NCBI RefSeq assembly: GCF_023516505.1
Contig: NZ_JAMGBB010000001.1
Span: 620,001-684,000 of the forward strand
Source: Sphingomonas brevis
GTDB taxonomy: Bacteria > Pseudomonadota > Alphaproteobacteria > Sphingomonadales > Sphingomonadaceae
DNA length: 64,000 nt
Reading direction: 5' to 3'
The translations under genes and the position numbers were made by a program. The notes under the pieces are model-generated. The model did not search any database and had not been told where the DNA came from. It saw only the letters and a list, made by a program, of their open reading frames with translations. Positions 1-64,000 of this stretch are shown one piece after another (within the stretch, counting starts at the first letter, position 1; every line of letters starts with the position of its first letter).

Positions 1-379
1 TCATGACGTCAGTCATCAGAATCTTACCCTCGCCGTTCGCCCCGAGCGACGTCGAGGGGCGTGTCTCGACTTCGCTCGACACGAACGGGAATAGGAAAGA
101 CTCCGCCTTATACTTCTCGGCATTCCCCACGACCCGGCTCACTTCGGGCATTGCCGCGAAGCTTGCCGGATCGAGCTGGGCGGCGCAGCCGGTGACGATG
201 ATGCGCTTCTCGGGCGCGTCGCGATGGGCGCGGCGGATCGCCTGGCGCGTCTGCCGGACCGCTTCATTGGTCACCGCGCAGCTGTTGACGATGATCGCAT
301 CGTCGCCGGCAAAGCCACGCATCGCCTCGCTCTCGGCGAAATTGAGCCGGCAACCGAGGGTGATCGTCCGCCCCGTCAT
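1..379 (-). CDS. mtaB: tRNA t6A37 methylthiotransferase MtaB, N-terminal part (runs off window)
   Basis: Radical-SAM enzyme that adds a methylthio group to t6A37 of ANN-decoding tRNAs. I translated 126 residues by hand from the ATG at 379. The three cysteines expected for the auxiliary 4Fe-4S cluster of the UPF0004 domain are present: Cys10 in LGCRLN, Cys34 in NSCAVT and Cys65 in TGCAAQ. The start overlaps the dapF stop (TGATG), so the two genes are co-translated in the order dapF-mtaB, as in many alphaproteobacteria. Residues about 97-116 (LFPFVSSEVETRPSTSLGANG region) are encoded by a dispersed palindromic repeat (33-89) read in frame, just after NAEKY and before KILMTD, in the linker ahead of the radical-SAM domain. 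The CX3CX2C motif and TRAM domain lie outside the window. Confidence 0.9.
   Translation of the reverse strand, partial: MTGRTITLGCRLNFAESEAMRGFAGDDAIIVNSCAVTNEAVRQTRQAIRRAHRDAPEKRIIVTGCAAQLDPASFAAMPEVSRVVGNAEKYKAESFLFPFVSSEVETRPSTSLGANGEGKILMTDVM
33..89 (-). repeat. Dispersed palindromic repeat inside the mtaB reading frame
   Basis: On the minus strand this reads CGTTCGTGTCGAGCGAAGTC and continues to CGCTCGGGGCGAACGG. It is nearly identical to the intergenic copy at 60509-60567. The element keeps the mtaB frame open and adds about 19 codons. This resembles the protein-coding palindromic elements described in Rickettsia, but the sequence family here is different. Confidence 0.8.
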
Positions 380-1179
380 CAGGCGAAGGCCGCCAGGTCG
401 ATTTCGCCGGTGAAAACATGCGTTGCCGTTCCGCGCATGCGGATCGGATCGCCCGGCGCCCAGGTCACGGTCAGCACACCGCCTCGCATATGCACCTTGA
501 CCGGCGAATTGGTTTTCTTCTGCGCGATCGCCGCGACTGCGGTGGCGCAGGCACCGGTGCCGCACGCCAGGGTCAGCCCCGAGCCGCGCTCCCACGTGCG
601 GAGGTGAATGTCGCCGTCACGCACGCTGGCGACATTGACGTTGATCCGCTCGGGAAAGGCTGGGTCATGCTCGATTGACGGGCCAAGGCTGGTGAGTTCT
701 ATCGTCCGCTCATCGTCGACGAAAAATACCAGGTGCGGATTGCCGACGCTTAGCGCCATCGGATGTTCGAGCGGCCCCCAGGCCAGCGGCAGCCGGGCGG
801 TGTCCATCGGATAGGTGAGCGGAACCTCGTCCCACGCGAAGTGGGGCGGGGGCAGGCTGACCTCGACTTCGGCTCCGAATGTCCCACCCTCTACCTTGCC
901 GCCGCCGGTCTCCAGGCTCTTGGCGCCGGTCAGGGCGACTACGCAGCGCGATGCATTGCCGCAGCTTTCCACTTCGCCGCCGTCATGATTCCAGATGCGC
1001 ATCTTCACATCGGCGGTGGTGCTGGGTTCCAGCAGGATCAACTGGTCGCAGCCGATGCCGAGGTGACGGTCGGCCAGCGCCTTGGCCAGCGCGGGAGTCA
1101 TCGTCACCGGCTGTTCACGCGCATCGATCACGACAAAGTCGTTTCCAAGCCCGTGCATCTTGTGGAATTGCCGCGTCAC
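379..1179 (-). CDS. dapF: Diaminopimelate epimerase DapF
   Basis: Converts LL-diaminopimelate to meso-diaminopimelate for lysine and peptidoglycan synthesis in the cytoplasm. The 266 residues match the family length. Both catalytic cysteines of the cofactor-free two-base mechanism are visible: Cys73 in ESCGNASRC and Cys206 in ACGTGACA. The N-terminus MHGLGNDFVVID is also typical. It is followed by mtaB with a one-base overlap of stop and start. With asd at 8157 it is the second lysine/DAP-pathway gene in the window, though the two are not in one operon. Confidence 0.97.
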   Translation of the reverse strand: MTRQFHKMHGLGNDFVVIDAREQPVTMTPALAKALADRHLGIGCDQLILLEPSTTADVKMRIWNHDGGEVESCGNASRCVVALTGAKSLETGGGKVEGGTFGAEVEVSLPPPHFAWDEVPLTYPMDTARLPLAWGPLEHPMALSVGNPHLVFFVDDERTIELTSLGPSIEHDPAFPERINVNVASVRDGDIHLRTWERGSGLTLACGTGACATAVAAIAQKKTNSPVKVHMRGGVLTVTWAPGDPIRMRGTATHVFTGEIDLAAFA

Positions 1180-1223
1180 GCGCGCCGAATTAGGGACGAG
1201 TAGTCAGAGTGTCCACCTCGCAG

Positions 1224-1303
1224 CGTCATTGCGAGCGGAGCGAAGCAATCCAGCTTTGCGCTTATTTCTGGATTGCTTCGTCGCTGCGCTCCTCGCAATG
1301 ACG
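1224..1303. repeat. Intergenic palindromic repeat (CGTCATTGCGAG family)
   Basis: The left arm CGTCATTGCGAGCGGAGCG is mirrored by CGCTGCGCTCCTCGCAATGACG, with inner arms GAAGCAATCCAG / CTGGATTGCTTC. It lies between divergent dapF and the gene at 1321 and ends 17 bases before that start. Relatives are at 5837-5904 and 9194-9278. Confidence 0.9.
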
Positions 1304-1320
1304 AACCGAGGAGAATCTGA

Positions 1321-1743
1321 ATGCAACGAGCCGCATCCGATGTCATGCAATCCGTCCTGCTGTCCGCGGTGATCGATGCGCTGGAAGCGATGAAGGCCGC
1401 GTCGGCCGGCGTCCCAAACAACATGCTGCGCGACCTGCAGAGCGTGCACCGCAACACTACCTTTGCCGACCTGCCCAAAGCGGTACAGGATTCGATTGCA
1501 CAGAGCGTCCGCGCGGCTTTCACCCAGCTTTTGAAGGAAGGCTATGCGGTCGGGCCCAAGCAGGCGATCCAGCAATCGCGGCCGATGGACCGGGTGCCGG
1601 AGCGCGACCGCCGTACACCGGCCGACCGCCGCGATTTCCGCCAGGGACCTGGGCGGAGAGGGCCGGGTGGTCCGGGTGGCAAACCGGGCGGTGGTCGTCC
1701 CGGCGGCGGCCGTCCCGGCGGACCGAGAAAGCCCAAGCCTTAG
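1321..1743 (+). CDS. Conserved hypothetical protein with Pro/Gly/Arg-rich tail
   Basis: I do not assign a function. The 140-residue product has an alpha-helical first part (about residues 1-80, including DLPKAVQDSIAQSVRAAF) and a low-complexity C-terminus (about 100-140) dominated by G, P, R and K (GGRPGGGRPGG), probably disordered and possibly nucleic-acid binding by charge alone. A clear Shine-Dalgarno GAGGAG lies 6 bases before the ATG, directly after the palindromic repeat 1224-1303. A further repeat follows its stop at once, so the gene sits between two repeats. Confidence 0.75.
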   Translation: MQRAASDVMQSVLLSAVIDALEAMKAASAGVPNNMLRDLQSVHRNTTFADLPKAVQDSIAQSVRAAFTQLLKEGYAVGPKQAIQQSRPMDRVPERDRRTPADRRDFRQGPGRRGPGGPGGKPGGGRPGGGRPGGPRKPKP

Positions 1744-1744
1744 T

Positions 1745-1814
1745 CGTCTTTCCCGCGAAAGCGGGAACCCAGTTTCTTTGTTTTTGCTAGGTTCCCGCTT
1801 TCGCGGGAATGACG
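1745..1814. repeat. Intergenic palindromic repeat (CCCGCGAAAGCGGGAA type)
   Basis: Two hairpins, CCCGCGAAAGCGGG and CCCGCTTTCGCGGG, form a larger inverted pair ending in GAATGACG. It ends 11 bases before the DUF924 start. The copy at 53833-53942 has the same halves but carries an insertion. Confidence 0.9.
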
Positions 1815-1825
1815 AAGGAAAGGCG

Positions 1826-2377
1826 ATGACCACTTCCCCTGTCGACCTCGCCCAAGCCGTCATCCATTTCTGGTGCGACGAGCTGACCGAGGAGCAACAT
1901 TTCAAGAAGGATGCGAGCGTCGACCGGCACATTGCCGAGCGGTTCGGCAAGGTTCGCGATGAAGTGCTCCGATCCAAGGCAGCGGGCTGGCGCGACACGC
2001 CGGAAACGATGGTCGCGGCGATTATCCTGCTCGACCAGTTCAGCCGCAACATGTTCCGGGGCAAGGCCAGGGCGTTCGAAGCGGACAGCCTGGCGCTGGA
2101 GCTGTGCAAGGAGGCGCTCGACAAGGGCTGGGTCGACAGGCTGTCCAGGCCGTTGCCGACTTTCTTCCTGATGCCGCTGCAGCACAGCGAGAGCATCGAG
2201 GACCAGGAGCGGGCGGTGGCAGAGTTCCAGGGCCGCGATGCGCTCAATTACAAATATGCGCTTGCCCACCGCGACCAGATCAGGCGTTTCGGTCGCTTCC
2301 CCGGACGCAACCAGGCGCTCGGCCGGGTCTCAACACCCGAGGAGCGGGAAGCGATCGAGCGCGGCGAAACTTTCTAG
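1826..2377 (+). CDS. DUF924 family protein
   Basis: A 183-residue member of the DUF924 family, a predicted all-helical fold related to TPR-like repeats; no biochemical role is established. Family hallmarks seen are the N-terminal FWCDELTEEQHF, ILLDQFSRNMFRGKARAF in the middle, and MPLQHSESIEDQ plus HRDQIRRFGRFPGRN near the end. The start at 1826 is preferred over upstream in-frame codons because it follows GGAAAGG and begins where family similarity begins; upstream lies a repeat. The stop TAG sits in CTAG, which also supplies the stop of the convergent gene at 2374. Confidence 0.9.
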   Translation: MTTSPVDLAQAVIHFWCDELTEEQHFKKDASVDRHIAERFGKVRDEVLRSKAAGWRDTPETMVAAIILLDQFSRNMFRGKARAFEADSLALELCKEALDKGWVDRLSRPLPTFFLMPLQHSESIEDQERAVAEFQGRDALNYKYALAHRDQIRRFGRFPGRNQALGRVSTPEEREAIERGETF

Positions 2378-2760
2378 AGCAGCTTCGGCGCTTGCTTCAG
2401 CACAGCGTTACAGGCCTGCGATTTCACCTGGCTCGGAACCTGGTTCAGCGAAAATTTCTGGCCCTGGCCGGTAATGATGTTGCCGGCCTTGCCGGCGGAA
2501 TAGCCGCTCGACGACGTGATCCCGGGCTTCTTCATCAGGCCGCCCAGGGCCGAATTGGCAGTGCCGCCGCTCAGAACCTTGTTCTGTACGCAATATCCAA
2601 GCACTCCCGCCGCATTGCCCGGGCTGATCGAAGACATGTTCGGGACGCCTTTCATCAGCGAGTTTGTGCCCGGAAACGATGGAAGCCCTTGGCCGATCGC
2701 CGCCGAAACGGCACAGGTCAAAAGGGCTATTAGCGCGGGTGCTGCGGTGCGGTTTGCCAT
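2374..2760 (-). CDS. DUF2501 family secreted protein (YjjA-like)
   Basis: A 128-residue exported protein. A signal peptide is seen at residues about 1-23 (charged start, then LIALLTCAVSAA). The mature part carries GNAAGVLGYCVQNKVLSG, LMKKPG and a second Cys in SQACNAVLKQ, the pattern of the DUF2501 family typified by E. coli YjjA. The two cysteines probably form a disulfide in the periplasm. Function is unknown. The start at 2760 is chosen for its Shine-Dalgarno GGAG five bases upstream. It converges on the DUF924 gene and shares CTAG with it. Confidence 0.82.
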   Translation of the reverse strand: MANRTAAPALIALLTCAVSAAIGQGLPSFPGTNSLMKGVPNMSSISPGNAAGVLGYCVQNKVLSGGTANSALGGLMKKPGITSSSGYSAGKAGNIITGQGQKFSLNQVPSQVKSQACNAVLKQAPKLL

Positions 2761-2983
2761 AGGTTTCTCCGCAGCTCGGCTAACAGCGGCCATGGCAGTG
2801 AGATATCGGGACGAATCCTGAAAGACGGACCCAACCAACCTTGACCTTTGCGGGTCCCTACCGTAGGGGCCGCCCCGTCTTAACGGACATGACATCGATG
2901 GAGTCCCTCGGGACACGCTGGCCGGCGAGGTTTCGCCCGCCGGCGTTGTTTGCTTTGTGACTTCTCGATTTGAGGAGTTTTGG

Positions 2984-4438
2984 ATGTTCGATAGCCTGAG
3001 CGATCGCCTGTCCGGCGTATTCGACAAGCTCCGCGGCCGCGGAGCGCTGTCGGAGGACGACGTTCGCTCGGCGATGCGCGAGGTGCGCGTCGCGCTGCTC
3101 GAAGCCGATGTCGCCCTGCCGGTCGCTCGCGATTTCGTCGACAAGGTGACCGAACGCGCGGTCGGCCAGGAGGTGATCCGGTCGGTCACGCCCGGCCAGA
3201 TGGTCGTCAAGATCGTCAACGATGCGCTGGTCGAGATGCTTGGATCGGAGACTGCCGAGCTCCACCTCGACGTCAATCCACCGGCCGTAATCATGATGGT
3301 CGGCCTGCAGGGCTCGGGCAAGACGACGACCACTGCCAAGCTGGCCAAGCGGCTGTCCGAGCGTGAGCGGAAGCGGGTGCTGATGGCCTCGCTCGACGTT
3401 GCCCGCCCGGCCGCGCAAGAGCAGCTGGCCATTCTCGGCCGCCAGGCCAATGTCGACACGCTGCCGATCGTCGTCGGCCAGACCCCGGTGCAGATCACCG
3501 AGCGCGCGCTGCAGTCGGCGAAACTCCAGGGCTACGACATATTGCTGCTCGACACGGCGGGCCGCCTTCACGTCGATGACCAGCTGATGGCCGAGATGAA
3601 GGCGGTTGCGACCGCCTCCAACCCGGTCGAGACCCTGCTGGTGGTCGACAGCCTGACCGGCCAGGACGCGGTCAATGTCGCCAAGGGTTTTGCCGGCGAA
3701 GTCGACCTCAGCGGCGTGATCCTGACCCGGATGGACGGCGACGCCCGTGGCGGCGCGGCGCTGTCGATGCGCGCGGTGACGGGGAAGCCGATCAAGTTTG
3801 CCGGCACGGGCGAAGCGATTGACGCACTCGAAGCCTTTCACCCCAACCGCGTTGCCGGCCGGATCCTCGGCATGGGCGACGTCGTCAGCCTCGTCGAACG
3901 GGCCGCCGAGACGGTCAAGATCGAGGATGCCGAGGCGCTCGCCCGCAAGATGGAAAAGGGCAAGTTCGACCTCGACGACCTTGCCATGCAGATCCAGCAG
4001 ATGAAGCGGATGGGCGGGCTCGGCGCGCTGGCCAACATGCTCCCCGGAATGAAGGGCATGAAGGGCGCGGCGAACATCGACGACAAGGCGCTGGTTCGGC
4101 TCGAAGCGATGATGAGCTCGATGACCGCCAAGGAGCGGTCGCGGCCCGACATCATCAACGCCAAGCGGAAGATTCGGATCGCCAAGGGCAGCGGGACCAC
4201 CGTCCAGGAGGTCAACAAGCTGCTCAAGATGCACCTTGAGATGTCCAACGCGATGAAGCGGCTGAAGAAGCTCGGCGGCTTCGGCAAGCTCGCGTCCATG
4301 TTTTCCGGTGGGGGAATGGAAAAGGCGCTGGCCGGGATTGCTCCCGGCGGCGAGCTCCCCGGCGGGCTGCCCGGTCTTCCCGGCGGCAGTTCTCCGTTCA
4401 ACCTCCCGCCCGGTTTCGATAAGTTTTCAAAGAAATAA
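2984..4438 (+). CDS. ffh: Signal recognition particle protein Ffh
   Basis: GTPase that binds signal sequences of nascent membrane proteins and delivers them to FtsY at the inner membrane. The 484 residues are ordered as an N helical bundle (about 1-85), a G domain with P-loop GLQGSGKTTT, DVARPAAQEQL, DTAGRLH and TRMDGDARGGA, and a methionine-rich M domain (about 300-430) with SRPDIINAKRKIRIAKGSG for 4.5S RNA binding. A Gly/Pro/Phe-rich tail follows. The start is fixed by GAGGAG six bases upstream. It precedes rpsP by 27 bases and is likely co-transcribed with it. No SRP RNA was found in the window. Confidence 0.97.
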   Translation: MFDSLSDRLSGVFDKLRGRGALSEDDVRSAMREVRVALLEADVALPVARDFVDKVTERAVGQEVIRSVTPGQMVVKIVNDALVEMLGSETAELHLDVNPPAVIMMVGLQGSGKTTTTAKLAKRLSERERKRVLMASLDVARPAAQEQLAILGRQANVDTLPIVVGQTPVQITERALQSAKLQGYDILLLDTAGRLHVDDQLMAEMKAVATASNPVETLLVVDSLTGQDAVNVAKGFAGEVDLSGVILTRMDGDARGGAALSMRAVTGKPIKFAGTGEAIDALEAFHPNRVAGRILGMGDVVSLVERAAETVKIEDAEALARKMEKGKFDLDDLAMQIQQMKRMGGLGALANMLPGMKGMKGAANIDDKALVRLEAMMSSMTAKERSRPDIINAKRKIRIAKGSGTTVQEVNKLLKMHLEMSNAMKRLKKLGGFGKLASMFSGGGMEKALAGIAPGGELPGGLPGLPGGSSPFNLPPGFDKFSKK

Positions 4439-4465
4439 CAGTAGTTTACTAGAAGGACTAAAGAT

Positions 4466-5221
4466 ATGGCAGTTGCAATTCGCCTGGCCCGTGGTGGCTC
4501 CAAGAAGCGCCCTTACTATCGCGTTGTCGTGGCCGACAGCCGCAATGCGCGTGACGGCCGCTTCATCGAGAAGGTCGGTACCTACAACCCGCTGCTGGCG
4601 AAGGATTCGCCGGAGCGCGTGAAGCTCGACGTCGAGCGTATTTCGCATTGGCTGTCGGTCGGCGCGCAGCCGTCTGACCGCGTGATGCGCTTCCTCGATG
4701 CCGCCGGCATCCGTGAGCGTGCCCCGCGCAACAATCCGCAGAAGGCGGAGCCGGGCGAAAAGGCCAAGGAGCGCGCCGAGGAAAAGGCGAACAAGCTGGT
4801 TGAGGCCGAAGAGGCGAAGAACGCCGCCGCTGCCGCTCCGGTTGAAGAGGCCGTCGAGGAGAAGCAGGAAGTTTCCGAAGCAGCTTCCGATCAGGAAGCG
4901 TCAGCTGCGGAAACTGCCGAAGCGATGATCGCCGCCGAGGTTGAGGCCGCGACCGAAGAGCCGACTGTCGAGGCGGAAGCCGTCGCCGAGGAAGTTGCCG
5001 AGGAAACTCCGGCGGTTGAGGCCGAAGTTCCGGCCGCTGAAGAAGCTGCTGCTGAAGAGGCTCCTGCTGCCGAAGCAACGGAAGAAGCTCCGGCCGCTGA
5101 CGAGGCCAATGAAGCGACCCCGAACAGCGATGCCGGCGACGAAGCCGACGCCGTCACCGGTGAAAGCGCGCAGGACCCGGCCGAGGGTGCGGCTGACGAG
5201 GCCGAGCAGAAGGCCGAGTAA
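4466..5221 (+). CDS. rpsP: 30S ribosomal protein S16 with a long acidic Ala/Glu tail
   Basis: Residues 1-80 are an ordinary S16 ([56 protein letters not shown]), which helps fold 16S rRNA in early 30S assembly. Typical S16 has 80-100 residues; here the product is 251. The extra part, about 160 residues, first has mixed charge ([20 protein letters not shown]), then becomes almost entirely A, E, V, P, T and D with strong negative charge, and is probably disordered. The stop is clear, and the extension is one open frame with no frameshift sign. Some sphingomonad S16 proteins are extended, so this is unusual but not unique. Confidence 0.95.
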
Positions 5222-5226
5222 ATGAA

Positions 5227-5350
5227 TTCCTCCCCGAGCAAGCTCGGGGAGGGGAACCACCCGCAGGGTGGTGGTGGGGTAGGGACGTCGCGCCAGCCAC
5301 CCCTCCACCAGCTTCGCTGGTTCCCCTCCCCACGATGGCGTGGGGAGGAA
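5227..5350. repeat. Long imperfect inverted repeat between rpsP and rimM
   Basis: Ends TTCCTCCCC and GGGGAGGAA are inverted copies, with internal hairpins CCCCGAGCAAGCTCGGGG, CCACCCGCAGGGTGG and CCAGCTTCGCTGG. Its right end supplies the rimM Shine-Dalgarno sequence. Confidence 0.88.
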
Positions 5351-5352
5351 CT

Positions 5353-5835
5353 ATGACCCGCCGCGTGGCGCTGGCTGCGGTCGCCGGGGCTCATGGGGTG
5401 AAGGGCGAGCTGAGGCTCAAGCTGTTCGCGGACAGCGTCGACAGCCTCGCTCGCCATCAGCGCTTCCATGTCGGCGGGCGCGAGCTGGCGCTCAAGGACA
5501 TCAAGGACGGCGGCAAGACCGCCATCGCCCGATTCGAGGGCATTTCCGACCGTACCGCCGCCGAAGCGTTGCGCGGCTCACTGGTCGAAATCGACCGCGA
5601 CCTGCTGCCCCCGCTCGAAGAGGGCGAATATTATCATGCCGACCTGGTCGGTCTCCCGTGCGTCGATGAAACCGGCCAATCGGTCGGTACCGTCGTCGCA
5701 GTCGAGAATTTCGGCGCTGGCGACTTGCTGGAGGTCGAGCGGCCCAACAACAAGCGCTCGCTAATCCCGTTCCGCGATCCGATTGCACGGCTAGAGGGCG
5801 AGAAAATCGTCCTCGACCCGGAATTCCTGGCCTAA
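5353..5835 (+). CDS. rimM: Ribosome maturation factor RimM
   Basis: Assists late 30S assembly by binding S19 and the 16S head. The 160 residues show the N-terminal RimM domain (VALAAVAGAHGVKGELRLK, IARFEGISDRTAAEALRG) and the C-terminal PRC-barrel (YYHADLVGLPCVDE, SLIPFRD). The ATG at 5353 follows GGGGAGGAACT, where the Shine-Dalgarno bases are the last bases of the upstream inverted repeat. It belongs to the widespread rpsP-rimM-trmD-rplS group but is here cut off from trmD by a repeat and an antisense gene. Confidence 0.96.
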   Translation: MTRRVALAAVAGAHGVKGELRLKLFADSVDSLARHQRFHVGGRELALKDIKDGGKTAIARFEGISDRTAAEALRGSLVEIDRDLLPPLEEGEYYHADLVGLPCVDETGQSVGTVVAVENFGAGDLLEVERPNNKRSLIPFRDPIARLEGEKIVLDPEFLA

Positions 5836-5836
5836 C

Positions 5837-5904
5837 CGTCATTGCGAGCGGAGCGAAGCAATCCAGCTTGGATTGCCGCGTCACCTTCGGCTCCTCGCAA
5901 TGAC
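5837..5904. repeat. Intergenic palindromic repeat (CGTCATTGCGAG family)
   Basis: CGTCATTGCGAGCGGAGCG is paired with CTCCTCGCAATGAC. It occupies almost exactly the gap between the convergent stops of rimM and the flavoprotein gene, so it could act as a bidirectional transcript end. Confidence 0.88.
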
Positions 5905-5906
5905 AA

Positions 5907-6824
5907 TTATCTGAGCAACGGCTGCTCTTTCGCCAGATCGTTGCGGATGGCGGTTGCCGCAATGCCGCCCTGGCCCATGGCGCTGCTGATCTGGTCGAGG
6001 CCGATCACCAGGTCACCCGCCGCATAAACGCCCTCGACGCTGGTCCGCATATGGCTGTCGACGCCGACGCAGCCGTCGTCGCCCATCCGCGCGCCGACCA
6101 TTTTCGCCAATTGGCCGTGAACGTCGCTGCCCAGCGCGGGATAAATGCTGTCGAAGGTGAAATGGCCATCCGCGGTGTCGACCGTGATGCAATCCTTGCC
6201 GATCGCCACTGCCTCCGCGGGTCCGTCGACAGTCTCGATCCCGGCTTTTTCCAGCGCCAGTCGATCGACATCGGACACGTCGAGCGCCTTGTGCGGCGCG
6301 ATCAGTGTTACATCGGCGGTATAGCCGCGCAGGAACACTGCTTCGGCAACGCCATGGTGACCGCTGCCGAGCACGCCGACCTTCTTGTCGGTCACCTCGT
6401 AGCCGTCGCAGATGGGGCAGTAGCGGATTTGTCCACGCGTCAGCGCTTCGTCATGCAGGTCCTCGTCCATCGGCGGGCGGCGATTGGTCACTCCCGTGGC
6501 GAGCAATACCGAGCGCGACCTGACCTTCCCCGAGCCCCATTCGGCCTCGAACAGCGGATCCACATGTTCGAGCCTCGTCACCGTTCCATCGACAATCTTC
6601 GCGCCATATTTTTGGGCCTGTTCCTTCATCAGCTCGATCAGCTCGGCACCCGAGATTCCGTCAGGATAGCCGGCATGATTGCGGGTGCAGGGGATGGTCG
6701 CCGCGCGGCCCTTGCCGCCGTCCACGACCAGTGCGTTCAGATGGAAGCGGGCGAGATAGATCGCCGCGGTCAGCCCGGCCGGGCCGCCACCGATGACCAG
6801 GCAGTCGAGAGGTTTGTCGTCCAT
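5907..6824 (-). CDS. Thioredoxin-reductase-like NAD(P)/FAD oxidoreductase
   Basis: A 305-residue pyridine-nucleotide flavoprotein of the low-molecular-weight thioredoxin reductase fold. FAD binding is shown by VIGGGPAGLTAAIYLARF near the start and GVYAAGDLVIGLDQISSAMGQG near the end; NAD(P)H binding by VGVLGSGHHG. A CxxC pair, Cys136-Pro-Ile-Cys139 followed by DG, sits where TrxR has CATCDG, so a dithiol redox role is likely, although the partner is unknown. The start at 6824 precedes the first conserved strand; in-frame codons further upstream lack family similarity. It lies antisense inside the rimM-trmD interval. Confidence 0.88.
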   Translation of the reverse strand: MDDKPLDCLVIGGGPAGLTAAIYLARFHLNALVVDGGKGRAATIPCTRNHAGYPDGISGAELIELMKEQAQKYGAKIVDGTVTRLEHVDPLFEAEWGSGKVRSRSVLLATGVTNRRPPMDEDLHDEALTRGQIRYCPICDGYEVTDKKVGVLGSGHHGVAEAVFLRGYTADVTLIAPHKALDVSDVDRLALEKAGIETVDGPAEAVAIGKDCITVDTADGHFTFDSIYPALGSDVHGQLAKMVGARMGDDGCVGVDSHMRTSVEGVYAAGDLVIGLDQISSAMGQGGIAATAIRNDLAKEQPLLR

Positions 6825-6881
6825 CGGGACCCAATGCCGAGCCTTCCGCACAAGTTCCCGCTGGGCTAGGACCCAAGCGCC

Positions 6882-7616
6882 ATGACGTTCCGTGCCACCG
6901 TGCTGACACTCTACCCGGAGATGTTCCCCGGGCCGCTCGGCACCAGCCTGGCCGGCCGGGGGCTGGCGGAGGGGCTGTGGAGCCTCGAGGCGCGCAACAT
7001 CCGCGATCACGCCATCGACAGGCATCGCACGGTCGACGACACGCCGGCCGGCGGCGGAGCGGGCATGGTGCTGCGGGTCGATGTATTGGCCGCCGCGCTG
7101 GATGCGGTTGCCGCCGAAGACCCTAAGCCTCGGCCGATGCTGGCGATGACCCCGCGCGGCGCGCCTCTAACGCAGGCAAAGGTGCGTGAGCTGGCGGGCG
7201 GAGAGGGCGCGATCGTCCTGTGCGGCCGGTTCGAAGGATTTGACGAACGCATCTTCGAAGCGCGCAAGGTCGAACCGGTGTCGATCGGCGACTATGTCCT
7301 TTCGGGCGGCGAGGTTGGCGCGATGGTGCTGCTAGACGCTTGCGTTCGGCTGCTTCCCGGGATAATGGGCGCGGCCTCCAGCGGAGAGGAGGAGAGCTTC
7401 GAAGAAGGGCTCCTGGAATATCCGCACTATACCCGCCCCGTTGATTGGGAAGGGCGCACGATCCCCGAAGTGTTGCGATCGGGGGATCATGCGAAGATCG
7501 CGGCGTGGCGAAAGCAGCGCGCGATCGACGATACACGGCTACGGCGGCCGGACCTGATCGAGCGCCATGGGGGTGCTCGGGAGGCACCGCCCTCTGGCGC
7601 GCAGCGAGAAGAATAA
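6882..7616 (+). CDS. trmD: tRNA (guanine-37-N1) methyltransferase TrmD
   Basis: SPOUT-class, AdoMet-dependent enzyme that makes m1G37 in tRNAs reading CNN and some GGN codons, preventing +1 frameshifts. The 244 residues contain [32 protein letters not shown] and the trefoil-knot AdoMet loop [13 protein letters not shown]. The C-terminal helical domain ends in a charged tail. rplS begins 13 bases after its stop. The ATG starts 57 bases from the divergent flavoprotein start, so its promoter must lie in that short gap or within the neighbouring gene. Confidence 0.96.
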
Positions 7617-7629
7617 GGCTGTTAAAGCA

Positions 7630-8025
7630 ATGAACCTGATTCAGATGCTCGAGGCGGAGACGGTTGCCGCGCTCAGCGAGGGCAAGAACATCCCCGAATT
7701 CCGTCCCGGCGATACGCTGCGCGTCGGTGTGAAGGTCGTCGAAGGCGACCGCAGCCGCGTCCAGATGTACGAGGGCGTGTGCATCGCCCGCGCCAACAAG
7801 GGCGTGAATTCGAACTTCACCGTCCGCAAGATTTCGTTCGGCGAGGGCGTCGAGCGCGTCTTCCCGCTCTATTCGCCGATCATCGATTCGATCGAGGTCG
7901 TGCGCCGCGGTGCCGTGCGCCGCGCCAAGCTCTATTATCTCCGCGGCCGCCGCGGCAAGTCGGCACGTATTGCCGAGCGCCGCGATACGCGCCCTGCCAA
8001 GGGCACGGAGACCAAGGAAGGCTAA
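7630..8025 (+). CDS. rplS: 50S ribosomal protein L19
   Basis: Located at the 30S/50S interface near the aminoacyl-tRNA site. The 131 residues show [10 protein letters not shown], the core [54 protein letters not shown] and [19 protein letters not shown] short basic/acidic tail follows. The start MNLIQ is chosen over an upstream in-frame ATG at 7567 because that would lie inside trmD and add residues absent from the family. Confidence 0.97.
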
Positions 8026-8093
8026 GCTTTCGAAGCGCCATCAAAGCGCTTGATTATCGGCCGGGCCTTCTCACATGGAGGGTCCGGCCGTTG

Positions 8094-8147
8094 TCGTTTC
8101 GCCAAGAGGGGTCGTTTCGCCAAGAGGGGCCGTTTCGCCCAGAAGGA
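8094..8147 (+). repeat. Three tandem 18-bp repeats upstream of asd
   Basis: Two exact copies of TCGTTTCGCCAAGAGGGG (8094-8111, 8112-8129) and one variant CCGTTTCGCCCAGAAGGA (8130-8147). The last copy ends with AGAAGGA, which serves as the asd Shine-Dalgarno sequence 9 bases before the ATG. Confidence 0.93.
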
Positions 8148-8156
8148 ATTTGATTA

Positions 8157-9191
8157 ATGTCATCGGGCTATCGGGTTGCAGTGGTTGGAGCGACCGGCAA
8201 TGTCGGACGCGAGATCCTCAACATCCTCGCGGAGCGGCAATTCCCGCTGGCCGAAGTGGCAGCCGTCGCAAGTCCGCGATCGACCGGCGACATCATCGAT
8301 TTCGGCGACAGCGGTAAGGAGCTCAAGGTTCAGAACATCGATCATTTCGATTTCGGAAGCTTTGACATCGCCCTGTTCGCCGCGGGCTCCGAAGTGTCCA
8401 GGCTGCACGCGCCCCGTGCGGCCGAGGCCGGCTGCACCGTCATCGACAATAGCTCGCTCTACCGGATGGATCCGGACGTGCCGCTGATCGTGCCGGAAGT
8501 GAACCCGGAAGCGATCGCCGGCTATCGCGCCAAGAACATCATCGCCAATCCCAATTGCTCGACCGCGCAGATGGTCGTGGCCTTGAAGCCGCTGCATGAC
8601 GTTGCGCGGATCAAGCGGGTGGTGGTCGCCACTTACCAGTCGGTTTCGGGCGCCGGGAAGGCGGGAATGGACGAGCTGTTCGAGCAGAGCCGCAACATTT
8701 TCGTCGGCGATGCCAATTCGCCGATGAAATTCACCAAGCAGATCGCCTTCAACGTCATCCCCCACATCGACAGCTTCCTCGACGATGGTTCGACCAAGGA
8801 AGAATGGAAGATGGTGGTCGAGACCAAGAAGATCCTCGACCCATCGATCAAGGTCACAGCGACCTGCGTCCGGGTTCCGGTGTTCGTCGGCCATTCCGAG
8901 GCGATCAATGTCGAGTTCGAGGAGGAGCTGAGCGCCGAGCAGGCACAGGCGATCCTGCGCGAGGCGCCGGGCGTGATGCTGGTCGATAAGCGCGAGGACG
9001 GCGGTTACGTCACGCCGGTGGAATGCGTCGGCGAATATGCCACCTACGTCAGCCGGGTGCGCGACGATCCGACGGTCGAATATGGCCTATCGATGTGGGT
9101 GGTCAGCGACAACCTGCGCAAGGGTGCCGCGCTGAACGCGGTGCAGATCGCCGAACTGCTCGGCCGCCGCCATTTGCAGAAGGCGGCCTGA
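8157..9191 (+). CDS. asd: Aspartate-semialdehyde dehydrogenase
   Basis: NADPH-dependent step from aspartyl phosphate to aspartate semialdehyde, the branch to lysine/DAP, threonine and methionine. The 344 residues contain the Rossmann start VAVVGATGNVGREIL, the catalytic Cys134 in NPNCSTAQMV, QSVSGAGKAGMDEL and the substrate/C-terminal elements CVRVPVFVGHSEAI. Length is normal. It follows rplS after 131 bases, within which three tandem 18-base repeats lie just before the start. Confidence 0.97.
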   Translation: MSSGYRVAVVGATGNVGREILNILAERQFPLAEVAAVASPRSTGDIIDFGDSGKELKVQNIDHFDFGSFDIALFAAGSEVSRLHAPRAAEAGCTVIDNSSLYRMDPDVPLIVPEVNPEAIAGYRAKNIIANPNCSTAQMVVALKPLHDVARIKRVVVATYQSVSGAGKAGMDELFEQSRNIFVGDANSPMKFTKQIAFNVIPHIDSFLDDGSTKEEWKMVVETKKILDPSIKVTATCVRVPVFVGHSEAINVEFEEELSAEQAQAILREAPGVMLVDKREDGGYVTPVECVGEYATYVSRVRDDPTVEYGLSMWVVSDNLRKGAALNAVQIAELLGRRHLQKAA

Positions 9192-9193
9192 TC

Positions 9194-9278
9194 GTCATTG
9201 CGAGGACCCCGGACTTGGTCCGGGGGACGCGGCAATCCAGTTGCGGCGTTGGATTGCTTCGCTACGCTCGCAATGACG
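9194..9278. repeat. Intergenic palindromic repeat (CGTCATTGCGAG family)
   Basis: CGTCATTGCGAG is paired with CTCGCAATGACG, with an internal hairpin CCCCGGACTTGGTCCGGGG. Its last G is the first base of the GGAGG Shine-Dalgarno of the next gene. Confidence 0.9.
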
Positions 9279-9291
9279 GAGGAAACTTTCC

Positions 9292-9735
9292 ATGCGATCC
9301 ATGACCGGCGGCTGTGCCTGCGGGAAGGTGAGGTTCGAAGCCAGCGTCGAACCCACCGAGGCTTATCTCTGCCATTGCCGCATGTGCCAGAAGGCAACCG
9401 GCTCCATCTCGATCGCGTTCGTCAATGCCCAGCTGGACGAGATTCGCTGGGACGGCGAGCCGGACTGGTACGACAGCTCGCCGATTGCGACGCGCCCATT
9501 CTGCGCGACCTGCGGCGCTTCGCTCGGTTTCCTGTTCAGGCAGGACGCCGACAAGATGGACCTGACCGTCGCCGCATTCGACGATCCGTCACCGTTCAAG
9601 CCCAAGCATCATTTCGGCGCGGAGAGCATGCATCGCGGGTGGATCAATACCGAAGGCCTGCCAGAATATCGCACCGAAGAATATCAAAAGCTGGTCGACA
9701 AATGGGTTACTGCAACCGGTGAATTCCCGGGATAA
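9292..9735 (+). CDS. GFA family (CENP-V/GFA domain) zinc protein
   Basis: A 147-residue single-domain protein of the glutathione-dependent formaldehyde-activating (GFA, DUF636) family. Zinc-ligand cysteines appear in the expected order: GGCACGKVRF, CHCRMCQ and FCATCGASL. Most members have no demonstrated enzyme activity, so formaldehyde detoxification is not claimed. GGAGG lies 9 bases before ATG 9292; a second ATG at 9301 (MTGGCACG) is also possible. Another member of the family is encoded at 35653-36093. Confidence 0.9.
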   Translation: MRSMTGGCACGKVRFEASVEPTEAYLCHCRMCQKATGSISIAFVNAQLDEIRWDGEPDWYDSSPIATRPFCATCGASLGFLFRQDADKMDLTVAAFDDPSPFKPKHHFGAESMHRGWINTEGLPEYRTEEYQKLVDKWVTATGEFPG

Positions 9736-9752
9736 GGCGACCGGCCACCAGT

Positions 9753-9780
9753 GGCCGCCTTCCACCCATTGCGGTCATTA
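9753..9780 (+). repeat. Short dispersed motif, copy 1
   Basis: Reads GGCCGCCTTCCACCCATTGC followed by GGTCATTA. It shares the core CTTTCCACCCAT (here one base different) and the flanking CCGC/GG.CA with copies at 10885 and 12757. The neighbouring bases 9736-9756 form a hairpin (GGCCACCAGTGGCC). Confidence 0.7.
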
Positions 9781-9823
9781 TTACGAGCGCCCCTAAAGCC
9801 ATTGTTGAGGAGCGAAACACGCC

Positions 9824-10693
9824 TTACAGGCCTGCCTCCTGGCCCGACGGCCCTTTCGGACCAGCGTTGAACCGATCGAACATCTGCGGCGGTTGCGCGC
9901 GCAGCGATTGCAGGAGCATCAGCATTGCCTTTTGTGACTCCCGAGCGTGTCCCGACATCGGCCGGTTGAGGTCCGTCATGACAGTGATCGAAAGCGCAGC
10001 AGCAATGAAAAAGACAATTGCTGCCCTTCTGCCGCGCGGGCCATCCACTTGGTGGCCAACGACCGCCGCCATCACCGCAATATAGACGATCAACAGGGCA
10101 CCGACCTCGACCGGCACACGCAGGTCCCAGGCGACTTTGCGTTCGGTGTCGAGATCAATCACTTCATTGTAGGACATCAACAGCGCAGTTGTGACGCCGT
10201 GGGCGAGCGCGGATTCGCGCGAAGCGCGGACGGCGGCCCAGATATCGGTGAGGAGTTGGTCGTTCCTTGCGAGAAGCGCGCGGCTGTCGCCACCTGCATT
10301 CGCCAGGTCGATGCGGTTGCTAGTGTAGGCTACTAACAGCTGGCTGAGACGCGAACGATGCGGCTCATCGAGCAACTGGGCACGCAGGTATGCCGTGCCA
10401 ATTGCATTAGCTTCGCTGGTCACTAGCTCACGCCGCGCTTCGTACCGGTTCAACACCATGCCGAAACTGAAGGCCAGAAGCAGACCAAGCAAGCCGAGCA
10501 TGCTCGCGAGCAGGTATCCCTCCTGCGCGACCGACTCCCCGGACTCGCGCACTTTCTTCGGAGAGCGCCGTTCCTGAATCTTGCGTATTTGGTGACCTGC
10601 CCCCGCCGCAATGAGCATCACGGCAAGGGTGCCGATCCCAATCACGACAATAGAAAGGTCGGACAACCAATCGGATGGGAATCCGCCCTCCAT
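9824..10693 (-). CDS. DUF4239-like integral membrane protein
   Basis: A 289-residue protein of uncertain function. Hydrophobic spans are seen near residues 12-32 (LSIVVIGIGTLAVMLIAAGA), 63-83 (LLASMLGLLGLLLAFSFGMVL), about 192-212 and about 222-240. The soluble middle includes EANAIGTAYLRAQLL and RNDQLLTDIW. The pattern of two N-terminal helices, a helical loop with SEANAIGTAYLR and two C-terminal helices fits the bestrophin-like DUF4239 family, for which no activity is known. The start at 10693 has GAAGGAG 8 bases upstream. It lies between copies 1 and 2 of a short dispersed motif. Confidence 0.72.
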   Translation of the reverse strand: MEGGFPSDWLSDLSIVVIGIGTLAVMLIAAGAGHQIRKIQERRSPKKVRESGESVAQEGYLLASMLGLLGLLLAFSFGMVLNRYEARRELVTSEANAIGTAYLRAQLLDEPHRSRLSQLLVAYTSNRIDLANAGGDSRALLARNDQLLTDIWAAVRASRESALAHGVTTALLMSYNEVIDLDTERKVAWDLRVPVEVGALLIVYIAVMAAVVGHQVDGPRGRRAAIVFFIAAALSITVMTDLNRPMSGHARESQKAMLMLLQSLRAQPPQMFDRFNAGPKGPSGQEAGL

Positions 10694-10884
10694 CGATTCC
10701 ACTCCTTCGTCAGCTGGCGCCCACGACGATACTTGCGATGGCCCACCGAACAAAGTCCGGCTCCCTGCGGCGACCGCTCGACCACGCTTGTGATGGCGGC
10801 TGCGATCTCCATCGAGTCCTTACGGCCAGATTTGCGTCAGTTCGACGACGATTAATAGCCACTGACGTCAAGTGAACTAAATCA

Positions 10885-10913
10885 ATGACCGCTTTCCACC
10901 CATATCGGCCACC
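10885..10913 (+). repeat. Short dispersed motif, copy 2
   Basis: Reads ATGACCGCTTTCCACCCATA followed by TCGGCCACC. It is the only recognisable feature in the 292-base gap between the divergent DUF4239 gene and the TIR gene; no clear promoter could be assigned there. Confidence 0.75.
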
Positions 10914-10985
10914 GCCGCGAATTGGATCGACGGCTCGCGATGACTTGTCGCCGGACTCCTGATAGTCAGCGCGAGAAGGGGGCCA

Positions 10986-12746
10986 ATGGCTGACGTTTTT
11001 GTCTCTTATGCGCGGCCCGACGAGCTTCTAGCCGAGCGAGTTGCAGAATCTCTTCGAGCCGACGGGTATACTGTTTGGCGTGACGACGAGTTGCCTGCCC
11101 ACCGCCCCTATGCCCAGGTGATTGAGGAACGGCTCAAGGACGCCAAGGCTGTTGTCGTGCTCTGGTCGGCCAGGTCCGCGACGTCGCAATGGGTGCGTGC
11201 CGAGGCCGACGCCGCTCGAAGTTTGGGCACACTCATCCAGGCAACGCTCGACCAAACCACCCCTCCAATGCCGTTCAATCAGGTTCAATGCGCGGATTTG
11301 AGCAAGTGGAAGGGCGAAACAGAAAGTGCGGGCTGGCGAAAAGTCCTGGCGAGTGTGACCGAACTGGCGGGAAGCAGTGTTCGGCCGGACGATTTCGCCG
11401 CGGGGCCCTCCCAAGGCGAACGCAGCGTGTGCGTCCTGCCGTTCGCAAACATGAGCGGCGATGCGGAACAGGAGTATTTCAGCGACGGGATATCCGAGGA
11501 TATCACGACCGATCTTTCCAAGATTTCCGCACTGACCGTAATTGCGCGCAATACGGCATTCACCTTCAAGGGACAGGCCGTCGACGTCTGTGAGATCGCG
11601 CGCAAGCTTGGCGTCAGCCACGTGCTGGAGGGCAGCGTTCGCAAGGCTGCGGGGCGAGTCAGGATTACGGCCCAGCTGATCGACGGGAAGAGCGGAAGCC
11701 ACGTTTGGGCCGAGCGTTACGATCGCGATCTGACCGACATTTTCGCGATTCAAGACGAGATTTCAAAAGCGATTGTTGCCGCGCTCAGACTGAAGCTCTT
11801 GCCTGAAGAAAGAACCGCGATCGAGCAGCGCGGAACCTTGAACGTCGACGCGTACAACCTCTATTTGATGGCGCGGAAATATTGGATCACGGGCGACTTC
11901 GGGGATCGACGCCGCGAGGATCGTGTTATTCGCCTGACCAAACGAGCCCTCGAGATCGATCCGGATTACCCTCAGGCACTAGCGCTGATGGGCCTCGCGC
12001 AGGCCAATCTTTTCTACGCTTACAGCGGCAATGAGGGGATGGACGATGGCCTGGTAGCGGCCGAACGAGCGCTCTCACTTGATCCATCCATTGCCGAGGC
12101 GCACCTGCCGCGGGCCTGGCATTTGGCACTCCGCGGACAGCATGATGAGGCGGATGCGGAAATCGAAACGGCGCTCCGCCTCAACCCCGATTGCTGGGAA
12201 GCGAATAAGGAGGCTGCCCGCATCTTCTACCGGCGGGGCAAGCTTGATGAGGCGATAGGCCTGTTGAGGAAAGCCACGGAGCTGGCCGACTCCGATTTCC
12301 ATAGCTTGGGAATGTTGACTGCTGCCTATCTTGCTCGGGGCGACCATCAACTCGTGCGCGCGAGCGCGGAAAAAATGGTCCCATTGATCGAACAGGTGCT
12401 GGTGCGCGATCCCGATAATGGCGCCGCGCTGGCATTTGTCGCTCTAAGCTACGCAGCGCTCGGCCAGTTGGATCGCGCCCGCGAGTATGTCGACCGCGCA
12501 ATGCTGCTCGATCCTGACAATCTCTACATGCGATACAATCTGGCGTGGCCGCTGATCGCATTCTTTCAGGACAAGGAGGCTGCGCTCGATCTGCTCGAGC
12601 CCGCGTTTGCGAAGGCAGGCAGAAACTTGATCAGCCTGGCGTTAGCGGACCGCAACCTCGACCCGCTACGTGATGATCCCCGGTTTCAACAGATGCTCGC
12701 CGCTGCCAGCGATCGAGTAGGATTGCCGAGCTCCATCAATGGCTGA
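10986..12746 (+). CDS. TIR domain / TolB-like domain / TPR protein
   Basis: A 586-residue multidomain protein. Residues 1-115 form a TIR domain (MADVFVSYARPDE, VVVLWSARSATSQWVRAEAD); Trp69 and Glu73 match the W-x-x-x-E spacing around the catalytic glutamate of NAD-cleaving TIRs. Residues about 147-285 match the TolB-like N-terminal domain found before TPRs in many proteobacterial regulators (VCVLPFANMSGDAEQEYFSDG, LEGSVRKAAGRVRITAQLID, HVWAERYDRDLTDIFAIQDE). The rest is TPR-like (for example EIDPDYPQALALMGLAQANL). No signal peptide or membrane span is seen, so it is probably cytoplasmic. AGAAGGGGG precedes the ATG. It could be a signalling or stress-response effector; a defence role is only a hypothesis. 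Confidence 0.83.
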   Translation: MADVFVSYARPDELLAERVAESLRADGYTVWRDDELPAHRPYAQVIEERLKDAKAVVVLWSARSATSQWVRAEADAARSLGTLIQATLDQTTPPMPFNQVQCADLSKWKGETESAGWRKVLASVTELAGSSVRPDDFAAGPSQGERSVCVLPFANMSGDAEQEYFSDGISEDITTDLSKISALTVIARNTAFTFKGQAVDVCEIARKLGVSHVLEGSVRKAAGRVRITAQLIDGKSGSHVWAERYDRDLTDIFAIQDEISKAIVAALRLKLLPEERTAIEQRGTLNVDAYNLYLMARKYWITGDFGDRRREDRVIRLTKRALEIDPDYPQALALMGLAQANLFYAYSGNEGMDDGLVAAERALSLDPSIAEAHLPRAWHLALRGQHDEADAEIETALRLNPDCWEANKEAARIFYRRGKLDEAIGLLRKATELADSDFHSLGMLTAAYLARGDHQLVRASAEKMVPLIEQVLVRDPDNGAALAFVALSYAALGQLDRAREYVDRAMLLDPDNLYMRYNLAWPLIAFFQDKEAALDLLEPAFAKAGRNLISLALADRNLDPLRDDPRFQQMLAAASDRVGLPSSING

Positions 12747-12756
12747 AGCACCGCTG

Positions 12757-12785
12757 GCTGCTTTCCACCCATAGTGGACATTGCA
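12757..12785 (+). repeat. Short dispersed motif, copy 3
   Basis: Reads GGCTGCTTTCCACCCATAGT then GGACATTGC. Comparing the three copies gives a consensus close to GTCCGCTTTCCACCCATNNY followed by GGNCATT, whose outer ends are partly inverted (AATGTCCGC / GCGGACATT type). Confidence 0.7.
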
Positions 12786-12862
12786 AAATAGGACTTCGGC
12801 TGACATGCGCCCGGAATATGTCAGATACGGCTTATTTCAGGCTTCGGGAGCATTTCCAGCAA

Positions 12863-12896
12863 CCCATGGTCACCGTGAACATTTGTGAAGTTTCTC
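12863..12896 (+). repeat. Dispersed CATGGTCACCGTGAACAT element, copy 1
   Basis: CCCATGGTCACCGTGAACAT followed by TTGTGAAGTTTC. The reverse complement of 63572-63608 carries the same string with one or two mismatches. It lies about 50 bases upstream of the hydrolase gene at 12944. Confidence 0.8.
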
Positions 12897-12943
12897 GCGG
12901 GTACGCGCGCAGTGGGTGCGACGTTCGTGACTTTTGAGGCGGC

Positions 12944-13699
12944 ATGACTGAAGTCACCATCCATCATTGGACCGCGTCCGACGGCGTCGAGCTGGCTTGG
13001 CGCGAGTTGGGGCAGGGCAGGCCGGTGATCCTGCTCCATGGCCTCTATTCCGACGCCGGGATGAACTGGATCAAGTTCGGAACCGCGGGTCGTATCGCGG
13101 CGGAGGGTTTCCGGGTGATCATGCCCGATCATCGCGCGCATGGGCTCAGCGCCAAGCCCCACGGAGCGGAGCATTATCCAAAGGGCATCCTGGCCCGCGA
13201 TTTGCGCGAACTGGTGGCGCGGCTCGGGCTTACCGATTTCGATCTTGGCGGCTTTTCGCTTGGGTCACGGACCATAGTCGAGGCGGTCGGCGAGGGGATG
13301 CGGCCGCGCCGGGCGATCCTCGGGGGCGCCGGTCTTGAAGGCCTCCGCAACTGGGAGCGCCGCAAGAATTTCTTCGTCGAGGCGATCGACAAGTTCGACA
13401 GCGTCCAGCGCGGCGATCCGCACTGGCTGTCGATCCAGTTCATGAAGAGCCAGAAAGTCGATCGGGTCGCGGCCGCTCACTTGCTCGACAGTTTCGAGGA
13501 TGCCTTCATCGACTGGCTGCAGGCCTTCACCATGCCCACCCTGGTGGTGTGCGGCGACGAGGACGACGACAATGGCTCGGCGGAAGAGCTGGCCAATGTG
13601 CTGCCCCATGCGACCTTCCGCGAAACGCCGGGGACGCATATGACCAGCATTACCAAGCCCGAGTTCGGCGAAGCGATCGCGCGCTTTCTGTCCGCTTGA
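12944..13699 (+). CDS. Alpha/beta hydrolase
   Basis: A 251-residue alpha/beta-hydrolase-fold protein with no signal peptide. The oxyanion region VILLHGLYSDAGMNW, the nucleophile elbow GGFSLGSRT with Ser105, an acid near VVCGDEDDDNG and the catalytic His in TPGTHMTSI make a complete triad. PDHRAHGLSAKP is typical of the esterase/epoxide-hydrolase branch. The substrate cannot be told from sequence. The start ATG follows GAGGCGGC. It stands alone between the TIR gene and the M2 peptidase. Confidence 0.88.
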   Translation: MTEVTIHHWTASDGVELAWRELGQGRPVILLHGLYSDAGMNWIKFGTAGRIAAEGFRVIMPDHRAHGLSAKPHGAEHYPKGILARDLRELVARLGLTDFDLGGFSLGSRTIVEAVGEGMRPRRAILGGAGLEGLRNWERRKNFFVEAIDKFDSVQRGDPHWLSIQFMKSQKVDRVAAAHLLDSFEDAFIDWLQAFTMPTLVVCGDEDDDNGSAEELANVLPHATFRETPGTHMTSITKPEFGEAIARFLSA

Positions 13700-13792
13700 C
13701 GCCGGCAAAGAGCCCTTGACGAAGGGGGCAGGCAGGTTCCAACCCTAACTCCACGCGACAACATAAGAATATTCCAGGGACGAGGACGCCTC

Positions 13793-15670
13793 ATGATGAA
13801 ATTTGCCGCATCCGTATCGCTTGCCGCACTGGCGCTGGCCGCCTGCGCTTCCACTTCCGCCGCTCCGGTTGCAGCCGCCGCGCCTGCGCCGTCGCCCGAA
13901 GCTGCCTTGTCACCGGCCCAGACCGAATATCCGATGACCCCGGATGGCGCTCGCGCCTTCATCGCGGCGGTCGAGAAGGAGCTGTTCGAGCTTAGCGTGA
14001 TCGGTGGACGAGCGGCCTGGGTCAACGCCACCTACATCAACGACGATACCGACGCGCTGGCCGCCTATTTCGGAACGATCGGCACTGAAAAGGGTGTCAA
14101 ATACGCCACCGAGGCGGCGAAATATGCGCAGGTGCCGGGGCTGGATTTCGACACCGGGCGGAAGCTCAACATCCTGCGCGGAGCACTGGTGCTGGCAGCG
14201 CCGCGAACTCCGGGCGCAGCGGCCGAACTGAACACGCTCGCGACCAAGCTTCAATCGACTTACGGCAAGGGGCGCGCCCGTCATAACGGCAAGGTTATTA
14301 CCGGCGACGATGCCGAGGCGTTGATGGGCACGCTGCGCAATCCGGCGGAGCTCGCCGAGATATGGCAAAGCTGGCACGAAAATGTCGGCCGCCCGATGCG
14401 GCAGGATTATCAGCGGCTGGTCGAGCTGGCCAACGCCGGCGCCAAGGATCTCGGCTATGCCGACTCCGGCGCCATGTGGCGGTCGCAGTATGACATGACG
14501 CCGGAAGAATTTTCGGCGATGTACGATCGGCTGTGGGCCGAGACCAAGCCGCTCTACGACCAGCTCCACTGCTACACCCGGACCAAGCTCAATCAGAAAT
14601 ATGGCAATGCCATCCAGCCGGCGAGCGGCCCGATCCGCGCCGACCTGCTCGGCAATATGTGGGCCCAGGAATGGGGCAATATCTACGACGTTGTCGCGCC
14701 CAAGGGCTCGGGCGACGTCGGCTATGACATCGGCGCGCTGCTTGAGGCCAAGAAGAAGGACCCGGTGGCGATGGTCAAGATCGGCGAGGGTTTCTACTCC
14801 TCGCTCGGTTTCGCACCGCTGCCTGAGTCATTCTGGCAGCGCAGCCAGATTACCCGTCCGCGCGACCGTGACGTGATCTGCCACGCCTCGGCTTGGGACC
14901 TCGACAACAAGAACGATCTGCGCATCAAGATGTGCACCAAGGTCAATGCCGACGACTTCGTCACCATTCACCACGAACTGGGCCACAACTATTATCAGCG
15001 GGCCTATAACCAGCAGCCCTATCTCTATCTGAACGGGGCCAATGACGGCTTCCACGAGGCGATCGGCGACTTCATCGCCCTGTCGATCACGCCCGAATAT
15101 CTGGTGCAGATCGGCCTTCTCGATCGATCGAAAGTCCCGTCGGCCGACAAAGACACCGGGTTGCTGCTCCGCCAGGCGATGGACAAGGTTGCCTTCCTGC
15201 CGTTCGGACTGCTGGTCGATAAATGGCGGTGGGGCGTGTTCGACGGTTCGATCACCCCGGCCAACTACAACCAGGCTTGGGTCGATCTTAAGCGCCAGTA
15301 TCAGGGTATCACGCCGCCGGTTGCGCGCAGCGAAAGCGATTTCGATCCGGGCGCCAAGTTCCACATTCCCGGCAACACGCCTTACGCCCGCTACTTCCTG
15401 GCGCGCATCCTTCAGTTCCAATTCTACAAGGCGGCCTGCGACATGTCGGGATGGAAGGGCCCGCTGCATCGTTGCAGCTTCTACGGCAACAAGCAGGTTG
15501 GCGAGCGGCTGAACGCGATGCTCAGCATGGGCCTAAGCAAGCCATGGCCGGACGCGCTTCAGGCGTTCACCGGCTCGCGCGACATGTCGGCCAAGCCGAT
15601 GCTGGAATATTTCGCGCCGCTGCAGGCGTGGCTGGAAAAGCAGAACGCCGGCAAGCAGTGCGGTTGGTAA
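13793..15670 (+). CDS. M2 family (ACE-like) zinc metallopeptidase lipoprotein
   Basis: A 625-residue peptidyl-dipeptidase A-type enzyme that would remove C-terminal dipeptides. The zinc site is complete: His394-Glu395-x-x-His398 in IHHELGHNYY, and the third ligand Glu422 in FHEAIGDF. Other family blocks are GDDAEALMGTLRNP, LLGNMWAQEWGNIYD, and NTPYARYFLARILQFQFYKA with its following Cys and HRCSFYGNK. The N-terminus is a lipoprotein signal (LAALALAACAST, lipobox LAAC), so the enzyme is anchored on the periplasmic side. An Ala/Pro linker follows. A strong hairpin lies 11 bases after the stop. Confidence 0.93.
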   Translation: MMKFAASVSLAALALAACASTSAAPVAAAAPAPSPEAALSPAQTEYPMTPDGARAFIAAVEKELFELSVIGGRAAWVNATYINDDTDALAAYFGTIGTEKGVKYATEAAKYAQVPGLDFDTGRKLNILRGALVLAAPRTPGAAAELNTLATKLQSTYGKGRARHNGKVITGDDAEALMGTLRNPAELAEIWQSWHENVGRPMRQDYQRLVELANAGAKDLGYADSGAMWRSQYDMTPEEFSAMYDRLWAETKPLYDQLHCYTRTKLNQKYGNAIQPASGPIRADLLGNMWAQEWGNIYDVVAPKGSGDVGYDIGALLEAKKKDPVAMVKIGEGFYSSLGFAPLPESFWQRSQITRPRDRDVICHASAWDLDNKNDLRIKMCTKVNADDFVTIHHELGHNYYQRAYNQQPYLYLNGANDGFHEAIGDFIALSITPEYLVQIGLLDRSKVPSADKDTGLLLRQAMDKVAFLPFGLLVDKWRWGVFDGSITPANYNQAWVDLKRQYQGITPPVARSESDFDPGAKFHIPGNTPYARYFLARILQFQFYKAACDMSGWKGPLHRCSFYGNKQVGERLNAMLSMGLSKPWPDALQAFTGSRDMSAKPMLEYFAPLQAWLEKQNAGKQCGW

Positions 15671-15680
15671 TTTAGTGGGA

Positions 15681-15703
15681 GGGGAGCGGTACCACCGCTC
15701 CCC
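15681..15703. terminator. Hairpin between convergent genes
   Basis: Perfect 10-bp stem GGGGAGCGGT / ACCGCTCCCC with a 3-base loop, placed between the M2 peptidase stop and the stop of the minus-strand gene at 15709. No T-tract follows on either strand, so termination is inferred from position. Confidence 0.6.
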
Positions 15704-15708
15704 TTCGA

Positions 15709-16053
15709 CTATTCGACCGACGCCAAACCGGCCTTGATGTCCTGTTGGGCCACCGGGCCGCGGGGACCCTTGGATTTCTTTCCGGTTTCCTTGAGCGTCA
15801 GTGCCTCCTCGGCGATCTCCTCCTGGGATTTGGCGCTGTCGAACCGCTCGGCCTTGAGTTCGCTCAACCGGTCCATGCCGCTGCTCAGGGCCTCGCGCAC
15901 TTGTTCGCGCCTGGACCACAGGAATGCACCTGCCGCTGCGGCGCCGGCGATACCGGCCGCCAGCGCCGCGGATGCGCCGGGGTTATCCCTGGCGGCGGTG
16001 AAAAACGACGCGTCCTTGAACCGGCCTTTGGAGTCTCTTTTTCTTGCTGGCAT
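15709..16053 (-). CDS. Small conserved hypothetical protein
   Basis: A 114-residue product of unknown function. It starts with a basic segment (MPARKRDSKGRFKDASFF), followed by one short hydrophobic stretch of Ala/Gly (AALAAGIAGAAAAGAFLW, about residues 28-46), then a charged helix (RREQVREALSSGMDRLSELK) and an acidic/basic tail. One weak membrane helix is possible. The start is well supported by GAAGGAGG just upstream. It may be co-transcribed with the peroxiredoxin gene upstream. Confidence 0.75.
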   Translation of the reverse strand: MPARKRDSKGRFKDASFFTAARDNPGASAALAAGIAGAAAAGAFLWSRREQVREALSSGMDRLSELKAERFDSAKSQEEIAEEALTLKETGKKSKGPRGPVAQQDIKAGLASVE

Positions 16054-16146
16054 TTTCGCCTCCTTCTCTAGCCCTTCCCCTGCAACGCACAGCCAATGGC
16101 GGCGTTGCGTTCGGAAGGCAGGAATGAACAGAAATGCGACGAAGCG

Positions 16147-16626
16147 TCAGAGCTGGCCGAGCATTGTCTCCGCACTTGAGGCCGAATATTCGCCCGGAGC
16201 TTCGACGTTGAGTTGCTCGACCACGCCATCGTTGACGATTGCCGAATAGCGCTGGCTGCGCTTGCCCATGCCGAATTTGGAGGCATCCATGGTCAAGCCG
16301 AGCGCGTCGGCGAATTCGCCATTGCCGTCGGCCAGCATGGTGATGTCCTCGCTACCCTGCTCGCGGTTCCATGCGCCCATCACGAAGGCGTCATTGACGC
16401 TGGTGGCGACAATCTCGTCGACGCCCTTGCCCTTCAGCTCCGCCGCTTTCTCGACATAGGAGGGCAGGTGGCGCGCGGAGCAGGTCGGGGTGTAGGCGCC
16501 GGGGACGGCGAACAGCGCAACCCGCTTCCCGGCGAAGTAGTCGCCGCTCTTGACCGGCACCGGTCCCTCCGGCGTTGCAAGCGTCAACTGGACGTCGGGA
16601 ATTCGGTCGCCAACTTGGATGGGCAT
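16147..16626 (-). CDS. Peroxiredoxin of the Prx5 family
   Basis: A 159-residue thiol peroxidase that reduces hydrogen peroxide and organic hydroperoxides. The peroxidatic Cys49 lies in the family motif VPGAYTPTCSARHLPSYV; EIVATSVNDAFVMGAW and LGLTMDASKFGMGKRSQRYS are also characteristic. No second conserved cysteine or fused glutaredoxin is present, so it probably uses glutathione/glutaredoxin or thioredoxin as reductant (inference). AAAGGAG upstream of the ATG supports the start. Confidence 0.95.
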   Translation of the reverse strand: MPIQVGDRIPDVQLTLATPEGPVPVKSGDYFAGKRVALFAVPGAYTPTCSARHLPSYVEKAAELKGKGVDEIVATSVNDAFVMGAWNREQGSEDITMLADGNGEFADALGLTMDASKFGMGKRSQRYSAIVNDGVVEQLNVEAPGEYSASSAETMLGQL

Positions 16627-16724
16627 CGGTCAATCTCCTTTGAATGGTCAGGCCGCGAGATAGGCGCGGCGCATGACGGTCACAAGACTTGCGGCCATCC
16701 GGTCTGAGGCGCATTTTCAGGCTG

Positions 16725-17285
16725 ATGGATACTCCGCGGTTCCTGTCCGGGAAGCTGTTGCTGGCGATGCCTGGTATCGGCGACCCGCGCTTCGAGCGTG
16801 CAGTGATTGCCATGTGCGTCCATGACGAGAATGGCGCGGTCGGTATCGGCATCGGTCACCAACGCGCGGGAATTGGCGTGCGTGGCCTGCTCGAACAATT
16901 GGGTCTCGACCCGGGCAAGGCGCCCGATGGGCCGGTGCTTCACGGCGGTCCGGTCGAGCCAGGCAGGGGTTTTGTCCTGCATAGCGACGATTGGGGCGGG
17001 CAGGACACGATCCAGGTCGTCGGCCTTGGCGCACTGACCGGAACCATCGACGTGCTGAAGGCGATTGCCGATGGAAAAGGGCCAAGCCGTTATCTGATCG
17101 CGCTGGGCTATGCCGGATGGGGTGAGGGCCAGCTCGACGAGGAAATGACCAGGCCCGGCTGGTTCACCGCCGACGGGCGCAAGGAAATATTGTTCGAAAC
17201 GCCGATGGCCGAGCGGTGGGAAGCGACCTTCAAGGCGGAAGGAATAGATCCGCGGCTGCTCGACAGCGGAGCCGGCGCAGCCTGA
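16725..17285 (+). CDS. YqgE/AlgH family protein
   Basis: A 186-residue UPF0301 (DUF179) protein. Hallmarks are LSGKLLLAMPGIGDPRFERAV near the start, VLHGGPVEPGRGFVLHS and the end block LIALGYAGWGEGQLDEE. The molecular role is not established. The ATG at 16725 is chosen because family similarity starts there; the 36 upstream in-frame bases code for nothing conserved. It is divergent from the peroxiredoxin gene with a 98-base gap. Confidence 0.92.
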   Translation: MDTPRFLSGKLLLAMPGIGDPRFERAVIAMCVHDENGAVGIGIGHQRAGIGVRGLLEQLGLDPGKAPDGPVLHGGPVEPGRGFVLHSDDWGGQDTIQVVGLGALTGTIDVLKAIADGKGPSRYLIALGYAGWGEGQLDEEMTRPGWFTADGRKEILFETPMAERWEATFKAEGIDPRLLDSGAGAA

Positions 17286-17295
17286 CGCTGCGCGC

Positions 17296-19098
17296 CTAGC
17301 CGCGGTCGTCGGCGAGCGGGCCCAATTCCTCGATTAGCGGCCCGAGCCACTGGCGATATCGCTCGGCCGAACCAATTCCCTTGCGGTTGAGCGGCTTGCG
17401 AACCTGCTCGCTGCTGGGAGTCGCGACGGCCCCCGTGGCCAAGTGGAAGTCGATGCATTCGGGCTCATACTCCAGGCCGAGGAACTCCAACATTCGCTGC
17501 GTCTGCCCTTCGATGTCGTCGACCACCTCCTCATAACGTACGGACAGGATGCGACCGGGCGCCGCTATCTTCATGGCGTCGAACAGCCGGACATAGTCGC
17601 GGTAAATAATGCCGACGTGACGAAGATCGTTGGTCGCCGGGAAGCCCCCTGAAAACAGCATTTTGAAGTTCGCCCAACAGCAGTCCAGCGCATTTCGGCG
17701 GAGATCGATGATCTTGGCATTGGGCAGCGCCAGCAGGATCAGGCCAATGTGCAACCAGTTTAGGTTGTTCTTATCGATGAAGAATGGCTTGTTCGATCGG
17801 CGGCAGTCCGCGGAAGCTTGCAAATATCGCTCGCCGACCCACGAAAATTGAGTCTTCGACATGCTTTCCAACAATGCGGCGTAGTGTTCGGGATCATTAT
17901 CCGCTCGATGTCGCACCGCTTCGGCCAGCTTCACCATAATCCTCAGCTCGCCTGCGCCTTCGATTGCCGAATGCCGACCCAGAATTCGCTCTACCATCGT
18001 CGTGCCGGACCGCGGCATGCCGATGACGAAAATCGCGGAGTTATTGGATGCGTTCGGCAAATGCCTCTGCCCGTAGAATTCGGAAGTGAACGTTTCGATC
18101 ACGCTGTCGATAGAAGTTGAGATGGGCTGTGGATCATAGGGATGATTGGACAGTCGGACGCTTTTGCCGGCCGCGAAATGTTCAAAGGCTGTCGCATGTT
18201 CGCCTCGCCGGTCCGCCAATAGCCCAAGTGAGATACGCAGAGTGCCCTCTTCCGGCCGCCCGGCCTTCGCCGTCAGCGCCAAATCGAGAGACTCTTCGTC
18301 AACAGGCTTGAGCTCGTCCGGGTGGAAGTTAGCGAGGTTCCACCAGGCGAAAGCGTTGGACGGATCTAACCCGAGAGCGTGTCGAAGGGCCCGAATTGAG
18401 TCGTCGCGGCGCCCAACGATCCGGTAATGATGTCCCAGCGTTGCCCATCGTTCGGCATTGCGTGGTTCCAGTGCGACCAGTCGCTCGTGGACCAGCGCGG
18501 CTTTGTCGTTGTCACCGACTTCAACAAGCAACTGAGAAAGGTGAGTGAGCGCCGGAACATTGCGCGGCTTGCGCTCGGCAACTTCTTCAATCACGGTGAT
18601 CGCCTCGCGCAGCCGAACTTGCTTATTAAGGCATGTCGTCAGCAGCATCGATGCTCGGAGAAACGCTGGCGCGCGCGACAGGACCGATCGTAGAAGTTGC
18701 TCGGCCTGTTCCAGGTCCCAAAGATTGATGCAGGCTTCTGCCGCGAAAGTCTTGGCGAGGAGGTCGTTTGGGTCACGGTCGATTATGGCTGCAGCCAGCT
18801 GCCGAGCCTTAACCACTTCGCCTTCCCCAAGTGCAGCTGCAATTTCCTTCATTGAAGGTTCGGGAATGCTGGCCTCGATCGCGCTCAATTCGGCGGCCTC
18901 GGCGTCGACCCGCATGTCCAGTCTACGATACGCCGCCGCGGCAAGCCGGAAAGTCTTCGGATCGCGTTTGACGCGAACCAGTGTTTCCGCCTGCTTCAAT
19001 GCTGCTGAAGGATCGAGATCTAGTAGCCGAAAGCCATTGGCTAGGGCCTCTTCATAGCTACCGGGTTTAACTTGCACAGCGGAAGATCGTTCAGTCAT
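17296..19098 (-). CDS. TPR-repeat sulfotransferase
   Basis: A 600-residue protein with TPR-like helices over about residues 15-300 (for example [20 protein letters not shown] and [20 protein letters not shown]) and a sulfotransferase domain over about 335-600. The PAPS 5'-phosphosulfate loop [17 protein letters not shown] is intact, and a 3'-phosphate-binding region is plausible around [16 protein letters not shown]. No membrane segment or signal is seen. Such fusions occur widely in sphingomonads; the acceptor (protein, glycan or lipid) cannot be predicted. It is convergent with yqgE and divergent from ahcY. Confidence 0.88.
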
Positions 19099-19226
19099 TT
19101 CCGTTCTTTAACGCAATCTCAAATGTCGACAACTCGCCCGCTGATTGCCAAGCAGCCGCCACCTCGCTAACGGCACGCCGACCGCGCCGTCGATGGCGCC
19201 TGAGCAGCTTTACCGGAGATTTTAAC

Positions 19227-20636
19227 GTGGCCACCGCCGATACCCTGACCCGCGACTATATCGTCAAGGACATTTCTCTCGCCAAATTCGGCCGCAAGGA
19301 AATCGAGATCGCCGAGACAGAAATGCCGGGCCTGATGGCACTGCGCCGCGAATATGGCGCGTCGAAGCCGTTGAAAGGCGCGCGGATCACCGGGTCGCTG
19401 CACATGACGATCCAGACCGCCGTGCTTATCGAGACGCTCACCGCGCTCGGGGCCGAGGTCCGGTGGGCCTCCTGCAATATCTTCTCGACCCAGGACCATG
19501 CTGCCGCTGCCATCGCCGCGTCAGGCGTGCCGGTGTTCGCTATCAAGGGCGAGACGCTCGAGGAGTATTGGGACTATGCCGCCCGCATATTCGACTGGGG
19601 GCAGGATCAGACCTGCAACATGATCCTAGATGATGGCGGCGACGCCACCATGTTCGCGCTATGGGGCGCGCGGGTCGAAGCCGGCGAAACCCTGTTCACG
19701 CCGCAGAATGAGGAAGAGGAAATCTTCGCCGCGACCTTGAAGCGCTTCCTTGCCGAGCGTCCGGGCTACCTCACCAAGACGGTCGAGACGATCAAGGGCG
19801 TCAGCGAAGAGACCACTACCGGCGTTCACCGGCTGTATGACCTTGCCAAGCAGGGCAAGCTCCCGTTCCCGGCCATCAACGTCAACGACAGCGTCACAAA
19901 GTCGAAGTTCGATAACCTCTACGGCTGCAAGGAAAGCCTGGTCGACGCCATTCGCCGCGCCACCGACGTCATGCTGGCCGGGAAGGTCGCGACCGTCGCC
20001 GGCTTTGGTGATGTCGGCAAGGGCTCTGCAGCGTCGCTGCGCAACGGCGGTGCCCGCGTGCTGGTGACCGAGGTCGACCCGATCTGCGCGCTGCAAGCGG
20101 CGATGGAGGGTTATGAAGTCGTGACGATGGAAGAGGCGGTGAAGCGCGCCGACATCTTCGTCACCGCCACCGGCAACATGGACGTCATCACGCTCGACCA
20201 TATGCGCGAGATGAAGGACATGGCGATCGTCTGCAACATCGGCCACTTCGACAGCGAGATCCAGATCGGCGCGCTGGCCAATATGAAGTGGGATGAGATC
20301 AAGCCGCAGGTCGACGAAGTCACCTTCCCCGACGGCAAGCGCCTGATCGTTCTGAGCAAGGGCCGCCTGGTGAACCTCGGCAACGCGACCGGCCATCCGA
20401 GCTTCGTGATGAGCAGCAGCTTCACCAACCAGGTGCTTGCCCAAATCGAGCTTTGGACCAAGTCCGACGCCTATCAGAACGACGTCTATGTCCTGCCCAA
20501 GCACCTCGATGAGAAGGTCGCGGCGCTCCATCTCGACAAGCTGGGCGTCAAGCTGACCAAGCTCAGCGACAAGCAGGCGGCCTACATAGGAGTGACCCCG
20601 GAAGGCCCGTTCAAGCCTGATCATTATCGTTATTAA
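19227..20636 (+). CDS. ahcY: Adenosylhomocysteinase
   Basis: Hydrolyses S-adenosylhomocysteine to homocysteine and adenosine, keeping methyltransferases such as TrmD free of product inhibition. The 469 residues include [33 protein letters not shown], the NAD+ site [12 protein letters not shown] and the C-terminal FKPDHYRY. The start is GTG at 19227 with GGAG 10 bases upstream. Length fits the bacterial form with the extra insertion. I looked for a SAH or SAM riboswitch in the 128-base leader and could not recognise one. Confidence 0.97.
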
Positions 20637-20792
20637 CAAGGCTGTTAACTTAAGCTGTTGTGTCGGCTCAGCGTCTGTTGCTGAAAGGTTACAGGCGCAT
20701 CCGAAAGTCGAAAGTTAACCGCTGATAGCATCGACGAGCGCGTTCCAATCGCTAATCTCAGCCTTGGGATTGGTATTTTGGGGAAACAGGGA

Positions 20793-23700
20793 ATGCGCTC
20801 GATCAATTCGGGTCGCCTGGCGGCGACCGCTTCGCTATTTGCATTGGCAGCGGCTTTTGCGCCTGGGGCGGCGCTGGCCCAGGATACTCCGGCACCGGAA
20901 GCGACCGAACAGGCCGACCCCAACGCCAACTCTGGCGATGCCGCGACTGCTGCTGAGCAGCCCGCCGCCGACAGCACCCAGGCGAGCGAGGGGACGATTG
21001 TCGTCACCGGTTCGCGCCTGCGCCGCGACGAGCGCAACAGCCCGGACCCCGTAACGATCATCGATCCGTCGATGGAGAACCGCGAGGGCAAGCTGGGATT
21101 GAACGAAGTGCTGCAGAGCTCCCCGCTGGCAGCCGGTTCGACCCAGATTACCTCGACCATTTCATCCAACTTCGTGGTCAATGGCGGCGAAGGCGTGCAA
21201 ACGATTTCGTTGCGCGGCCTTGGCGCCAACCGCACCCTGGTCCTGCTCAACGGACGCCGAGCCGGCCCCGCGGGCGTTCGCGGCGGCGTTTCGGCGTTCG
21301 ACCTTAACGTCATCCCGGTCGATGCTATCCAGACCATCGACATCCTGAAGACCGGCGCCTCGTCGATTTACGGTTCGGACGCGGTGGCCGGCGTGGTCAA
21401 CGTGATCACCAAGAAGGATCTACGCGGGTTCGAGGTTCGTGGTTTCGTTTCCGCACCGACACATGGTGGCGGAGAGCAGTACAGCCTATCTGCAACCTAC
21501 GGCCTTCCGCTGGGCGACCGCGGCAACATCATGCTCGGCGCCAACTGGTACCATCACAAGGAATTGGAGCGGGGTGACCGTTCCTTCCTCGGCTGCGAAG
21601 AGGAATTCGTAACTAACGAGGCAACTGGCAATCGCTCGGATCCAATCGATCCGCGTACCGGGGAGCCCTATTGCGGAGCTTTTCCAAACGCCCAGATTTT
21701 CCTGACGGACTTTTTCGGTGCGCCTAATTTGTGCGGGCCAGCGGTTCCAATCAATCCCAATACAGTGAATCCTCCATGCGGACCGGTGGCGCCGGGATCT
21801 ACGCGTAGAAGGATTACGAGCATTCAGTTCAACTATCCGGGTTCGCGCCTCGACGAATTTCTGAATCCGCTGGCCGCACCGGTTTCGTTCGCTGATCTGC
21901 AAGCGCCTGCGGGCTTCTTCCCAGTTGGCGCCTACAACGCCACCGGCCTGGCAATGGCCAGAAACTACGATAGCCAGGTCGATGGTGACTCGGTCATTCC
22001 CGACACGCGTCGCTTTACGTTGTTCGGCGAACTTGGCTACGAGCTGAGCGATCGCGTCGACCTTTATGTCGAAGGCCTTTATAACCAACGCAAGACGAAG
22101 ACCGACGGTTCTCGCCAACTGTTTTTCTACCAGTTTGCGGGTGATTCAGTCGTCGGCCTTCCATATTATTTCTGCGCGGGTGGTTATTACGCCGAAGGTG
22201 AACAGTGCGATCCGTTTGCCGCCGGCGATCCCTTGAACTCCGGCTTCACCTTCCCGGGATTGCTGCAACCGGTGATCAAGGCTCCGGCCAGTTCCAGCAC
22301 TGACGTCAAATATTTCCGCGGCGTTGTCGGCCTTCGCGCCAATTTGGACAATGTCCTGCCGAATGGCTTCGCGGACTTCCATCTTCAATATAGCCGATCG
22401 GACGGAGACTATAAGCGCGACATCATCTTCCGCGACTCGATTGAATTCGGCGTAGCGGAATGGCGGACCGACCTCTGCGAGGGGACGCAAACCGCTATTC
22501 GCGGGGCGGACTGCATCGACATCAACTACACGGATCCGCGCGTTCTCATGGGCGACTTTACCGCCGAGGAGCGGGCCTTCCTGTTCGGAGTCGACAAGGG
22601 CAACACGCTTTACAAGCAGTTTAGCGGCGAAGTTACCGTCGGCGGCGATGTCTTCGAACTGCCGGCTGGCCCAGTAAAGGTTGCAATCGGCTTGCACGCC
22701 CGGAAGGATTCGATCAACGATGTCCCCGGCGAGGCAACGCAGACCGGCAACCTGTGGGCCAGCACCAGCTCCGGCATCACCAAGGGCTACCAGAACACCA
22801 AGGAAGCCTTTGGCGAAGTCGAAGTTCCAGTGTTCGAGAATTCTTCGATCGGTAAGTCGCTGACCTTGAGCGCAGCCGCCCGGGTGACCAATACCTATGC
22901 CAAGCGCACCGGACCGGTTTGCACGGCGCCAGGCGTCTGCGAATTCGACGGAGCCGAGGACTCGGACAAGGGTAACTGGACTTACAAGCTGGCCGCCAAT
23001 TGGCAGACGACCGACTGGCTCCGCCTGCGCGGCACCTATGGCACGTCATTCCGTTCGCCTGCCTTGTTCGAGCAGTTCCTGGCAAACGAATCTGGCTTCA
23101 TCGCCCAGTCCGCCGATCCTTGCGTTCGTTGGGAACTGTCGGAAAGCCAGGAAATACGGGATAATTGCGCAGCTGCGGGCGTTCCGATCAATCACACGGG
23201 CGGCGGCTCTTTCGAGAGTTTCTCGACCGGCGGCATCGGATTGCTTGACCCGGAAACCTCGAAGGCTTGGACGGTTAGCGCCATCTTCACGCCTCAGGGC
23301 TGGTTCTGGAACGGCGGCAAATTCAGCCTGACTGTCGACTACATCGACATCAAGGTGAAGGATGAGGTCACCCAACTTGGGTCAGCCAACATTCTCAACG
23401 GCTGCTATACGTCCGACAGCTTCCCGGACGATCCGTTGTGCGACCTGTTCGTCCGCGACGACCAGGGCCAGAACGCCAGCTTTGACATCGTGTCGCTGAA
23501 CGATCCGTTCCTGAATATCGATACTCAGCACAACAAGAGCCTCGATTTCACGCTTCGGTTCCGTCAGGACATGGGCAGCATGGGAACGCTGTCGCTGCTG
23601 GGTCAGACGACCTACCAGCTGTCGGACAAGTTCGTCCTCTTCCAGGGCACTGAAGGCAACTTCAACGGCGAGGCCGGCGATCCCAAGTGGGTCACCGACA

Positions 23701-24095
23701 TTAACCTGACCTGGGCGAAGGCACCGTTCACCATCACCTATGGCTTGCAGGTCATCGCCGCGACCAATGACATCGACAACCTCGAAGATGTCGGTGGAAC
23801 GGCACTTACCGCGGGCAACTGTCTGGGCACTGACGCGGCCTATGCACTCCGCGGTGGACCTTACTGTCCGGTCTACAAGCTGCCGCGGGTGGCCTATCAC
23901 AGCCTGTCGGCCGAGATTGAAGCAGCGAAGGGCTTTACCTTCCTTGTCGGCGTGTCGAACATTTTCGACAAGAAGCCGCCGCTGGTCTCGACCGTCGGCG
24001 CCCCAATCGCGGCGTTCGCCCAGGTGCCGCTGCTGGGCAGCTACTACGACTATTATGGCCGTCGCCTGTTCGTCAGCGCCAAGGCCAAGCTCTAA
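20793..24095 (+). CDS. TonB-dependent outer-membrane receptor
   Basis: An outer-membrane barrel of about 1100 residues for TonB-powered import of an unknown ligand. It has a signal peptide (LAAAFAPGAALAQ), a TonB-box-like EGTIVVTGSRLRR, a plug domain (VNGGEGVQTISLRGLGANR, KTGASSIYGSDAVAGVVNVIT), then a long barrel ending in YDYYGRRLFVSAKAKL. The loops contain many cysteines in pairs a few residues apart (FCAGGYYAEGEQC, DLCEGTQTAIRGADC, VCTAPGVC), suggesting disulfide-stabilised extracellular loops. ATG 20793 is preferred (GGGGAA upstream) over TTG 20778. A strong terminator follows, so the gene is a single unit set between ahcY and the divL-like gene. Confidence 0.93.
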   Translation: MRSINSGRLAATASLFALAAAFAPGAALAQDTPAPEATEQADPNANSGDAATAAEQPAADSTQASEGTIVVTGSRLRRDERNSPDPVTIIDPSMENREGKLGLNEVLQSSPLAAGSTQITSTISSNFVVNGGEGVQTISLRGLGANRTLVLLNGRRAGPAGVRGGVSAFDLNVIPVDAIQTIDILKTGASSIYGSDAVAGVVNVITKKDLRGFEVRGFVSAPTHGGGEQYSLSATYGLPLGDRGNIMLGANWYHHKELERGDRSFLGCEEEFVTNEATGNRSDPIDPRTGEPYCGAFPNAQIFLTDFFGAPNLCGPAVPINPNTVNPPCGPVAPGSTRRRITSIQFNYPGSRLDEFLNPLAAPVSFADLQAPAGFFPVGAYNATGLAMARNYDSQVDGDSVIPDTRRFTLFGELGYELSDRVDLYVEGLYNQRKTKTDGSRQLFFYQFAGDSVVGLPYYFCAGGYYAEGEQCDPFAAGDPLNSGFTFPGLLQPVIKAPASSSTDVKYFRGVVGLRANLDNVLPNGFADFHLQYSRSDGDYKRDIIFRDSIEFGVAEWRTDLCEGTQTAIRGADCIDINYTDPRVLMGDFTAEERAFLFGVDKGNTLYKQFSGEVTVGGDVFELPAGPVKVAIGLHARKDSINDVPGEATQTGNLWASTSSGITKGYQNTKEAFGEVEVPVFENSSIGKSLTLSAAARVTNTYAKRTGPVCTAPGVCEFDGAEDSDKGNWTYKLAANWQTTDWLRLRGTYGTSFRSPALFEQFLANESGFIAQSADPCVRWELSESQEIRDNCAAAGVPINHTGGGSFESFSTGGIGLLDPETSKAWTVSAIFTPQGWFWNGGKFSLTVDYIDIKVKDEVTQLGSANILNGCYTSDSFPDDPLCDLFVRDDQGQNASFDIVSLNDPFLNIDTQHNKSLDFTLRFRQDMGSMGTLSLLGQTTYQLSDKFVLFQGTEGNFNGEAGDPKWVTDINLTWAKAPFTITYGLQVIAATNDIDNLEDVGGTALTAGNCLGTDAAYALRGGPYCPVYKLPRVAYHSLSAEIEAAKGFTFLVGVSNIFDKKPPLVSTVGAPIAAFAQVPLLGSYYDYYGRRLFVSAKAKL

Positions 24096-24118
24096 GCCGA
24101 TTAGTGGCAACTCAAACG

Positions 24119-24154
24119 GGGCGGGGCACCAATGGTGTCCCGCCCTTTTTCTTT
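24119..24154 (+). terminator. Rho-independent terminator after the TonB receptor
   Basis: Twelve-base arms GGGCGGGGCACC and GGTGTCCCGCCC (one G-T pair) around loop AAT, followed by TTTTTCTTT. Confidence 0.9.
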
Positions 24155-24203
24155 GGCGGGACGCGCCTTATGACGTTCCAATGATGTTCGGGGGAAGTGT
24201 CGG

Positions 24204-26555
24204 ATGATCGTCGGTGCGGAAGCAGCGGCGGCAATCATTGTCATCGCCGCCCTGTGGGTCGCGTTCGCTGCTGCGCTGGCGATCCTTTCCGCTCGGCGGC
24301 TGAGGCGCGCGCAAGCAGTGCTCGGCGCGGCGCGTGGCATGCGATCATTGCTCGACGCGGCGCCGGCGCGAGCTCTGCTGATCGATGGCGACGGCAATGT
24401 CGAGGCGGACTCCAAGCTTGCGCGCGAGCTGGGCCTGACATCCACACCAGATCGGCTTGAGCATCTGTCGGCCGATGGGCGTGGGTTCGACCGTGAAGAC
24501 TTCGATGCATTCGTTACCGCGCTCGACGACGTGCGGTTGGGTGGAGCGCCGCTACAACGACAGCTTCGCCTTGCCGGACGGAACAAGGTGGTCGAACTTC
24601 GGGCGGCGCTTGCTCCGGCGCCGGCAAAGCCCGGTTCCATTCTGGTCTGGCTGTTCGACATCAGCGACGCCGAAGCCGACCGCATGAAGCTGATCCGACG
24701 CCTACATCAGACTGAAGGGGCGCTCGACGCGCTGACCCATTTGATCGAGAGCGCGCCCTTCCCGATGTGGTATCGCGGCCCGGACCTGACGCTCGGCCTG
24801 GTCAACGCCGCCTTTGTCGCCGCGGTCCAGGGACAGGATGCCGCCGACGTGATCGAGCGCGGAAGCGAGCTGATCGATGCGGTCGGGCCGGAAGGCGCGC
24901 GGTCTGGAGCCCAGCAGGCGCTTGAAACGGGCCGGCCCTATTCACGCACTTTGCCAGCAACGATCGGTCAGGAGCGGCGGATGCTGCGGATTGTCGACGT
25001 ACCGCTGGCAACCGGCGCCGTCGCCGGCTTCGCGGTCGACATTCAGGATTTGGAAGACGCACGCATCGAGCTGGCGCGGCACCAGGAATCGCAGCGCGAG
25101 CTGGCCGACCGAATGGCCGCTGGAGCAGCCCAGTTCGATGGCGAGCGCCATCTAGCCTTTTTCAACCAGCCATTCGCGATCATGGCTCAGCTAGAGCCGG
25201 AATGGCTGCTGGAACGCCCCGAGTTTGACCGCGTGCTGGATCGGATGCGCGAAAATGGCCGGCTGCCCGAAGTGCGCGATTTTCCGGCGTGGAAGGCGGA
25301 GAGGCGGGACTGGTTCACTTCGGCGGAAGAAACCATCGAGGAGGATTGGATCCTCGCGAATGGCGACCATTTGCGACTGCTTGCCCAGCCGCTGCCCGAC
25401 GGCGGACTGCGTCTGATCTTCGAAGACCGCACCGAACAGGTCCGATTGGCTACCGCGCGCGACACGCTGCTTCGGGTGCGCGCCGCGACGTTCGACAATC
25501 TGTTCGAAGTGATCAGCGTGTTCGCTTCCGACGGCCGGCTCTACCTGTGGAACCGGCGGTTCAGTGAGTTGTGGGACCTCGACGAGAGCTGGCTGGCAGA
25601 ACACCCACGTGTCGATGAGCTCGTCCCGGCGATGGCCAAGCGGCTGGTCAATCCAACTGCCGCGGCCCAGGTGCGTGAGCTGGTCCGCTCGACCACCAGC
25701 GGCCGTCAATCGGGGACGGGCCGCGTCTCGTTGACCGACGGTCGCCACCTTGATTTCGCGGCGGTGCCGTTGCCCGACGGCAATGCGCTGTTCACGATGA
25801 TCGACGTCACGGACTCAAGCCGGATTGAGGCTGCGCTGCGCGAGCGCGCCACTGCCTTGGAGGAAGCCGACCGGGTCAAAACCGATTTCGTCGCCAACAT
25901 GAGTTACGAACTTCGCACCCCGCTGACCTCGATCGGCGGCTTCGCCGAGATGCTGGCGGCGGGCTATGCGGGCAAGCTGCCATCGGCGGCATCCGACTAT
26001 GTCGGAGCGATCCTCGAATCCGTCGAACGACTGTCGAAACTGATCAACGACGTGCTCGACCTGACTCAGGGCGACACCCAGGGCGTCGTGCTGGAGCGCG
26101 AGCGGGTCGATATTGCCGGAATGTGCCGCGCCGCCAGCGAAGCTCTGTGTTCACGCGTCGGTGAAAAGGGCCAGAAGCTGGAAGTTACTCTGGATCCCAG
26201 TGCCGGCAGCGTGATCGGCGATGCCCGGCGCCTGCGGGAGTCGATTGAACACATCCTCCGGAACGCTGTCGCTTACACCCAGGATGGCGGCCACGTCTGG
26301 CTGAAGGCCAGCGGCGACGACGACCAGGCGGTCGTCACCATTGTCGACGACGGCCCGGGCATTGCCAAGGAAGACCAGGCCCAGGCATTTGCTCGCTTCC
26401 ATCGCTCGGGCGCCACTCGCGGCGATGCCGCACTGGGTCTCGGGCTCCCGCTGACGCGCCAATTCATCGAAGCGCACGGCGGGACCATCGAACTGGAATC
26501 GGCGCTTGGGAAGGGGACCAGCGTGACCCTCACTATTCCCCGTGCGCCACAATGA
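24204..26555 (+). CDS. divL: DivL-like PAS kinase homologue with Tyr in place of the phospho-His
   Basis: A 783-residue inner-membrane protein: one hydrophobic N-terminal segment (about residues 2-30), PAS-like regions (about 30-540), a dimerisation/H-box region and a full GHKL ATPase domain. The H-box reads FVANMSYELRTPLTSIGGF: Tyr568 stands where sensor kinases have His. This is the hallmark of Caulobacter DivL (769 residues), a cell-cycle regulator that acts through CckA and DivK. ATP-site blocks LRNAVAYT, VDDGPGIAKED and LGLGLPLTRQF look intact. The genes downstream (tsaE, amgK, murU, addB, addA) are those I expect next to divL in alphaproteobacteria. The TsaE start overlaps its stop. Confidence 0.85.
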   Translation: MIVGAEAAAAIIVIAALWVAFAAALAILSARRLRRAQAVLGAARGMRSLLDAAPARALLIDGDGNVEADSKLARELGLTSTPDRLEHLSADGRGFDREDFDAFVTALDDVRLGGAPLQRQLRLAGRNKVVELRAALAPAPAKPGSILVWLFDISDAEADRMKLIRRLHQTEGALDALTHLIESAPFPMWYRGPDLTLGLVNAAFVAAVQGQDAADVIERGSELIDAVGPEGARSGAQQALETGRPYSRTLPATIGQERRMLRIVDVPLATGAVAGFAVDIQDLEDARIELARHQESQRELADRMAAGAAQFDGERHLAFFNQPFAIMAQLEPEWLLERPEFDRVLDRMRENGRLPEVRDFPAWKAERRDWFTSAEETIEEDWILANGDHLRLLAQPLPDGGLRLIFEDRTEQVRLATARDTLLRVRAATFDNLFEVISVFASDGRLYLWNRRFSELWDLDESWLAEHPRVDELVPAMAKRLVNPTAAAQVRELVRSTTSGRQSGTGRVSLTDGRHLDFAAVPLPDGNALFTMIDVTDSSRIEAALRERATALEEADRVKTDFVANMSYELRTPLTSIGGFAEMLAAGYAGKLPSAASDYVGAILESVERLSKLINDVLDLTQGDTQGVVLERERVDIAGMCRAASEALCSRVGEKGQKLEVTLDPSAGSVIGDARRLRESIEHILRNAVAYTQDGGHVWLKASGDDDQAVVTIVDDGPGIAKEDQAQAFARFHRSGATRGDAALGLGLPLTRQFIEAHGGTIELESALGKGTSVTLTIPRAPQ

Positions 26556-26989
26556 GGATCAAGGACGAAAAGGCCATGCTCGCCTTCGGGCGCAAGCTGG
26601 CGACCGCGTTGCGGCCTGGCGACGTCGTGACGCTGTCGGGTCCGCTGTCCGCGGGGAAAACGACGATGGTTCGCGGCTTGCTGGCGGGACTCGGCTATCG
26701 CGGCGAAGTGCCAAGCCCAAGCTTCGCGATCGTCCAGCCTTATGAAGAACTGGATCCTCCCGTCTGGCACGTCGATCTTTACCGGATTGATGACCCGTCG
26801 GACCTGGAGGAACTCGGTCTCGACGATGTCGGTGCCGAAGGGGCGTTGTTGATCGAATGGCCCGAGCACGCCGGTCACGGGACATGGCCTCGGGCGCTCG
26901 CCCTGTCCCTCGAAGCGCTGGAAGACGGCGCACGCGCCTTGACAGCCGAGGTCCCGGAGGCATGGGAAGGGCGATGGCCTCTCCGATGA
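26552..26989 (+). CDS. tsaE: tRNA t6A biosynthesis ATPase TsaE
   Basis: ATPase partner of TsaB-TsaD in threonylcarbamoyl-adenosine-37 formation, the modification that MtaB then methylthiolates. The 145 residues show Walker A LSGPLSAGKTTMVRGLL, the motifs VPSPSFAIVQPYE and WHVDLYRIDDPSDLEELGL, and LLIEWPEHAG. ATG 26552 overlaps the kinase stop (ATGA), implying translational coupling. Confidence 0.96.
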   Translation: MRIKDEKAMLAFGRKLATALRPGDVVTLSGPLSAGKTTMVRGLLAGLGYRGEVPSPSFAIVQPYEELDPPVWHVDLYRIDDPSDLEELGLDDVGAEGALLIEWPEHAGHGTWPRALALSLEALEDGARALTAEVPEAWEGRWPLR

Positions 26990-27975
26990 TCCCGCCTGAT
27001 TCTGCACCTGAATTTCTCGCCCGCCATGGTTGGAGCGAAGCACAGATCCTGCCGCTGGCCGGCGACGCCAGCTTCCGCCGATACTTCCGCGTCCTGGCCG
27101 GCGACCGCCGGGCGGTGTTGATGGATGCTCCGCCACCGCACGAGGATCCGCGGCCGTTCGTGGCGATCGCCAACTGGCTGGGGGGTGTCGGCCTGGCGGC
27201 GCCGAGGATCCTTGCCGCCGACCTTGATCAGGGGCTGCTGCTGCTCGACGATTTCGGTGATGCCCGGATGCGCGAGACTCTCGATGCCGATCCAGCGGTC
27301 GAGCGCGACCTTTATGAAACGGCGGTCGATGTCCTTGTCCATCTGCACGACCATCCGCCGATGGCCGGGCTGCCGCCGCACGGGCTGAAGGAATGGCTGA
27401 CAGAACTTCGCCTGTTTCCCGATTGGTATGCGCCAGCAGTTGGACTTGAGTCGATCGACGTAGACCAATGGGATGAGGCGTGGCGCACCGTGCTGCAACC
27501 CGTTGCTGCTGATGGTCTTGGTCCCGTAACCGTCCTGCGCGACTATCATGCCGAGAATGTCATGTTGCTCGACGGGAGAGGTGGCATTGGACGGTTCGGC
27601 TTGCTTGATTTCCAGGATGCCTTGGCCGGTCACCCGGCTTATGATCTGGTGTCGGTCCTTGAAGACGCGCGGCGCGACGTTTCGCCCGCGTTGGAGCGTG
27701 CGATGATCGACCGTTATCAGCAGAAAACCGGCGTCGGCGATGCGTTCGAGCGGGCCTATTGGACGCTCGCCGCTCAGCGCAATACGCGCATCCTTGGGGT
27801 CTTCTGCCGGCTGTGGAAGCGGGACGGCAAAGATCGCTACAGGCAGTTTCAGCCTCGCATGTGGGGCTTGTTGGAGCGCGACCTGGCACAGCCGGGCCTT
27901 GAACCGGTCAAAGCCTGGTTCGATGCACAGATCCCGGCATCCTTCCGCGCCGATGTCTGGCAGGCAGCGGCGTGA
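26974..27975 (+). CDS. amgK: N-acetylmuramate/N-acetylglucosamine kinase AmgK
   Basis: Aminoglycoside-phosphotransferase-fold kinase that phosphorylates C1 of MurNAc or GlcNAc in the cell-wall recycling route that bypasses de novo UDP-MurNAc synthesis. The 333 residues include GDASFRRYFRVLAGDRRAVL (ATP site), LRDYHAENVMLLDG (catalytic loop) and GLLDFQDALAGHPAYDLVSV (metal-binding Asp). ATG 26974 has GGAAGG upstream and overlaps tsaE by 16 bases; ATG 26986 in an ATGA overlap is an alternative. murU follows directly, as expected for this pathway. Confidence 0.92.
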   Translation: MASPMIPPDSAPEFLARHGWSEAQILPLAGDASFRRYFRVLAGDRRAVLMDAPPPHEDPRPFVAIANWLGGVGLAAPRILAADLDQGLLLLDDFGDARMRETLDADPAVERDLYETAVDVLVHLHDHPPMAGLPPHGLKEWLTELRLFPDWYAPAVGLESIDVDQWDEAWRTVLQPVAADGLGPVTVLRDYHAENVMLLDGRGGIGRFGLLDFQDALAGHPAYDLVSVLEDARRDVSPALERAMIDRYQQKTGVGDAFERAYWTLAAQRNTRILGVFCRLWKRDGKDRYRQFQPRMWGLLERDLAQPGLEPVKAWFDAQIPASFRADVWQAAA

Positions 27976-28733
27976 ATCGCAAAGCGCGCGCCCTGGCCCT
28001 CCGCCCTGAAATAGAGGCTGCGGTTCCCGACACCGCGATGGTCATGGCTGCCGGCCTCGGCAAGCGTATGCGTCCGCTGACGGCTACCCGACCCAAGCCG
28101 CTGGTCGAGGTCGCAGGTAAGGCGTTGATCGACCATGCGCTCGATCGGCTGCGCGCCGCGGGCATCCACAAGGTCGTGGTCAACGTCCACTACCTGCCCG
28201 ACGCGTTGGAAGCCCATTTGAAGGCCCGAGCCGGCGACATGGACGTCAAAATCAGCGACGAGCGCAAACAGCTGCTCGAGACCGGTGGGGGGATGGTCCA
28301 AGCCGAGTCGATGATCGGCGCCGATCCGTTCCTGGTGGTCAACAGCGACAATTATTGGGTCGACGGCCCGGCCGATACTCTTCACCTGCTCGCTTCTCTG
28401 TGGCGCGATCGGGATATGGACGCGCTGCTGCTGGTGGTTCCGCAGGCGCGGGCCGGCAATCATCGCGGACCGGGCGATTTTCACATGGCGGCCGACGGGC
28501 GGCTGACGCGGCGCGCCAAGGGCAAGGTCGCTCCATTCGTTTTTACCGGAATTCAAATGGTCTCGAAGCGCCTGCTCAAAGGCGCGCCCGCCGGGCCATT
28601 CTCGACCAACATTTTGTGGGATCGGGCAATCGCGGAGGGTCGTTGCTTCGGCGCGGTTCACCAGGGGCTGTGGTTCGATGTTGGCAACCCCGCTGCGATC
28701 AAGTCCACGGAGCGTGCCCTGCAAGATGGCTGA
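27972..28733 (+). CDS. murU: N-acetylmuramate-1-phosphate uridylyltransferase MurU
   Basis: Nucleotidyltransferase that turns MurNAc-1-phosphate plus UTP into UDP-MurNAc, the step after AmgK. The 253 residues carry the NTP loop MVMAAGLGKRMRPLTATRPK, then LVVNSDNYWVDGPADTLHLL (metal Asp) and GVFTGIQ-like FVFTGIQMVSKRLL. GTG 27972 overlaps the amgK stop (GTGA). The N-terminus is about 20 residues longer than the shortest homologues; an internal ATG at 28038 is the alternative start. Confidence 0.92.
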   Translation: MNRKARALALRPEIEAAVPDTAMVMAAGLGKRMRPLTATRPKPLVEVAGKALIDHALDRLRAAGIHKVVVNVHYLPDALEAHLKARAGDMDVKISDERKQLLETGGGMVQAESMIGADPFLVVNSDNYWVDGPADTLHLLASLWRDRDMDALLLVVPQARAGNHRGPGDFHMAADGRLTRRAKGKVAPFVFTGIQMVSKRLLKGAPAGPFSTNILWDRAIAEGRCFGAVHQGLWFDVGNPAAIKSTERALQDG

Positions 28734-31638
28734 AGGCCGGCTGTTCCAGCGCCGGCATCCGTCCGACCCGCTCGTCTATTCGATCCCGGCTCATCGCAGC
28801 TTTGCGGACGCGCTCGCTATCGGGCTGATCAATGCGCTTGGCCGTGAGCCGCAATCGCTGGCCAAGGGCCGTATCCTGTTGCCGAACAATCGTGCAGTTC
28901 GAACCGTCACGGAGGCATTTGTTCGCGCCAGCGGCGGCGGATTGGTCCTGCCGCGCCTGATTGCGATCGGCGATCCCGATCTTGGCGAGAGGATTGGCGG
29001 CGCACTCGATCCGCTTGAACTGGCCGACGACATTCCGCCGGCGATTGATCCGCTCGAACGGCAATTGCTGCTTGCTCGCCTGCTTCGCGCGGCGGGTGAA
29101 AGCGCGGCCGAAGCAGTGCGCCTGGCTGACGAACTGGCGCGAACGATGGATGCGCTGGCGATTGAAGAGATTCCGGCAACTCGCCTGGTAGATGCCGTCA
29201 GCGAAACGCCCGACCTGGCGGAACACTGGCTCAGGTCGATCGAGCGGTTCCGGGCGATATTGGATCGTTGGCCCGCGATGCTTGCCGACCGCGGCGTGAT
29301 CGACCTTGCCGAGCGGAGGAGCCGGCTGCTTCACGCATTGGCCGAGAGATGGGCGGCAAGGTCCCCTGACGGTTTCACAATTGCAGCGGGCATCACAACC
29401 TCCGCACCGGCGATTGCGGCACTGGTCGGCCGTGTTGCCCGGTTGGAAAATGGTGCGGTCGCGCTTCCGGCTTTGGCGGATGATCGGCTGATGCCCAAGA
29501 AGGAATGGGAAGCGCTTGGTCCCGGTGAGGATGGCCGCGGCGAGGAGAGCCATCCGCAATTTCATTTGAAACGGCTTCTCGACCGCATTGGCGTAGCACG
29601 AGACGAGGTGAAGCCATGGCAAGGAGGCGGGCGCGCGACTTCGCCGGCGGCACGTTCGCATGCCGTTGCGGCTGCATTGGTCGCACCCAGATTTAGCGAG
29701 AAATGGACGCAGCTTGCGACCGCTGAAAGGCGGCTGACGGGTATCCGCATTGCCGAACTGCCTGATCCAGCCAGTGAAGCCCAGGCTATTGCGATTGCCT
29801 TGCGCGAGGCAATTGACGAACCTGGCGCAACCGCCGCTCTGGTGACGCCGGATCGCGGCCTTGCCGCGCGCGTCTCCGCTCATCTGGCGCGGTGGGGTAT
29901 CGAGGCTGACGACAGCGCCGGCCGGCCGCTCTCCCACACGGCGGCCGGTACCTTGCTGTTGGCGATTGCCGCGGCGGTCGCCGAGCGCCTTGCGCCGGTG
30001 CCATTGCTAGCACTGCTCAAGCATCCGCTGGTCGGCGGGGAGGGAGAGAGAAGGCGGGATTGGCTCGACGAGGTCCGGGCGCTGGACCTCGGGCTAAGGG
30101 GACCTCGCCCACGGCCCGGTCTCGACGGTCTCGATGAGTATTTTAGCGAGGAGGGTGCCAGTCGGACCTGGAACCAGCTTCGCGGGAAGGTCGCACATCT
30201 CGATGCGCCGCTGGGGGCGACACTCTCCCAGTTCGCGTCCCTGCTTCGAGCGGCAGTCGAGCCACTGGCGAGTGATGCCGCGTGGCGTGGGCCCGATGGA
30301 CGCTTGGCGGCCGAGTTGTTGTCAGAGGTCGAACTTTCGGAAGATGCGTCGCTGCTGACCATCTCGCCCGATGACGTAATTCCGCTCTTGCGCAACATGA
30401 TGGACAAGCTGCCGGTTCGGCGTCCCTATGGCGGCCATCCGCGCATCTTCATCTGGGGTCTGCTCGAAGCGCGGTTGCAAAAAGCAAATTTGATGATCCT
30501 GGGCGGGATGAACGAGGGGTCATGGCCGTCAGTTCCCAGCCCCGATCCCTGGCTCGCGCCGCAAATTCGACGCACGCTGGGCTTGGCCGGCGTCGAGTTC
30601 CGCACTGGTCTCGCGGCCCATGATTTCGCGAGTGCACTAGGCGCGCCCAAGGTTTTGCTGACCAGGGCCCGGCGCGATGGCCGCTCGCCGACCATCGCTT
30701 CACGATTGTGGTTGCGACTGCAGGCGATGACGGGCGGAATGACCCGCGACCAGCGGTTGGAACGGCTTGCGTTGGCGCTGGATGCCAGCGCGGTCATCGA
30801 ACCCGCGCCGCGTCCCGCGCCACAGCCGCCAATCGAGGTCCGGCCAAAGCGGATTGCCGTAACCGATCTCGATCGGCTCAAGGCAGATCCCTTTGCCTTC
30901 TATGCCAAGGCCATACTCAAACTGCCCCGGCTCGATCCGGTCGATGCCGAGCATAGCGCTGCCTGGAAGGGCACCGCCGTTCATGAAGTGCTGGAAGCCT
31001 GGTTCGATCAGGACAAGTGCGACCCCGCCAAGCTCAAGGCTCGCGCAGAAGCAATGATCGGCGACGAAGCAATTCATCCCATGCTTCGCGCGCTCTGGTC
31101 GCCGCGATTGATGGAAGCGATCGAATGGGTCGCAGCGGAGTCCGAGCGTGATCGAATCGAAGGACGGTCGCCGATCCTTGCCGAGCAAAAGGGCGAGGCG
31201 GAGATTGCGGGCGTCACTCTGCATGGCCGGGTCGACCGGATCGACAGGCTGGCTGACGGCAAGTTTGCGATCGTCGATTACAAAACCGGTCAGGCACCGG
31301 CAAAAAAAGCAGTTGCAGAAGGTTTCGCGCTACAGCTCGGCCTGTTGTCGTTGATTGCCCGCGATGGGGGCTTTGGCGACATCAAGGGCGAAGCCGGCGC
31401 GCATGAATATTGGTCGCTGGCCAAGGATAGTAAGGGCCGGATTGGCTATCGGCGTTCACCCGACAAGGACGAGGGTCCCGAAGCGTTCGTTGCGCGAGCC
31501 TATGCCCATTTCGCCGACGCAGTTGCGAGGTGGCTAATTGGCGACGAGCCCTTCGAGGCCAAGCTCAACCCCGCTTATGCGCCCTATGAGGATTACGACC
31601 AGCTGATGCGGCTGGAGGAATGGTACGGCCGTGAATAG
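28726..31638 (+). CDS. addB: Double-strand break repair protein AddB
   Basis: Subunit of the AddAB helicase-nuclease that resects DNA ends for RecA. The 970 residues begin with an inactivated helicase-like region (GRILLPNNRAVRTVTEAFVR) and contain ILGGMNEGSWP, typical of AddB/RexB. The C-terminal RecB-family nuclease domain shows AWKGTAVHEVLEAWF, LHGRVDRIDRL and IVDYKTGQAPAKK, the D-x(n)-D-Y-K-T active site, followed by a glutamine helix (FALQLGLL). The start ATG lies inside the last codons of murU. addA follows after a 228-base gap that holds one small antisense gene. Confidence 0.93.
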   Translation: MAEGRLFQRRHPSDPLVYSIPAHRSFADALAIGLINALGREPQSLAKGRILLPNNRAVRTVTEAFVRASGGGLVLPRLIAIGDPDLGERIGGALDPLELADDIPPAIDPLERQLLLARLLRAAGESAAEAVRLADELARTMDALAIEEIPATRLVDAVSETPDLAEHWLRSIERFRAILDRWPAMLADRGVIDLAERRSRLLHALAERWAARSPDGFTIAAGITTSAPAIAALVGRVARLENGAVALPALADDRLMPKKEWEALGPGEDGRGEESHPQFHLKRLLDRIGVARDEVKPWQGGGRATSPAARSHAVAAALVAPRFSEKWTQLATAERRLTGIRIAELPDPASEAQAIAIALREAIDEPGATAALVTPDRGLAARVSAHLARWGIEADDSAGRPLSHTAAGTLLLAIAAAVAERLAPVPLLALLKHPLVGGEGERRRDWLDEVRALDLGLRGPRPRPGLDGLDEYFSEEGASRTWNQLRGKVAHLDAPLGATLSQFASLLRAAVEPLASDAAWRGPDGRLAAELLSEVELSEDASLLTISPDDVIPLLRNMMDKLPVRRPYGGHPRIFIWGLLEARLQKANLMILGGMNEGSWPSVPSPDPWLAPQIRRTLGLAGVEFRTGLAAHDFASALGAPKVLLTRARRDGRSPTIASRLWLRLQAMTGGMTRDQRLERLALALDASAVIEPAPRPAPQPPIEVRPKRIAVTDLDRLKADPFAFYAKAILKLPRLDPVDAEHSAAWKGTAVHEVLEAWFDQDKCDPAKLKARAEAMIGDEAIHPMLRALWSPRLMEAIEWVAAESERDRIEGRSPILAEQKGEAEIAGVTLHGRVDRIDRLADGKFAIVDYKTGQAPAKKAVAEGFALQLGLLSLIARDGGFGDIKGEAGAHEYWSLAKDSKGRIGYRRSPDKDEGPEAFVARAYAHFADAVARWLIGDEPFEAKLNPAYAPYEDYDQLMRLEEWYGRE

Positions 31639-31639
31639 C

Positions 31640-31801
31640 TCAGTCCGACCCTTCGCCGTGCGATCCGCCGCGCTTGGGCTTTTTGACCTTGGAGGCATAG
31701 AGCAAGGCAGCAACTATCGCCGCCGATCCGATTCCGACCGCGACACCCGCCTTTACCAGCTTCGCACGCCGCTCTTCATCGCGCCTGTCGTCGTCGCTCA
31801 T
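31640..31801 (-). CDS. Small single-span membrane protein, antisense between addB and addA
   Basis: Found by reading the gap on the minus strand. It codes for 53 residues: an acidic/basic start (MSDDDRRDEERRAKLVKAG), one hydrophobic helix (VAVGIGSAAIVAALLYAS) and a basic tail (KVKKPKRGGSHGEGSD). The upstream sequence GAGAGG five bases before the ATG is a plausible ribosome site. The helix with positive charge after it would sit in the inner membrane. I do not recognise the family. Its stop is next to the addB stop. The charge-hydrophobic-charge layout argues for a real gene. Confidence 0.62.
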   Translation of the reverse strand: MSDDDRRDEERRAKLVKAGVAVGIGSAAIVAALLYASKVKKPKRGGSHGEGSD

Positions 31802-31866
31802 GCCATCCTCTCGTTAGCCAGTCGGCTTCGTCACTATGCGCTTCGGACGGCCAAGGGAAGCGCCGC

Positions 31867-34800
31867 ATGAAGAGCAGACTTAGGGCTTTTCATCCGCTTG
31901 AAGGTGCCCAGGCCGCGGCGTCGGATCCGCTGGTGCATGCTGCACTGTCGGCTTCGGCCGGAACGGGCAAGACCCACGTCTTGACAGCGCGCGTTCTGCG
32001 CCTGTTGCTGCGCGGGACGGCGCCATCGTCGATCCTCTGCCTCACTTTCACCAAGGCCGGCGCGGCCGAGATGGCGAACCGGATCAGCGAGCGACTGGCG
32101 CAGTGGGTCCGGATCCCGCCCGAAGCGCTGCGCAACGATTTGCTTGCGCTGGGCGAAGACAATAGTCCGCCGGCCCTCGACCGCGCCCGCCGCCTGTTCG
32201 CCGAAGTGCTCGAAGCGCCGGGCGGGGGATTGCGCATCCAGACCATCCATAGCTTTGCGCAGTCGCTGCTCGCGTCCTTTCCAGTGGAAGCTCAAATTAC
32301 GCCCGGCTTTCGCCCGATCGAAGGGAGGGCGGAACAGGAGCTGGTTCGCCGGACGTTGGCGTCACTTCTCGAACAGGCGGAAGCAGGCGGCGACCGACGG
32401 CTGCTCGACGATGTTTCGGCGCTAAGCCTCCGCCTCGGCGAAGGGGGTGCCGAAAATTATTTGATGGCCTGTGCCCGCGCCCACGAAGCCGTGGAAGCGC
32501 TAAGCGAACCCTCGACGATTGAAGCGCGCCTGATGGCAATGATCGGGATCGACGGCGGCGATGCAGAGGCCGAGGTAGCTCAACGGCTCAGCGATGACGA
32601 AATCGATTTGGACCTGTTCGAGCGTTTGATTGCGGCCAACAGGCTATGGGCGACCTCCACTGGCGACAGGATCGCCGCCAATCTGACGGCATTCCTAAAT
32701 TCGCCGGGACAGCGATCGTCGCTTCTCGCGGGGCTTGGGTCCGGCTTGGTTACGGCAAAAGGCGAGCCTTGCGCGGTGAAGCCGAAGCAATTGGCAGCCG
32801 ACCCGCAATATGACCAGTTGGCGCTCGATTTCGCTGACTGGTGGGTATCGCTCCGCACGCTGGTGAGTGCCGCGGAACTTGCCAGAATTCAGGCCGCCGG
32901 GCTGCGGGCGGGGCAGGCCTTCGCTCGCGCCTATGTGCAGGCCAAGCGCGCCGCCGGGGTCGCCGATTTCGACGACCTGATTGCCTGGACTCGCCGTTTG
33001 TTTGGGCAGCCGGGGATGGGCGAATGGGTCAGTTACAAGCTCGACCAGCGCACCGACCACATCCTGGTTGACGAGGCGCAGGATACCAACCGCGACCAGT
33101 GGGAAATCGTCGGCGCGCTGGCCGAGGAATTCTTTTCCGGTAGCCCGGAAGCCGAAGGGCGCAGGCGAACCCTGTTTATGGTCGGCGATTACAAGCAGGC
33201 AATATTCAGCTTTCAGGGGACTGACCCAAGGGAATTCGAGCGGTTCAGGCTGACGGTTGCCAGGCGGGTCGGCGAAGTGACTGCGGCGGCGGATGAGGCC
33301 GAGTTTCGTGCCCGCGAATTTCGCGACCTGTCGATTGACGCCAGCTTCCGTTCGTCGCCCCCGATACTCCAGCTGGTCGACGCATTGATCGGTGAAGTGG
33401 GCCATTCCGAAATGGGACTCAGCGAGCGGCCCAATATTCACCGGGCGCACCATGCCAATCGTCCAGGCCGCGTTGAAATCTGGCCCGCCTTCGACCCTGC
33501 CGTGGAGGACGACGATCTCGAGGAAGGCGAAGAAGGCTGGATCGACGAGCCGACGCGCCGCTATGCCGACGCCATTGCCCGCCAAGTCCAGCGCTGGCTT
33601 GCAGAAGCGCCTATTCTCGCAACCACCGGCCGACCGCTTTCGCCCGGCGACATCATGATCCTGGTCCGCAGCAGGACGGAGCTGGCATCGCTGATCGTAG
33701 CTAGACTTTACGCCCAGCGCGTTCCCGTTGCCGGAATCGATCGGCTGCATCTCCACAAGCCGCTTGCGGTCAAGGATCTGCTGGCTGCGGTTGGCTTCGC
33801 GGTCCAGCCGCTGGACGATCTCAACCTCGCCAGTCTGCTGGTTTCACCCTTGATCGGCTGGAATCAGGACCAGCTCTTTGGCCTGGCGCATGGCCGAACC
33901 CGCAAATTATGGACGGAGCTCGCTGCGCGGCGCGATCAACAGCCTCATTGGGCGGAAGCCCACGCCATCCTGTCGAACTGGCTGGCGATGGCGGACTATG
34001 TCACGCCTGCGCAATTCCTCGAAACTGTCCTTTCCGGCCCGCTCGATGGTCGGCGAAAGCTGTTGAAGCGGCTCGGCGAAGCGGCGCGCGACCCGATCGA
34101 GGAACTGGTGTCGAGCGCCATGCTTTTCGAACAGGAAGAGATCGCCTCGCTCGACCGCTTCATGGCCTGGTTCAGCCAGGGCGAAGTCGAAGTGAAGCGC
34201 GACCCCGCTGCACCTTCAAATGCGGTGCGAGTGATGACCGTTCACGGTGCGAAAGGGCTGGAGGCGCCGCTGGTCATACTCGCCGATGCGACCCATGATC
34301 CGGACCGGGTTGGCGGAACCTCGCCGATTGTCGATGTGCCGGTCGAAAATGTCGGCGCCATCCCGGTAATCCGCCCGCGCAAGGAAGAATGCGCGCCGGT
34401 CTTTCGGGCGTTGATCGATGAGGCCAAGCGTGTCGGCCAGGAAGAGCATTGGCGCCTCGCATATGTCGGCCTGACCCGGGCGGCAGAGCGATTGGTGATC
34501 GCCGGAGTCAAATCGAAAAAAGATGTGCCGCAAGGCAGTTGGCACTCCGCGGCGTCGCGGGCGATGCAGTCGCTCGGAGCGGAGCCGGTCGAGGTCGAGG
34601 GATGGGGCAGCAGCCTGGTTTGGGAGGGCGACGCCAAAGCCCTGATTTCTCGCAAGACCGCAAAACCGACGTTGGAGCCGATCGCGGTACCCGAGCTGTT
34701 ACGGCGGCCAGCGCCGCCGGAAGCGCGTCCGCCGCGACCGTTGGCGCCATCCCAGATCGCCGAGGATCGCGACAGTGCGCCTCCTCCCGGGCCCGAACTG

Positions 34801-35271
34801 CGCGCCGCTGCCCGGCGAGGGACATTGCTTCATTCGCTGTTCGAGCGATTACCGGCTGTCGCGCCCCACGATCGCCGATCGCTGGCGCTGCGCTGGCTGG
34901 AACGAGTTGGGATCGAGCCCGACGCACGTAATGAAGTCGTTGACGCGGCCTGCGCCCTGGTGGGCGATCCCCAATTCGCCGACTTGTTCGGCCCGGACTC
35001 GCTGGCTGAAGCGCCAATAGCCGCAACACTCGCCGATGGCCGCGTCGTTGCGGGTACCGTCGATCGGCTTTGCATCGGACCGGAACTGGTGCGCGTGATC
35101 GACTTCAAGACCGGCCGGTCCATTCCAGCTGGCATTGAAGCAGTTCCGTCCGGTCACCGCGCCCAAATGGACGCCTATGTCGACGCACTTAAGATTATTT
35201 TCCCGGGCCGGCGGATCGAGGCGTCATTGCTCTACACAGCCGGGCCGCAGCTGATTAGGCTGCCGGGTTGA
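31867..35271 (+). CDS. addA: Double-strand break repair helicase AddA
   Basis: UvrD-family helicase-nuclease subunit, 1134 residues. Walker A is [20 protein letters not shown], then [17 protein letters not shown], the Walker B/II block [59 protein letters not shown] and [15 protein letters not shown]. The C-terminal nuclease domain has [22 protein letters not shown] and [11 protein letters not shown]. All core motifs appear intact. It probably forms a complex with AddB encoded just upstream. Confidence 0.95.
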
Positions 35272-35326
35272 GGTTCGCCGAGTCTCTCCCCACATAGGTT
35301 GCAAATCGCAATCCAAGGAGTCCCAA

Positions 35327-35656
35327 ATGGGCCAGAATACGAAGACCGTTACCGACCAGAGCTTCCAGGCGGATGTGCTCAGTGCCGACAAGCCCGTACT
35401 CGTCGATTTCTGGGCGGAATGGTGTGGTCCCTGCCGGATGATCGCTCCCGCGCTCGAGGAAATTGCCGCGGAGCTTGGCGACAAGGTCACGGTGGCAAAA
35501 ATCAACATTGACGAGAATCCTGACACGCCGGGCAAATATGGCGTTCGCGGTATCCCGACCATGCTGCTGTTCAAGAATGGCGAAGCGGTCGCTCAAAAGG
35601 TTGGCGCCGCGCCGCGCAGCCATATTCAGCAATGGCTTGAGGGCGAACTCGGCTAA
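35327..35656 (+). CDS. trxA: Thioredoxin
   Basis: A 109-residue cytoplasmic thioredoxin with active site Trp-Cys33-Gly-Pro-Cys36, the buried Asp in VLVDFWAEW and the cis-Pro in [13 protein letters not shown]. It reduces disulfides in ribonucleotide reductase, peroxiredoxins and others; the flavoprotein at 5907 is one possible but untested reductase. AAGGAG lies 8 bases upstream of the ATG. Its stop overlaps that of the convergent GFA gene. Confidence 0.97.
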
Positions 35657-36093
35657 GCCGGGGGCTCGGTTCCATCGAGGCCAACCGTATCCGGCCTGAA
35701 CCGGTCATATTTTGGCAGGCGGTCGTCAATTTCGATCCAGGGGAGCCTGCTCGTCCAGAAAATGTGGAAGCCGGGACGCACGCGTCCCGGTTCGTCCAGC
35801 GTCGCAACGCTGAAATCGATCGTGTCGGGCTGATGCTTGACGTGGGTGTACAGGGGAGTGCCGCATTCGCCGCAAAATGCCCGGTGACCAAAGCTGCTGG
35901 AAGCGACACGCCGGACGGCAGCTTCACCCTGGTCGAACCGATAATCCGCTAGCGAGACGGTCGCGAACACCATCGCAGGCGATCCGCTGTTGAGCTGGCA
36001 GGTGCGGCAGTGGCACCAGCCGGCATCATAGGGTTCGCTCGCCAGCCGGAATCGAACCGTCCCGCAGAGGCATCCGCCAGTACAATCGTCCAT
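35653..36093 (-). CDS. GFA family (CENP-V/GFA domain) zinc protein
   Basis: A 146-residue relative of the protein at 9292. Zinc cysteines are in [22 protein letters not shown] and [12 protein letters not shown]. The end [21 protein letters not shown] is common in one GFA subgroup. The sequence differs well beyond the motifs from the other copy, so they are paralogues rather than a recent duplication. Activity is unknown for most members. Confidence 0.9.
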
Positions 36094-36168
36094 CGGGACC
36101 CGCTAGGCCGCCCCTTACGGCCGGTCAATTGACTAGGGCGGGTGCGCTCCCTACATCGCGCCGCACCA

Positions 36169-36186
36169 TCGCCCGCGCGCGGGCGA
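36169..36186. promoter_or_regulatory. Perfect palindrome in the secA leader
   Basis: Eighteen-base perfect palindrome TCGCCCGCGCGCGGGCGA followed on the + strand by CCCTTTTTCC, about 50 bases before the secA start. It could be a terminator-like attenuator or a protein site; nothing in the sequence decides. Confidence 0.45.
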
Positions 36187-36236
36187 CCCTTTTTCCTGCC
36201 CTTCTGACCCGGGCCATTTGAGGAATAGTTCGTCCC

Positions 36237-38990
36237 ATGCTCGCCACTGTGGCCAAGAGAATTTTCGGTTCGGCCAACGACCGTTACGTTGCCAAGCTCG
36301 GCAGGACTGTGGAGACGATCAACGGCTTCGAGCCGACCATCGCGGCGATGACCGACGAAGAGCTTCGCGGCCAGACCGAGCTCTTCCGCCAGCGGCTGGC
36401 AGACGGCACCAAGCTTGACGATCTGCTGCCCGAAGCCTTTGCAACCGTCCGCGAGGCGGCCAAGCGCACGCTCGGGCAGCGCCACTATGACGTGCAGATG
36501 ATCGGTGGCATCGCGCTGCACCGCGGCGAGATCGCCGAGATGCGGACTGGCGAAGGCAAGACGCTGGTTGCGACCCTTTCGGTTTACCTCAACGCGCTCG
36601 CCGGCAAGGGCGTCCATGTCGTCACGGTCAACGATTATCTGGCCAAGCGCGACGCCGAGTGGATGGGCCAGGTCTATAAATTCCTGGGAATGACGGTCGG
36701 CGTCATTGTGCCGAACCTGACCGATCCCGAGCGCCGCGAAGCCTATCTTGCGGACATCACCTACGCCACGAATAACGAACTCGGGTTCGACTACCTGCGC
36801 GACAATATGAAATTTTCGCGCGAGCAGATGGTTCAGCGGCCCTTCCATTATGCGATCGTCGATGAGGTCGATTCGATCCTGATCGACGAGGCCCGCACTC
36901 CGCTGATCATCTCTGGTCCGACCGACGACAAATCGGAGCTCTACATGGGCGTCGACGCGATCGTGAAGCAGTTCGTCGAGGGCGATTACGAGAAGGACGA
37001 AAAGCAGAAAAGCATCGTCCTGACCGAAGACGGCACCGAAAAGGCCGAGCGGATGCTTGAAGCCGCGGGCCTGATCGAAGGGACCAACCTCTACGACATC
37101 GCCAACACGCAGGTCGTCCATCACCTTAACCAGGCCCTCAAGGCCAACAAGATGTTCAAGCGGGACATCGATTATATCGAGAAGGACGGGAAGATCGTCA
37201 TCATCGACGAGTTCACCGGTCGCATGATGGACGGACGACGCTGGTCCGATGGCCTTCACCAGGCCGTCGAGGCGAAGGAAGGCGTACAGATCGAGCCGGA
37301 GAACCAGACGCTCGCCTCGATCACCTTCCAGAATTATTTCCGCATGTATCCGAAGCTGTCGGGAATGACCGGCACGGCGGCGACCGAGGCGCCGGAGTTC
37401 TTCGACATTTACCGGATGAATGTGGTTTCGATCCCGACCAACGTCCCGGTTCAGCGCCGCGACGTGGACGACGAATTCTACAAGAACATCAACGACAAGT
37501 TCGGGGCAATCGCCAAGGAAATCCGTATTCGCCAGGAAACTGGTCAGCCGGTCCTGGTCGGCACCGTATCGATCGAAAAGTCCGAAATGCTGTCGGAATT
37601 CCTGGAGCAGGAAAAGATCCAGCACTCGGTCCTCAATGCCCGCTTCCACGAAAGCGAAGCGCATATCGTCGCACAGGCCGGCCGGATCGGCATGGTCACC
37701 ATCGCTACCAACATGGCCGGCCGCGGAACCGACATTAAATTGGGCGGCAACCTGGAATTTCGCGTCGAGGACGAGCTTAAGGAAGTCCCCGAAGGGCCCG
37801 AGCGCGACAAGGCGATCGAACGCATTTCCGCGGAAATCGAGGCCGAAAAGCAGCAGGTGCTGGACGCCGGCGGCCTGTTCGTTCTCGGCACTGAGCGCCA
37901 CGAAAGCCGCCGTATCGACAACCAGCTCCGTGGCCGTTCCGGGCGCCAGGGCGACCCCGGCCTGTCACGCTTTTACTTGAGCCTCGACGACGATTTGCTG
38001 CGCATCTTCGGACCGCAGACCGCCTTTGCTCGCCTCATGAACAAAAATCTGGAGGACGGCGAAGCGATCATTTCCCCCTGGATCTCGAAGGCGATTGAGA
38101 CCGCGCAGAAAAAGGTCGAAGCGCGCAACTACGACATCCGCAAGCAAGTCGTCGAATTCGACGATGTCATGAATGATCAGCGCAAGGTGATCTACGAGCA
38201 GCGCGCGGAGATCATGGATGCCGACCATGTTTCGGACGTGGTCGAAGATTTCCGTGTCGAAACGATCGTCGGGCTAGTCATGGCGAGCTGTCCCGAGGGT
38301 ACTTATCCCGAGCAATGGGACGTCGACAGCCTCAAGGAGAATGTCGGCGAGGTGCTTGACCTCGACCCGCCGCTCGACAGCTGGCTTCAGGAGGAAGCTG
38401 TCGAGCAGACGATTGTCATCGAAAGGCTGCAGCAGCTGGCCGACGACAAGATGGCGGCCAAGAAAGGCGCGCTGACCGCTGACCAATGGGTCCAGGTCGA
38501 AAAGAACCTGCTGATCCAGACCCTCGACCATCACTGGAAGGAGCATCTGGCGACGCTCGATGCCCTCCGGCAGGTCATTCACCTGCGGAGCTATGCCCAG
38601 AAGAAACCGATCGACGAATATAAGCAGGAAGCCTTCCTGCTGTTCGAACGGCTGCTGGTCGCGATCCGCGAGGATGTCACCCGAGCGCTGATGCGCGCAT
38701 ACGTCGAGATCCAGGAGCCGGCTGACATACCGATGATGCCGATCGGCGCTTCGGTGCTCCCGGATTTCATCACGCACCACATCGATCCGCTGTCAGGCGA
38801 CGACGACACCGCCGATTTCGATGCCGGTGGAGCATTGTTGTCGAACATGCCCCCGCTGCAGGCGCCGCGACCGCCGATGCCAGAGCAAGCGGCCGACGGT
38901 GAAACGATTGTTGCCCCCGCGAGCCGTAATGCGCTCTGCCCTTGTGGATCAGGGCGCAAATATAAGCATTGCCACGGCCAGGCGGGCTGA
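36237..38990 (+). CDS. secA: Preprotein translocase ATPase SecA
   Basis: Motor that drives unfolded proteins through SecYEG. The 917 residues include [14 protein letters not shown] (Walker A), [27 protein letters not shown] (Walker B), [31 protein letters not shown] and [20 protein letters not shown]. The C-terminal zinc finger [14 protein letters not shown], which binds SecB and phospholipid, is present, after a variable linker. Length is usual for alphaproteobacteria. GAGGAA lies 11 bases upstream of the ATG. Confidence 0.97.
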
Positions 38991-38993
38991 GGT

Positions 38994-40115
38994 TCAGGCA
39001 GCAAGCTTCAGCGTGCGCTGCCGGATCCAGCGTTGCACGGGAAGCTCAAACCAACGGTAGCTGAGCACGGCGGCTGCAAGCGTTGCACCAAGATAGGCGG
39101 CAAGGAACCATGAGCTCGCCAGCGGCGGAACCACGCCGCTTGCCGCGACGACAATCGCCAGCAGCAATTGAAGCGGGAAGTGCAGCAAATAGCTTGAGTA
39201 GGTGAGGTTGCCGGCCGCTTGTACTGGATTTTGCCAGCGATTGAGCAGCGGCCAATCTCTCGAAGTCAGTACCAGCAGGCAGGGCACGGCCAGCAGCAGG
39301 ACCATGGGTAATTTGTCGCGATCCCCGAGAATGCCTGACATGGCGCACAGACCTACCAGCGACGCCAGGGCGGCGGCTGCTGGCCACGGCGATTTCGGTC
39401 GGAAGAGCGCAGCTAGTCCACCCGCGAAGAAATAGGTGGCGCAAGCGACCGATACCCAGTCGACTCCGGCTAGCTGAAGCGCCAATCCCGCCAGAATAAC
39501 CGACGCACATAGCCGCATCGTCGGCGCAAACCGGCCGACAATCAGGAAGAAAGCAGCATAGACCGCGACTTCAGCTGAAATTGACCAGATTGGACCGTTG
39601 AAGCTGAAGGGCGCCTGCGGCCCCCAATCGGTGGCGAGAAACAGCTGGCGGACGAACAGCCCGCCATCATCCGTCCGGTAGATGAAATTTTGGCCGGTTA
39701 GGTGCCGGTGAATCGCTTCGAGCGCGATTACTGCGCCCAGCGTCGCAATGTGCAGCGGATAGAGCCTGGAAACGCGCAGCCAGAAGAAATCGCGCGCCGC
39801 GACCGACTTGGCATGAATGGCCGGGCCATATTTCCAGAAGAAAATGTAGCCGCTGATCCCCCAAAAAATTTGCACGCCATACTGGCCATATTCGTAAAGC
39901 GGCCACAGCAATCCGTAGAAGGGAACGCTGTCCCGCGGGACAGTAGGCATTCCGTGTAGATGCGCGAAGTGGCGATAGTGGAAGAACAGCACCGCCAGGG
40001 CCGATCCGAAGCGCAGCAGCTCGAGCCCGAGCAGCTTGCCGGACTCGGCGCATGCGCGTTCCTCGCGCACGATTGGTGCGCTTGGTTCAAGCGCGAACGG
40101 GCGGGCGTATCCCAT
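38994..40115 (-). CDS. Acyltransferase 3 family membrane protein
   Basis: A 373-residue polytopic protein of the OafA/YrhL-type acyltransferase-3 family, which transfers acetyl or other acyl groups to surface or periplasmic sugars. Family signs are GLELLRFGSALAVLFFHYRHF with the catalytic His in the first helix, YGVQIFWGISGYIFFW, RVSRLYPLHI and NGPIWSISAEVAVYAAFFLI. About ten hydrophobic helices are visible. No SGNH domain is fused. The substrate is unknown. Its stop lies next to the secA stop and it is divergent from putA. Confidence 0.88.
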   Translation of the reverse strand: MGYARPFALEPSAPIVREERACAESGKLLGLELLRFGSALAVLFFHYRHFAHLHGMPTVPRDSVPFYGLLWPLYEYGQYGVQIFWGISGYIFFWKYGPAIHAKSVAARDFFWLRVSRLYPLHIATLGAVIALEAIHRHLTGQNFIYRTDDGGLFVRQLFLATDWGPQAPFSFNGPIWSISAEVAVYAAFFLIVGRFAPTMRLCASVILAGLALQLAGVDWVSVACATYFFAGGLAALFRPKSPWPAAAALASLVGLCAMSGILGDRDKLPMVLLLAVPCLLVLTSRDWPLLNRWQNPVQAAGNLTYSSYLLHFPLQLLLAIVVAASGVVPPLASSWFLAAYLGATLAAAVLSYRWFELPVQRWIRQRTLKLAA

Positions 40116-40216
40116 GTCGTTCGCCCTACCGGAAAATGGTTACGAAAATGGCCGCTGGAAAGCGGAGGGCATACCGCCTATCTGGCCGCGCAACAGCGTT
40201 TCCCCGGAAAGACCAG

Positions 40217-43200
40217 ATGATCGATCGCTCCACGCTTCGCCTTGCGTACCGCCCCATGGAAGAGGAGGTGGTTCAGGAACGGCTGCAGCAGGCCAAATTG
40301 GGCGCCAGCCAGCAGGGCGAAGCCAGCGCCATTGCCCGCGCTCTCGTCAAGGCAGTCCGCAGCCATAAGGCGGCTGGGCTGGATGCGTTCCTGCAGGCCT
40401 ATGATCTGGGTTCCGACGAGGGCATTGCACTGATGTGCCTCGCCGAGGCGTTGTTGCGCATTCCTGACGCGGAAACCGCCGACGACCTTATCGCCGACAA
40501 GCTGTCCGGCCCCGACTGGGCGGAGAAGCTCGGCGACAGTCGCTCGACCTTTGTCAATGCGGCGACCTTTTCGCTTTTGCTGACTGGCAAGGTGCTGGAA
40601 GAGGCCAACGACAAGTCGGAAAATTGGCGTTCGGCGCTTGGCCGTGCTGTCGGCCGCCTCGGTGAACCGGTGATCCGCACTGCCGTAAGCCAGGCAATGA
40701 AGATTCTCGGCAAGCAATTCGTGTTCGGCCGAACGATCGACGAAGCGCTTAAAAGGGCCACGCCGGAACAGGCCAGGGGTTGGAGCCACAGCTTCGACAT
40801 GCTGGGAGAGGCGGCCAAGACCCATGACGACGCCGCCCGCTACGCCAGGGCCTATGCAGGCGCGCTCGATACCATTGCCAAGGTTGCCAAGGGCGGCTTC
40901 CGCGCGGCTCCGGGTATCTCGGTTAAGCTCAGCGCGCTCCATCCGCGTTACGAATGGGGCCATGCCGAGGAGGCCAAGGCAGCCATTCTGCCGGTCATTC
41001 GCGACCTGGCGCTTAGGGCCGCCAAGGCCGACGTGCACTTCACCATCGACGCCGAGGAAGCCGACCGTCTCGAACTATCGATGGATTTGATCGAGGCGCT
41101 GGCCGCCGACGATACGCTGTTTGCAAACGGCTGGGGCGGGTTCGGCCTTGCCATTCAGGCCTATTCCAAGCGCGCGGTGCCCTTGGTCGACTGGACGGTC
41201 GAGCTGGCCCGCAAGCATGGCCGCAAGCTGATGGTCCGCCTGGTCAAGGGCGCTTATTGGGACAGCGAGATCAAGGTCGCCCAGGTCGCCGGCCTCAACG
41301 ACTACCCTGTTTTCACCCGCAAGGTCGCGACCGACGTATCTTATCTCGCCTGCGCCAAGCGGCTGCTGGCGGCGAGCGATTGCATTTACCCGGCATTCGC
41401 CACCCACAATGCCAACACCATCGGCGCAGTGAAGGCGCTCGCCGGCGCAGCGCAGTTCGAATTCCAGCGGCTGCATGGCATGGGCGAGGGGCTCTATGAG
41501 GAGCTGGCCAAGCTCGAACAAGCTATTGGAGAAAAGCCGACTCCGGTCCGCATCTATGCCCCGGTCGGAAGCCACAAGGAGCTGCTGGCCTACCTGGTCC
41601 GCCGGCTTCTGGAGAACGGCGCCAATTCCAGCTTCGTCAATCGCATCGCCGATGATGAAATCCCGGTCGATGAACTGGTGCGCGATGCCGTCTCCGAGCT
41701 GGAGAAGCTGAGCCCCAAACGCAACGCGGCGATACCGCTGCCAAATGCCATCTTCGGGAAGGACCGGGTCAACAGCGCCGGCGTCGATCTAAGCGACCCG
41801 CTGGTTCGCGAACCATTGATGAAGAGGCTGGCCAAGCTCGGCAGCAAGCATTGGTCGGCAGCTCCAACCGGCGGCGGAAGCGGCAAAAAGTTTCCGATCT
41901 ATGCGCCTTATGACACCTCCCAGGTGGTGGGCGGAGTCACCTATGCCAGCGAAGGCGATGTCGACCGCATGGTCCGCGCCGGGCTTGCCGCGCAGATCGG
42001 GTGGGATCAGCTTGGCGGCAACGGTCGCGCCAAATTGCTCAACCGCGCCGCCGACCTGTTCGAACGGCATTCTGAAGAGCTTTTCTCGCTCTGCATCAGG
42101 GAGGCCGGCAAAACCCTTCCCGATGCAGTGCTGGAGGTCCGTGAAGCAGTCGACTTCCTCCGCTATTACGCCAGCGAAGCGGTGCGCCTGTGCGGCAATG
42201 TCACCGCGCTTCCCGGCCCGACTGGCGAATTGAACGAACTGCGGCTCCATGGCCGCGGGGTGTTCGCCTGTATTTCGCCCTGGAATTTCCCGCTGGCGAT
42301 CTTCATCGGCCCGGTCGCTGCGGCGCTGGCGGCCGGCAATGCCGCCATCGCCAAGCCGGCAGAGCAGACCCCATTGATTGGTGCCCGCGCGATCGAGCTG
42401 ATGCACGCCGCCGGAATCCCCAAGGCGGTAGTCCAAATGGCGCCCGGCGACGGCCGGACCGGCGCGGCACTGACAAGCCACCCGCTAATTGGCGGCGTCG
42501 CCTTCACCGGCTCGACCGATACCGCCCGCGCGATCAACCGCAGTCTTGCGACACGTGACGGCCCGATCGTTCCGTTGATCGCCGAGACGGGCGGTCAAAA
42601 TGCGATGATCGTCGATAGCTCCGCACTGCCGGAGCAGGTCACGCGCGATGTCGTTGCCTCGGCGTTCCAGAGCGCCGGTCAGCGTTGCTCCGCGTTGCGG
42701 GTGCTGTTCATGCAGGACGACGTCGCGGATACGATGCTGGAGATGATTGCCGGCGCAATGCAGGCGCTGGCCGTCGGAAATCCCGAGGATCTTACCACCG
42801 ACGTCGGCCCGGTGATCGACACCGAGGCCAAGGCTGCACTGGATAGCCATCTCGCGCAATTGAAGACCAAGGGCCGCCTGCTGGCTGAAGTGCCGCTTCC
42901 GGAAGAAGCAATGCGTGGGCATTTCGTCGTTCCGTCGATGTACGAGATAAAGGGCCTCAAGGATCTCGACCGCGAGCATTTCGGCCCGATCCTTCATGTC
43001 GTCCGCTGGAAGTCGGGTACGCTCGACAAGGTAATCGAACAGATCAACGCCACCGGATACGGCCTGACGCTCGGCCTCCAGAGCCGGATCGACACCACGC
43101 GCCAATATGTCGAGGCCCATGCCCGCGTCGGCAATCTCTATGTCAACCGCAACCAGATCGGCGCGGTGGTCGAAAGCCAGCCATTCGGCGGGGAAGGGCT

Positions 43201-43327
43201 GTCGGGGACCGGGCCCAAGGCCGGCGGCCCGCACTATGTACCGCGTTTCGCGACTGAGCGAGTGACCTGCATCGATACCACCGCGGCCGGCGGCAATGCG
43301 TCGCTGATGGCCGCGATTGAGGGATAG
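40217..43327 (+). CDS. putA: Bifunctional proline dehydrogenase / glutamate-semialdehyde dehydrogenase PutA
   Basis: Oxidises proline to glutamate in two steps. The 1036 residues comprise an FAD proline-dehydrogenase barrel (about 90-480, with MVRLVKGAYWDSEIK, YPAFATHNANTIGA and FEFQRLHGMGEGLYEEL) and an NAD aldehyde dehydrogenase (about 545-1030). In the latter, PWNFPLAIF, FTGSTDTAR, the Glu in IAETGGQNAMIV and the catalytic Cys824 in AGQRCSALRVL are present. The N-terminal ribbon-helix-helix repressor domain of E. coli PutA is absent, so it should not autoregulate. MIDRSTLR is the chosen start (GGAAAGA upstream). Confidence 0.95.
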   Translation: MIDRSTLRLAYRPMEEEVVQERLQQAKLGASQQGEASAIARALVKAVRSHKAAGLDAFLQAYDLGSDEGIALMCLAEALLRIPDAETADDLIADKLSGPDWAEKLGDSRSTFVNAATFSLLLTGKVLEEANDKSENWRSALGRAVGRLGEPVIRTAVSQAMKILGKQFVFGRTIDEALKRATPEQARGWSHSFDMLGEAAKTHDDAARYARAYAGALDTIAKVAKGGFRAAPGISVKLSALHPRYEWGHAEEAKAAILPVIRDLALRAAKADVHFTIDAEEADRLELSMDLIEALAADDTLFANGWGGFGLAIQAYSKRAVPLVDWTVELARKHGRKLMVRLVKGAYWDSEIKVAQVAGLNDYPVFTRKVATDVSYLACAKRLLAASDCIYPAFATHNANTIGAVKALAGAAQFEFQRLHGMGEGLYEELAKLEQAIGEKPTPVRIYAPVGSHKELLAYLVRRLLENGANSSFVNRIADDEIPVDELVRDAVSELEKLSPKRNAAIPLPNAIFGKDRVNSAGVDLSDPLVREPLMKRLAKLGSKHWSAAPTGGGSGKKFPIYAPYDTSQVVGGVTYASEGDVDRMVRAGLAAQIGWDQLGGNGRAKLLNRAADLFERHSEELFSLCIREAGKTLPDAVLEVREAVDFLRYYASEAVRLCGNVTALPGPTGELNELRLHGRGVFACISPWNFPLAIFIGPVAAALAAGNAAIAKPAEQTPLIGARAIELMHAAGIPKAVVQMAPGDGRTGAALTSHPLIGGVAFTGSTDTARAINRSLATRDGPIVPLIAETGGQNAMIVDSSALPEQVTRDVVASAFQSAGQRCSALRVLFMQDDVADTMLEMIAGAMQALAVGNPEDLTTDVGPVIDTEAKAALDSHLAQLKTKGRLLAEVPLPEEAMRGHFVVPSMYEIKGLKDLDREHFGPILHVVRWKSGTLDKVIEQINATGYGLTLGLQSRIDTTRQYVEAHARVGNLYVNRNQIGAVVESQPFGGEGLSGTGPKAGGPHYVPRFATERVTCIDTTAAGGNASLMAAIEG

Positions 43328-43432
43328 GCTGTCCCGCGCTGACACATGCCAAACAAGGCTATGGTGCCGTTGCCGGATTGCTGCTGTTGATGAAGCTGCG
43401 GGGTGGTCCCCCGGGACATGAACGCACTTCGC

Positions 43433-43471
43433 CGAAGCGGTCGGGCTAACGCCTGGCCGCTTCGTTCTTTT
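43433..43471 (+). terminator. Probable terminator downstream of putA
   Basis: Perfect 8-bp stem CGAAGCGG / CCGCTTCG followed by TTCTTTT, about 105 bases after the putA stop and just before the oppositely oriented tRNA gene. Confidence 0.7.
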
Positions 43472-43484
43472 GGATGCTGGAAGA

Positions 43485-43559
43485 TGGCTCCCCGAGTTGG
43501 ATTCGAACCAACGACCAAGTGATTAACAGTCACCTACTCTACCGCTGAGCTATCGGGGA
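43485..43559 (-). tRNA. tRNA-Asn (GTT)
   Basis: 75-base cloverleaf on the minus strand. The acceptor stem is TCCCCGA / TCGGGGA with discriminator G and encoded CCA; the D arm is TAGCTCAGCGGTAGAGTA; the anticodon loop CTGTTAA gives GTT; the T arm is TTGGTTCGAATCCAA. Only tRNA in the window. Its product decodes AAC/AAU, which are ANN codons but not t6A-independent. Confidence 0.97.
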
Positions 43560-43575
43560 ACACGAAGCGATGCCG

Positions 43576-43603
43576 CCTATAACGCGCTGTTCGCGGGTTG
43601 CAA
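43576..43603 (-). promoter_or_regulatory. Possible promoter of the tRNA-Asn gene
   Basis: On the minus strand TTGCAA and TATAGG are 16 bases apart, ending about 17 bases before the tRNA 5' end, which fits a housekeeping sigma-70 type promoter. Read by eye only. Confidence 0.4.
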
Positions 43604-43646
43604 GCGCCTAAGGCGCGCTTTTAGCACCAAATATGTGAATGCCCGG

Positions 43647-44462
43647 TTAGTGGGCGAATTGCTCCATGGCAATGCGCTCGTCGAGGGCATGTTCGGGGTC
43701 GAACAGCAGGGTCAGGGACCGCTCCCGGTCGAGCGTAATATCAACCGTGCAGACCTCGCGAACCTCGAATTGGTCGGCGACCGCCGCCACCGGCCTCTTG
43801 TCGGCTTCCAGCACTTTCAGCCTGATCGCGACATCATCGGGCAGGATCGCGCCCGACCAGCGTCTTGGCCGGAATGGGCTGATCGAGGTCAGTGCCAGCA
43901 TCTTCGCCGCCAGCGGCAGGATTGGGCCATGGGCGGAAAGATTATAGGCGGTCGAGCCCGCCGGCGTTGCCACCAGCACGCCATCGGCGACAAGCTCCGG
44001 CATCACTACCCGCCCGTTGACGCTGATCTCGATCTTGGCCGACTGACGCGTTTCGCGCAGAAGCGACACTTCGTTGATCGCCGGATGGACCCAGGTGTCG
44101 CCCCGGATATTGGTCGCTTCCATTGTTAGCGGGGCGACGCGGATATGCTTGGCGGCCTGGATTCGCTCGAACAGCCGGTCCAACCGCCAATCGTTCATCA
44201 AGAAGCCGAAGGTCCCCCGGTTCATGCCGAACACCGGGCGTGCCTCGCCGTCCTCGAGCATGGCGTGCAGCGTCTGCAGCATGAAGCCGTCGCCGCCCAG
44301 CGCGACCAGTGTCTCCGCTTTGTCCGCATCGGCCCAGCGATATCGGCGGCGGAGCATTGTTTCGGCCGATTTGGCCGCTTCGCCGGGGGAGGCAACAAGC
44401 CCAATGCCATGCGCTGCGAGGTCGCGCTCGGGCGTAGCGGGTGAGGGGCGGGCGACGTTCAC
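43647..44462 (-). CDS. nadK: NAD kinase
   Basis: Phosphorylates NAD+ to NADP+. The product has about 271 residues from GTG 44462. The ATP/NAD motif TLVALGGDGFMLQTLH, the block VFGMNRGTFGFLMN, the conserved NE in PAINEVSLLR and the glycine-rich ADGVLVATPAGSTAYNLSAHGP identify the family. The start is uncertain: no convincing ribosome site precedes GTG 44462, and the first conserved strand is LVASPGEAA, so a start somewhat downstream cannot be excluded. The tRNA-Asn gene follows in the same direction after 87 bases. Confidence 0.9.
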   Translation of the reverse strand: MNVARPSPATPERDLAAHGIGLVASPGEAAKSAETMLRRRYRWADADKAETLVALGGDGFMLQTLHAMLEDGEARPVFGMNRGTFGFLMNDWRLDRLFERIQAAKHIRVAPLTMEATNIRGDTWVHPAINEVSLLRETRQSAKIEISVNGRVVMPELVADGVLVATPAGSTAYNLSAHGPILPLAAKMLALTSISPFRPRRWSGAILPDDVAIRLKVLEADKRPVAAVADQFEVREVCTVDITLDRERSLTLLFDPEHALDERIAMEQFAH

Positions 44463-44565
44463 AGGGATCAAAATAGAGGATTGGCGGGAAAGTGCCACTG
44501 TCCCGAATGGGAACGTGCCCGACAGACACCTTGGTCGGCCTACGGGCCACGGGTAAGCCAGCCGA

Positions 44566-45405
44566 ATGCGTAATTGGCTCAAATGGCCAGGGTTCGGGGG
44601 CAAGCGGGTGTCGGATCGCAAGATTTCGGCGCCCGCTTCGCCATTGCACGACCATGCGCTCGAACAGGCCATCCGCCGCGATCGCATCGAACTTCGCTTC
44701 CAGCCGCAGATCGAGCCGGCCAGCGGCCGAATCCTCGGCGTTGAGGCCCTGGCCCGCTGGAGCGGTGCCGAAAGTCCCGAGGAACTGTTCGCCCGTGCCG
44801 AAGCCGCCGGTCTCGCCGAGCGCCTCTCACGGGCGATCCAGCGTAAGGCGCTGCGTACCGCCGGCGCCTGGACCGGCCTGCTCGCCGAGCTGAGGTTGTC
44901 AATCAACCTCCTCCCGCGCGATCTCGACCGTCCGGGTTATGAGCAATGGCTGCTTGGCGAGATCGCCCAAGCCGGCCTCACGCCGGGACAAGTTACGGTC
45001 GAAATTGTCGAAAGCAGCCTGATGGCCGACAGCCTCGAAGTCGCTGGCAGGCTGTCTCGCTTGCGCGCCGCAGGCGTTCGCATCGCCATAGACGATTTCG
45101 GTACCGGCTACTCCAGCCTGGCTTATTTGACGTCGCTCCCAATCGACACGATCAAGATCGACCGCGGCCTGATCAACCACATCGTCGGCGGCACCCGCGA
45201 CCGGATCGTCGTCAAGGCGATGATCCGTCTTGCCGAGGAGTTGAACCTCAAGGTGATCGTCGAGGGCGTCGAAAACATCGCCCAGCTCCACCTGCTGGAG
45301 GAATGGGGCTGCGACCTTTACCAGGGCTTTTTGGGCGCCCAGCCGCTCGACGAAGCGGAATTGACCCGCTTTGTCGCCGCGGCAGCCCGCACCGCGGCCG
45401 CTTAG
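44566..45405 (+). CDS. Stand-alone EAL-domain cyclic-di-GMP phosphodiesterase
   Basis: A 279-residue protein made almost entirely of an EAL domain (about residues 28-270), without GGDEF, PAS or membrane segments. Catalytic and metal residues are all present: the EAL of GVEALARW, Asn in LSINLLP, Glu in EIVESSL, the Asp pair in AIDDFGTGYSSL, Lys in TIKIDRGL, Glu in VIVEGVEN and Gln in YQGFLGAQPL. It is therefore predicted to hydrolyse c-di-GMP to pGpG. Its stop overlaps the convergent mfd stop. Confidence 0.92.
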   Translation: MRNWLKWPGFGGKRVSDRKISAPASPLHDHALEQAIRRDRIELRFQPQIEPASGRILGVEALARWSGAESPEELFARAEAAGLAERLSRAIQRKALRTAGAWTGLLAELRLSINLLPRDLDRPGYEQWLLGEIAQAGLTPGQVTVEIVESSLMADSLEVAGRLSRLRAAGVRIAIDDFGTGYSSLAYLTSLPIDTIKIDRGLINHIVGGTRDRIVVKAMIRLAEELNLKVIVEGVENIAQLHLLEEWGCDLYQGFLGAQPLDEAELTRFVAAAARTAAA

Positions 45406-48400
45406 GCCGGCTCCAGTTCCTTCTTCTCACTCACCGCTAGCACCCGCATCAGCCCGCGCGAAATTTGCAGCGCGCCCTGCAGCCGGGATTCGCCGGTCGG
45501 CCATTCGCGGCTGATTACCAGCTTGCTATCAGGTCTTAGTCTAGCCGCGCCCTTCAGTTTCGCGACATAATCGAGCAACCCGGGCAAATCGGGGAACCCA
45601 GATGGGGCGAAAGTGATCACCGCGCCCTTCGCACCAACGTCCAGCTTGGCGATCATCGCTTTTCTGCAATTGATCTTGGTTTCAACGATTTGCAGCAAGT
45701 TCTGAGTTTCCTCGGGCAGCTTGCCGAAACGGTCGATCAGCTCCGCCGCGAATGCCTCGACACCCTGCCGGTCCTCAAGCTCGCCTAGCCGGCGGTATAG
45801 GCCCATGCGAAGGTCAAGGTCGGGCACATAATGTTCCGGGATAAGGATCGGCGCCTCGACACTGATCTGAGGAGTGAATTCCTCGCGGCGCCGCTCCGTC
45901 GCGCCCGCTTTCTGCTCGAGGATCGCATCCTCCAGCATGGACTGATACAGCTCGAAGCCGACCTCCTTGATGTGTCCCGACTGCTCGTCGCCAAGCAAAT
46001 TGCCTGCTCCGCGAATGTCCAGGTCGTGGCTGGCCAGCTGGAAGCCGGCACCCAAGCTGTCGAGATTGGCCAGCACCTGCAGCCTCTTGTCAGCGCCTTC
46101 GGTCAACGCCCGGTCAGGCGGCGTCGTCAAATAGGCATAAGCCCGGGTCTTCGCGCGGCCGACGCGGCCTCGCAGCTGGTAGAGCTGCGCCAGGCCAAAT
46201 CGGTCGGCGCGATGGACAATCAGCGTATTGGCCGACGGGATATCGAGCCCGCTCTCGACGATGCTCGTCGACAGCAACACGTCATATTTCCGGTCGTAAA
46301 AGGCGCTGATCCGCTCCTCGACCTCGCCCGCGCCCATTTGCCCGTGGGCGGTGACCGCCTTCACTTCGGGGACCTCTTCGCGCAGCCATTCCTCCAGCTC
46401 GGGCAAATCGGCGATCCGCGGCGCGACCAGGAAGCTCTGGCCGCCGCGATAATGCTCGCGCAGCAGAGCCTCGCGCATCACCACGGCGTCCCAGGGTGCC
46501 ACATAAGTCCTGACCGCCAGGCGGTCGACCGGAGGGGTCTGGATGACCGACAGTTCGCGCAGGCCCGACATCGCCATCTGCAAGGTCCGGGGGATCGGTG
46601 TCGCGGTCAGCGTGAGGACGTGCACATCTTCTTTCAACGCCTTGAGCTTTTCCTTGTGCGCGACCCCGAAATGCTGCTCCTCGTCGACAATCACCAGGCC
46701 AAGCTTCTTGAACCCGATCGATTTCGACAGCAGCGCGTGGGTGCCGATGACGATATCGACCTTGCCCTGCTCCAGCCTCTCCCTGGTCGTCTTGGCCTCG
46801 GCCGCCGGGACCAGCCGCGACAGACGCCCGATCTCAACCGGGAAGCCCTGGAAACGCTCGACGAAATTGCGGTAGTGCTGCCTTGCTAGCAGCGTGGTCG
46901 GGCAGATCAGCGCCACCTGGTAGCCGGCCATTGCTGCCACGAACGCCGCGCGCAGCGCCACTTCGGTCTTGCCGAAGCCGACGTCTCCGCAGACCAGCCG
47001 GTCCATCGGCCTACCGCTGCCCAGATCCTCCAGCACCTCGGCGATCGCCCGGTCCTGATCGTCGGTCTCTTCAAATGGGAAACGGTCGACGAATTCCGGC
47101 AAAGTCGCATCCGCCTCGGCCACCTGGCCCGGCCGCGTTGCCCGGATCGCCGCGGTCTTGATCAGCTCGCCCGCGATCTCGCGGATCCGCTCCTTCATCC
47201 GCGCCTTGCGCCGCTGCCACGCCTCGCCGCCCAGCCGGTCGAGATTGGCCCCGTCTCCTGCGCCGCCATAACGGGTCAGAACGTCGATATTTTCGACCGG
47301 GACGTAGAGCCGGTCGCCGCCGGCGTAGGAGAGGGCGACGCAATCGTGCGGCGCCTTGCCGACCATCACCGACGTCAGCCCCTCATAGCGGCCGATGCCA
47401 TGCTCCATGTGCACGACCAGGTCGCCCGGCGTAAGTGCGGCCAGCTCGGCGAGGAAGGCATCGGCGCTCTTGCGCCGTTTCTTGCGCCGCACCAGCCGGT
47501 CGCCGAGCATGTCCTGCTCGGTAAGGACGGCGACGTCCGGTCCGGCAAATCCATGATCGAGCGGCAGGACGATCAGCGCCGCGTCGGTCCGGGCTCCCAA
47601 CGCTTCCTGCCAGCTGCCGGCCAGCTTCAGGCCCTTAAGGCCATGGTCCTCGAGCAATCCGGCAAGTCGCTCCCGAGCTCCCACCGTATAGCTCGCAAGA
47701 ACGACTTTCTTCTTGCCGTTCCGTAGTTTGACGACCTGTTTTGCGACCGCGTCATAGACATTGGCGCCTTGCGCGCGCTCCGGCCCAAAGTCGCGCGGAC
47801 CATCGACCCCGAAGTCGATGACCTTGCCGCCCTCCGGTTGCTGGAAGGGGGTGACCTGGTGAATCGGCCGCTCCTCCACGGCCCCGCGCCATTCCTTGTT
47901 CGATAAATAGAGCGATGAGGGAGCGAGCGGGCGATAACTGCCCGGCTCGGCGATCATCGCCTTTTCGCGATTGGCGAAATAATCGTCGATTGCTTCGTGC
48001 CGCGCTTCCAGCGCCCCGTCGGCGTTCGAATCCCGGACGATGACGTCGTTGTCGCCGAGATGGTCGAACAGGGTTGCAAGCTTCTCCTCGAGCAGCGGCA
48101 GCCAATGTTCCATCCCCGCCAGCCGCCGCCCGTCGCTGATCGCTTGATAGAGCGGGTCGCCGGTGGCGTTGGCGCCGAATTGTTCGCGATAACGCGCCCG
48201 GAACCGCTTGACTGTCGCCTCGTCGAGCAATGCCTCACTCGCCGGCATCAAGGTGAAGGCTTCGGCATTTCCCGTACTGCGCTGGTCGGCGGGGTCAAAC
48301 CGCCGCATCGTCTCAATTTCGTCGCCGAAGAAGTCGAGCCGAATCGCCTGTTCCTCGCCTGCCGGGAACAGGTCGACGATCGAGCCGCGCACCGCGAACT

Positions 48401-48899
48401 CCCCTTGGTCATGCACGGCATCGGTCCGCTGGTAGCCGTTGGCGACTAGCAGTTCGACCAGCCGGTCGCGCTCGATACGCTCGCCCTCTGCCAGTATCCG
48501 CGTCAGCTGGCGGATGCGGAATGGCGTAAGGATGCGCTGGGTGATCGCATTGGCTGTGGTCAGCAGCAGTTGCGGGCCCTTGCGCTTGCCCTGAAGCTTC
48601 TCCAGCGCAGCCAATCGCTCGGCCATCACTCGAAGGGCGGGGGATGCACGGTCGTAGGGCAGGCAGTCCCAGGCTGGAAAGCTCAGCACTTCTACCTCGG
48701 GTGCGAACACCGGCACAGTGTCCTGCAACGCACGCATCGCCGCTTCGTCGGCCGCGATGATCACCGCCCGGCCGCCATCGCCGGTCCCGTGCGCCGCCCG
48801 AGCGAGGTCCGACGCTAGCCAGGGCAGGAAGCCCGCCGGGACCCCGGCCAGTGTCAGCGGCCCCTCGGCCTTCAAAATGCGATTCAGCGGCTCGCTCAT
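45402..48899 (-). CDS. mfd: Transcription-repair coupling factor Mfd
   Basis: Removes RNA polymerase stalled at lesions and recruits UvrA. The 1165 residues are ordered as a UvrB-like N-terminal module, an RNA-polymerase-interacting CarD-like domain (TPGDLVVHMEHGIGRYEGL), RecG-like helicase motors (CGDVGFGKTEVALRAAF, IVDEEQHFGVAHKE, TATPIPRTLQMAMSG, STSIVESGLDIPSANTLIV, QLRGRVGRAK) and the C-terminal TRCF domain. ATG 48899 overlaps the sdhE stop (ATGA), so the two are coupled. Confidence 0.97.
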   Translation of the reverse strand: MSEPLNRILKAEGPLTLAGVPAGFLPWLASDLARAAHGTGDGGRAVIIAADEAAMRALQDTVPVFAPEVEVLSFPAWDCLPYDRASPALRVMAERLAALEKLQGKRKGPQLLLTTANAITQRILTPFRIRQLTRILAEGERIERDRLVELLVANGYQRTDAVHDQGEFAVRGSIVDLFPAGEEQAIRLDFFGDEIETMRRFDPADQRSTGNAEAFTLMPASEALLDEATVKRFRARYREQFGANATGDPLYQAISDGRRLAGMEHWLPLLEEKLATLFDHLGDNDVIVRDSNADGALEARHEAIDDYFANREKAMIAEPGSYRPLAPSSLYLSNKEWRGAVEERPIHQVTPFQQPEGGKVIDFGVDGPRDFGPERAQGANVYDAVAKQVVKLRNGKKKVVLASYTVGARERLAGLLEDHGLKGLKLAGSWQEALGARTDAALIVLPLDHGFAGPDVAVLTEQDMLGDRLVRRKKRRKSADAFLAELAALTPGDLVVHMEHGIGRYEGLTSVMVGKAPHDCVALSYAGGDRLYVPVENIDVLTRYGGAGDGANLDRLGGEAWQRRKARMKERIREIAGELIKTAAIRATRPGQVAEADATLPEFVDRFPFEETDDQDRAIAEVLEDLGSGRPMDRLVCGDVGFGKTEVALRAAFVAAMAGYQVALICPTTLLARQHYRNFVERFQGFPVEIGRLSRLVPAAEAKTTRERLEQGKVDIVIGTHALLSKSIGFKKLGLVIVDEEQHFGVAHKEKLKALKEDVHVLTLTATPIPRTLQMAMSGLRELSVIQTPPVDRLAVRTYVAPWDAVVMREALLREHYRGGQSFLVAPRIADLPELEEWLREEVPEVKAVTAHGQMGAGEVEERISAFYDRKYDVLLSTSIVESGLDIPSANTLIVHRADRFGLAQLYQLRGRVGRAKTRAYAYLTTPPDRALTEGADKRLQVLANLDSLGAGFQLASHDLDIRGAGNLLGDEQSGHIKEVGFELYQSMLEDAILEQKAGATERRREEFTPQISVEAPILIPEHYVPDLDLRMGLYRRLGELEDRQGVEAFAAELIDRFGKLPEETQNLLQIVETKINCRKAMIAKLDVGAKGAVITFAPSGFPDLPGLLDYVAKLKGAARLRPDSKLVISREWPTGESRLQGALQISRGLMRVLAVSEKKELEPA

Positions 48900-49156
48900 T
48901 TGGCTGTCCGGATGAAGTCGAGGCGCTTGAAGGCATCCATCATCGGCCCCTGGTAGCGTTCGGGCACATCCTGCGTCCCAATCGCCCAGGCCATGATGTC
49001 GACGTCCTGCTCGGTCAACAGTGCGGCGAACAGGGCGCGTTCGTGCGCGTCCCAGGATGCATGGTAGGCGTCGAAGAACCCGCCGATCATCATGTCGGCC
49101 TCGCGCGTCCCGCGATGCCAGGCGCGGTACTGCAGCGCCCGCATGACATCGTCCAT
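48896..49156 (-). CDS. sdhE: FAD assembly factor SdhE
   Basis: Small chaperone that promotes covalent flavinylation of succinate dehydrogenase SdhA. The 86 residues carry the signature WHRGTREADMMIGGFFDAY (the RGxxE motif) and DIMAWAIGTQDVPERYQGP. The start ATG 49156 (MDDVMRAL) is chosen because GGGAGG lies 9 bases upstream and the length then fits the family; ATG 49165 would sit too close to that site. It is divergent from recG with a 102-base gap. The recG / sdhE-mfd arrangement is common in alphaproteobacteria. Confidence 0.93.
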   Translation of the reverse strand: MDDVMRALQYRAWHRGTREADMMIGGFFDAYHASWDAHERALFAALLTEQDVDIMAWAIGTQDVPERYQGPMMDAFKRLDFIRTAK

Positions 49157-49258
49157 GACCAGCATTCCTCCCAACGCAAATCGACCCGCGGCGGACTCGC
49201 AGCGGGTTCTCGACGGTCCATGTAGGCAGTTGGCCTCGCTCTCGCTAGTGTCGCGCCG

Positions 49259-51316
49259 ATGCGTCCCGACTTGCTCAATCCACTATTCGCCGAAGTCGAG
49301 GCGTTGAAGGGCGTCGGGCCTGGAATCGCCAAATCTCTGGCCCGCCTCCACCTCACCCGCGCCATCGATCTCGCCTATCATTTGCCGACGGGGACGATCG
49401 ACCGGGTTCGTGCACCGCATGCAAGCCAGGCGCTCTTGGGCCGGATCGTGGTGCTTGACGTCTTGCCTGAGCAAGTCCGCGCCGGTTCGGGGAAGGCGCC
49501 GCTGCGCATCTACGCCCGTGACGACAACGACAACATGATTACGCTGACGTTCTTCAATAATCCGGCCTGGGCCAAGAAACAGCTGCCGCTCAACGAGATG
49601 CGGACCGTGATCGGCAAGCTCGATCAGTGGGGGCAGGAGTGGCAGATCGTCCATCCGGAAGTTCTGGAGCCGGCCAAGGCGAGCGAGGTTGCGCTGCGCG
49701 AGCCGGTCTATGGCCTGACCGAGGGCATCTCCAACAAGCGCATGCGCGAGCTGGCGCTGACCGGGCTGGAGCGCGCGCCCGAGCTTCCAGAATGGATTGA
49801 GCCGTCGCAGCTGGTACACGATCATTGGCCGGCCTGGCGTAAGGCGCTGGCTGAAATTCACTCCGATCCTGCCGCAACAAATGCCCGCAAGCGCCTGTCA
49901 TACGATGAGATTTTTGCCAACCAACTAGTGATGATGCTGCTTCGGCAGGTCGCTCGGCGCAAGAAGGGCGTTCCGCTCCAGGGCGATGGGCGGCTGACGG
50001 ACAAATTGCAGCTGCCTTACCAGCTTACCAACGCCCAGCAGCGGGTCATCGGCGAGATCCGCGGCGACATGGCCCAGGACCGACCGATGCTGCGCTTGCT
50101 CCAGGGTGACGTTGGCTCGGGCAAGACGCTGGTGGCGCTGCTTGCGATGCTGGAAGCGGTAGAGGCCGGCGCCCAGGCGGCGATGCTCGCCCCGACCGAA
50201 ATCCTCGCCCGCCAGCACCATGCTACCCTCCAGCGCCAGTGCGAGGCGATTGGCGTTCGCATCGCCATCCTTACTGGTCGCGAAAAAGGCCGGGCGCGTG
50301 ACTCCGTGCTGATGGGCCTCGCGGACGGCTCGATCGACATTCTCGTCGGCACCCACGCCATCTTCCAGCAGCATGTCGGCTACAAGAAGCTCGGGTTGAT
50401 CGTGATCGACGAGCAGCATCGCTTCGGCGTCTCGCAGCGGCTGTTGCTCAGCGAAAAGGCCGAGCATCCTCCACACCTGCTGGCAATGACGGCCACACCG
50501 ATTCCGCGCACGCTGACCCTGACCCACTATGGCGAAATGGACGTAAGCCGGATCGACGAGATGCCGCCCGGCCGTACGCCGGTGGAGACATTGGTGATCA
50601 GCGACCAGAAGCTGACCGACGTGGTCGACGGGCTGGGCCGGCACTTGGCTTCCGGCGGCCAGGCCTATTGGGTCTGCCCTTTGGTGGAGGAGAGCGAGGC
50701 GATCGACGCCGCTGCAGCCGAAGAGCGCGCTCGGCTGCTCCGCTTTCGCTTCGGCGAGACCAAGGTGGGCCTGGTCCATGGCCGGATGAAGGGCGCGGAG
50801 AAGGATGACGTCATGGCGTCATTCACCAATGGCGAGCTCGGCGTGTTGGTCGCCACAACTGTGATCGAGGTTGGGGTCGATGTCCCCAACGCTTCCTTGA
50901 TCATCGTCGAAGGGGCAGAGCGCTTCGGGCTCGCGCAGCTCCACCAGCTCCGTGGCCGGGTCGGGCGCGGGGCGGCGGCCAGCCGATGCATCCTGCTCCG
51001 CGGCCAAAATCTGACCGAAACCGGCAGGTCGCGCCTGGCCCTGATGCGCGAGACCAATGACGGTTTCCGCATTGCCGAGGAAGATCTGAAGCTGCGCGGG
51101 CCCGGCGAGATGCTCGGCACGCGCCAGTCGGGCGAGCAGCTGTTCAAGGTCGCTACTCCGGAGGACGTCGCCGAGCTGGCGCCAATCGCCCAGGGCGACG
51201 CCCGCCTGCTTCTCGATCGCGACGGTGGCCTGGCGTCGACCCGCGGCCAGGCCGCGCGACTGTGTCTCTATCTGTTTGAACGCGACGCGGCGGTGGAGCT
51301 GATTAGGGGCGGGTAG
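49259..51316 (+). CDS. recG: ATP-dependent DNA helicase RecG
   Basis: Branch-migrating helicase that reverses stalled forks. The 685 residues comprise an OB-fold wedge domain (GVGPGIAKSLARL, then ARDDNDNMITLTFFN), and helicase blocks LLQGDVGSGKTLVALLAML, MLAPTEILARQH, VIDEQHRFGVSQR, MTATPIPRTLTLT and QLRGRVGRGAAASRCIL with the C-terminal AEEDLKLRGPGEMLGTRQSG. The gene is complete up to its stop, 3 bases before the stop of the AT-richer gene at 51320, so the left edge of that foreign block falls exactly at the recG end. Confidence 0.96.
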   Translation: MRPDLLNPLFAEVEALKGVGPGIAKSLARLHLTRAIDLAYHLPTGTIDRVRAPHASQALLGRIVVLDVLPEQVRAGSGKAPLRIYARDDNDNMITLTFFNNPAWAKKQLPLNEMRTVIGKLDQWGQEWQIVHPEVLEPAKASEVALREPVYGLTEGISNKRMRELALTGLERAPELPEWIEPSQLVHDHWPAWRKALAEIHSDPAATNARKRLSYDEIFANQLVMMLLRQVARRKKGVPLQGDGRLTDKLQLPYQLTNAQQRVIGEIRGDMAQDRPMLRLLQGDVGSGKTLVALLAMLEAVEAGAQAAMLAPTEILARQHHATLQRQCEAIGVRIAILTGREKGRARDSVLMGLADGSIDILVGTHAIFQQHVGYKKLGLIVIDEQHRFGVSQRLLLSEKAEHPPHLLAMTATPIPRTLTLTHYGEMDVSRIDEMPPGRTPVETLVISDQKLTDVVDGLGRHLASGGQAYWVCPLVEESEAIDAAAAEERARLLRFRFGETKVGLVHGRMKGAEKDDVMASFTNGELGVLVATTVIEVGVDVPNASLIIVEGAERFGLAQLHQLRGRVGRGAAASRCILLRGQNLTETGRSRLALMRETNDGFRIAEEDLKLRGPGEMLGTRQSGEQLFKVATPEDVAELAPIAQGDARLLLDRDGGLASTRGQAARLCLYLFERDAAVELIRGG

Positions 51317-53060
51317 CGCCTAGAGGCCTGTCTGAGATCGGAGCGTAATAGCACGATCAATCAATCCTTCGATGGCTGGCGCTACGTTGCGAAGCGATAT
51401 CCGCCGCATATAGCGGAGGGGTCCCATCTCTACGAACAGCTTTCCGAAAACTTCGTCGGCAAAGCTGCTAGAAATCACAAACACATTGGCAAAATCCACT
51501 TCAAGGCGCAGTCCATCATCATCTCGCAGCAGATTTGAGATGTACCTTCGTGCTTCAATTCCTGATTGGCGACTCCCGAAGGTTTGACACAGGTCTTTTG
51601 CCTCAACTCTTAGAACGCCCCCTGCCTGCTCGTGTTTGCGTTCGATGTAGTCATAGGCCGGCGAGTGCTCACGCCCCCCAATTGTTAGTGCATGTTCAAT
51701 AAGCTGTGGATTTGCACAGTCGATTTGGCAAACAACGTATGTGCCCTTGTATGGAATACTTTCGTCACGGATATGCATCTCGCCCGCCTTTGTTACATAC
51801 AGATTGGCGTGCGCCGAGTTCAGGGCAAAAATACCAGATGAGGCCAGTGCTAGTTGGTAAGTGCCGTAGAGTCCGTTTCCCTGATTTGTCGATTTGTTTC
51901 GCGTAACGCCCTCTTGGATCGCTCGCTCAACGGCCTCGCATTCGTCCAGAATTCCAAGGCTACGCGCAACTCCGATTCCGGCATCTGCAACCGTAAATTC
52001 GAGAATGTCGTGATGTGACAACTTGTGGCAGATCAGAAACCCGCCCACGTGGGACTGTGAATGCGTAAGGACGTTATCGGTGATTTCATTAACGGCCCAC
52101 TCTAGTGCAGCAATATTGGCCCGGCTAAGATCTGTTTTTCGGAGCGCCGATTTGATGACCTTGTCAACCGCCACCTCGCGCTCATCTTGATCCAGATACT
52201 GTAGGACAGATGGATCTGACGAGTTGAGCCGAGGCTTCGCGAACTTCCGGTGCTCAACATAATGCGGCAGACCCAACTTGATGAGCCTTGTGCTGAGTTG
52301 TTGTTGTCGCGGTGCCCAATACTCAAACTCCACCTTTCTATCTCGGACAAGCCACCGGAGGTGAGCTGAGAGGGGCGGAATGACCGAATGTGTAATGGAC
52401 GTTAGGCTCGAAAAATCTAGAGTAACGTCCGGATATCCCGCCTTGGAAACAAGTTGGTGTAGTGCCGAGATAAGGCGCGGCAATGAGTTGAGTCTCAAAT
52501 CGCCAAAAATCTGAATTCTGTTTTGTTGGTGTCTAACCTCAAAAAACAAGTTTGAATTCGTCATTGGATTTCACTGCCTGGGCAAAAGCACGCCGTGAGA
52601 TTTGCGCCCCGCCGACACGCGGACGGGTTCAGTTAAGATGATGACGTATTTCTCGTCCAATATCTTCTCACCGTTTACTCGAGCACCTCCTTGTCGAATT
52701 AGCCGCCGCGCTTCTCCCTTCGATACACACAGCTCCAAGGATGCCAAGGCATCGACAAGACCAATTGATCCGCCGTCGACTGTATAAGTTGGAAGGCTTG
52801 CACTTATTCCTCCCTCAGAAAACACCTCTTGTGCCGACTTGGCTGCTGCTTCTGCCGCCTTCCGGCCATGCAACAGCGCCGTCGCCTCAGTCGCCAGGAT
52901 TTCCTTTACCTCATTGAGCTCTTGCCCTTGGCGCTTATCGAGTTCCGCAATCTGATCGAGAGGTAAATCTGTAAAGAGCTTGAGGAATTTTCCGACATCA
53001 CCATCTGCAGTATCCCGCCAGAATTGCCAATAATCGTAAGCGGATAGTTGGTCGGCATTG
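51317..53060. other. AT-richer block: putative horizontally acquired segment
   Basis: Hand counts of 60-base lines give G+C of 29/60 (51841), 29/60 (52441), 30/60 (52741) and 27/60 (52981), against 40/60 (53101) and 41/60 (53161) next door. The change falls inside tyrS, just downstream of its KMGKT motif in coding direction. The other edge is at the recG stop. No transposase, integrase or flanking direct repeat was found, so homologous recombination within tyrS is the simplest route. Confidence 0.75.
51320..52564 (-). CDS. STAS - GHKL ATPase - STAS-like (DUF4325-type) protein
   Basis: A 414-residue cytoplasmic protein not belonging to a pathway I can name. Residues about 5-105 look like a STAS domain (VTLDFSSLTSITHSVIPPL). 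Residues about 125-285 form a GHKL/HATPase fold: N-box EWAVNEITDNVLTHSQ (Glu160, Asn164), G1 VADAGIGVARSL (Asp194) and G2 NQGNGLYGTYQLA. Residues about 320-395 match the STAS-like DUF4325 pattern (SGIEARRYISNLL, VFVISSSFADEVFGKLF). No His-phosphoacceptor or membrane segment is seen. The architecture recalls anti-sigma/anti-anti-sigma switches joined in one chain. It follows tyrS by 6 bases without a clear ribosome site, suggesting coupling. Codon use is AT-richer than its neighbours. Confidence 0.78.
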   Translation of the reverse strand: MTNSNLFFEVRHQQNRIQIFGDLRLNSLPRLISALHQLVSKAGYPDVTLDFSSLTSITHSVIPPLSAHLRWLVRDRKVEFEYWAPRQQQLSTRLIKLGLPHYVEHRKFAKPRLNSSDPSVLQYLDQDEREVAVDKVIKSALRKTDLSRANIAALEWAVNEITDNVLTHSQSHVGGFLICHKLSHHDILEFTVADAGIGVARSLGILDECEAVERAIQEGVTRNKSTNQGNGLYGTYQLALASSGIFALNSAHANLYVTKAGEMHIRDESIPYKGTYVVCQIDCANPQLIEHALTIGGREHSPAYDYIERKHEQAGGVLRVEAKDLCQTFGSRQSGIEARRYISNLLRDDDGLRLEVDFANVFVISSSFADEVFGKLFVEMGPLRYMRRISLRNVAPAIEGLIDRAITLRSQTGL

Positions 53061-53800
53061 AGCCAAACGGCACCGCTGGCGGTCTTGCCCATCTTGGCGC
53101 CGTCAGCGGTGGTGATGAGCGGTGTTGTGACGCCGAACAGCTCGGTGCCGTCCATGCGGCGGGCAAGGTCGACGCCGTTGACGATATTGCCCCACTGGTC
53201 CGACCCGCCGAGCTGCAGGCGGCAGGCATGCCGCAGCGCAAGCTCGCGGAAGTCATAGGCCTGGAGGATCATGTAATTGAACTCCAGGAACGTCAGCGGC
53301 TGCTCCCGGTCGAGCCTGAGCTTAACCGAATCGAAGGTCAGCATGCGGTTGACCGTAAAATGCGGGCCGACGGTGCGCAGCAGGTCGATGTAGGCGAGCT
53401 TGCCTAGCCAATCGTCATTGTCGACCATGATCGCATCGGTCGGACCGTCACCGAAGGTCAAGAAATGTTCGAAGACCTTGCGGATCGACGCGATGTTGGC
53501 CTGAATATCCTCGTGACTCAACAGCTTGCGGCTTTCGTCCTTGCCGCTGGGATCGCCGATCTTGGTCGTCCCTCCGCCCATCAACACGATCGGCTTGTGC
53601 CCGGCCTGCTGCATTCGCCTGAGCATCATGATCTGCACCAGGCTGCCGACATGCAGGCTCGGCGCCGTTGCGTCGAAGCCGATATAGCCGGTTACAACCT
53701 CGCGTGACGCCAATGCGTCGAGCCCGGCGCTATCCGTAGCCTGGTGGATATAGCCGCGCTCGTCGAGCAGGCGGAGCAGGGAGGATTTGAATTCGCTCAT
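52571..53800 (-). CDS. tyrS: Tyrosyl-tRNA synthetase (compositionally chimeric)
   Basis: Class I synthetase charging tRNA-Tyr, 409 residues. The HIGH-type motif is SLHVGSL (about 48-54), the tyrosine pocket includes LQLGGSDQWGNIVNG, and the KMSKS-type motif is KMGKT (236-240). The C-terminal S4 RNA-binding domain is present (ELCVSKGEARRLIRQGGARVNGEK), with a complete end. Codons for residues up to about 247 are GC-rich like the rest of the window, whereas the remaining 160 are clearly AT-richer and use rarer codons. The protein reads as intact, so the change marks recombination with a related tyrS, not damage. Confidence 0.95.
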   Translation of the reverse strand: MSEFKSSLLRLLDERGYIHQATDSAGLDALASREVVTGYIGFDATAPSLHVGSLVQIMMLRRMQQAGHKPIVLMGGGTTKIGDPSGKDESRKLLSHEDIQANIASIRKVFEHFLTFGDGPTDAIMVDNDDWLGKLAYIDLLRTVGPHFTVNRMLTFDSVKLRLDREQPLTFLEFNYMILQAYDFRELALRHACRLQLGGSDQWGNIVNGVDLARRMDGTELFGVTTPLITTADGAKMGKTASGAVWLNADQLSAYDYWQFWRDTADGDVGKFLKLFTDLPLDQIAELDKRQGQELNEVKEILATEATALLHGRKAAEAAAKSAQEVFSEGGISASLPTYTVDGGSIGLVDALASLELCVSKGEARRLIRQGGARVNGEKILDEKYVIILTEPVRVSAGRKSHGVLLPRQ

Positions 53801-53832
53801 CGAAATGCTCGCTTAGCTACGCAATTCAACTT

Positions 53833-53942
53833 CGTCATCCCCGCGCAAGCGGGGACCCAGTGAAAAGCAAAAACTAGGTTCCATGACCAAAACCAGCACT
53901 TTCTGGGGGAAAGTGCGTTTTGGTCATTTCGCGGGAATGACG
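53833..53942. repeat. Palindromic repeat interrupted by a second palindrome
   Basis: Outer halves match the repeat at 1745-1814: left CCCCGCGCAAGCGGGGACCC, right CTAGGTTCC and TTCGCGGGAATGACG. Between the two right-hand pieces lies 53883-53927, a near-perfect hairpin with arms ATGACCAAAAC-CA-GCACTTTC and GAAAGTGCGTTTTGGTCAT around about 5 loop bases; the uninterrupted copy has only CGCT there. Confidence 0.9.
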
Positions 53943-53955
53943 TTAGGGTTTGTCC

Positions 53956-54477
53956 GTGCCCAGCCTTTACCGCCATCCCGATGCCCCTGCCGGCGCGATC
54001 CAGTCGATCGACGCGGAGCTTGAGCGCATGAGCGACGGCGCAGTCGCCATCTTCCTGGTTCGCGGTGACCTTGCGAAACTGGTCATTCCGCCACCCGCCT
54101 TGCCCGGACGGGCCGACAACCTCTGGCGCACGACCTGCTTCGAACTATTCGTGTCTGGCGAGGCCCAGGCCTACCGCGAATTCAACTTTTCGCCGTCGGG
54201 TCAGTGGGCGGCTTATGGTTTCGCCGGCTATCGTTCGGGCATGGCCAATGCAGATGCATCGGTCGAAACCGAATTATTTCATGAAAATAATCAGTTGCAG
54301 TTCAGTGCTGAGATCAGAACCATATTTCCCAACCCCGCGCATGTCGGCCTCACGGCGGTGATTGAAGACGTCGGCGGCACCATCAGCTACTGGTCAACCG
54401 CCTTCGCTCCGGGCAAGCCCGATTTTCACGCCGCGGCGGTGCGGTCCCTGCTTTTGGATGGAGTAAGCGCGGAATGA
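53956..54477 (+). CDS. DOMON-like domain protein
   Basis: A protein of about 173 residues, mostly beta-strand in pattern, with VIPPPALPGRADNLWRTTCF, FELFVSGEAQAYREFNFSPS and QWAAYGFAGYRSGM. The ELFV..YREFNFSPSG.W..Y signature is that of DOMON-like/carbohydrate-binding-type proteins common in sphingomonads. No signal peptide, no catalytic residues recognised. GTG 53956 is chosen because AGGG lies 7 bases upstream; TTG 53950 is the alternative. The next gene starts inside its stop (ATGA), so it is probably co-translated with the NamZ-like protein and may help it with sugar ligands (inference). Confidence 0.75.
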   Translation: MPSLYRHPDAPAGAIQSIDAELERMSDGAVAIFLVRGDLAKLVIPPPALPGRADNLWRTTCFELFVSGEAQAYREFNFSPSGQWAAYGFAGYRSGMANADASVETELFHENNQLQFSAEIRTIFPNPAHVGLTAVIEDVGGTISYWSTAFAPGKPDFHAAAVRSLLLDGVSAE

Positions 54478-55676
54478 TGTTGGGCGTTGAACGGCTTCTG
54501 GTCGACCCGGAACTGCGCAAGCCGATAGAGGGCAAGCGCGTCGCGCTGGTCGCGCACCCGGCGTCGGTCACCTATCACCTAACTCACAGCCTCGATGCGC
54601 TAGCCGAAGCGGGGATCCGCCTCACGGCCGCCTTTGGTCCGCAGCATGGCCTTCGCGGCGACAAGCAGGACAATATGGTCGAAAGCCCGGATTTCATCGA
54701 TCCGGTCCACGAAATCCCGGTCTTCAGCCTCTACGGCGAAGTTCGCCGTCCGACCGGCCAGTCAATGTCTACCTTTGATGTCGTGCTGATCGACCTGCAG
54801 GACGTCGGTTGCCGCATCTACACCTTCATCACCACCTTGCTCTACATGCTCGAAGCCGCGGCCGAGCATGGCAAGGCGGTTTGGGTGCTCGACCGGCCCA
54901 ACCCCGCCGGCAGGCCGGTCGAGGGGCTGACGCTTCGGCCCGGCTGGGAAAGCTTCGTTGGCGCCGGTCCGATCCCGATGCGCCATGGCCTTACGCTAGG
55001 TGAGCTCGGCCGCTGGTTCGTCGACCATTTCAAGCTCGACGTCGACTATCGCGTGATCGAGATGGAGGGTTATCGCCCCGGCGAGGGACCGGGCTTCGGC
55101 TGGCCGACCGACCGCATCTGGGTGAACCCGTCCCCCAATGCCGCCAACCTCAACATGGCGCGATGCTATGCCGGGACGGTCATGCTCGAAGGTGCGACAT
55201 TGAGCGAGGGCAGGGGCACCACTCGCCCTCTCGAACTTTTCGGCGCACCCGACATCGACGCTCGGGCAGTCATCAAGGTCATGCGCGACACCGCGCCGCA
55301 ATGGCTCGAAGGCTGCATCCTGCGCGATATCTCGTTCGAGCCAACCTTTCACAAGCATGTCGGCCAGCTCTGCAGCGGCGTGCATATCCACGCCGAGGGT
55401 GATCTATACGATCACCAGGCGTTCAAGCCGTGGCGGCTGCAATCGCTGGCCTTCAAGGCGATCCGCAAGCTTTTCCCGGATTATGAGATCTGGCGCGGCA
55501 AAGACTTCGCCTACGAATATACTAACGATGTCCTGGCCATCGACGTCATCAACGGCTCGCCGCTGCTCCGCGAATGGGTCGAAGATCCAAACGCCGAGCC
55601 CGGCGACCTTGATGCGATCACTGTGCCCGACGAGCAGGCGTGGGCTGAGGAGCGCCGATCCTATCTGCTTTATTAG
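54474..55676 (+). CDS. DUF1343 / NamZ-like exo-beta-N-acetylmuramidase
   Basis: A 400-residue DUF1343 protein. The founding enzyme NamZ of Bacillus subtilis removes MurNAc from the non-reducing end of peptidoglycan fragments. Family blocks seen are GKRVALVAHPASVT, AAFGPQHGLRGDKQDNM, PVFSLYGEVRRPT, FDVVLIDLQDVGCRIYTF, VLDRPNPAGRPVEG, NPSPNAANLNMARCYAGTV, LEGATLSEGRGTTRPLELFG and FEPTFHKHVGQLCSGVHIH. The N-terminus has no signal peptide, unlike NamZ, suggesting a cytoplasmic role on imported muropeptide sugars. That would supply AmgK/MurU encoded at 26974-28733. Confidence 0.88.
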   Translation: MMLGVERLLVDPELRKPIEGKRVALVAHPASVTYHLTHSLDALAEAGIRLTAAFGPQHGLRGDKQDNMVESPDFIDPVHEIPVFSLYGEVRRPTGQSMSTFDVVLIDLQDVGCRIYTFITTLLYMLEAAAEHGKAVWVLDRPNPAGRPVEGLTLRPGWESFVGAGPIPMRHGLTLGELGRWFVDHFKLDVDYRVIEMEGYRPGEGPGFGWPTDRIWVNPSPNAANLNMARCYAGTVMLEGATLSEGRGTTRPLELFGAPDIDARAVIKVMRDTAPQWLEGCILRDISFEPTFHKHVGQLCSGVHIHAEGDLYDHQAFKPWRLQSLAFKAIRKLFPDYEIWRGKDFAYEYTNDVLAIDVINGSPLLREWVEDPNAEPGDLDAITVPDEQAWAEERRSYLLY

Positions 55677-56854
55677 CGCTTGCGGCTTAGCTCGCGCATC
55701 GCATCGTCGAGACCGTCCAGCGTAAGCGAATACATCCGCTCATCCATCAGCCGCTTCAAAATCGCGGTCGAGGCCGAGTGGCCCCAATAGGCTTCCGGCG
55801 TCGGGTTGATCCACGCCGCACTTGGATAGGCATCGGTCAGCCGCTTAAGCCAAACCGCGCCTGCTTCATCGTTCATATGCTCGATCGACCCGCCCGCATG
55901 GGTGATCTCATAGGGGCTCATCGACGCATCGCCGACGATCACCAGCTTATGATCCCGGCCGAATTTGTGGATGACGTCATGCGTCGGCGTCTTTTCGACA
56001 TGTCGGCGGCGGTTATCCTTCCACACGCCCTCGTAGACGCAATTGTGGAAGTAGAAATGCTCGAGGTGCTTGAACTCGCTCTTGCATGCCGAGAACAGCT
56101 CCTCGGCAATCCTCACATGCCCGTCCATCGACCCGCCGATGTCCAGGAACAGCAGAACCTTGACCGCATTGTGCCGCTCGGGCCGCATATGGACATCTAG
56201 CCACCCGCGGCGCGCCGTGCCGTCGATCGTCCCGTCGAGGTCAAGTTCCTCGGCTGCGCCTTCCCGGGCGAAACGCCGCAAGCGCCGCAAAGCCACCTTG
56301 ATGTTGCGCGTGCCAAGATCCTGGGTGCCGTCCAGGTCCCTGAACTCGCGCTTTTCCCACACCTTGATCGCCCGGCCGTGCCGCCCCGGTCCGCCGATCC
56401 GCACCCCTTCCGGATTATAGCCGCCGTGACCGAAGGGCGATGTGCCGCCGGTGCCGATCCATTTGCTGCCGCCCTGGTGCCGGCCCTGTTGCTCGGCCAG
56501 CCGGTCCTTCAGCACCTGCATAATCTCTTCCCAGCTGCCGAGACTCTTGATCGCCTCCATCTGCTCGGGCGTCAGATATGCCTCGGCGATGAGCTTCAGC
56601 CATTCCTCGGGAATTTCCGCGACGATCCCTTCGGCGCCGGTCGCGATCAGCCCCTTGAACACTTCGGCGAACACCCGGTCGAAGCGGTCGAGCTGGCTTT
56701 CGTCATGAACGAAGGTTGCGCGGGCCAGATAGTAGAATTGCTCGGGGTCGGCCGAAATCACCTCCGCGTCCATCGCCTCGAGGAGCAGCAGATGCTCCTT
56801 CAGAGAGGCAGGAATACCGCCTTTGCGGAGCGCTTCGACGAAACCAATGAACAT
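55673..56854 (-). CDS. VWA domain protein of the CoxE-like type
   Basis: Product of about 393 residues, probably cytosolic. The first half resembles proteins that start with a helical region (FVEALRKGGIPASLKEHLLL) and have GTGGTSPFGHGGYNPEG and RNIKVALRRLRRFAREG. The second half is a von Willebrand A domain with a MIDAS-like site VLLFLDIGGSMDGH, in which the usual DxSxS reads D-I-G-G-S. Such proteins pair with MoxR-type ATPases in metalloenzyme maturation or complex remodelling; a MoxR gene lies nearby at 59643, separated by two genes. The start is uncertain: ATG 56854 fits homologues, ATG 56890 is 12 codons upstream, and neither has a good ribosome site. Confidence 0.85.
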   Translation of the reverse strand: MFIGFVEALRKGGIPASLKEHLLLLEAMDAEVISADPEQFYYLARATFVHDESQLDRFDRVFAEVFKGLIATGAEGIVAEIPEEWLKLIAEAYLTPEQMEAIKSLGSWEEIMQVLKDRLAEQQGRHQGGSKWIGTGGTSPFGHGGYNPEGVRIGGPGRHGRAIKVWEKREFRDLDGTQDLGTRNIKVALRRLRRFAREGAAEELDLDGTIDGTARRGWLDVHMRPERHNAVKVLLFLDIGGSMDGHVRIAEELFSACKSEFKHLEHFYFHNCVYEGVWKDNRRRHVEKTPTHDVIHKFGRDHKLVIVGDASMSPYEITHAGGSIEHMNDEAGAVWLKRLTDAYPSAAWINPTPEAYWGHSASTAILKRLMDERMYSLTLDGLDDAMRELSRKR

Positions 56855-56892
56855 CTGGAAAACCGTCACCCCGGACTTGATGATCGGCATGC

Positions 56893-56915
56893 GGCACTGT
56901 CAGGGGGACAGTGCC
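56893..56915. promoter_or_regulatory. Perfect hairpin upstream of the VWA gene
   Basis: Perfect 9-bp inverted repeat GGCACTGTC / GACAGTGCC with loop AGGGG, directly before the first possible start codon of the VWA gene. It lacks a T-tract and could be a leader structure or a short dispersed hairpin. Confidence 0.5.
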
Positions 56916-56963
56916 GGTCTGATCATGGGTCTGCCTTTCTGTGTCTTCCGTAAGAAGTAAGGC

Positions 56964-56990
56964 GGATGCCGGGTCAAGCCCGGCATGACG
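56964..56990. repeat. Short palindromic repeat (GCCGGGTCAAGCCCGGCATGACG)
   Basis: Hairpin GCCGGG-TCAA-GCCCGGC with the GATG / CATGACG ends of the same broad repeat class. It is located between divergent VWA and chemoreceptor genes. Confidence 0.8.
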
Positions 56991-57074
56991 ATCTCCCGGC
57001 CCGGGCATAGTTAACTAGGCTTTAGCACTTGGCCGGTAAGCCATGCCCGGATTGTTAGTGGGGAACTGGGTCAA

Positions 57075-58472
57075 ATGGCCACGCTCGGCATTGAAGAAAT
57101 TACCGAAAATGCGATCCGGAATGTCGCTCGCGACTGTGGCTCGCTGTCGATCGAGTGCAGCGACGTTGCCGGTTACGTCGAAGGTGTGGCCGAGCGGATC
57201 GGCGAGCATCTGAAGGTGCTCGACACGCTCGAGGAAGTGACCACCCGCCTTCTCGCCGACCAGGCCCGCGTATCGGATTCGACCGACGAAGCCCGGCTTC
57301 TTTCCGAACAAGCCAAGGCCAAGCTCGAAGCCGGGCGTGAGGCGATCGACGGAACTATTCAGGGGTTCAAGGGCCTGACCGAGCTGGTCGTCCAACTGGG
57401 CGAGCGGATGGCGGGCTTCGCTTCGGCAATGAACCAGGTTCAGACTGTTTCTTCGACAATCGAGACGATTGCCCGCAAGACCAATATGCTGGCGCTCAAT
57501 GCCACGATCGAGGCAGCGCGAGCCGGAGATGCCGGCCGCAGCTTTGCCGTCGTCGCCGCCGAAGTGAAGAAACTGGCCCATGACACGCGCGCAGCGACTA
57601 GTCAGATCGCATCCACCATTGGTGAGCTGACCCGCGAGGCCAGTGCCGTAACGTCAGAGATCAAGACCGGCGTCGAGCGCAGCCGCGCCGCCCAAACCGG
57701 ATTCAGCGCCATCAGTGACACGGTCAAGGAAGTGACCGAGATCGTCTCCATGGTCGATCGCCAGACCGAGGGCATCGCCCATTCCACGAGCCTTATTCAG
57801 ACCAGCGTGGACCGCGTTAAGGCAGGGCTCAGCGATTTCGCCGGCGATGCGCGCGACAATGGCGGCAAGCTGATCAAGGCCCAGAAGCGCCTCAGCCACC
57901 TGGAAATGCTGTCCAACAATATGCTCGACACGCTTGCCAATTCGGGCGCGGACATCGACGATACGCCGATGATCCTGCTCGCCCAGGAAGCGATGCGGGC
58001 GATCAACGCCGCCGTCGAACAGGCGATCGACCGCGGCGAGATCAGCATGGAGGCAGTCCACGACCGCAATTACCAGCTGATCGAGGGCTCAAACCCGCCG
58101 CAGTACAACAACGGCTTTGCCGAGACGGCCGACAGGCTGGTCCGGCCCCTGCTCGACAAGTTCAAGTCGAAGGAGCCGAAGATCATCGGATCGGCGATAA
58201 CCAACCTGGACGGCTATCTGCCGACCCATCTCAGCGAGCGGTCGAAATCTCCGGGGCCGGATCCGGTGTGGAACGATGCCAATTGCCGCAACAAGCGCAT
58301 CTTCATGGACGAAATTACCCGCAAGGCTTGTGAAAGCGAGCAGCCGGCGATGTTGTCGACCTATCGGATGGAGCTTGGCGACAAATATATTCCGGTGAAG
58401 AACGTCTTCGTGCCGCTTTATTTCAAGGGCCGCCGCTGGGGCAATTTCGAGCTGGCCTACAGGGACGAATGA
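57075..58472 (+). CDS. Soluble methyl-accepting chemotaxis-like protein
   Basis: A 465-residue cytoplasmic chemoreceptor-like protein without membrane helices. A coiled-coil region with the receptor hairpin tip is clear ([40 protein letters not shown]), followed by [16 protein letters not shown]. The C-terminal part (about 330-465) has [18 protein letters not shown] and a globular end [13 protein letters not shown], possibly a degenerate sensory domain. No CheW, CheA or flagellar gene is within this window. AACTGGGT before the ATG is a weak ribosome site. Confidence 0.85.
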
Positions 58473-59642
58473 TCAGGGGCAGGCGCGTGACAGCGCCTGC
58501 TCAAGATCGTCGATCAAATCCTCTGGGTCTTCCAAACCAACATTGAGGCGGACAAGCAATTTGCCCGTCTCCGGCGTTGGGCGCCTGAGATCGCCATAGG
58601 TCATGACCAGGCTGCCTGCGCCGCCCCAGCTGTAGCCAATGCCGAACAGCTCCAGCGCATCGACGAAGCAGACAACCTGCTCGCGGGTCCAATTTCCGAA
58701 AATCACGGAGAAGATGCTGGCCGAGCCAGTCCAATCGCGCTGCCAGATGTCATGACCGGGACAGTCCGGAAAGGCAGGATGGAGCAGGGCGGTGACCTCA
58801 TCGCGCTCCTTGAGCCATTGCGCGACTTTCAGCGCCGAATCTCCGAGCCGCTGCAGCCGGACGTCAAGCGTCTTGAGGCCCCGAAGCACCAGCGAGCAAT
58901 CGTCGGGCGAAACGCCCATGCCAAGCAGCCGTTGGGCCGCGCGCAATTGCTGGTCCAGCTTGACGTCCCGAGTGGTGATAGACCCCAGCAGCAGATCGCT
59001 GTGGCCGCCGGCATATTTGGTTAGCGCCTGGACGCTGATGTCTACCCCGGCGCCATAGGCGTCGAACAATACGCCAGCACCATAGGTGTTATCGATAGCG
59101 ACCAGCACGCCGCGTTCGTGGGCGGCCGCGCAGATCGCCGGAACGTCCTGTACCTCCATTGTGATCGAGCCCGGGCTTTCGGTCCAAATCAATCGGGTCT
59201 CGCGGCGGATCAGGTCCGAAATGCCCGCGCCGATCATAGGGTCGTAGCGCTCGACCTCGATGCCCAGGTCCTTCAAAGTGTCGAATGCCAGTTCGGTGTT
59301 GGGGCCATAGGCGCTGCGGGTCAGCAGCACATGGTCGCCCGACTTGCAGAATGCGAAATAGGGCAAGGCGATCGCGGCCTGGCCGCTGGGTACAATCAAG
59401 CAATGCTCGGCGCCCTCTATGGCGGCGATCTGCAGCGCCAGCTCGCGCACTGTCGGCGTGCCGTATAGGCCGTAGCGATATTGGTCGGGGTCGCTGGAAT
59501 CCCGCGCATCGGCCACGGATTTGAATAATACGGTCGATCCGCGCGATGTGGACGTAGCGAGCGACTGGAAATCGGTTGAAGCCCGGCGATCCGGGCGGAT
59601 CAGCCTGGTTGCGAGCCGGCGCCTTTTCGGCTCGTCAGGCAC
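58473..59642 (-). CDS. metC: Cystathionine beta-lyase
   Basis: PLP-dependent enzyme of the Cys/Met-metabolism family that splits cystathionine to homocysteine, pyruvate and ammonia. The 389 residues show QYRYGLYGTPTVRELALQ, LIVPSGQAAIALPYF, VAIDNTYGAGVLFDAYGAG and the Schiff-base Lys209 in VQALTKYAGGHSDLLLGS. This combination, with VIWTESPGSITMEVQD-type wording, fits MetC better than gamma-synthase. The GTG start follows the moxR stop directly (TAG-GTG), so it is co-transcribed with moxR. Confidence 0.9.
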   Translation of the reverse strand: MPDEPKRRRLATRLIRPDRRASTDFQSLATSTSRGSTVLFKSVADARDSSDPDQYRYGLYGTPTVRELALQIAAIEGAEHCLIVPSGQAAIALPYFAFCKSGDHVLLTRSAYGPNTELAFDTLKDLGIEVERYDPMIGAGISDLIRRETRLIWTESPGSITMEVQDVPAICAAAHERGVLVAIDNTYGAGVLFDAYGAGVDISVQALTKYAGGHSDLLLGSITTRDVKLDQQLRAAQRLLGMGVSPDDCSLVLRGLKTLDVRLQRLGDSALKVAQWLKERDEVTALLHPAFPDCPGHDIWQRDWTGSASIFSVIFGNWTREQVVCFVDALELFGIGYSWGGAGSLVMTYGDLRRPTPETGKLLVRLNVGLEDPEDLIDDLEQALSRACP

Positions 59643-60485
59643 CTAGACCTTGCGCCTCGCCATGAAAGCCAACCTCTCGAACAACATCACGTCCTGCTCG
59701 TTCTTGAGCAGCGCACCGTGGAGCGGCGGGATCGCCTTCGTCGGATCCTGGTTCTGCAGCACCTCGAGCGGCATGTCCTCGTGCAGCAGCAGTTTTAGCC
59801 AGTCGAGCAGTTCGCTGGTCGACGGTTTCTTCTTGAGGCCCGGAACCTCGCGAATGTCATAGAAGATGTCGAGCGCGCGGCTGACCAGCAGCTTCTGGAT
59901 ACCAGGGAAATGGACGTCGATGATCGCGCTCATCGTATCGCGGTCGGGAAAGCGGATGTAATGGAAGAAGCAGCGGCGCAGGAAGGCGTCGGGAAGCTCC
60001 TTTTCATTGTTCGACGTTATCACCACTACCGGCCGGTCGACCGCCTTCACAGTCTCGTTGGTTTCGTAGACGTGGAACTCCATCCGATCGAGTTCCTGGA
60101 GGAGGTCGTTGGGGAATTCGATATCGGCCTTGTCGATCTCGTCGATCAGCAACACGGGCAGCTGGGGAGAGGTGAATGCGTCCCACAGCTTGCCACGCTT
60201 GATGTAGTTCTTGATGTCATGGACCCGCTCGTCGCCGAGCTGTCCGTCGCGCAAGCGGGCAACGGCGTCATATTCATACAATCCCTGGACGGCCCGGGTG
60301 GTCGACTTGATATGCCACTCGATCAGAGGGGCGCCGAGCGCTTCGGCGATTTCGTGTGCCAGCACCGTCTTTCCCGTCCCCGGCTCGCCCTTGACCAGCA
60401 AGGGGCGGCGCAACTTGACGGCGGCATTGACCGCGACCTTGAGGTCATCGGTCGCGACATAGTTGGAAGTGCCTTCGAAACGCAT
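59643..60485 (-). CDS. MoxR-family AAA+ ATPase
   Basis: A 280-residue AAA+ ATPase of the MoxR group, which acts as a chaperone in assembling enzyme complexes, often with a VWA partner. Walker A is VKGEPGTGKTVLAHEIA, Walker B VLLIDEIDKADIEFPNDLL, sensor 1 VVITSNNEKELPDAFLRRC with the arginine finger, and HFPGIQKLL follows. The VWA protein at 55673 is the most likely partner, though a chemoreceptor and metC intervene. A palindromic repeat lies 24 bases upstream of the start. Confidence 0.92.
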   Translation of the reverse strand: MRFEGTSNYVATDDLKVAVNAAVKLRRPLLVKGEPGTGKTVLAHEIAEALGAPLIEWHIKSTTRAVQGLYEYDAVARLRDGQLGDERVHDIKNYIKRGKLWDAFTSPQLPVLLIDEIDKADIEFPNDLLQELDRMEFHVYETNETVKAVDRPVVVITSNNEKELPDAFLRRCFFHYIRFPDRDTMSAIIDVHFPGIQKLLVSRALDIFYDIREVPGLKKKPSTSELLDWLKLLLHEDMPLEVLQNQDPTKAIPPLHGALLKNEQDVMLFERLAFMARRKV

Positions 60486-60508
60486 GGGGCGGCTCTAAGG
60501 CCAAACTT

Positions 60509-60567
60509 CCGTTCGTGTCGAGCGAAGTCGAGACACGCGCCCCTCGACACGCTCGGGGCAAACGGGA
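60509..60567. repeat. Dispersed palindromic repeat (same family as 33-89)
   Basis: CCGTTCGTGTCGAGCGAAGT continuing to CGCTCGGGGCAAACGGG; arms GTGTCGAGCGAAGTCGAGACAC and CCCCTCGACACGCTCGGGG. Intergenic copy of the element that is translated inside mtaB. Confidence 0.9.
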
Positions 60568-60575
60568 AATTGCGG

Positions 60576-61244
60576 TTAGTCGATGCGGGCGGCCGCCCTT
60601 GCTTCGAGCAGGTCGAACAGGCCGCGGTTCTGAAGCAGCAATTGCTCGCCGCCAAAGCCCAACGCACGCTCGCTGGGGGCGCCGTCGGTACCGTCGCCGA
60701 TCACGCGGACGATCGACGGCTGGTCGGGAAGGGTCAGGACCGGGATCTGCATGCCGACGCGGTCGGCGGCACGGTCGAGCAAGGCGCGGATCGCCGGCCA
60801 GTCACTCATCAGCGCGGTGGCGGCGCCGAGCGCGCAGCCGCGCCGTTCCGATCCGGCCAGGGTCTCGATCGCATGGCGGGCCGCAACCAATGCCGCTTCA
60901 GTCTCGGCGGCGCCGGGTGTCGAAGGCAGAGGGCCGACCGACGCGGTCAGGCGCACGAGGTAAAGTCGCTCGCGCTCATAGGCGTCGGACGCTTCCTTCA
61001 GCCAATCGCGGACCGGGCCGGCTGGGCAATTGTTGAGCGCCAGCTCGATCAGGCCGGGATGACGGCCGTAGAGCGAACAAAAAAGGTGGACGGCATCGGC
61101 CAGGTCGCGCGCCTGGTTGGGGCCGGTCATGGCCATCAGGTGGAGGCGATAGGAGTGCTCGGCCGAACCCTCGGCCTCGACCCGCGCCAGCTGCGCCTGG
61201 GCAGCGGTCATCGCCGTCCGGTCGACTGCCTGATTGATCGCCAT
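60576..61244 (-). CDS. Conserved hypothetical protein
   Basis: A 222-residue soluble protein of unknown function. Mostly helical N-terminal half (AAQAQLARVEAEGSAEHSYR, HLFCSLYGRHPGLIELALNN, VRDWLKEASDAYERERLYLV) and a C-terminal half with CALGAATALMSDWPAIRALL, then FGGEQLLLQNRGLFDLLEAR. No catalytic motif recognised. AGGAG lies 9 bases before ATG 61244; GTG 61250 is too close to it. Similar proteins seem restricted to sphingomonads (recollection, not search). Confidence 0.75.
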   Translation of the reverse strand: MAINQAVDRTAMTAAQAQLARVEAEGSAEHSYRLHLMAMTGPNQARDLADAVHLFCSLYGRHPGLIELALNNCPAGPVRDWLKEASDAYERERLYLVRLTASVGPLPSTPGAAETEAALVAARHAIETLAGSERRGCALGAATALMSDWPAIRALLDRAADRVGMQIPVLTLPDQPSIVRVIGDGTDGAPSERALGFGGEQLLLQNRGLFDLLEARAAARID

Positions 61245-61387
61245 CCCCACACTCTCCTGTAATATTCGGTCGGTCCTGGCGTTGAACCTTGAGGCCAGCT
61301 TCTAACCGGCTTGCGTAAAGACAGGGTTTAGGAGCGCTTCATCTTTTGGTGAGGCAGGTTAAAAAACGGCTCGAAACGGGACATTCT

Positions 61388-61423
61388 CGGGCCCGGATGG
61401 GGTGGGGAAGCGGTCCGGGCCCG
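61388..61423 (-). terminator. Strong hairpin downstream of the PspC gene
   Basis: Perfect 10-bp stem CGGGCCCGGA / TCCGGGCCCG with a 16-base loop, starting 17 bases after the PspC stop on the minus strand. No T-tract follows it in that direction, but AAAAA on the + strand gives TTTTT just before the stem, so classification as terminator is tentative. Confidence 0.5.
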
Positions 61424-61439
61424 AAAAATCTGTGGATAT

Positions 61440-61721
61440 TTACGCAGCCATCGGCAGCGCGGCGTCTTCCTCGATCACGGTCGCCTTGGCGTCGACCACC
61501 TGATCGGCCGCCGGCACGTCGGGCGAGAACCAATGGCTAGCGCCGACCACCAGGCCGAGGGCCAGGTAAGCGCCGATCGCCAGGCTGGGCGCAAAGAACA
61601 GCGGCAGGATGAACGCCAGCCGAAGCCACAGCGGGTTGAAGCCGAAATCGCGGCCGATCGCTTCGCACACACCAAGGATGGTGTCGTTACGCAGGGGAAG
61701 CGGGGTCGTCTTGGTCATCAT
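61440..61721 (-). CDS. PspC domain membrane protein
   Basis: A 93-residue inner-membrane protein. The PspC signature is PLRNDTILGVCEAIGRDFG followed by hydrophobic segments (LWLRLAFILPLFFAPSLAIG and AYLALGLVVGASHW). PspC domains sense or respond to membrane stress. The tail (about 70-93) is acidic. ATG 61721 or the next ATG 61718 is the start; AAGGA lies just upstream. No pspA or pspF is in the window. Confidence 0.87.
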   Translation of the reverse strand: MMTKTTPLPLRNDTILGVCEAIGRDFGFNPLWLRLAFILPLFFAPSLAIGAYLALGLVVGASHWFSPDVPAADQVVDAKATVIEEDAALPMAA

Positions 61722-61937
61722 CTCGTCCTTCTTGCTGGCGGTCAGGGTTACCATGCCAGCTAATATGCAATGGCCGTGCCAATGGCCGATTTCCGGGATG
61801 TATCGCTTGAGCGATGCGGAAAAGTTGGCGCCAGGTACCAATTCAGGGCTGTCTGGTTGGTGAATTTCGCCACATGAATTGCCGAGCGCAGGAGACAGTT
61901 TGCATGGCAAACTGGAACCAGCGCGAAGAGGCAATGA

Positions 61938-62062
61938 ATGGCGGCCGACCGGCGGGCGCAAGCCCGACCGGATTGACGTCACGGATTTACTCCGTGACGG
62001 CAGGACCCGCCAATCAAAGCTGGCTATGGACCCCATGCCGAGCTTTGATAGGGTGCCGGCCA
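61938..62062 (+). other. Structured, apparently non-coding stretch
   Basis: The 357-base gap between the PspC gene and the gene at 62079 holds consecutive hairpins: GGGCGCAAGCCC (GCAA tetraloop), GTCACGGA-TTTAC-TCCGTGAC, and ATCAAAGCT...AGCTTTGAT closing a 20-base loop; GGCGGG and CCCGCC could close the first two. This could be an RNA leader or a small RNA. I do not recognise a known riboswitch class. Confidence 0.4.
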
Positions 62063-62078
62063 GCGGGAGGCTGGTGCG

Positions 62079-62597
62079 ATGTTCGAACATTGGGGCGAAT
62101 TCTACCTGTTGGCGGGCTCGGCGGCGGCCGTGCTGATCGGCCTGATCTTCGTCGTCGTGACCCTGATGCAGGACAAGCCGCGGTCGACAATGATGGCGGG
62201 CGCCAGGCTCTACATGGGTCCGGTGGTGCTGCAGGTGAGTTTCGTCCTGGTGCTGAGCGCCGCCGCGCTGACTCCGGGGATCGCCGCGCAATATTATGCG
62301 ATCATCGCCGCGATCGTCGCGCTGTGGGGGCTTTATCGCGGCGTTCAGTCGATCGTCGGGATCCGCAAGCTGTGTTGGCAGGAGGACCCGCCGCACTGGA
62401 GCGACGTATGGTTCTACGGCGTTTTCCCGACCATCCTGTCACTGGGCGTCGCCGAGGTCGCATGGGCCTTCTGGGCCGGCGAGGCCTGGGCGGTCCATGG
62501 AGTGGCGGTCGCGATCACCGCGATCCTGCTGCTCGCAATCAGGAACGAATGGGACCTCGTGACCTGGCTCGCGCCGATGGGCAAGGACAAGGCGTAG
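62079..62597 (+). CDS. Hypothetical membrane protein with four helices
   Basis: A 172-residue protein of unknown function. Hydrophobic spans are at about residues 8-29 (FYLLAGSAAAVLIGLIFVVV), 48-68, 70-88 and a C-terminal pair (about 115-155, including GVAVAITAILLLAIRNEW). Loops carry DDxP-like LCWQEDPPHWSDV. GGGAGG lies 8 bases before the ATG. Its leader is the structured stretch just upstream. The stop is followed by an 84-base gap to the end of the convergent TonB-like gene. Confidence 0.75.
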   Translation: MFEHWGEFYLLAGSAAAVLIGLIFVVVTLMQDKPRSTMMAGARLYMGPVVLQVSFVLVLSAAALTPGIAAQYYAIIAAIVALWGLYRGVQSIVGIRKLCWQEDPPHWSDVWFYGVFPTILSLGVAEVAWAFWAGEAWAVHGVAVAITAILLLAIRNEWDLVTWLAPMGKDKA

Positions 62598-62681
62598 AAG
62601 TCCGAGGGAGTTTTGGGGATTCCGGGGGAGTTTTGGCGACCGGCCCCCCGACCGAGTCGCCAAGCCAGGACTTAACACCGG

Positions 62682-63449
62682 TTAATCACGCAGGTAAAGC
62701 TCTCGCCCTTCGGCCCTCTTGCTGACCGAATAGTCTATGCGGATCCGCACCCATTCGCCGACCAGGCTCTTGCCGCCGACCCGAGGCGGGCGGACCAGGA
62801 ACTGCCACGCCGCCTGGCGCACTGCTCCGGCAAGGTGCGACCCGGCCGGCCCCTGGCCCAGCTCGACGCAATCCTCCACCCGGAAGCGCGGCGCGGTGCG
62901 GCAGGCGACCATCCCCCAGCCGCCATCCTCCGGCATGGTCTTGGGAAGATAGGCGGCGAGCTCCTGGTTGGTCGGCTCGCGATACCATTCGGCGGCGTAG
63001 AGCGGCTCGCCATTGGGCGCATTTCCGACCATCGCGCTGTCTCCCGGCGCGCTGCCCTGGGCGAGCTGGCCGGCCCCCGGCGCATTGCTACCCAGCTTGG
63101 CGATGTCGGAGGCCTCAAGGTCCTCCTTGCTCATCGGGATTAGGTCGAGCGGACGTTCCGGAATGACCTGCTTGGGCTTGATTGGCGGGAAAATCGGGCG
63201 CGGGCGCGAGCGTTGCGGCTGGGCCTTGGCGCGCGCCTTGCTGGCGCTGGCCTCCTTTTCGGCGGAAAGGTCGAACGTGGAGATCGCGCCGCCCTGGAAC
63301 TGCGGCTTGGGCTTGTCGTGAAAATCGATCGTCAGGAACGCCAGCAGAAGCAGCACCTCGATCGCCACCGCCAGCAGGAACGAGCCGACGCGCCGCCGCG
63401 GCGACGTCCCTTCCTGGCCGTTCCGGTTGCTGTAATGCGTCGCGCTCAA
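62682..63449 (-). CDS. TonB-like energy-transducer-type protein
   Basis: A protein of about 255 residues with a TonB-type layout: a short cytoplasmic start with SPRRR, one membrane helix (VGSFLLAVAIEVLLLLAFLTI), a Pro/Lys/Arg-rich periplasmic linker (AKAQPQRSRPRPIFPPIKPK) and a small C-terminal domain (YAAEWYREPTNQELAAYLPK, WQFLVRPPRVGGKSLVGEWV). The C-terminal YREP...YLP...W.F.VRPP pattern matches TonB-like proteins in sphingomonads. Partner receptors are unknown; the receptor at 20793 is only one candidate. The start is uncertain: TTG 63449 is preferred from length, with no clear ribosome site. Confidence 0.72.
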   Translation of the reverse strand: MSATHYSNRNGQEGTSPRRRVGSFLLAVAIEVLLLLAFLTIDFHDKPKPQFQGGAISTFDLSAEKEASASKARAKAQPQRSRPRPIFPPIKPKQVIPERPLDLIPMSKEDLEASDIAKLGSNAPGAGQLAQGSAPGDSAMVGNAPNGEPLYAAEWYREPTNQELAAYLPKTMPEDGGWGMVACRTAPRFRVEDCVELGQGPAGSHLAGAVRQAAWQFLVRPPRVGGKSLVGEWVRIRIDYSVSKRAEGRELYLRD

Positions 63450-63571
63450 GGGGTGGGCTTTAGAAAGATGTTGCTGACGTTGAAGTGAATTTGGGAGGGG
63501 TGCGGGGCAATAGGCGTTTGGCGGCACGCCCGCAATCGGGTGCGGCCGCGCCGGCCGATTAGGACTGCAAG

Positions 63572-63608
63572 TGCGAAACTTCACACATGTTCACGGTGAC
63601 CATGGTGG
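63572..63608 (-). repeat. Dispersed CATGGTCACCGTGAACAT element, copy 2
   Basis: Minus-strand reading CCACCATGGTCACCGTGAAC then ATGTGTGAAGTTTCGC, matching 12863-12896. It occupies part of the 309-base gap between the TonB-like gene and the GIY-YIG remnant, in which no gene could be supported. Confidence 0.8.
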
Positions 63609-63714
63609 GCCGGCGAACGCCGGACGCCCAAGTGAAACTACGATTTGAATGAGCCGAACGAGTCGCCCGGAAGTGGCACAGACGATAGGCTGTAGGACAG
63701 AAGTTTCCCGACCA

Positions 63715-63746
63715 TTCGTCGTCCCAGCGAAGGCTGGGGTCTCATT
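63715..63746. repeat. Short palindromic repeat (CGTCGTCCCAGCGAAGGCTGGG)
   Basis: Hairpin CCCAGC-GAAG-GCTGGG of the same broad class as the other intergenic repeats, just past the end of the GIY-YIG remnant. Confidence 0.75.
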
Positions 63747-63758
63747 TGGCTTTGAAAC

Positions 63759-64000
63759 CTACGCGTTGAGCTTATCCCACAAATCCAACCACTGCGGATT
63801 GACCTGTTCGATCAGCTCAATCGTCCAGTTGCGCGGCCTTCTCGCGTGCGATTGCATCCTGAATGCTCTCATGCTGCTCCGCATAAACCAGCCGAGTCAG
63901 TTTGTACCGGCGGCAGAAGGTCGAGCCTTTGCCATTGCGATGCTGCCAGACACGGTCAGGTAGCGTTGAGGTTACTCCGATGTAGAGCACGCCGCGTGGC
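63759..64000 (-). pseudogene. GIY-YIG endonuclease gene, 3' part, frameshifted (runs off window)
   Basis: The visible part reads RGVLYIGVTSTLPDRVWQH, then GKGSTFCRRYKLTRLVYAEQ and DAIAREKAAQLDD-stop (stop at 63817-63819). In the adjacent frame the usual end of the family continues: RNWTIELIEQVNPQWLDLWD and KLNA-stop at 63759. Between REK and RNW family members have about six residues; here only four bases are present, so a deletion of about 14 bases likely caused the frameshift. The catalytic Tyr-Ile pair of VLYIG and the Arg/His of the UvrC-like core remain. Confidence 0.75.

Follow-up and report, generated by a model that had tools for sequence, protein, structure and literature searches.

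An apparently mosaic tyrS gene in Sphingomonas brevis and the probable import of a STAS-GHKL-DUF4325 gene by recombination anchored within it

Mosaic genes, and cargo carried in by a homology arm, are already known: the available text of one study discusses homology-facilitated illegitimate recombination and mosaic gene replacement for T6SS effector modules (PMC5361080). As far as that text describes them, such modules resemble the Sphingomonas brevis locus reported here, where a conserved 5' stretch would likewise have anchored incoming DNA while a variable 3' end and a new gene replaced what was there before. The two differ in that the anchor here would be tyrS, an essential housekeeping gene left complete, and a putative signalling protein forms the cargo.

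The cargo, in turn, can be compared with kinase-substrate pairs built from STAS and GHKL domains. According to the accessible sections of a second study (PMC13373217), CapS, a STAS protein, is the phosphorylation substrate of CapK, an HTH-STAS-GHKL protein whose kinase activity is triggered by single-stranded DNA; the same relation has been proposed between VapK and the STAS antitoxin VapS. As portrayed there, CapK/CapS and VapKSC share with the cargo the STAS and GHKL kinase domains and a STAS substrate in which a Ser or Thr is conserved. In contrast to them, the cargo holds kinase and putative substrate in one chain, the STAS-like domain being fused C-terminally with no separate STAS gene next door, and it sits between tyrS and recG rather than beside a toxin or in an immune operon. 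The cargo also resembles the RsbW-type SpoIIAB/SpoIIAA system in its GHKL fold and in an N-terminal STAS domain that is weakly SpoIIAA-like (E 0.049-0.07, profile match to anti-sigma F factor antagonist), but it carries STAS domains on both sides of the kinase within a single protein, and no sigma factor partner is known.

We analysed a 64,000-nt stretch of the 2.59-Mb S. brevis genome (hereafter the window) and compared it with 70 further genomes of its genus, g1. Three genes make up the locus: recG on the forward strand (49259-51316) and, on the reverse strand, the 414-aa cargo gene (51320-52564) and tyrS (52571-53800), with tyrS named from domain and profile similarity and recG from the initial annotation and by eye. 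The cargo starts 6 nt past the tyrS stop, and the cargo and recG stops lie 3 nt apart. In 400-nt windows, G+C was 0.49-0.57 at ~51,200-53,200 vs. 0.575-0.69 over the rest of positions 46,000-60,000. Third-position G+C (GC3) was 0.830 in tyrS codons 1-247 and 0.519 in codons 248-409; the cargo gene also stood at 0.519, and recG at 0.804 overall and 0.800 in its final 60 codons. By maximum likelihood the GC3 breakpoint in tyrS fell at codon 243 (range 239-252 within 2 lnL, ~53,044-53,083 on the forward strand), with a dlnL of 23.4 that was reached by 0 of 2000 permutations; the low-G+C tract extends as far as the recG stop. As a control, the scan was applied to every mechanically picked window ORF that reached 250 codons (n = 32); the tyrS break came out strongest, at a dlnL of 23.7, the runner-up having 13.0. 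The cargo is not the only gene with a low GC3: five other picked ORFs of the window, each shorter than 180 codons, were also below 0.52 over their whole length.

The native character of recG persisted up to its stop codon, in composition as in similarity to the congener G014: the proteins were 88% identical over residues 1-685, and DNA identity in 147-nt blocks was 0.75-0.88, with 0.77 in the final block. TyrRS was full length, with matches to tRNA-synt_1b, S4 and TIGR00234, and the genome has a single tyrS place. The initial annotation, which had put a G+C break inside tyrS near codon 247, just after the KMGKT motif, had read TyrRS as complete and had taken the recG stop as the other edge of the foreign DNA, therefore held on each of these points. 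A dispersed repeat, palindromic by eye and with parts matching 18 further places in the genome, lies just upstream of tyrS at 53831-53943. In G014, a LysR-like gene (by eye) precedes recG (locus L094, 1843-2739) and is missing at the same place in the window.

The tyrS-recG junction of relatives lacks the cargo. Among the 24 g1 rows besides the query, 22 had recG downstream of tyrS in tail-to-tail orientation; of the remaining two, one had no recG within 1.5 kb and one stopped at a contig edge. The spacing in these 22 congeners was a 4-nt overlap in 12 and an estimated -9 and -23 nt in two more, such that the genes abut or overlap in 14/22, including the two closest relatives, in which they overlap tail to tail; gaps measured 72-92 nt in two others and 450-586 nt in six. 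The 414-aa cargo gene was absent from the flanks of all 24 rows. Beyond the genus, recG occurred in the fetched flank downstream of tyrS in 25/39 rows of other family genera and in 13/20 further loci. Two of the g1 gaps have features of their own: that of G018 (L023; G+C 0.55) holds a 175-aa COQ7-like gene (by eye), another gene settled in the junction, and that of G019 (L016) spans 586 nt at a G+C of 0.53, tyrS there being free of a GC3 break.

The two parts of the query TyrRS have different affinities. Residues 1-245 were 89.0% identical to G014 and 73.9-81.9% identical to 21 further full-length congeners, vs. 57.4% and 42.7-55.9%, respectively, for residues 246-409. The ratio of mean identity in the C-part to that in the N-part was 0.641 for the query, compared to 0.781-0.907 in the 22 congeners, and the drop is thus abnormal. 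GC3 of the tyrS C-parts in the same 22 congeners was 0.67-0.91 vs. 0.52 in the query; an AT-rich 3' end in relatives that lack the cargo, which would have spoken against import, was not seen. In a search of 396 genomes of the order with the C-part, 39 genomes outside the genus outranked the first congener, the best at 63%; the best among 295 genomes of genus g16 was likewise 63%, while within the 71 g1 genomes the best other match was 58% and three genomes had no match.

Diagnostic columns separated the two parts further (L072 and L084 were left out of the other-genera consensus). The query had the genus state at 4/5 columns in residues 1-250, whereas in residues 251-409 it had the genus state at 2/12 and the other-genera state at 8/12. 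Characters of the G014-G127 pair were shared at 5/7 positions in residues 1-250 and at 2/8 in residues 251-409. The non-congener signature was clearest in the S4 domain (Pfam S4; residues 348-385, 52646-52759, reverse strand): across residues 361-397 the query carried the residue of other genera at 8/9 columns, and at 6/7 of those fixed in 23/23 congeners. Among 25 g1 rows, the query alone had the S4 signature of other genera, a type found, in the broad sense, in 59/64 rows of those genera. Residues 262-340 were neutral, with a best identity of 0.62 on both sides, and residues 310-311 (LH) were in the genus state in 24/24 g1 rows including the query and in none of the others. Therefore, the extent of foreign sequence within tyrS rests more on composition than on phylogeny.

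The S4 domain also varied elsewhere. Five loci outside the genus, L072 and L084 (both g16), L116 (g34), L121 (g54) and L124 (g62), have a tyrS with the g1 type of S4 domain, and their N-parts showed no strongly supported grouping with g1. These ends hint at more exchange of the tyrS 3' end. In the two g16 loci the S4 state is mixed, and exchange of S4 type there is only hinted at by these residues.

Separate trees placed the two parts of the query TyrRS differently. With 81 rows, residues 1-245 of the query grouped with G014 and G127 (SH-aLRT 96), while residues 262-409 fell outside a 29-row clade (SH-aLRT 96) made up of the 24 other g1 rows and five of other genera. With 69 rows, the N-part placement recurred at an SH-aLRT of 88-89, and in the tree of residues 250-409 genus g1 minus the query was supported at 99. 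Genus g1 was not a single clade in either N tree, and the query C-part formed a long branch (0.74-0.93) in both trees. For these analyses the truncated tyrS L035 was dropped, as were 8 near-duplicate rows from the 81-row set, 12 rows from the AU tests on residues 335-409, and the order-level outgroups from those on 1-245 and 250-409. Genus g49, which is low in G+C, grouped with the query in the 69-row C tree (support 82) and not in the 81-row tree.

AU tests bear on whether the tyrS 3' third might be native and have undergone rapid drift of both sequence and composition, possibly once the cargo had arrived, which we regard as improbable. Over residues 250-409, neither monophyly of g1 (p 0.288) nor the trio of query, G014 and G127 (p 0.111) was rejected; the former is compatible with drift, as are the long C-part branch and the genus or sister states kept at residues 310-311 and 289/293. 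On the other hand, over residues 335-409, a stretch picked with the identities already known, the clade of query, G014 and G127 was rejected (p 0.029) and g1 monophyly was borderline (p 0.051). The GC3 step is sharp, and drift would hardly have restored a set of other-genera residues at six of seven fixed columns. For the same 335-409 stretch, a tree holding the query with all type-A rows was not rejected (p 0.706) and outscored the free tree, so that the free search there was not exhaustive; the S4 end of the query may be a basal branch of the genus-type lineage. For the N-part (residues 1-245), a clade of the query and the non-g1 rows was rejected (p 0.019), one of the query and g49 alone narrowly not (p 0.060). 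With parts that have different closest relatives and a sharp GC3 breakpoint between them, tyrS reads as a mosaic gene. Its native part comprises codons 1-242 with the catalytic domain (53075-53800, reverse strand), sister to G014, and its putatively replaced part runs from about codon 243 to the stop (52571-53074, reverse strand).

Searches returned no close donor for the 154-aa C-part, with 63% the best identity in overlapping sets of 396 genomes of the order, 295 of g16, 71 of g1 and 4 of g49, among which 383, 290, 68 and 4, respectively, had any match. The best plasmid match was 59.6%, to Sphingomonas, and viral contigs gave none. No genome with tyrS followed by the cargo gene was found in these searches. 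The tract as a whole had no match in plasmids, and its two proteins had no relatives in viral contigs. The cargo alone had distant matches (22-30% identity) in three plasmid and two phage records, and a phage or plasmid origin for it was not supported. Genomic islands in icd or guaA leave a foreign 3' end that restores the host gene in frame, followed by new DNA. A small site-specific element integrated into the tyrS coding sequence and carrying a replacement 3' end could have produced the same picture here. We consider this extremely improbable, since the tract is one gene without an integrase, the 3 nt between the cargo and recG stops leave no room for a displaced 3' end, and plasmids and viral contigs gave no counterpart.

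The cargo protein would consist of an N-terminal STAS domain (STAS_2, residues 19-80; 52325-52510, reverse strand), a GHKL ATPase (HATPase_c_2) and a C-terminal, STAS-like DUF4325 domain (residues 340-397; 51374-51547, reverse strand). The Pfam match to DUF4325 was above cut-off (E 1.7e-11), and those to HATPase_c_2 (E 8.9e-5) and STAS_2 (E 2.6e-4) were below theirs; with its ATP motifs intact, the sequence nevertheless reads as a STAS domain followed by a GHKL domain. The AlphaFold2 model had a mean pLDDT of 81.8 and a pTM of 0.79, and Foldseek aligned its kinase part with SpoIIAB (1til_E; TM-score 0.69 by target length) at rank 34, below Hsp90/TRAP1-type GHKL proteins of poor global fit. We aligned the protein with 14 of 16 homolog loci, some trimmed to the matched stretch, leaving out L054 and L055, which match residues 125-412 only. 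In these 15 rows, D194, G196, GNGL and SSSFADE were invariant, as were 13/14 positions of residues 155-168 (EWAVNEITDNVLTH; 52061-52102, reverse strand), which we take to be the N-box. Neither the window protein nor that of G104, a genome of genus g20, has the Trp that is near-invariant in the homologs (NANWAH stretch, residue 99 region), and these two may form a subfamily.

Ser366 (51467-51469, reverse strand), within the SSSFADE motif, is the proposed phosphoacceptor. The family profile matched the solved VapS structure (PDB 9z7o) weakly at DUF4325 (E 0.019), with a VapS serine opposite Ser366. By analogy with CapK/CapS, the cargo plausibly unites a kinase with its STAS substrate in a single chain: the GHKL domain would phosphorylate a Ser in the protein's own DUF4325 domain and so switch a bound partner. 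All 15 rows also matched the PADLOC DrmA model PDLC02567 (best E 2.4e-41), the window protein at positions 111-388 of 1750 (E 4.2e-26), in the N-terminal region of the model only. Unlike DrmA of DISARM, the cargo shows no helicase match in its 414 aa; the available portion of a paper on YprA/DrmA helicases makes no mention of HATPase, GHKL, STAS or DUF4325 (PMC12458937). The DUF4325 family is little-studied, and a literature search on VapS in phage defence yielded no matching case.

The cargo was also searched for in other genomes. Among the 70 other g1 genomes, 69 had no match and none had a full-length one; a single congener matched weakly at residues 152-241 (E 4.1e-5). Of the 71 g1 genomes with the query, 53 had a completeness of 90% or more and a contamination of 5% or less. 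The order sample of 396 genomes held one clear homolog, that of G104, matching in two pieces (57% and 43%), and five more genomes with weak partial matches (E 1.5e-9 to 6.9e-4). G104 was the only one of 80 g20 genomes with a homolog, and in the class sample 3/288 other genomes matched at E up to 1e-20. The G104 gene (L093, 6376-8459), the nearest homolog of the cargo, is interrupted by ~845 nt of G+C 0.61 and adjoined by a transposase-like gene (by eye), its pieces having a G+C of 0.39-0.44 within surroundings of 0.64-0.68. Homologs of residues 125-412 adjoin type I restriction-modification genes in L055 and lie just before such genes in L054; given these neighbours, the window gene could conceivably have a role in defence.

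The family's surroundings also bear on whether the locus arose in two events, one being insertion of the cargo by itself between tyrS and recG and the other an independent exchange of the tyrS 3' third, earlier or later. Neither tyrS nor recG was found near a cargo homolog in 21 places (flanks of up to 6 kb at 16 loci, 1.5 kb at four and 16 kb in G104), and these places showed no link of the family to tyrS. Elsewhere the cargo is often a low-G+C gene in higher-G+C surroundings (e.g., 0.46 vs. 0.67 in L040 and 0.46 vs. 0.62 in L110), and where the difference is large the low-G+C stretch often ends within ~150 nt of the homolog. The difference is small in others, e.g., L043, L044, L109 and L112, and in L042, L053, L111 and L112 the flanks are also low or uneven in G+C. 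Because the family is AT-rich relative to several hosts even with no tyrS piece beside it, the equal GC3 of tyrS end and cargo is weaker evidence of joint arrival than it appears. The S4 end of tyrS, moreover, varies in type between genera and in the two g16 genomes. Against separate events, the low-G+C pieces are contiguous and share a GC3 of 0.519, no second tyrS place was found, and one event is simpler than two; on balance, we think two events unlikely.

A single import anchored in tyrS is the explanation that we favour, and we consider it probable: a tract of ~1.75 kb (51317-53074) would have overwritten the tyrS 3' third and brought in the cargo. Such recombination within tyrS, as proposed by the initial annotation, is supported by the discordant trees, the GC3 break and the cargo-less junctions of congeners. 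Since the tyrS 3' part and the cargo are contiguous with equal GC3, we infer that they arrived together, from one donor and by homologous recombination. The donor strand would have recombined with the resident tyrS in a well conserved part, around codons 239-252, and everything from that breakpoint to the recG stop codon would have been replaced. The native 3' third would thereby have been lost and a diverged, homologous one have taken its place, and since the incoming sequence is homologous, the TyrRS reading frame was kept and the protein remained whole. The gene next downstream in the donor, encoding the STAS-GHKL-DUF4325 protein, would have entered with the tyrS end, and behind tyrS it is now probably part of the tyrS operon. 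The left junction may have formed by a second crossover or by illegitimate end joining. Homology is clear at the tyrS end of the tract; since recG lies downstream of tyrS in many family members, the left end may also be homologous.

A narrow literature search for chimeric TyrRS, or for intragenic exchange in aminoacyl-tRNA synthetases, returned no such case. Much more tentatively, and with considerable doubt, the tyrS-recG junction could be a recurring exchange point in the family, with two S4 types crossing genus lines, accessory genes settling there and core-gene recombination carrying them, and the cargo could be a one-chain relative of the immune controllers CapK/CapS and VapK/VapS. The cargo points to a DUF4325 family in which a GHKL kinase may be fused to its own STAS substrate. 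In this single genome, an essential core gene appears to have acted as the homology arm for the import of an accessory gene, the tract being free of mobile elements. Should this be general, searches for foreign genes that are restricted to islands or integrases would miss such imports, which a scan for within-gene breaks in composition and tree placement beside changes in gene content would detect. In this way, ordinary recombination may supply bacteria with additional genes even where no mobile element takes part.
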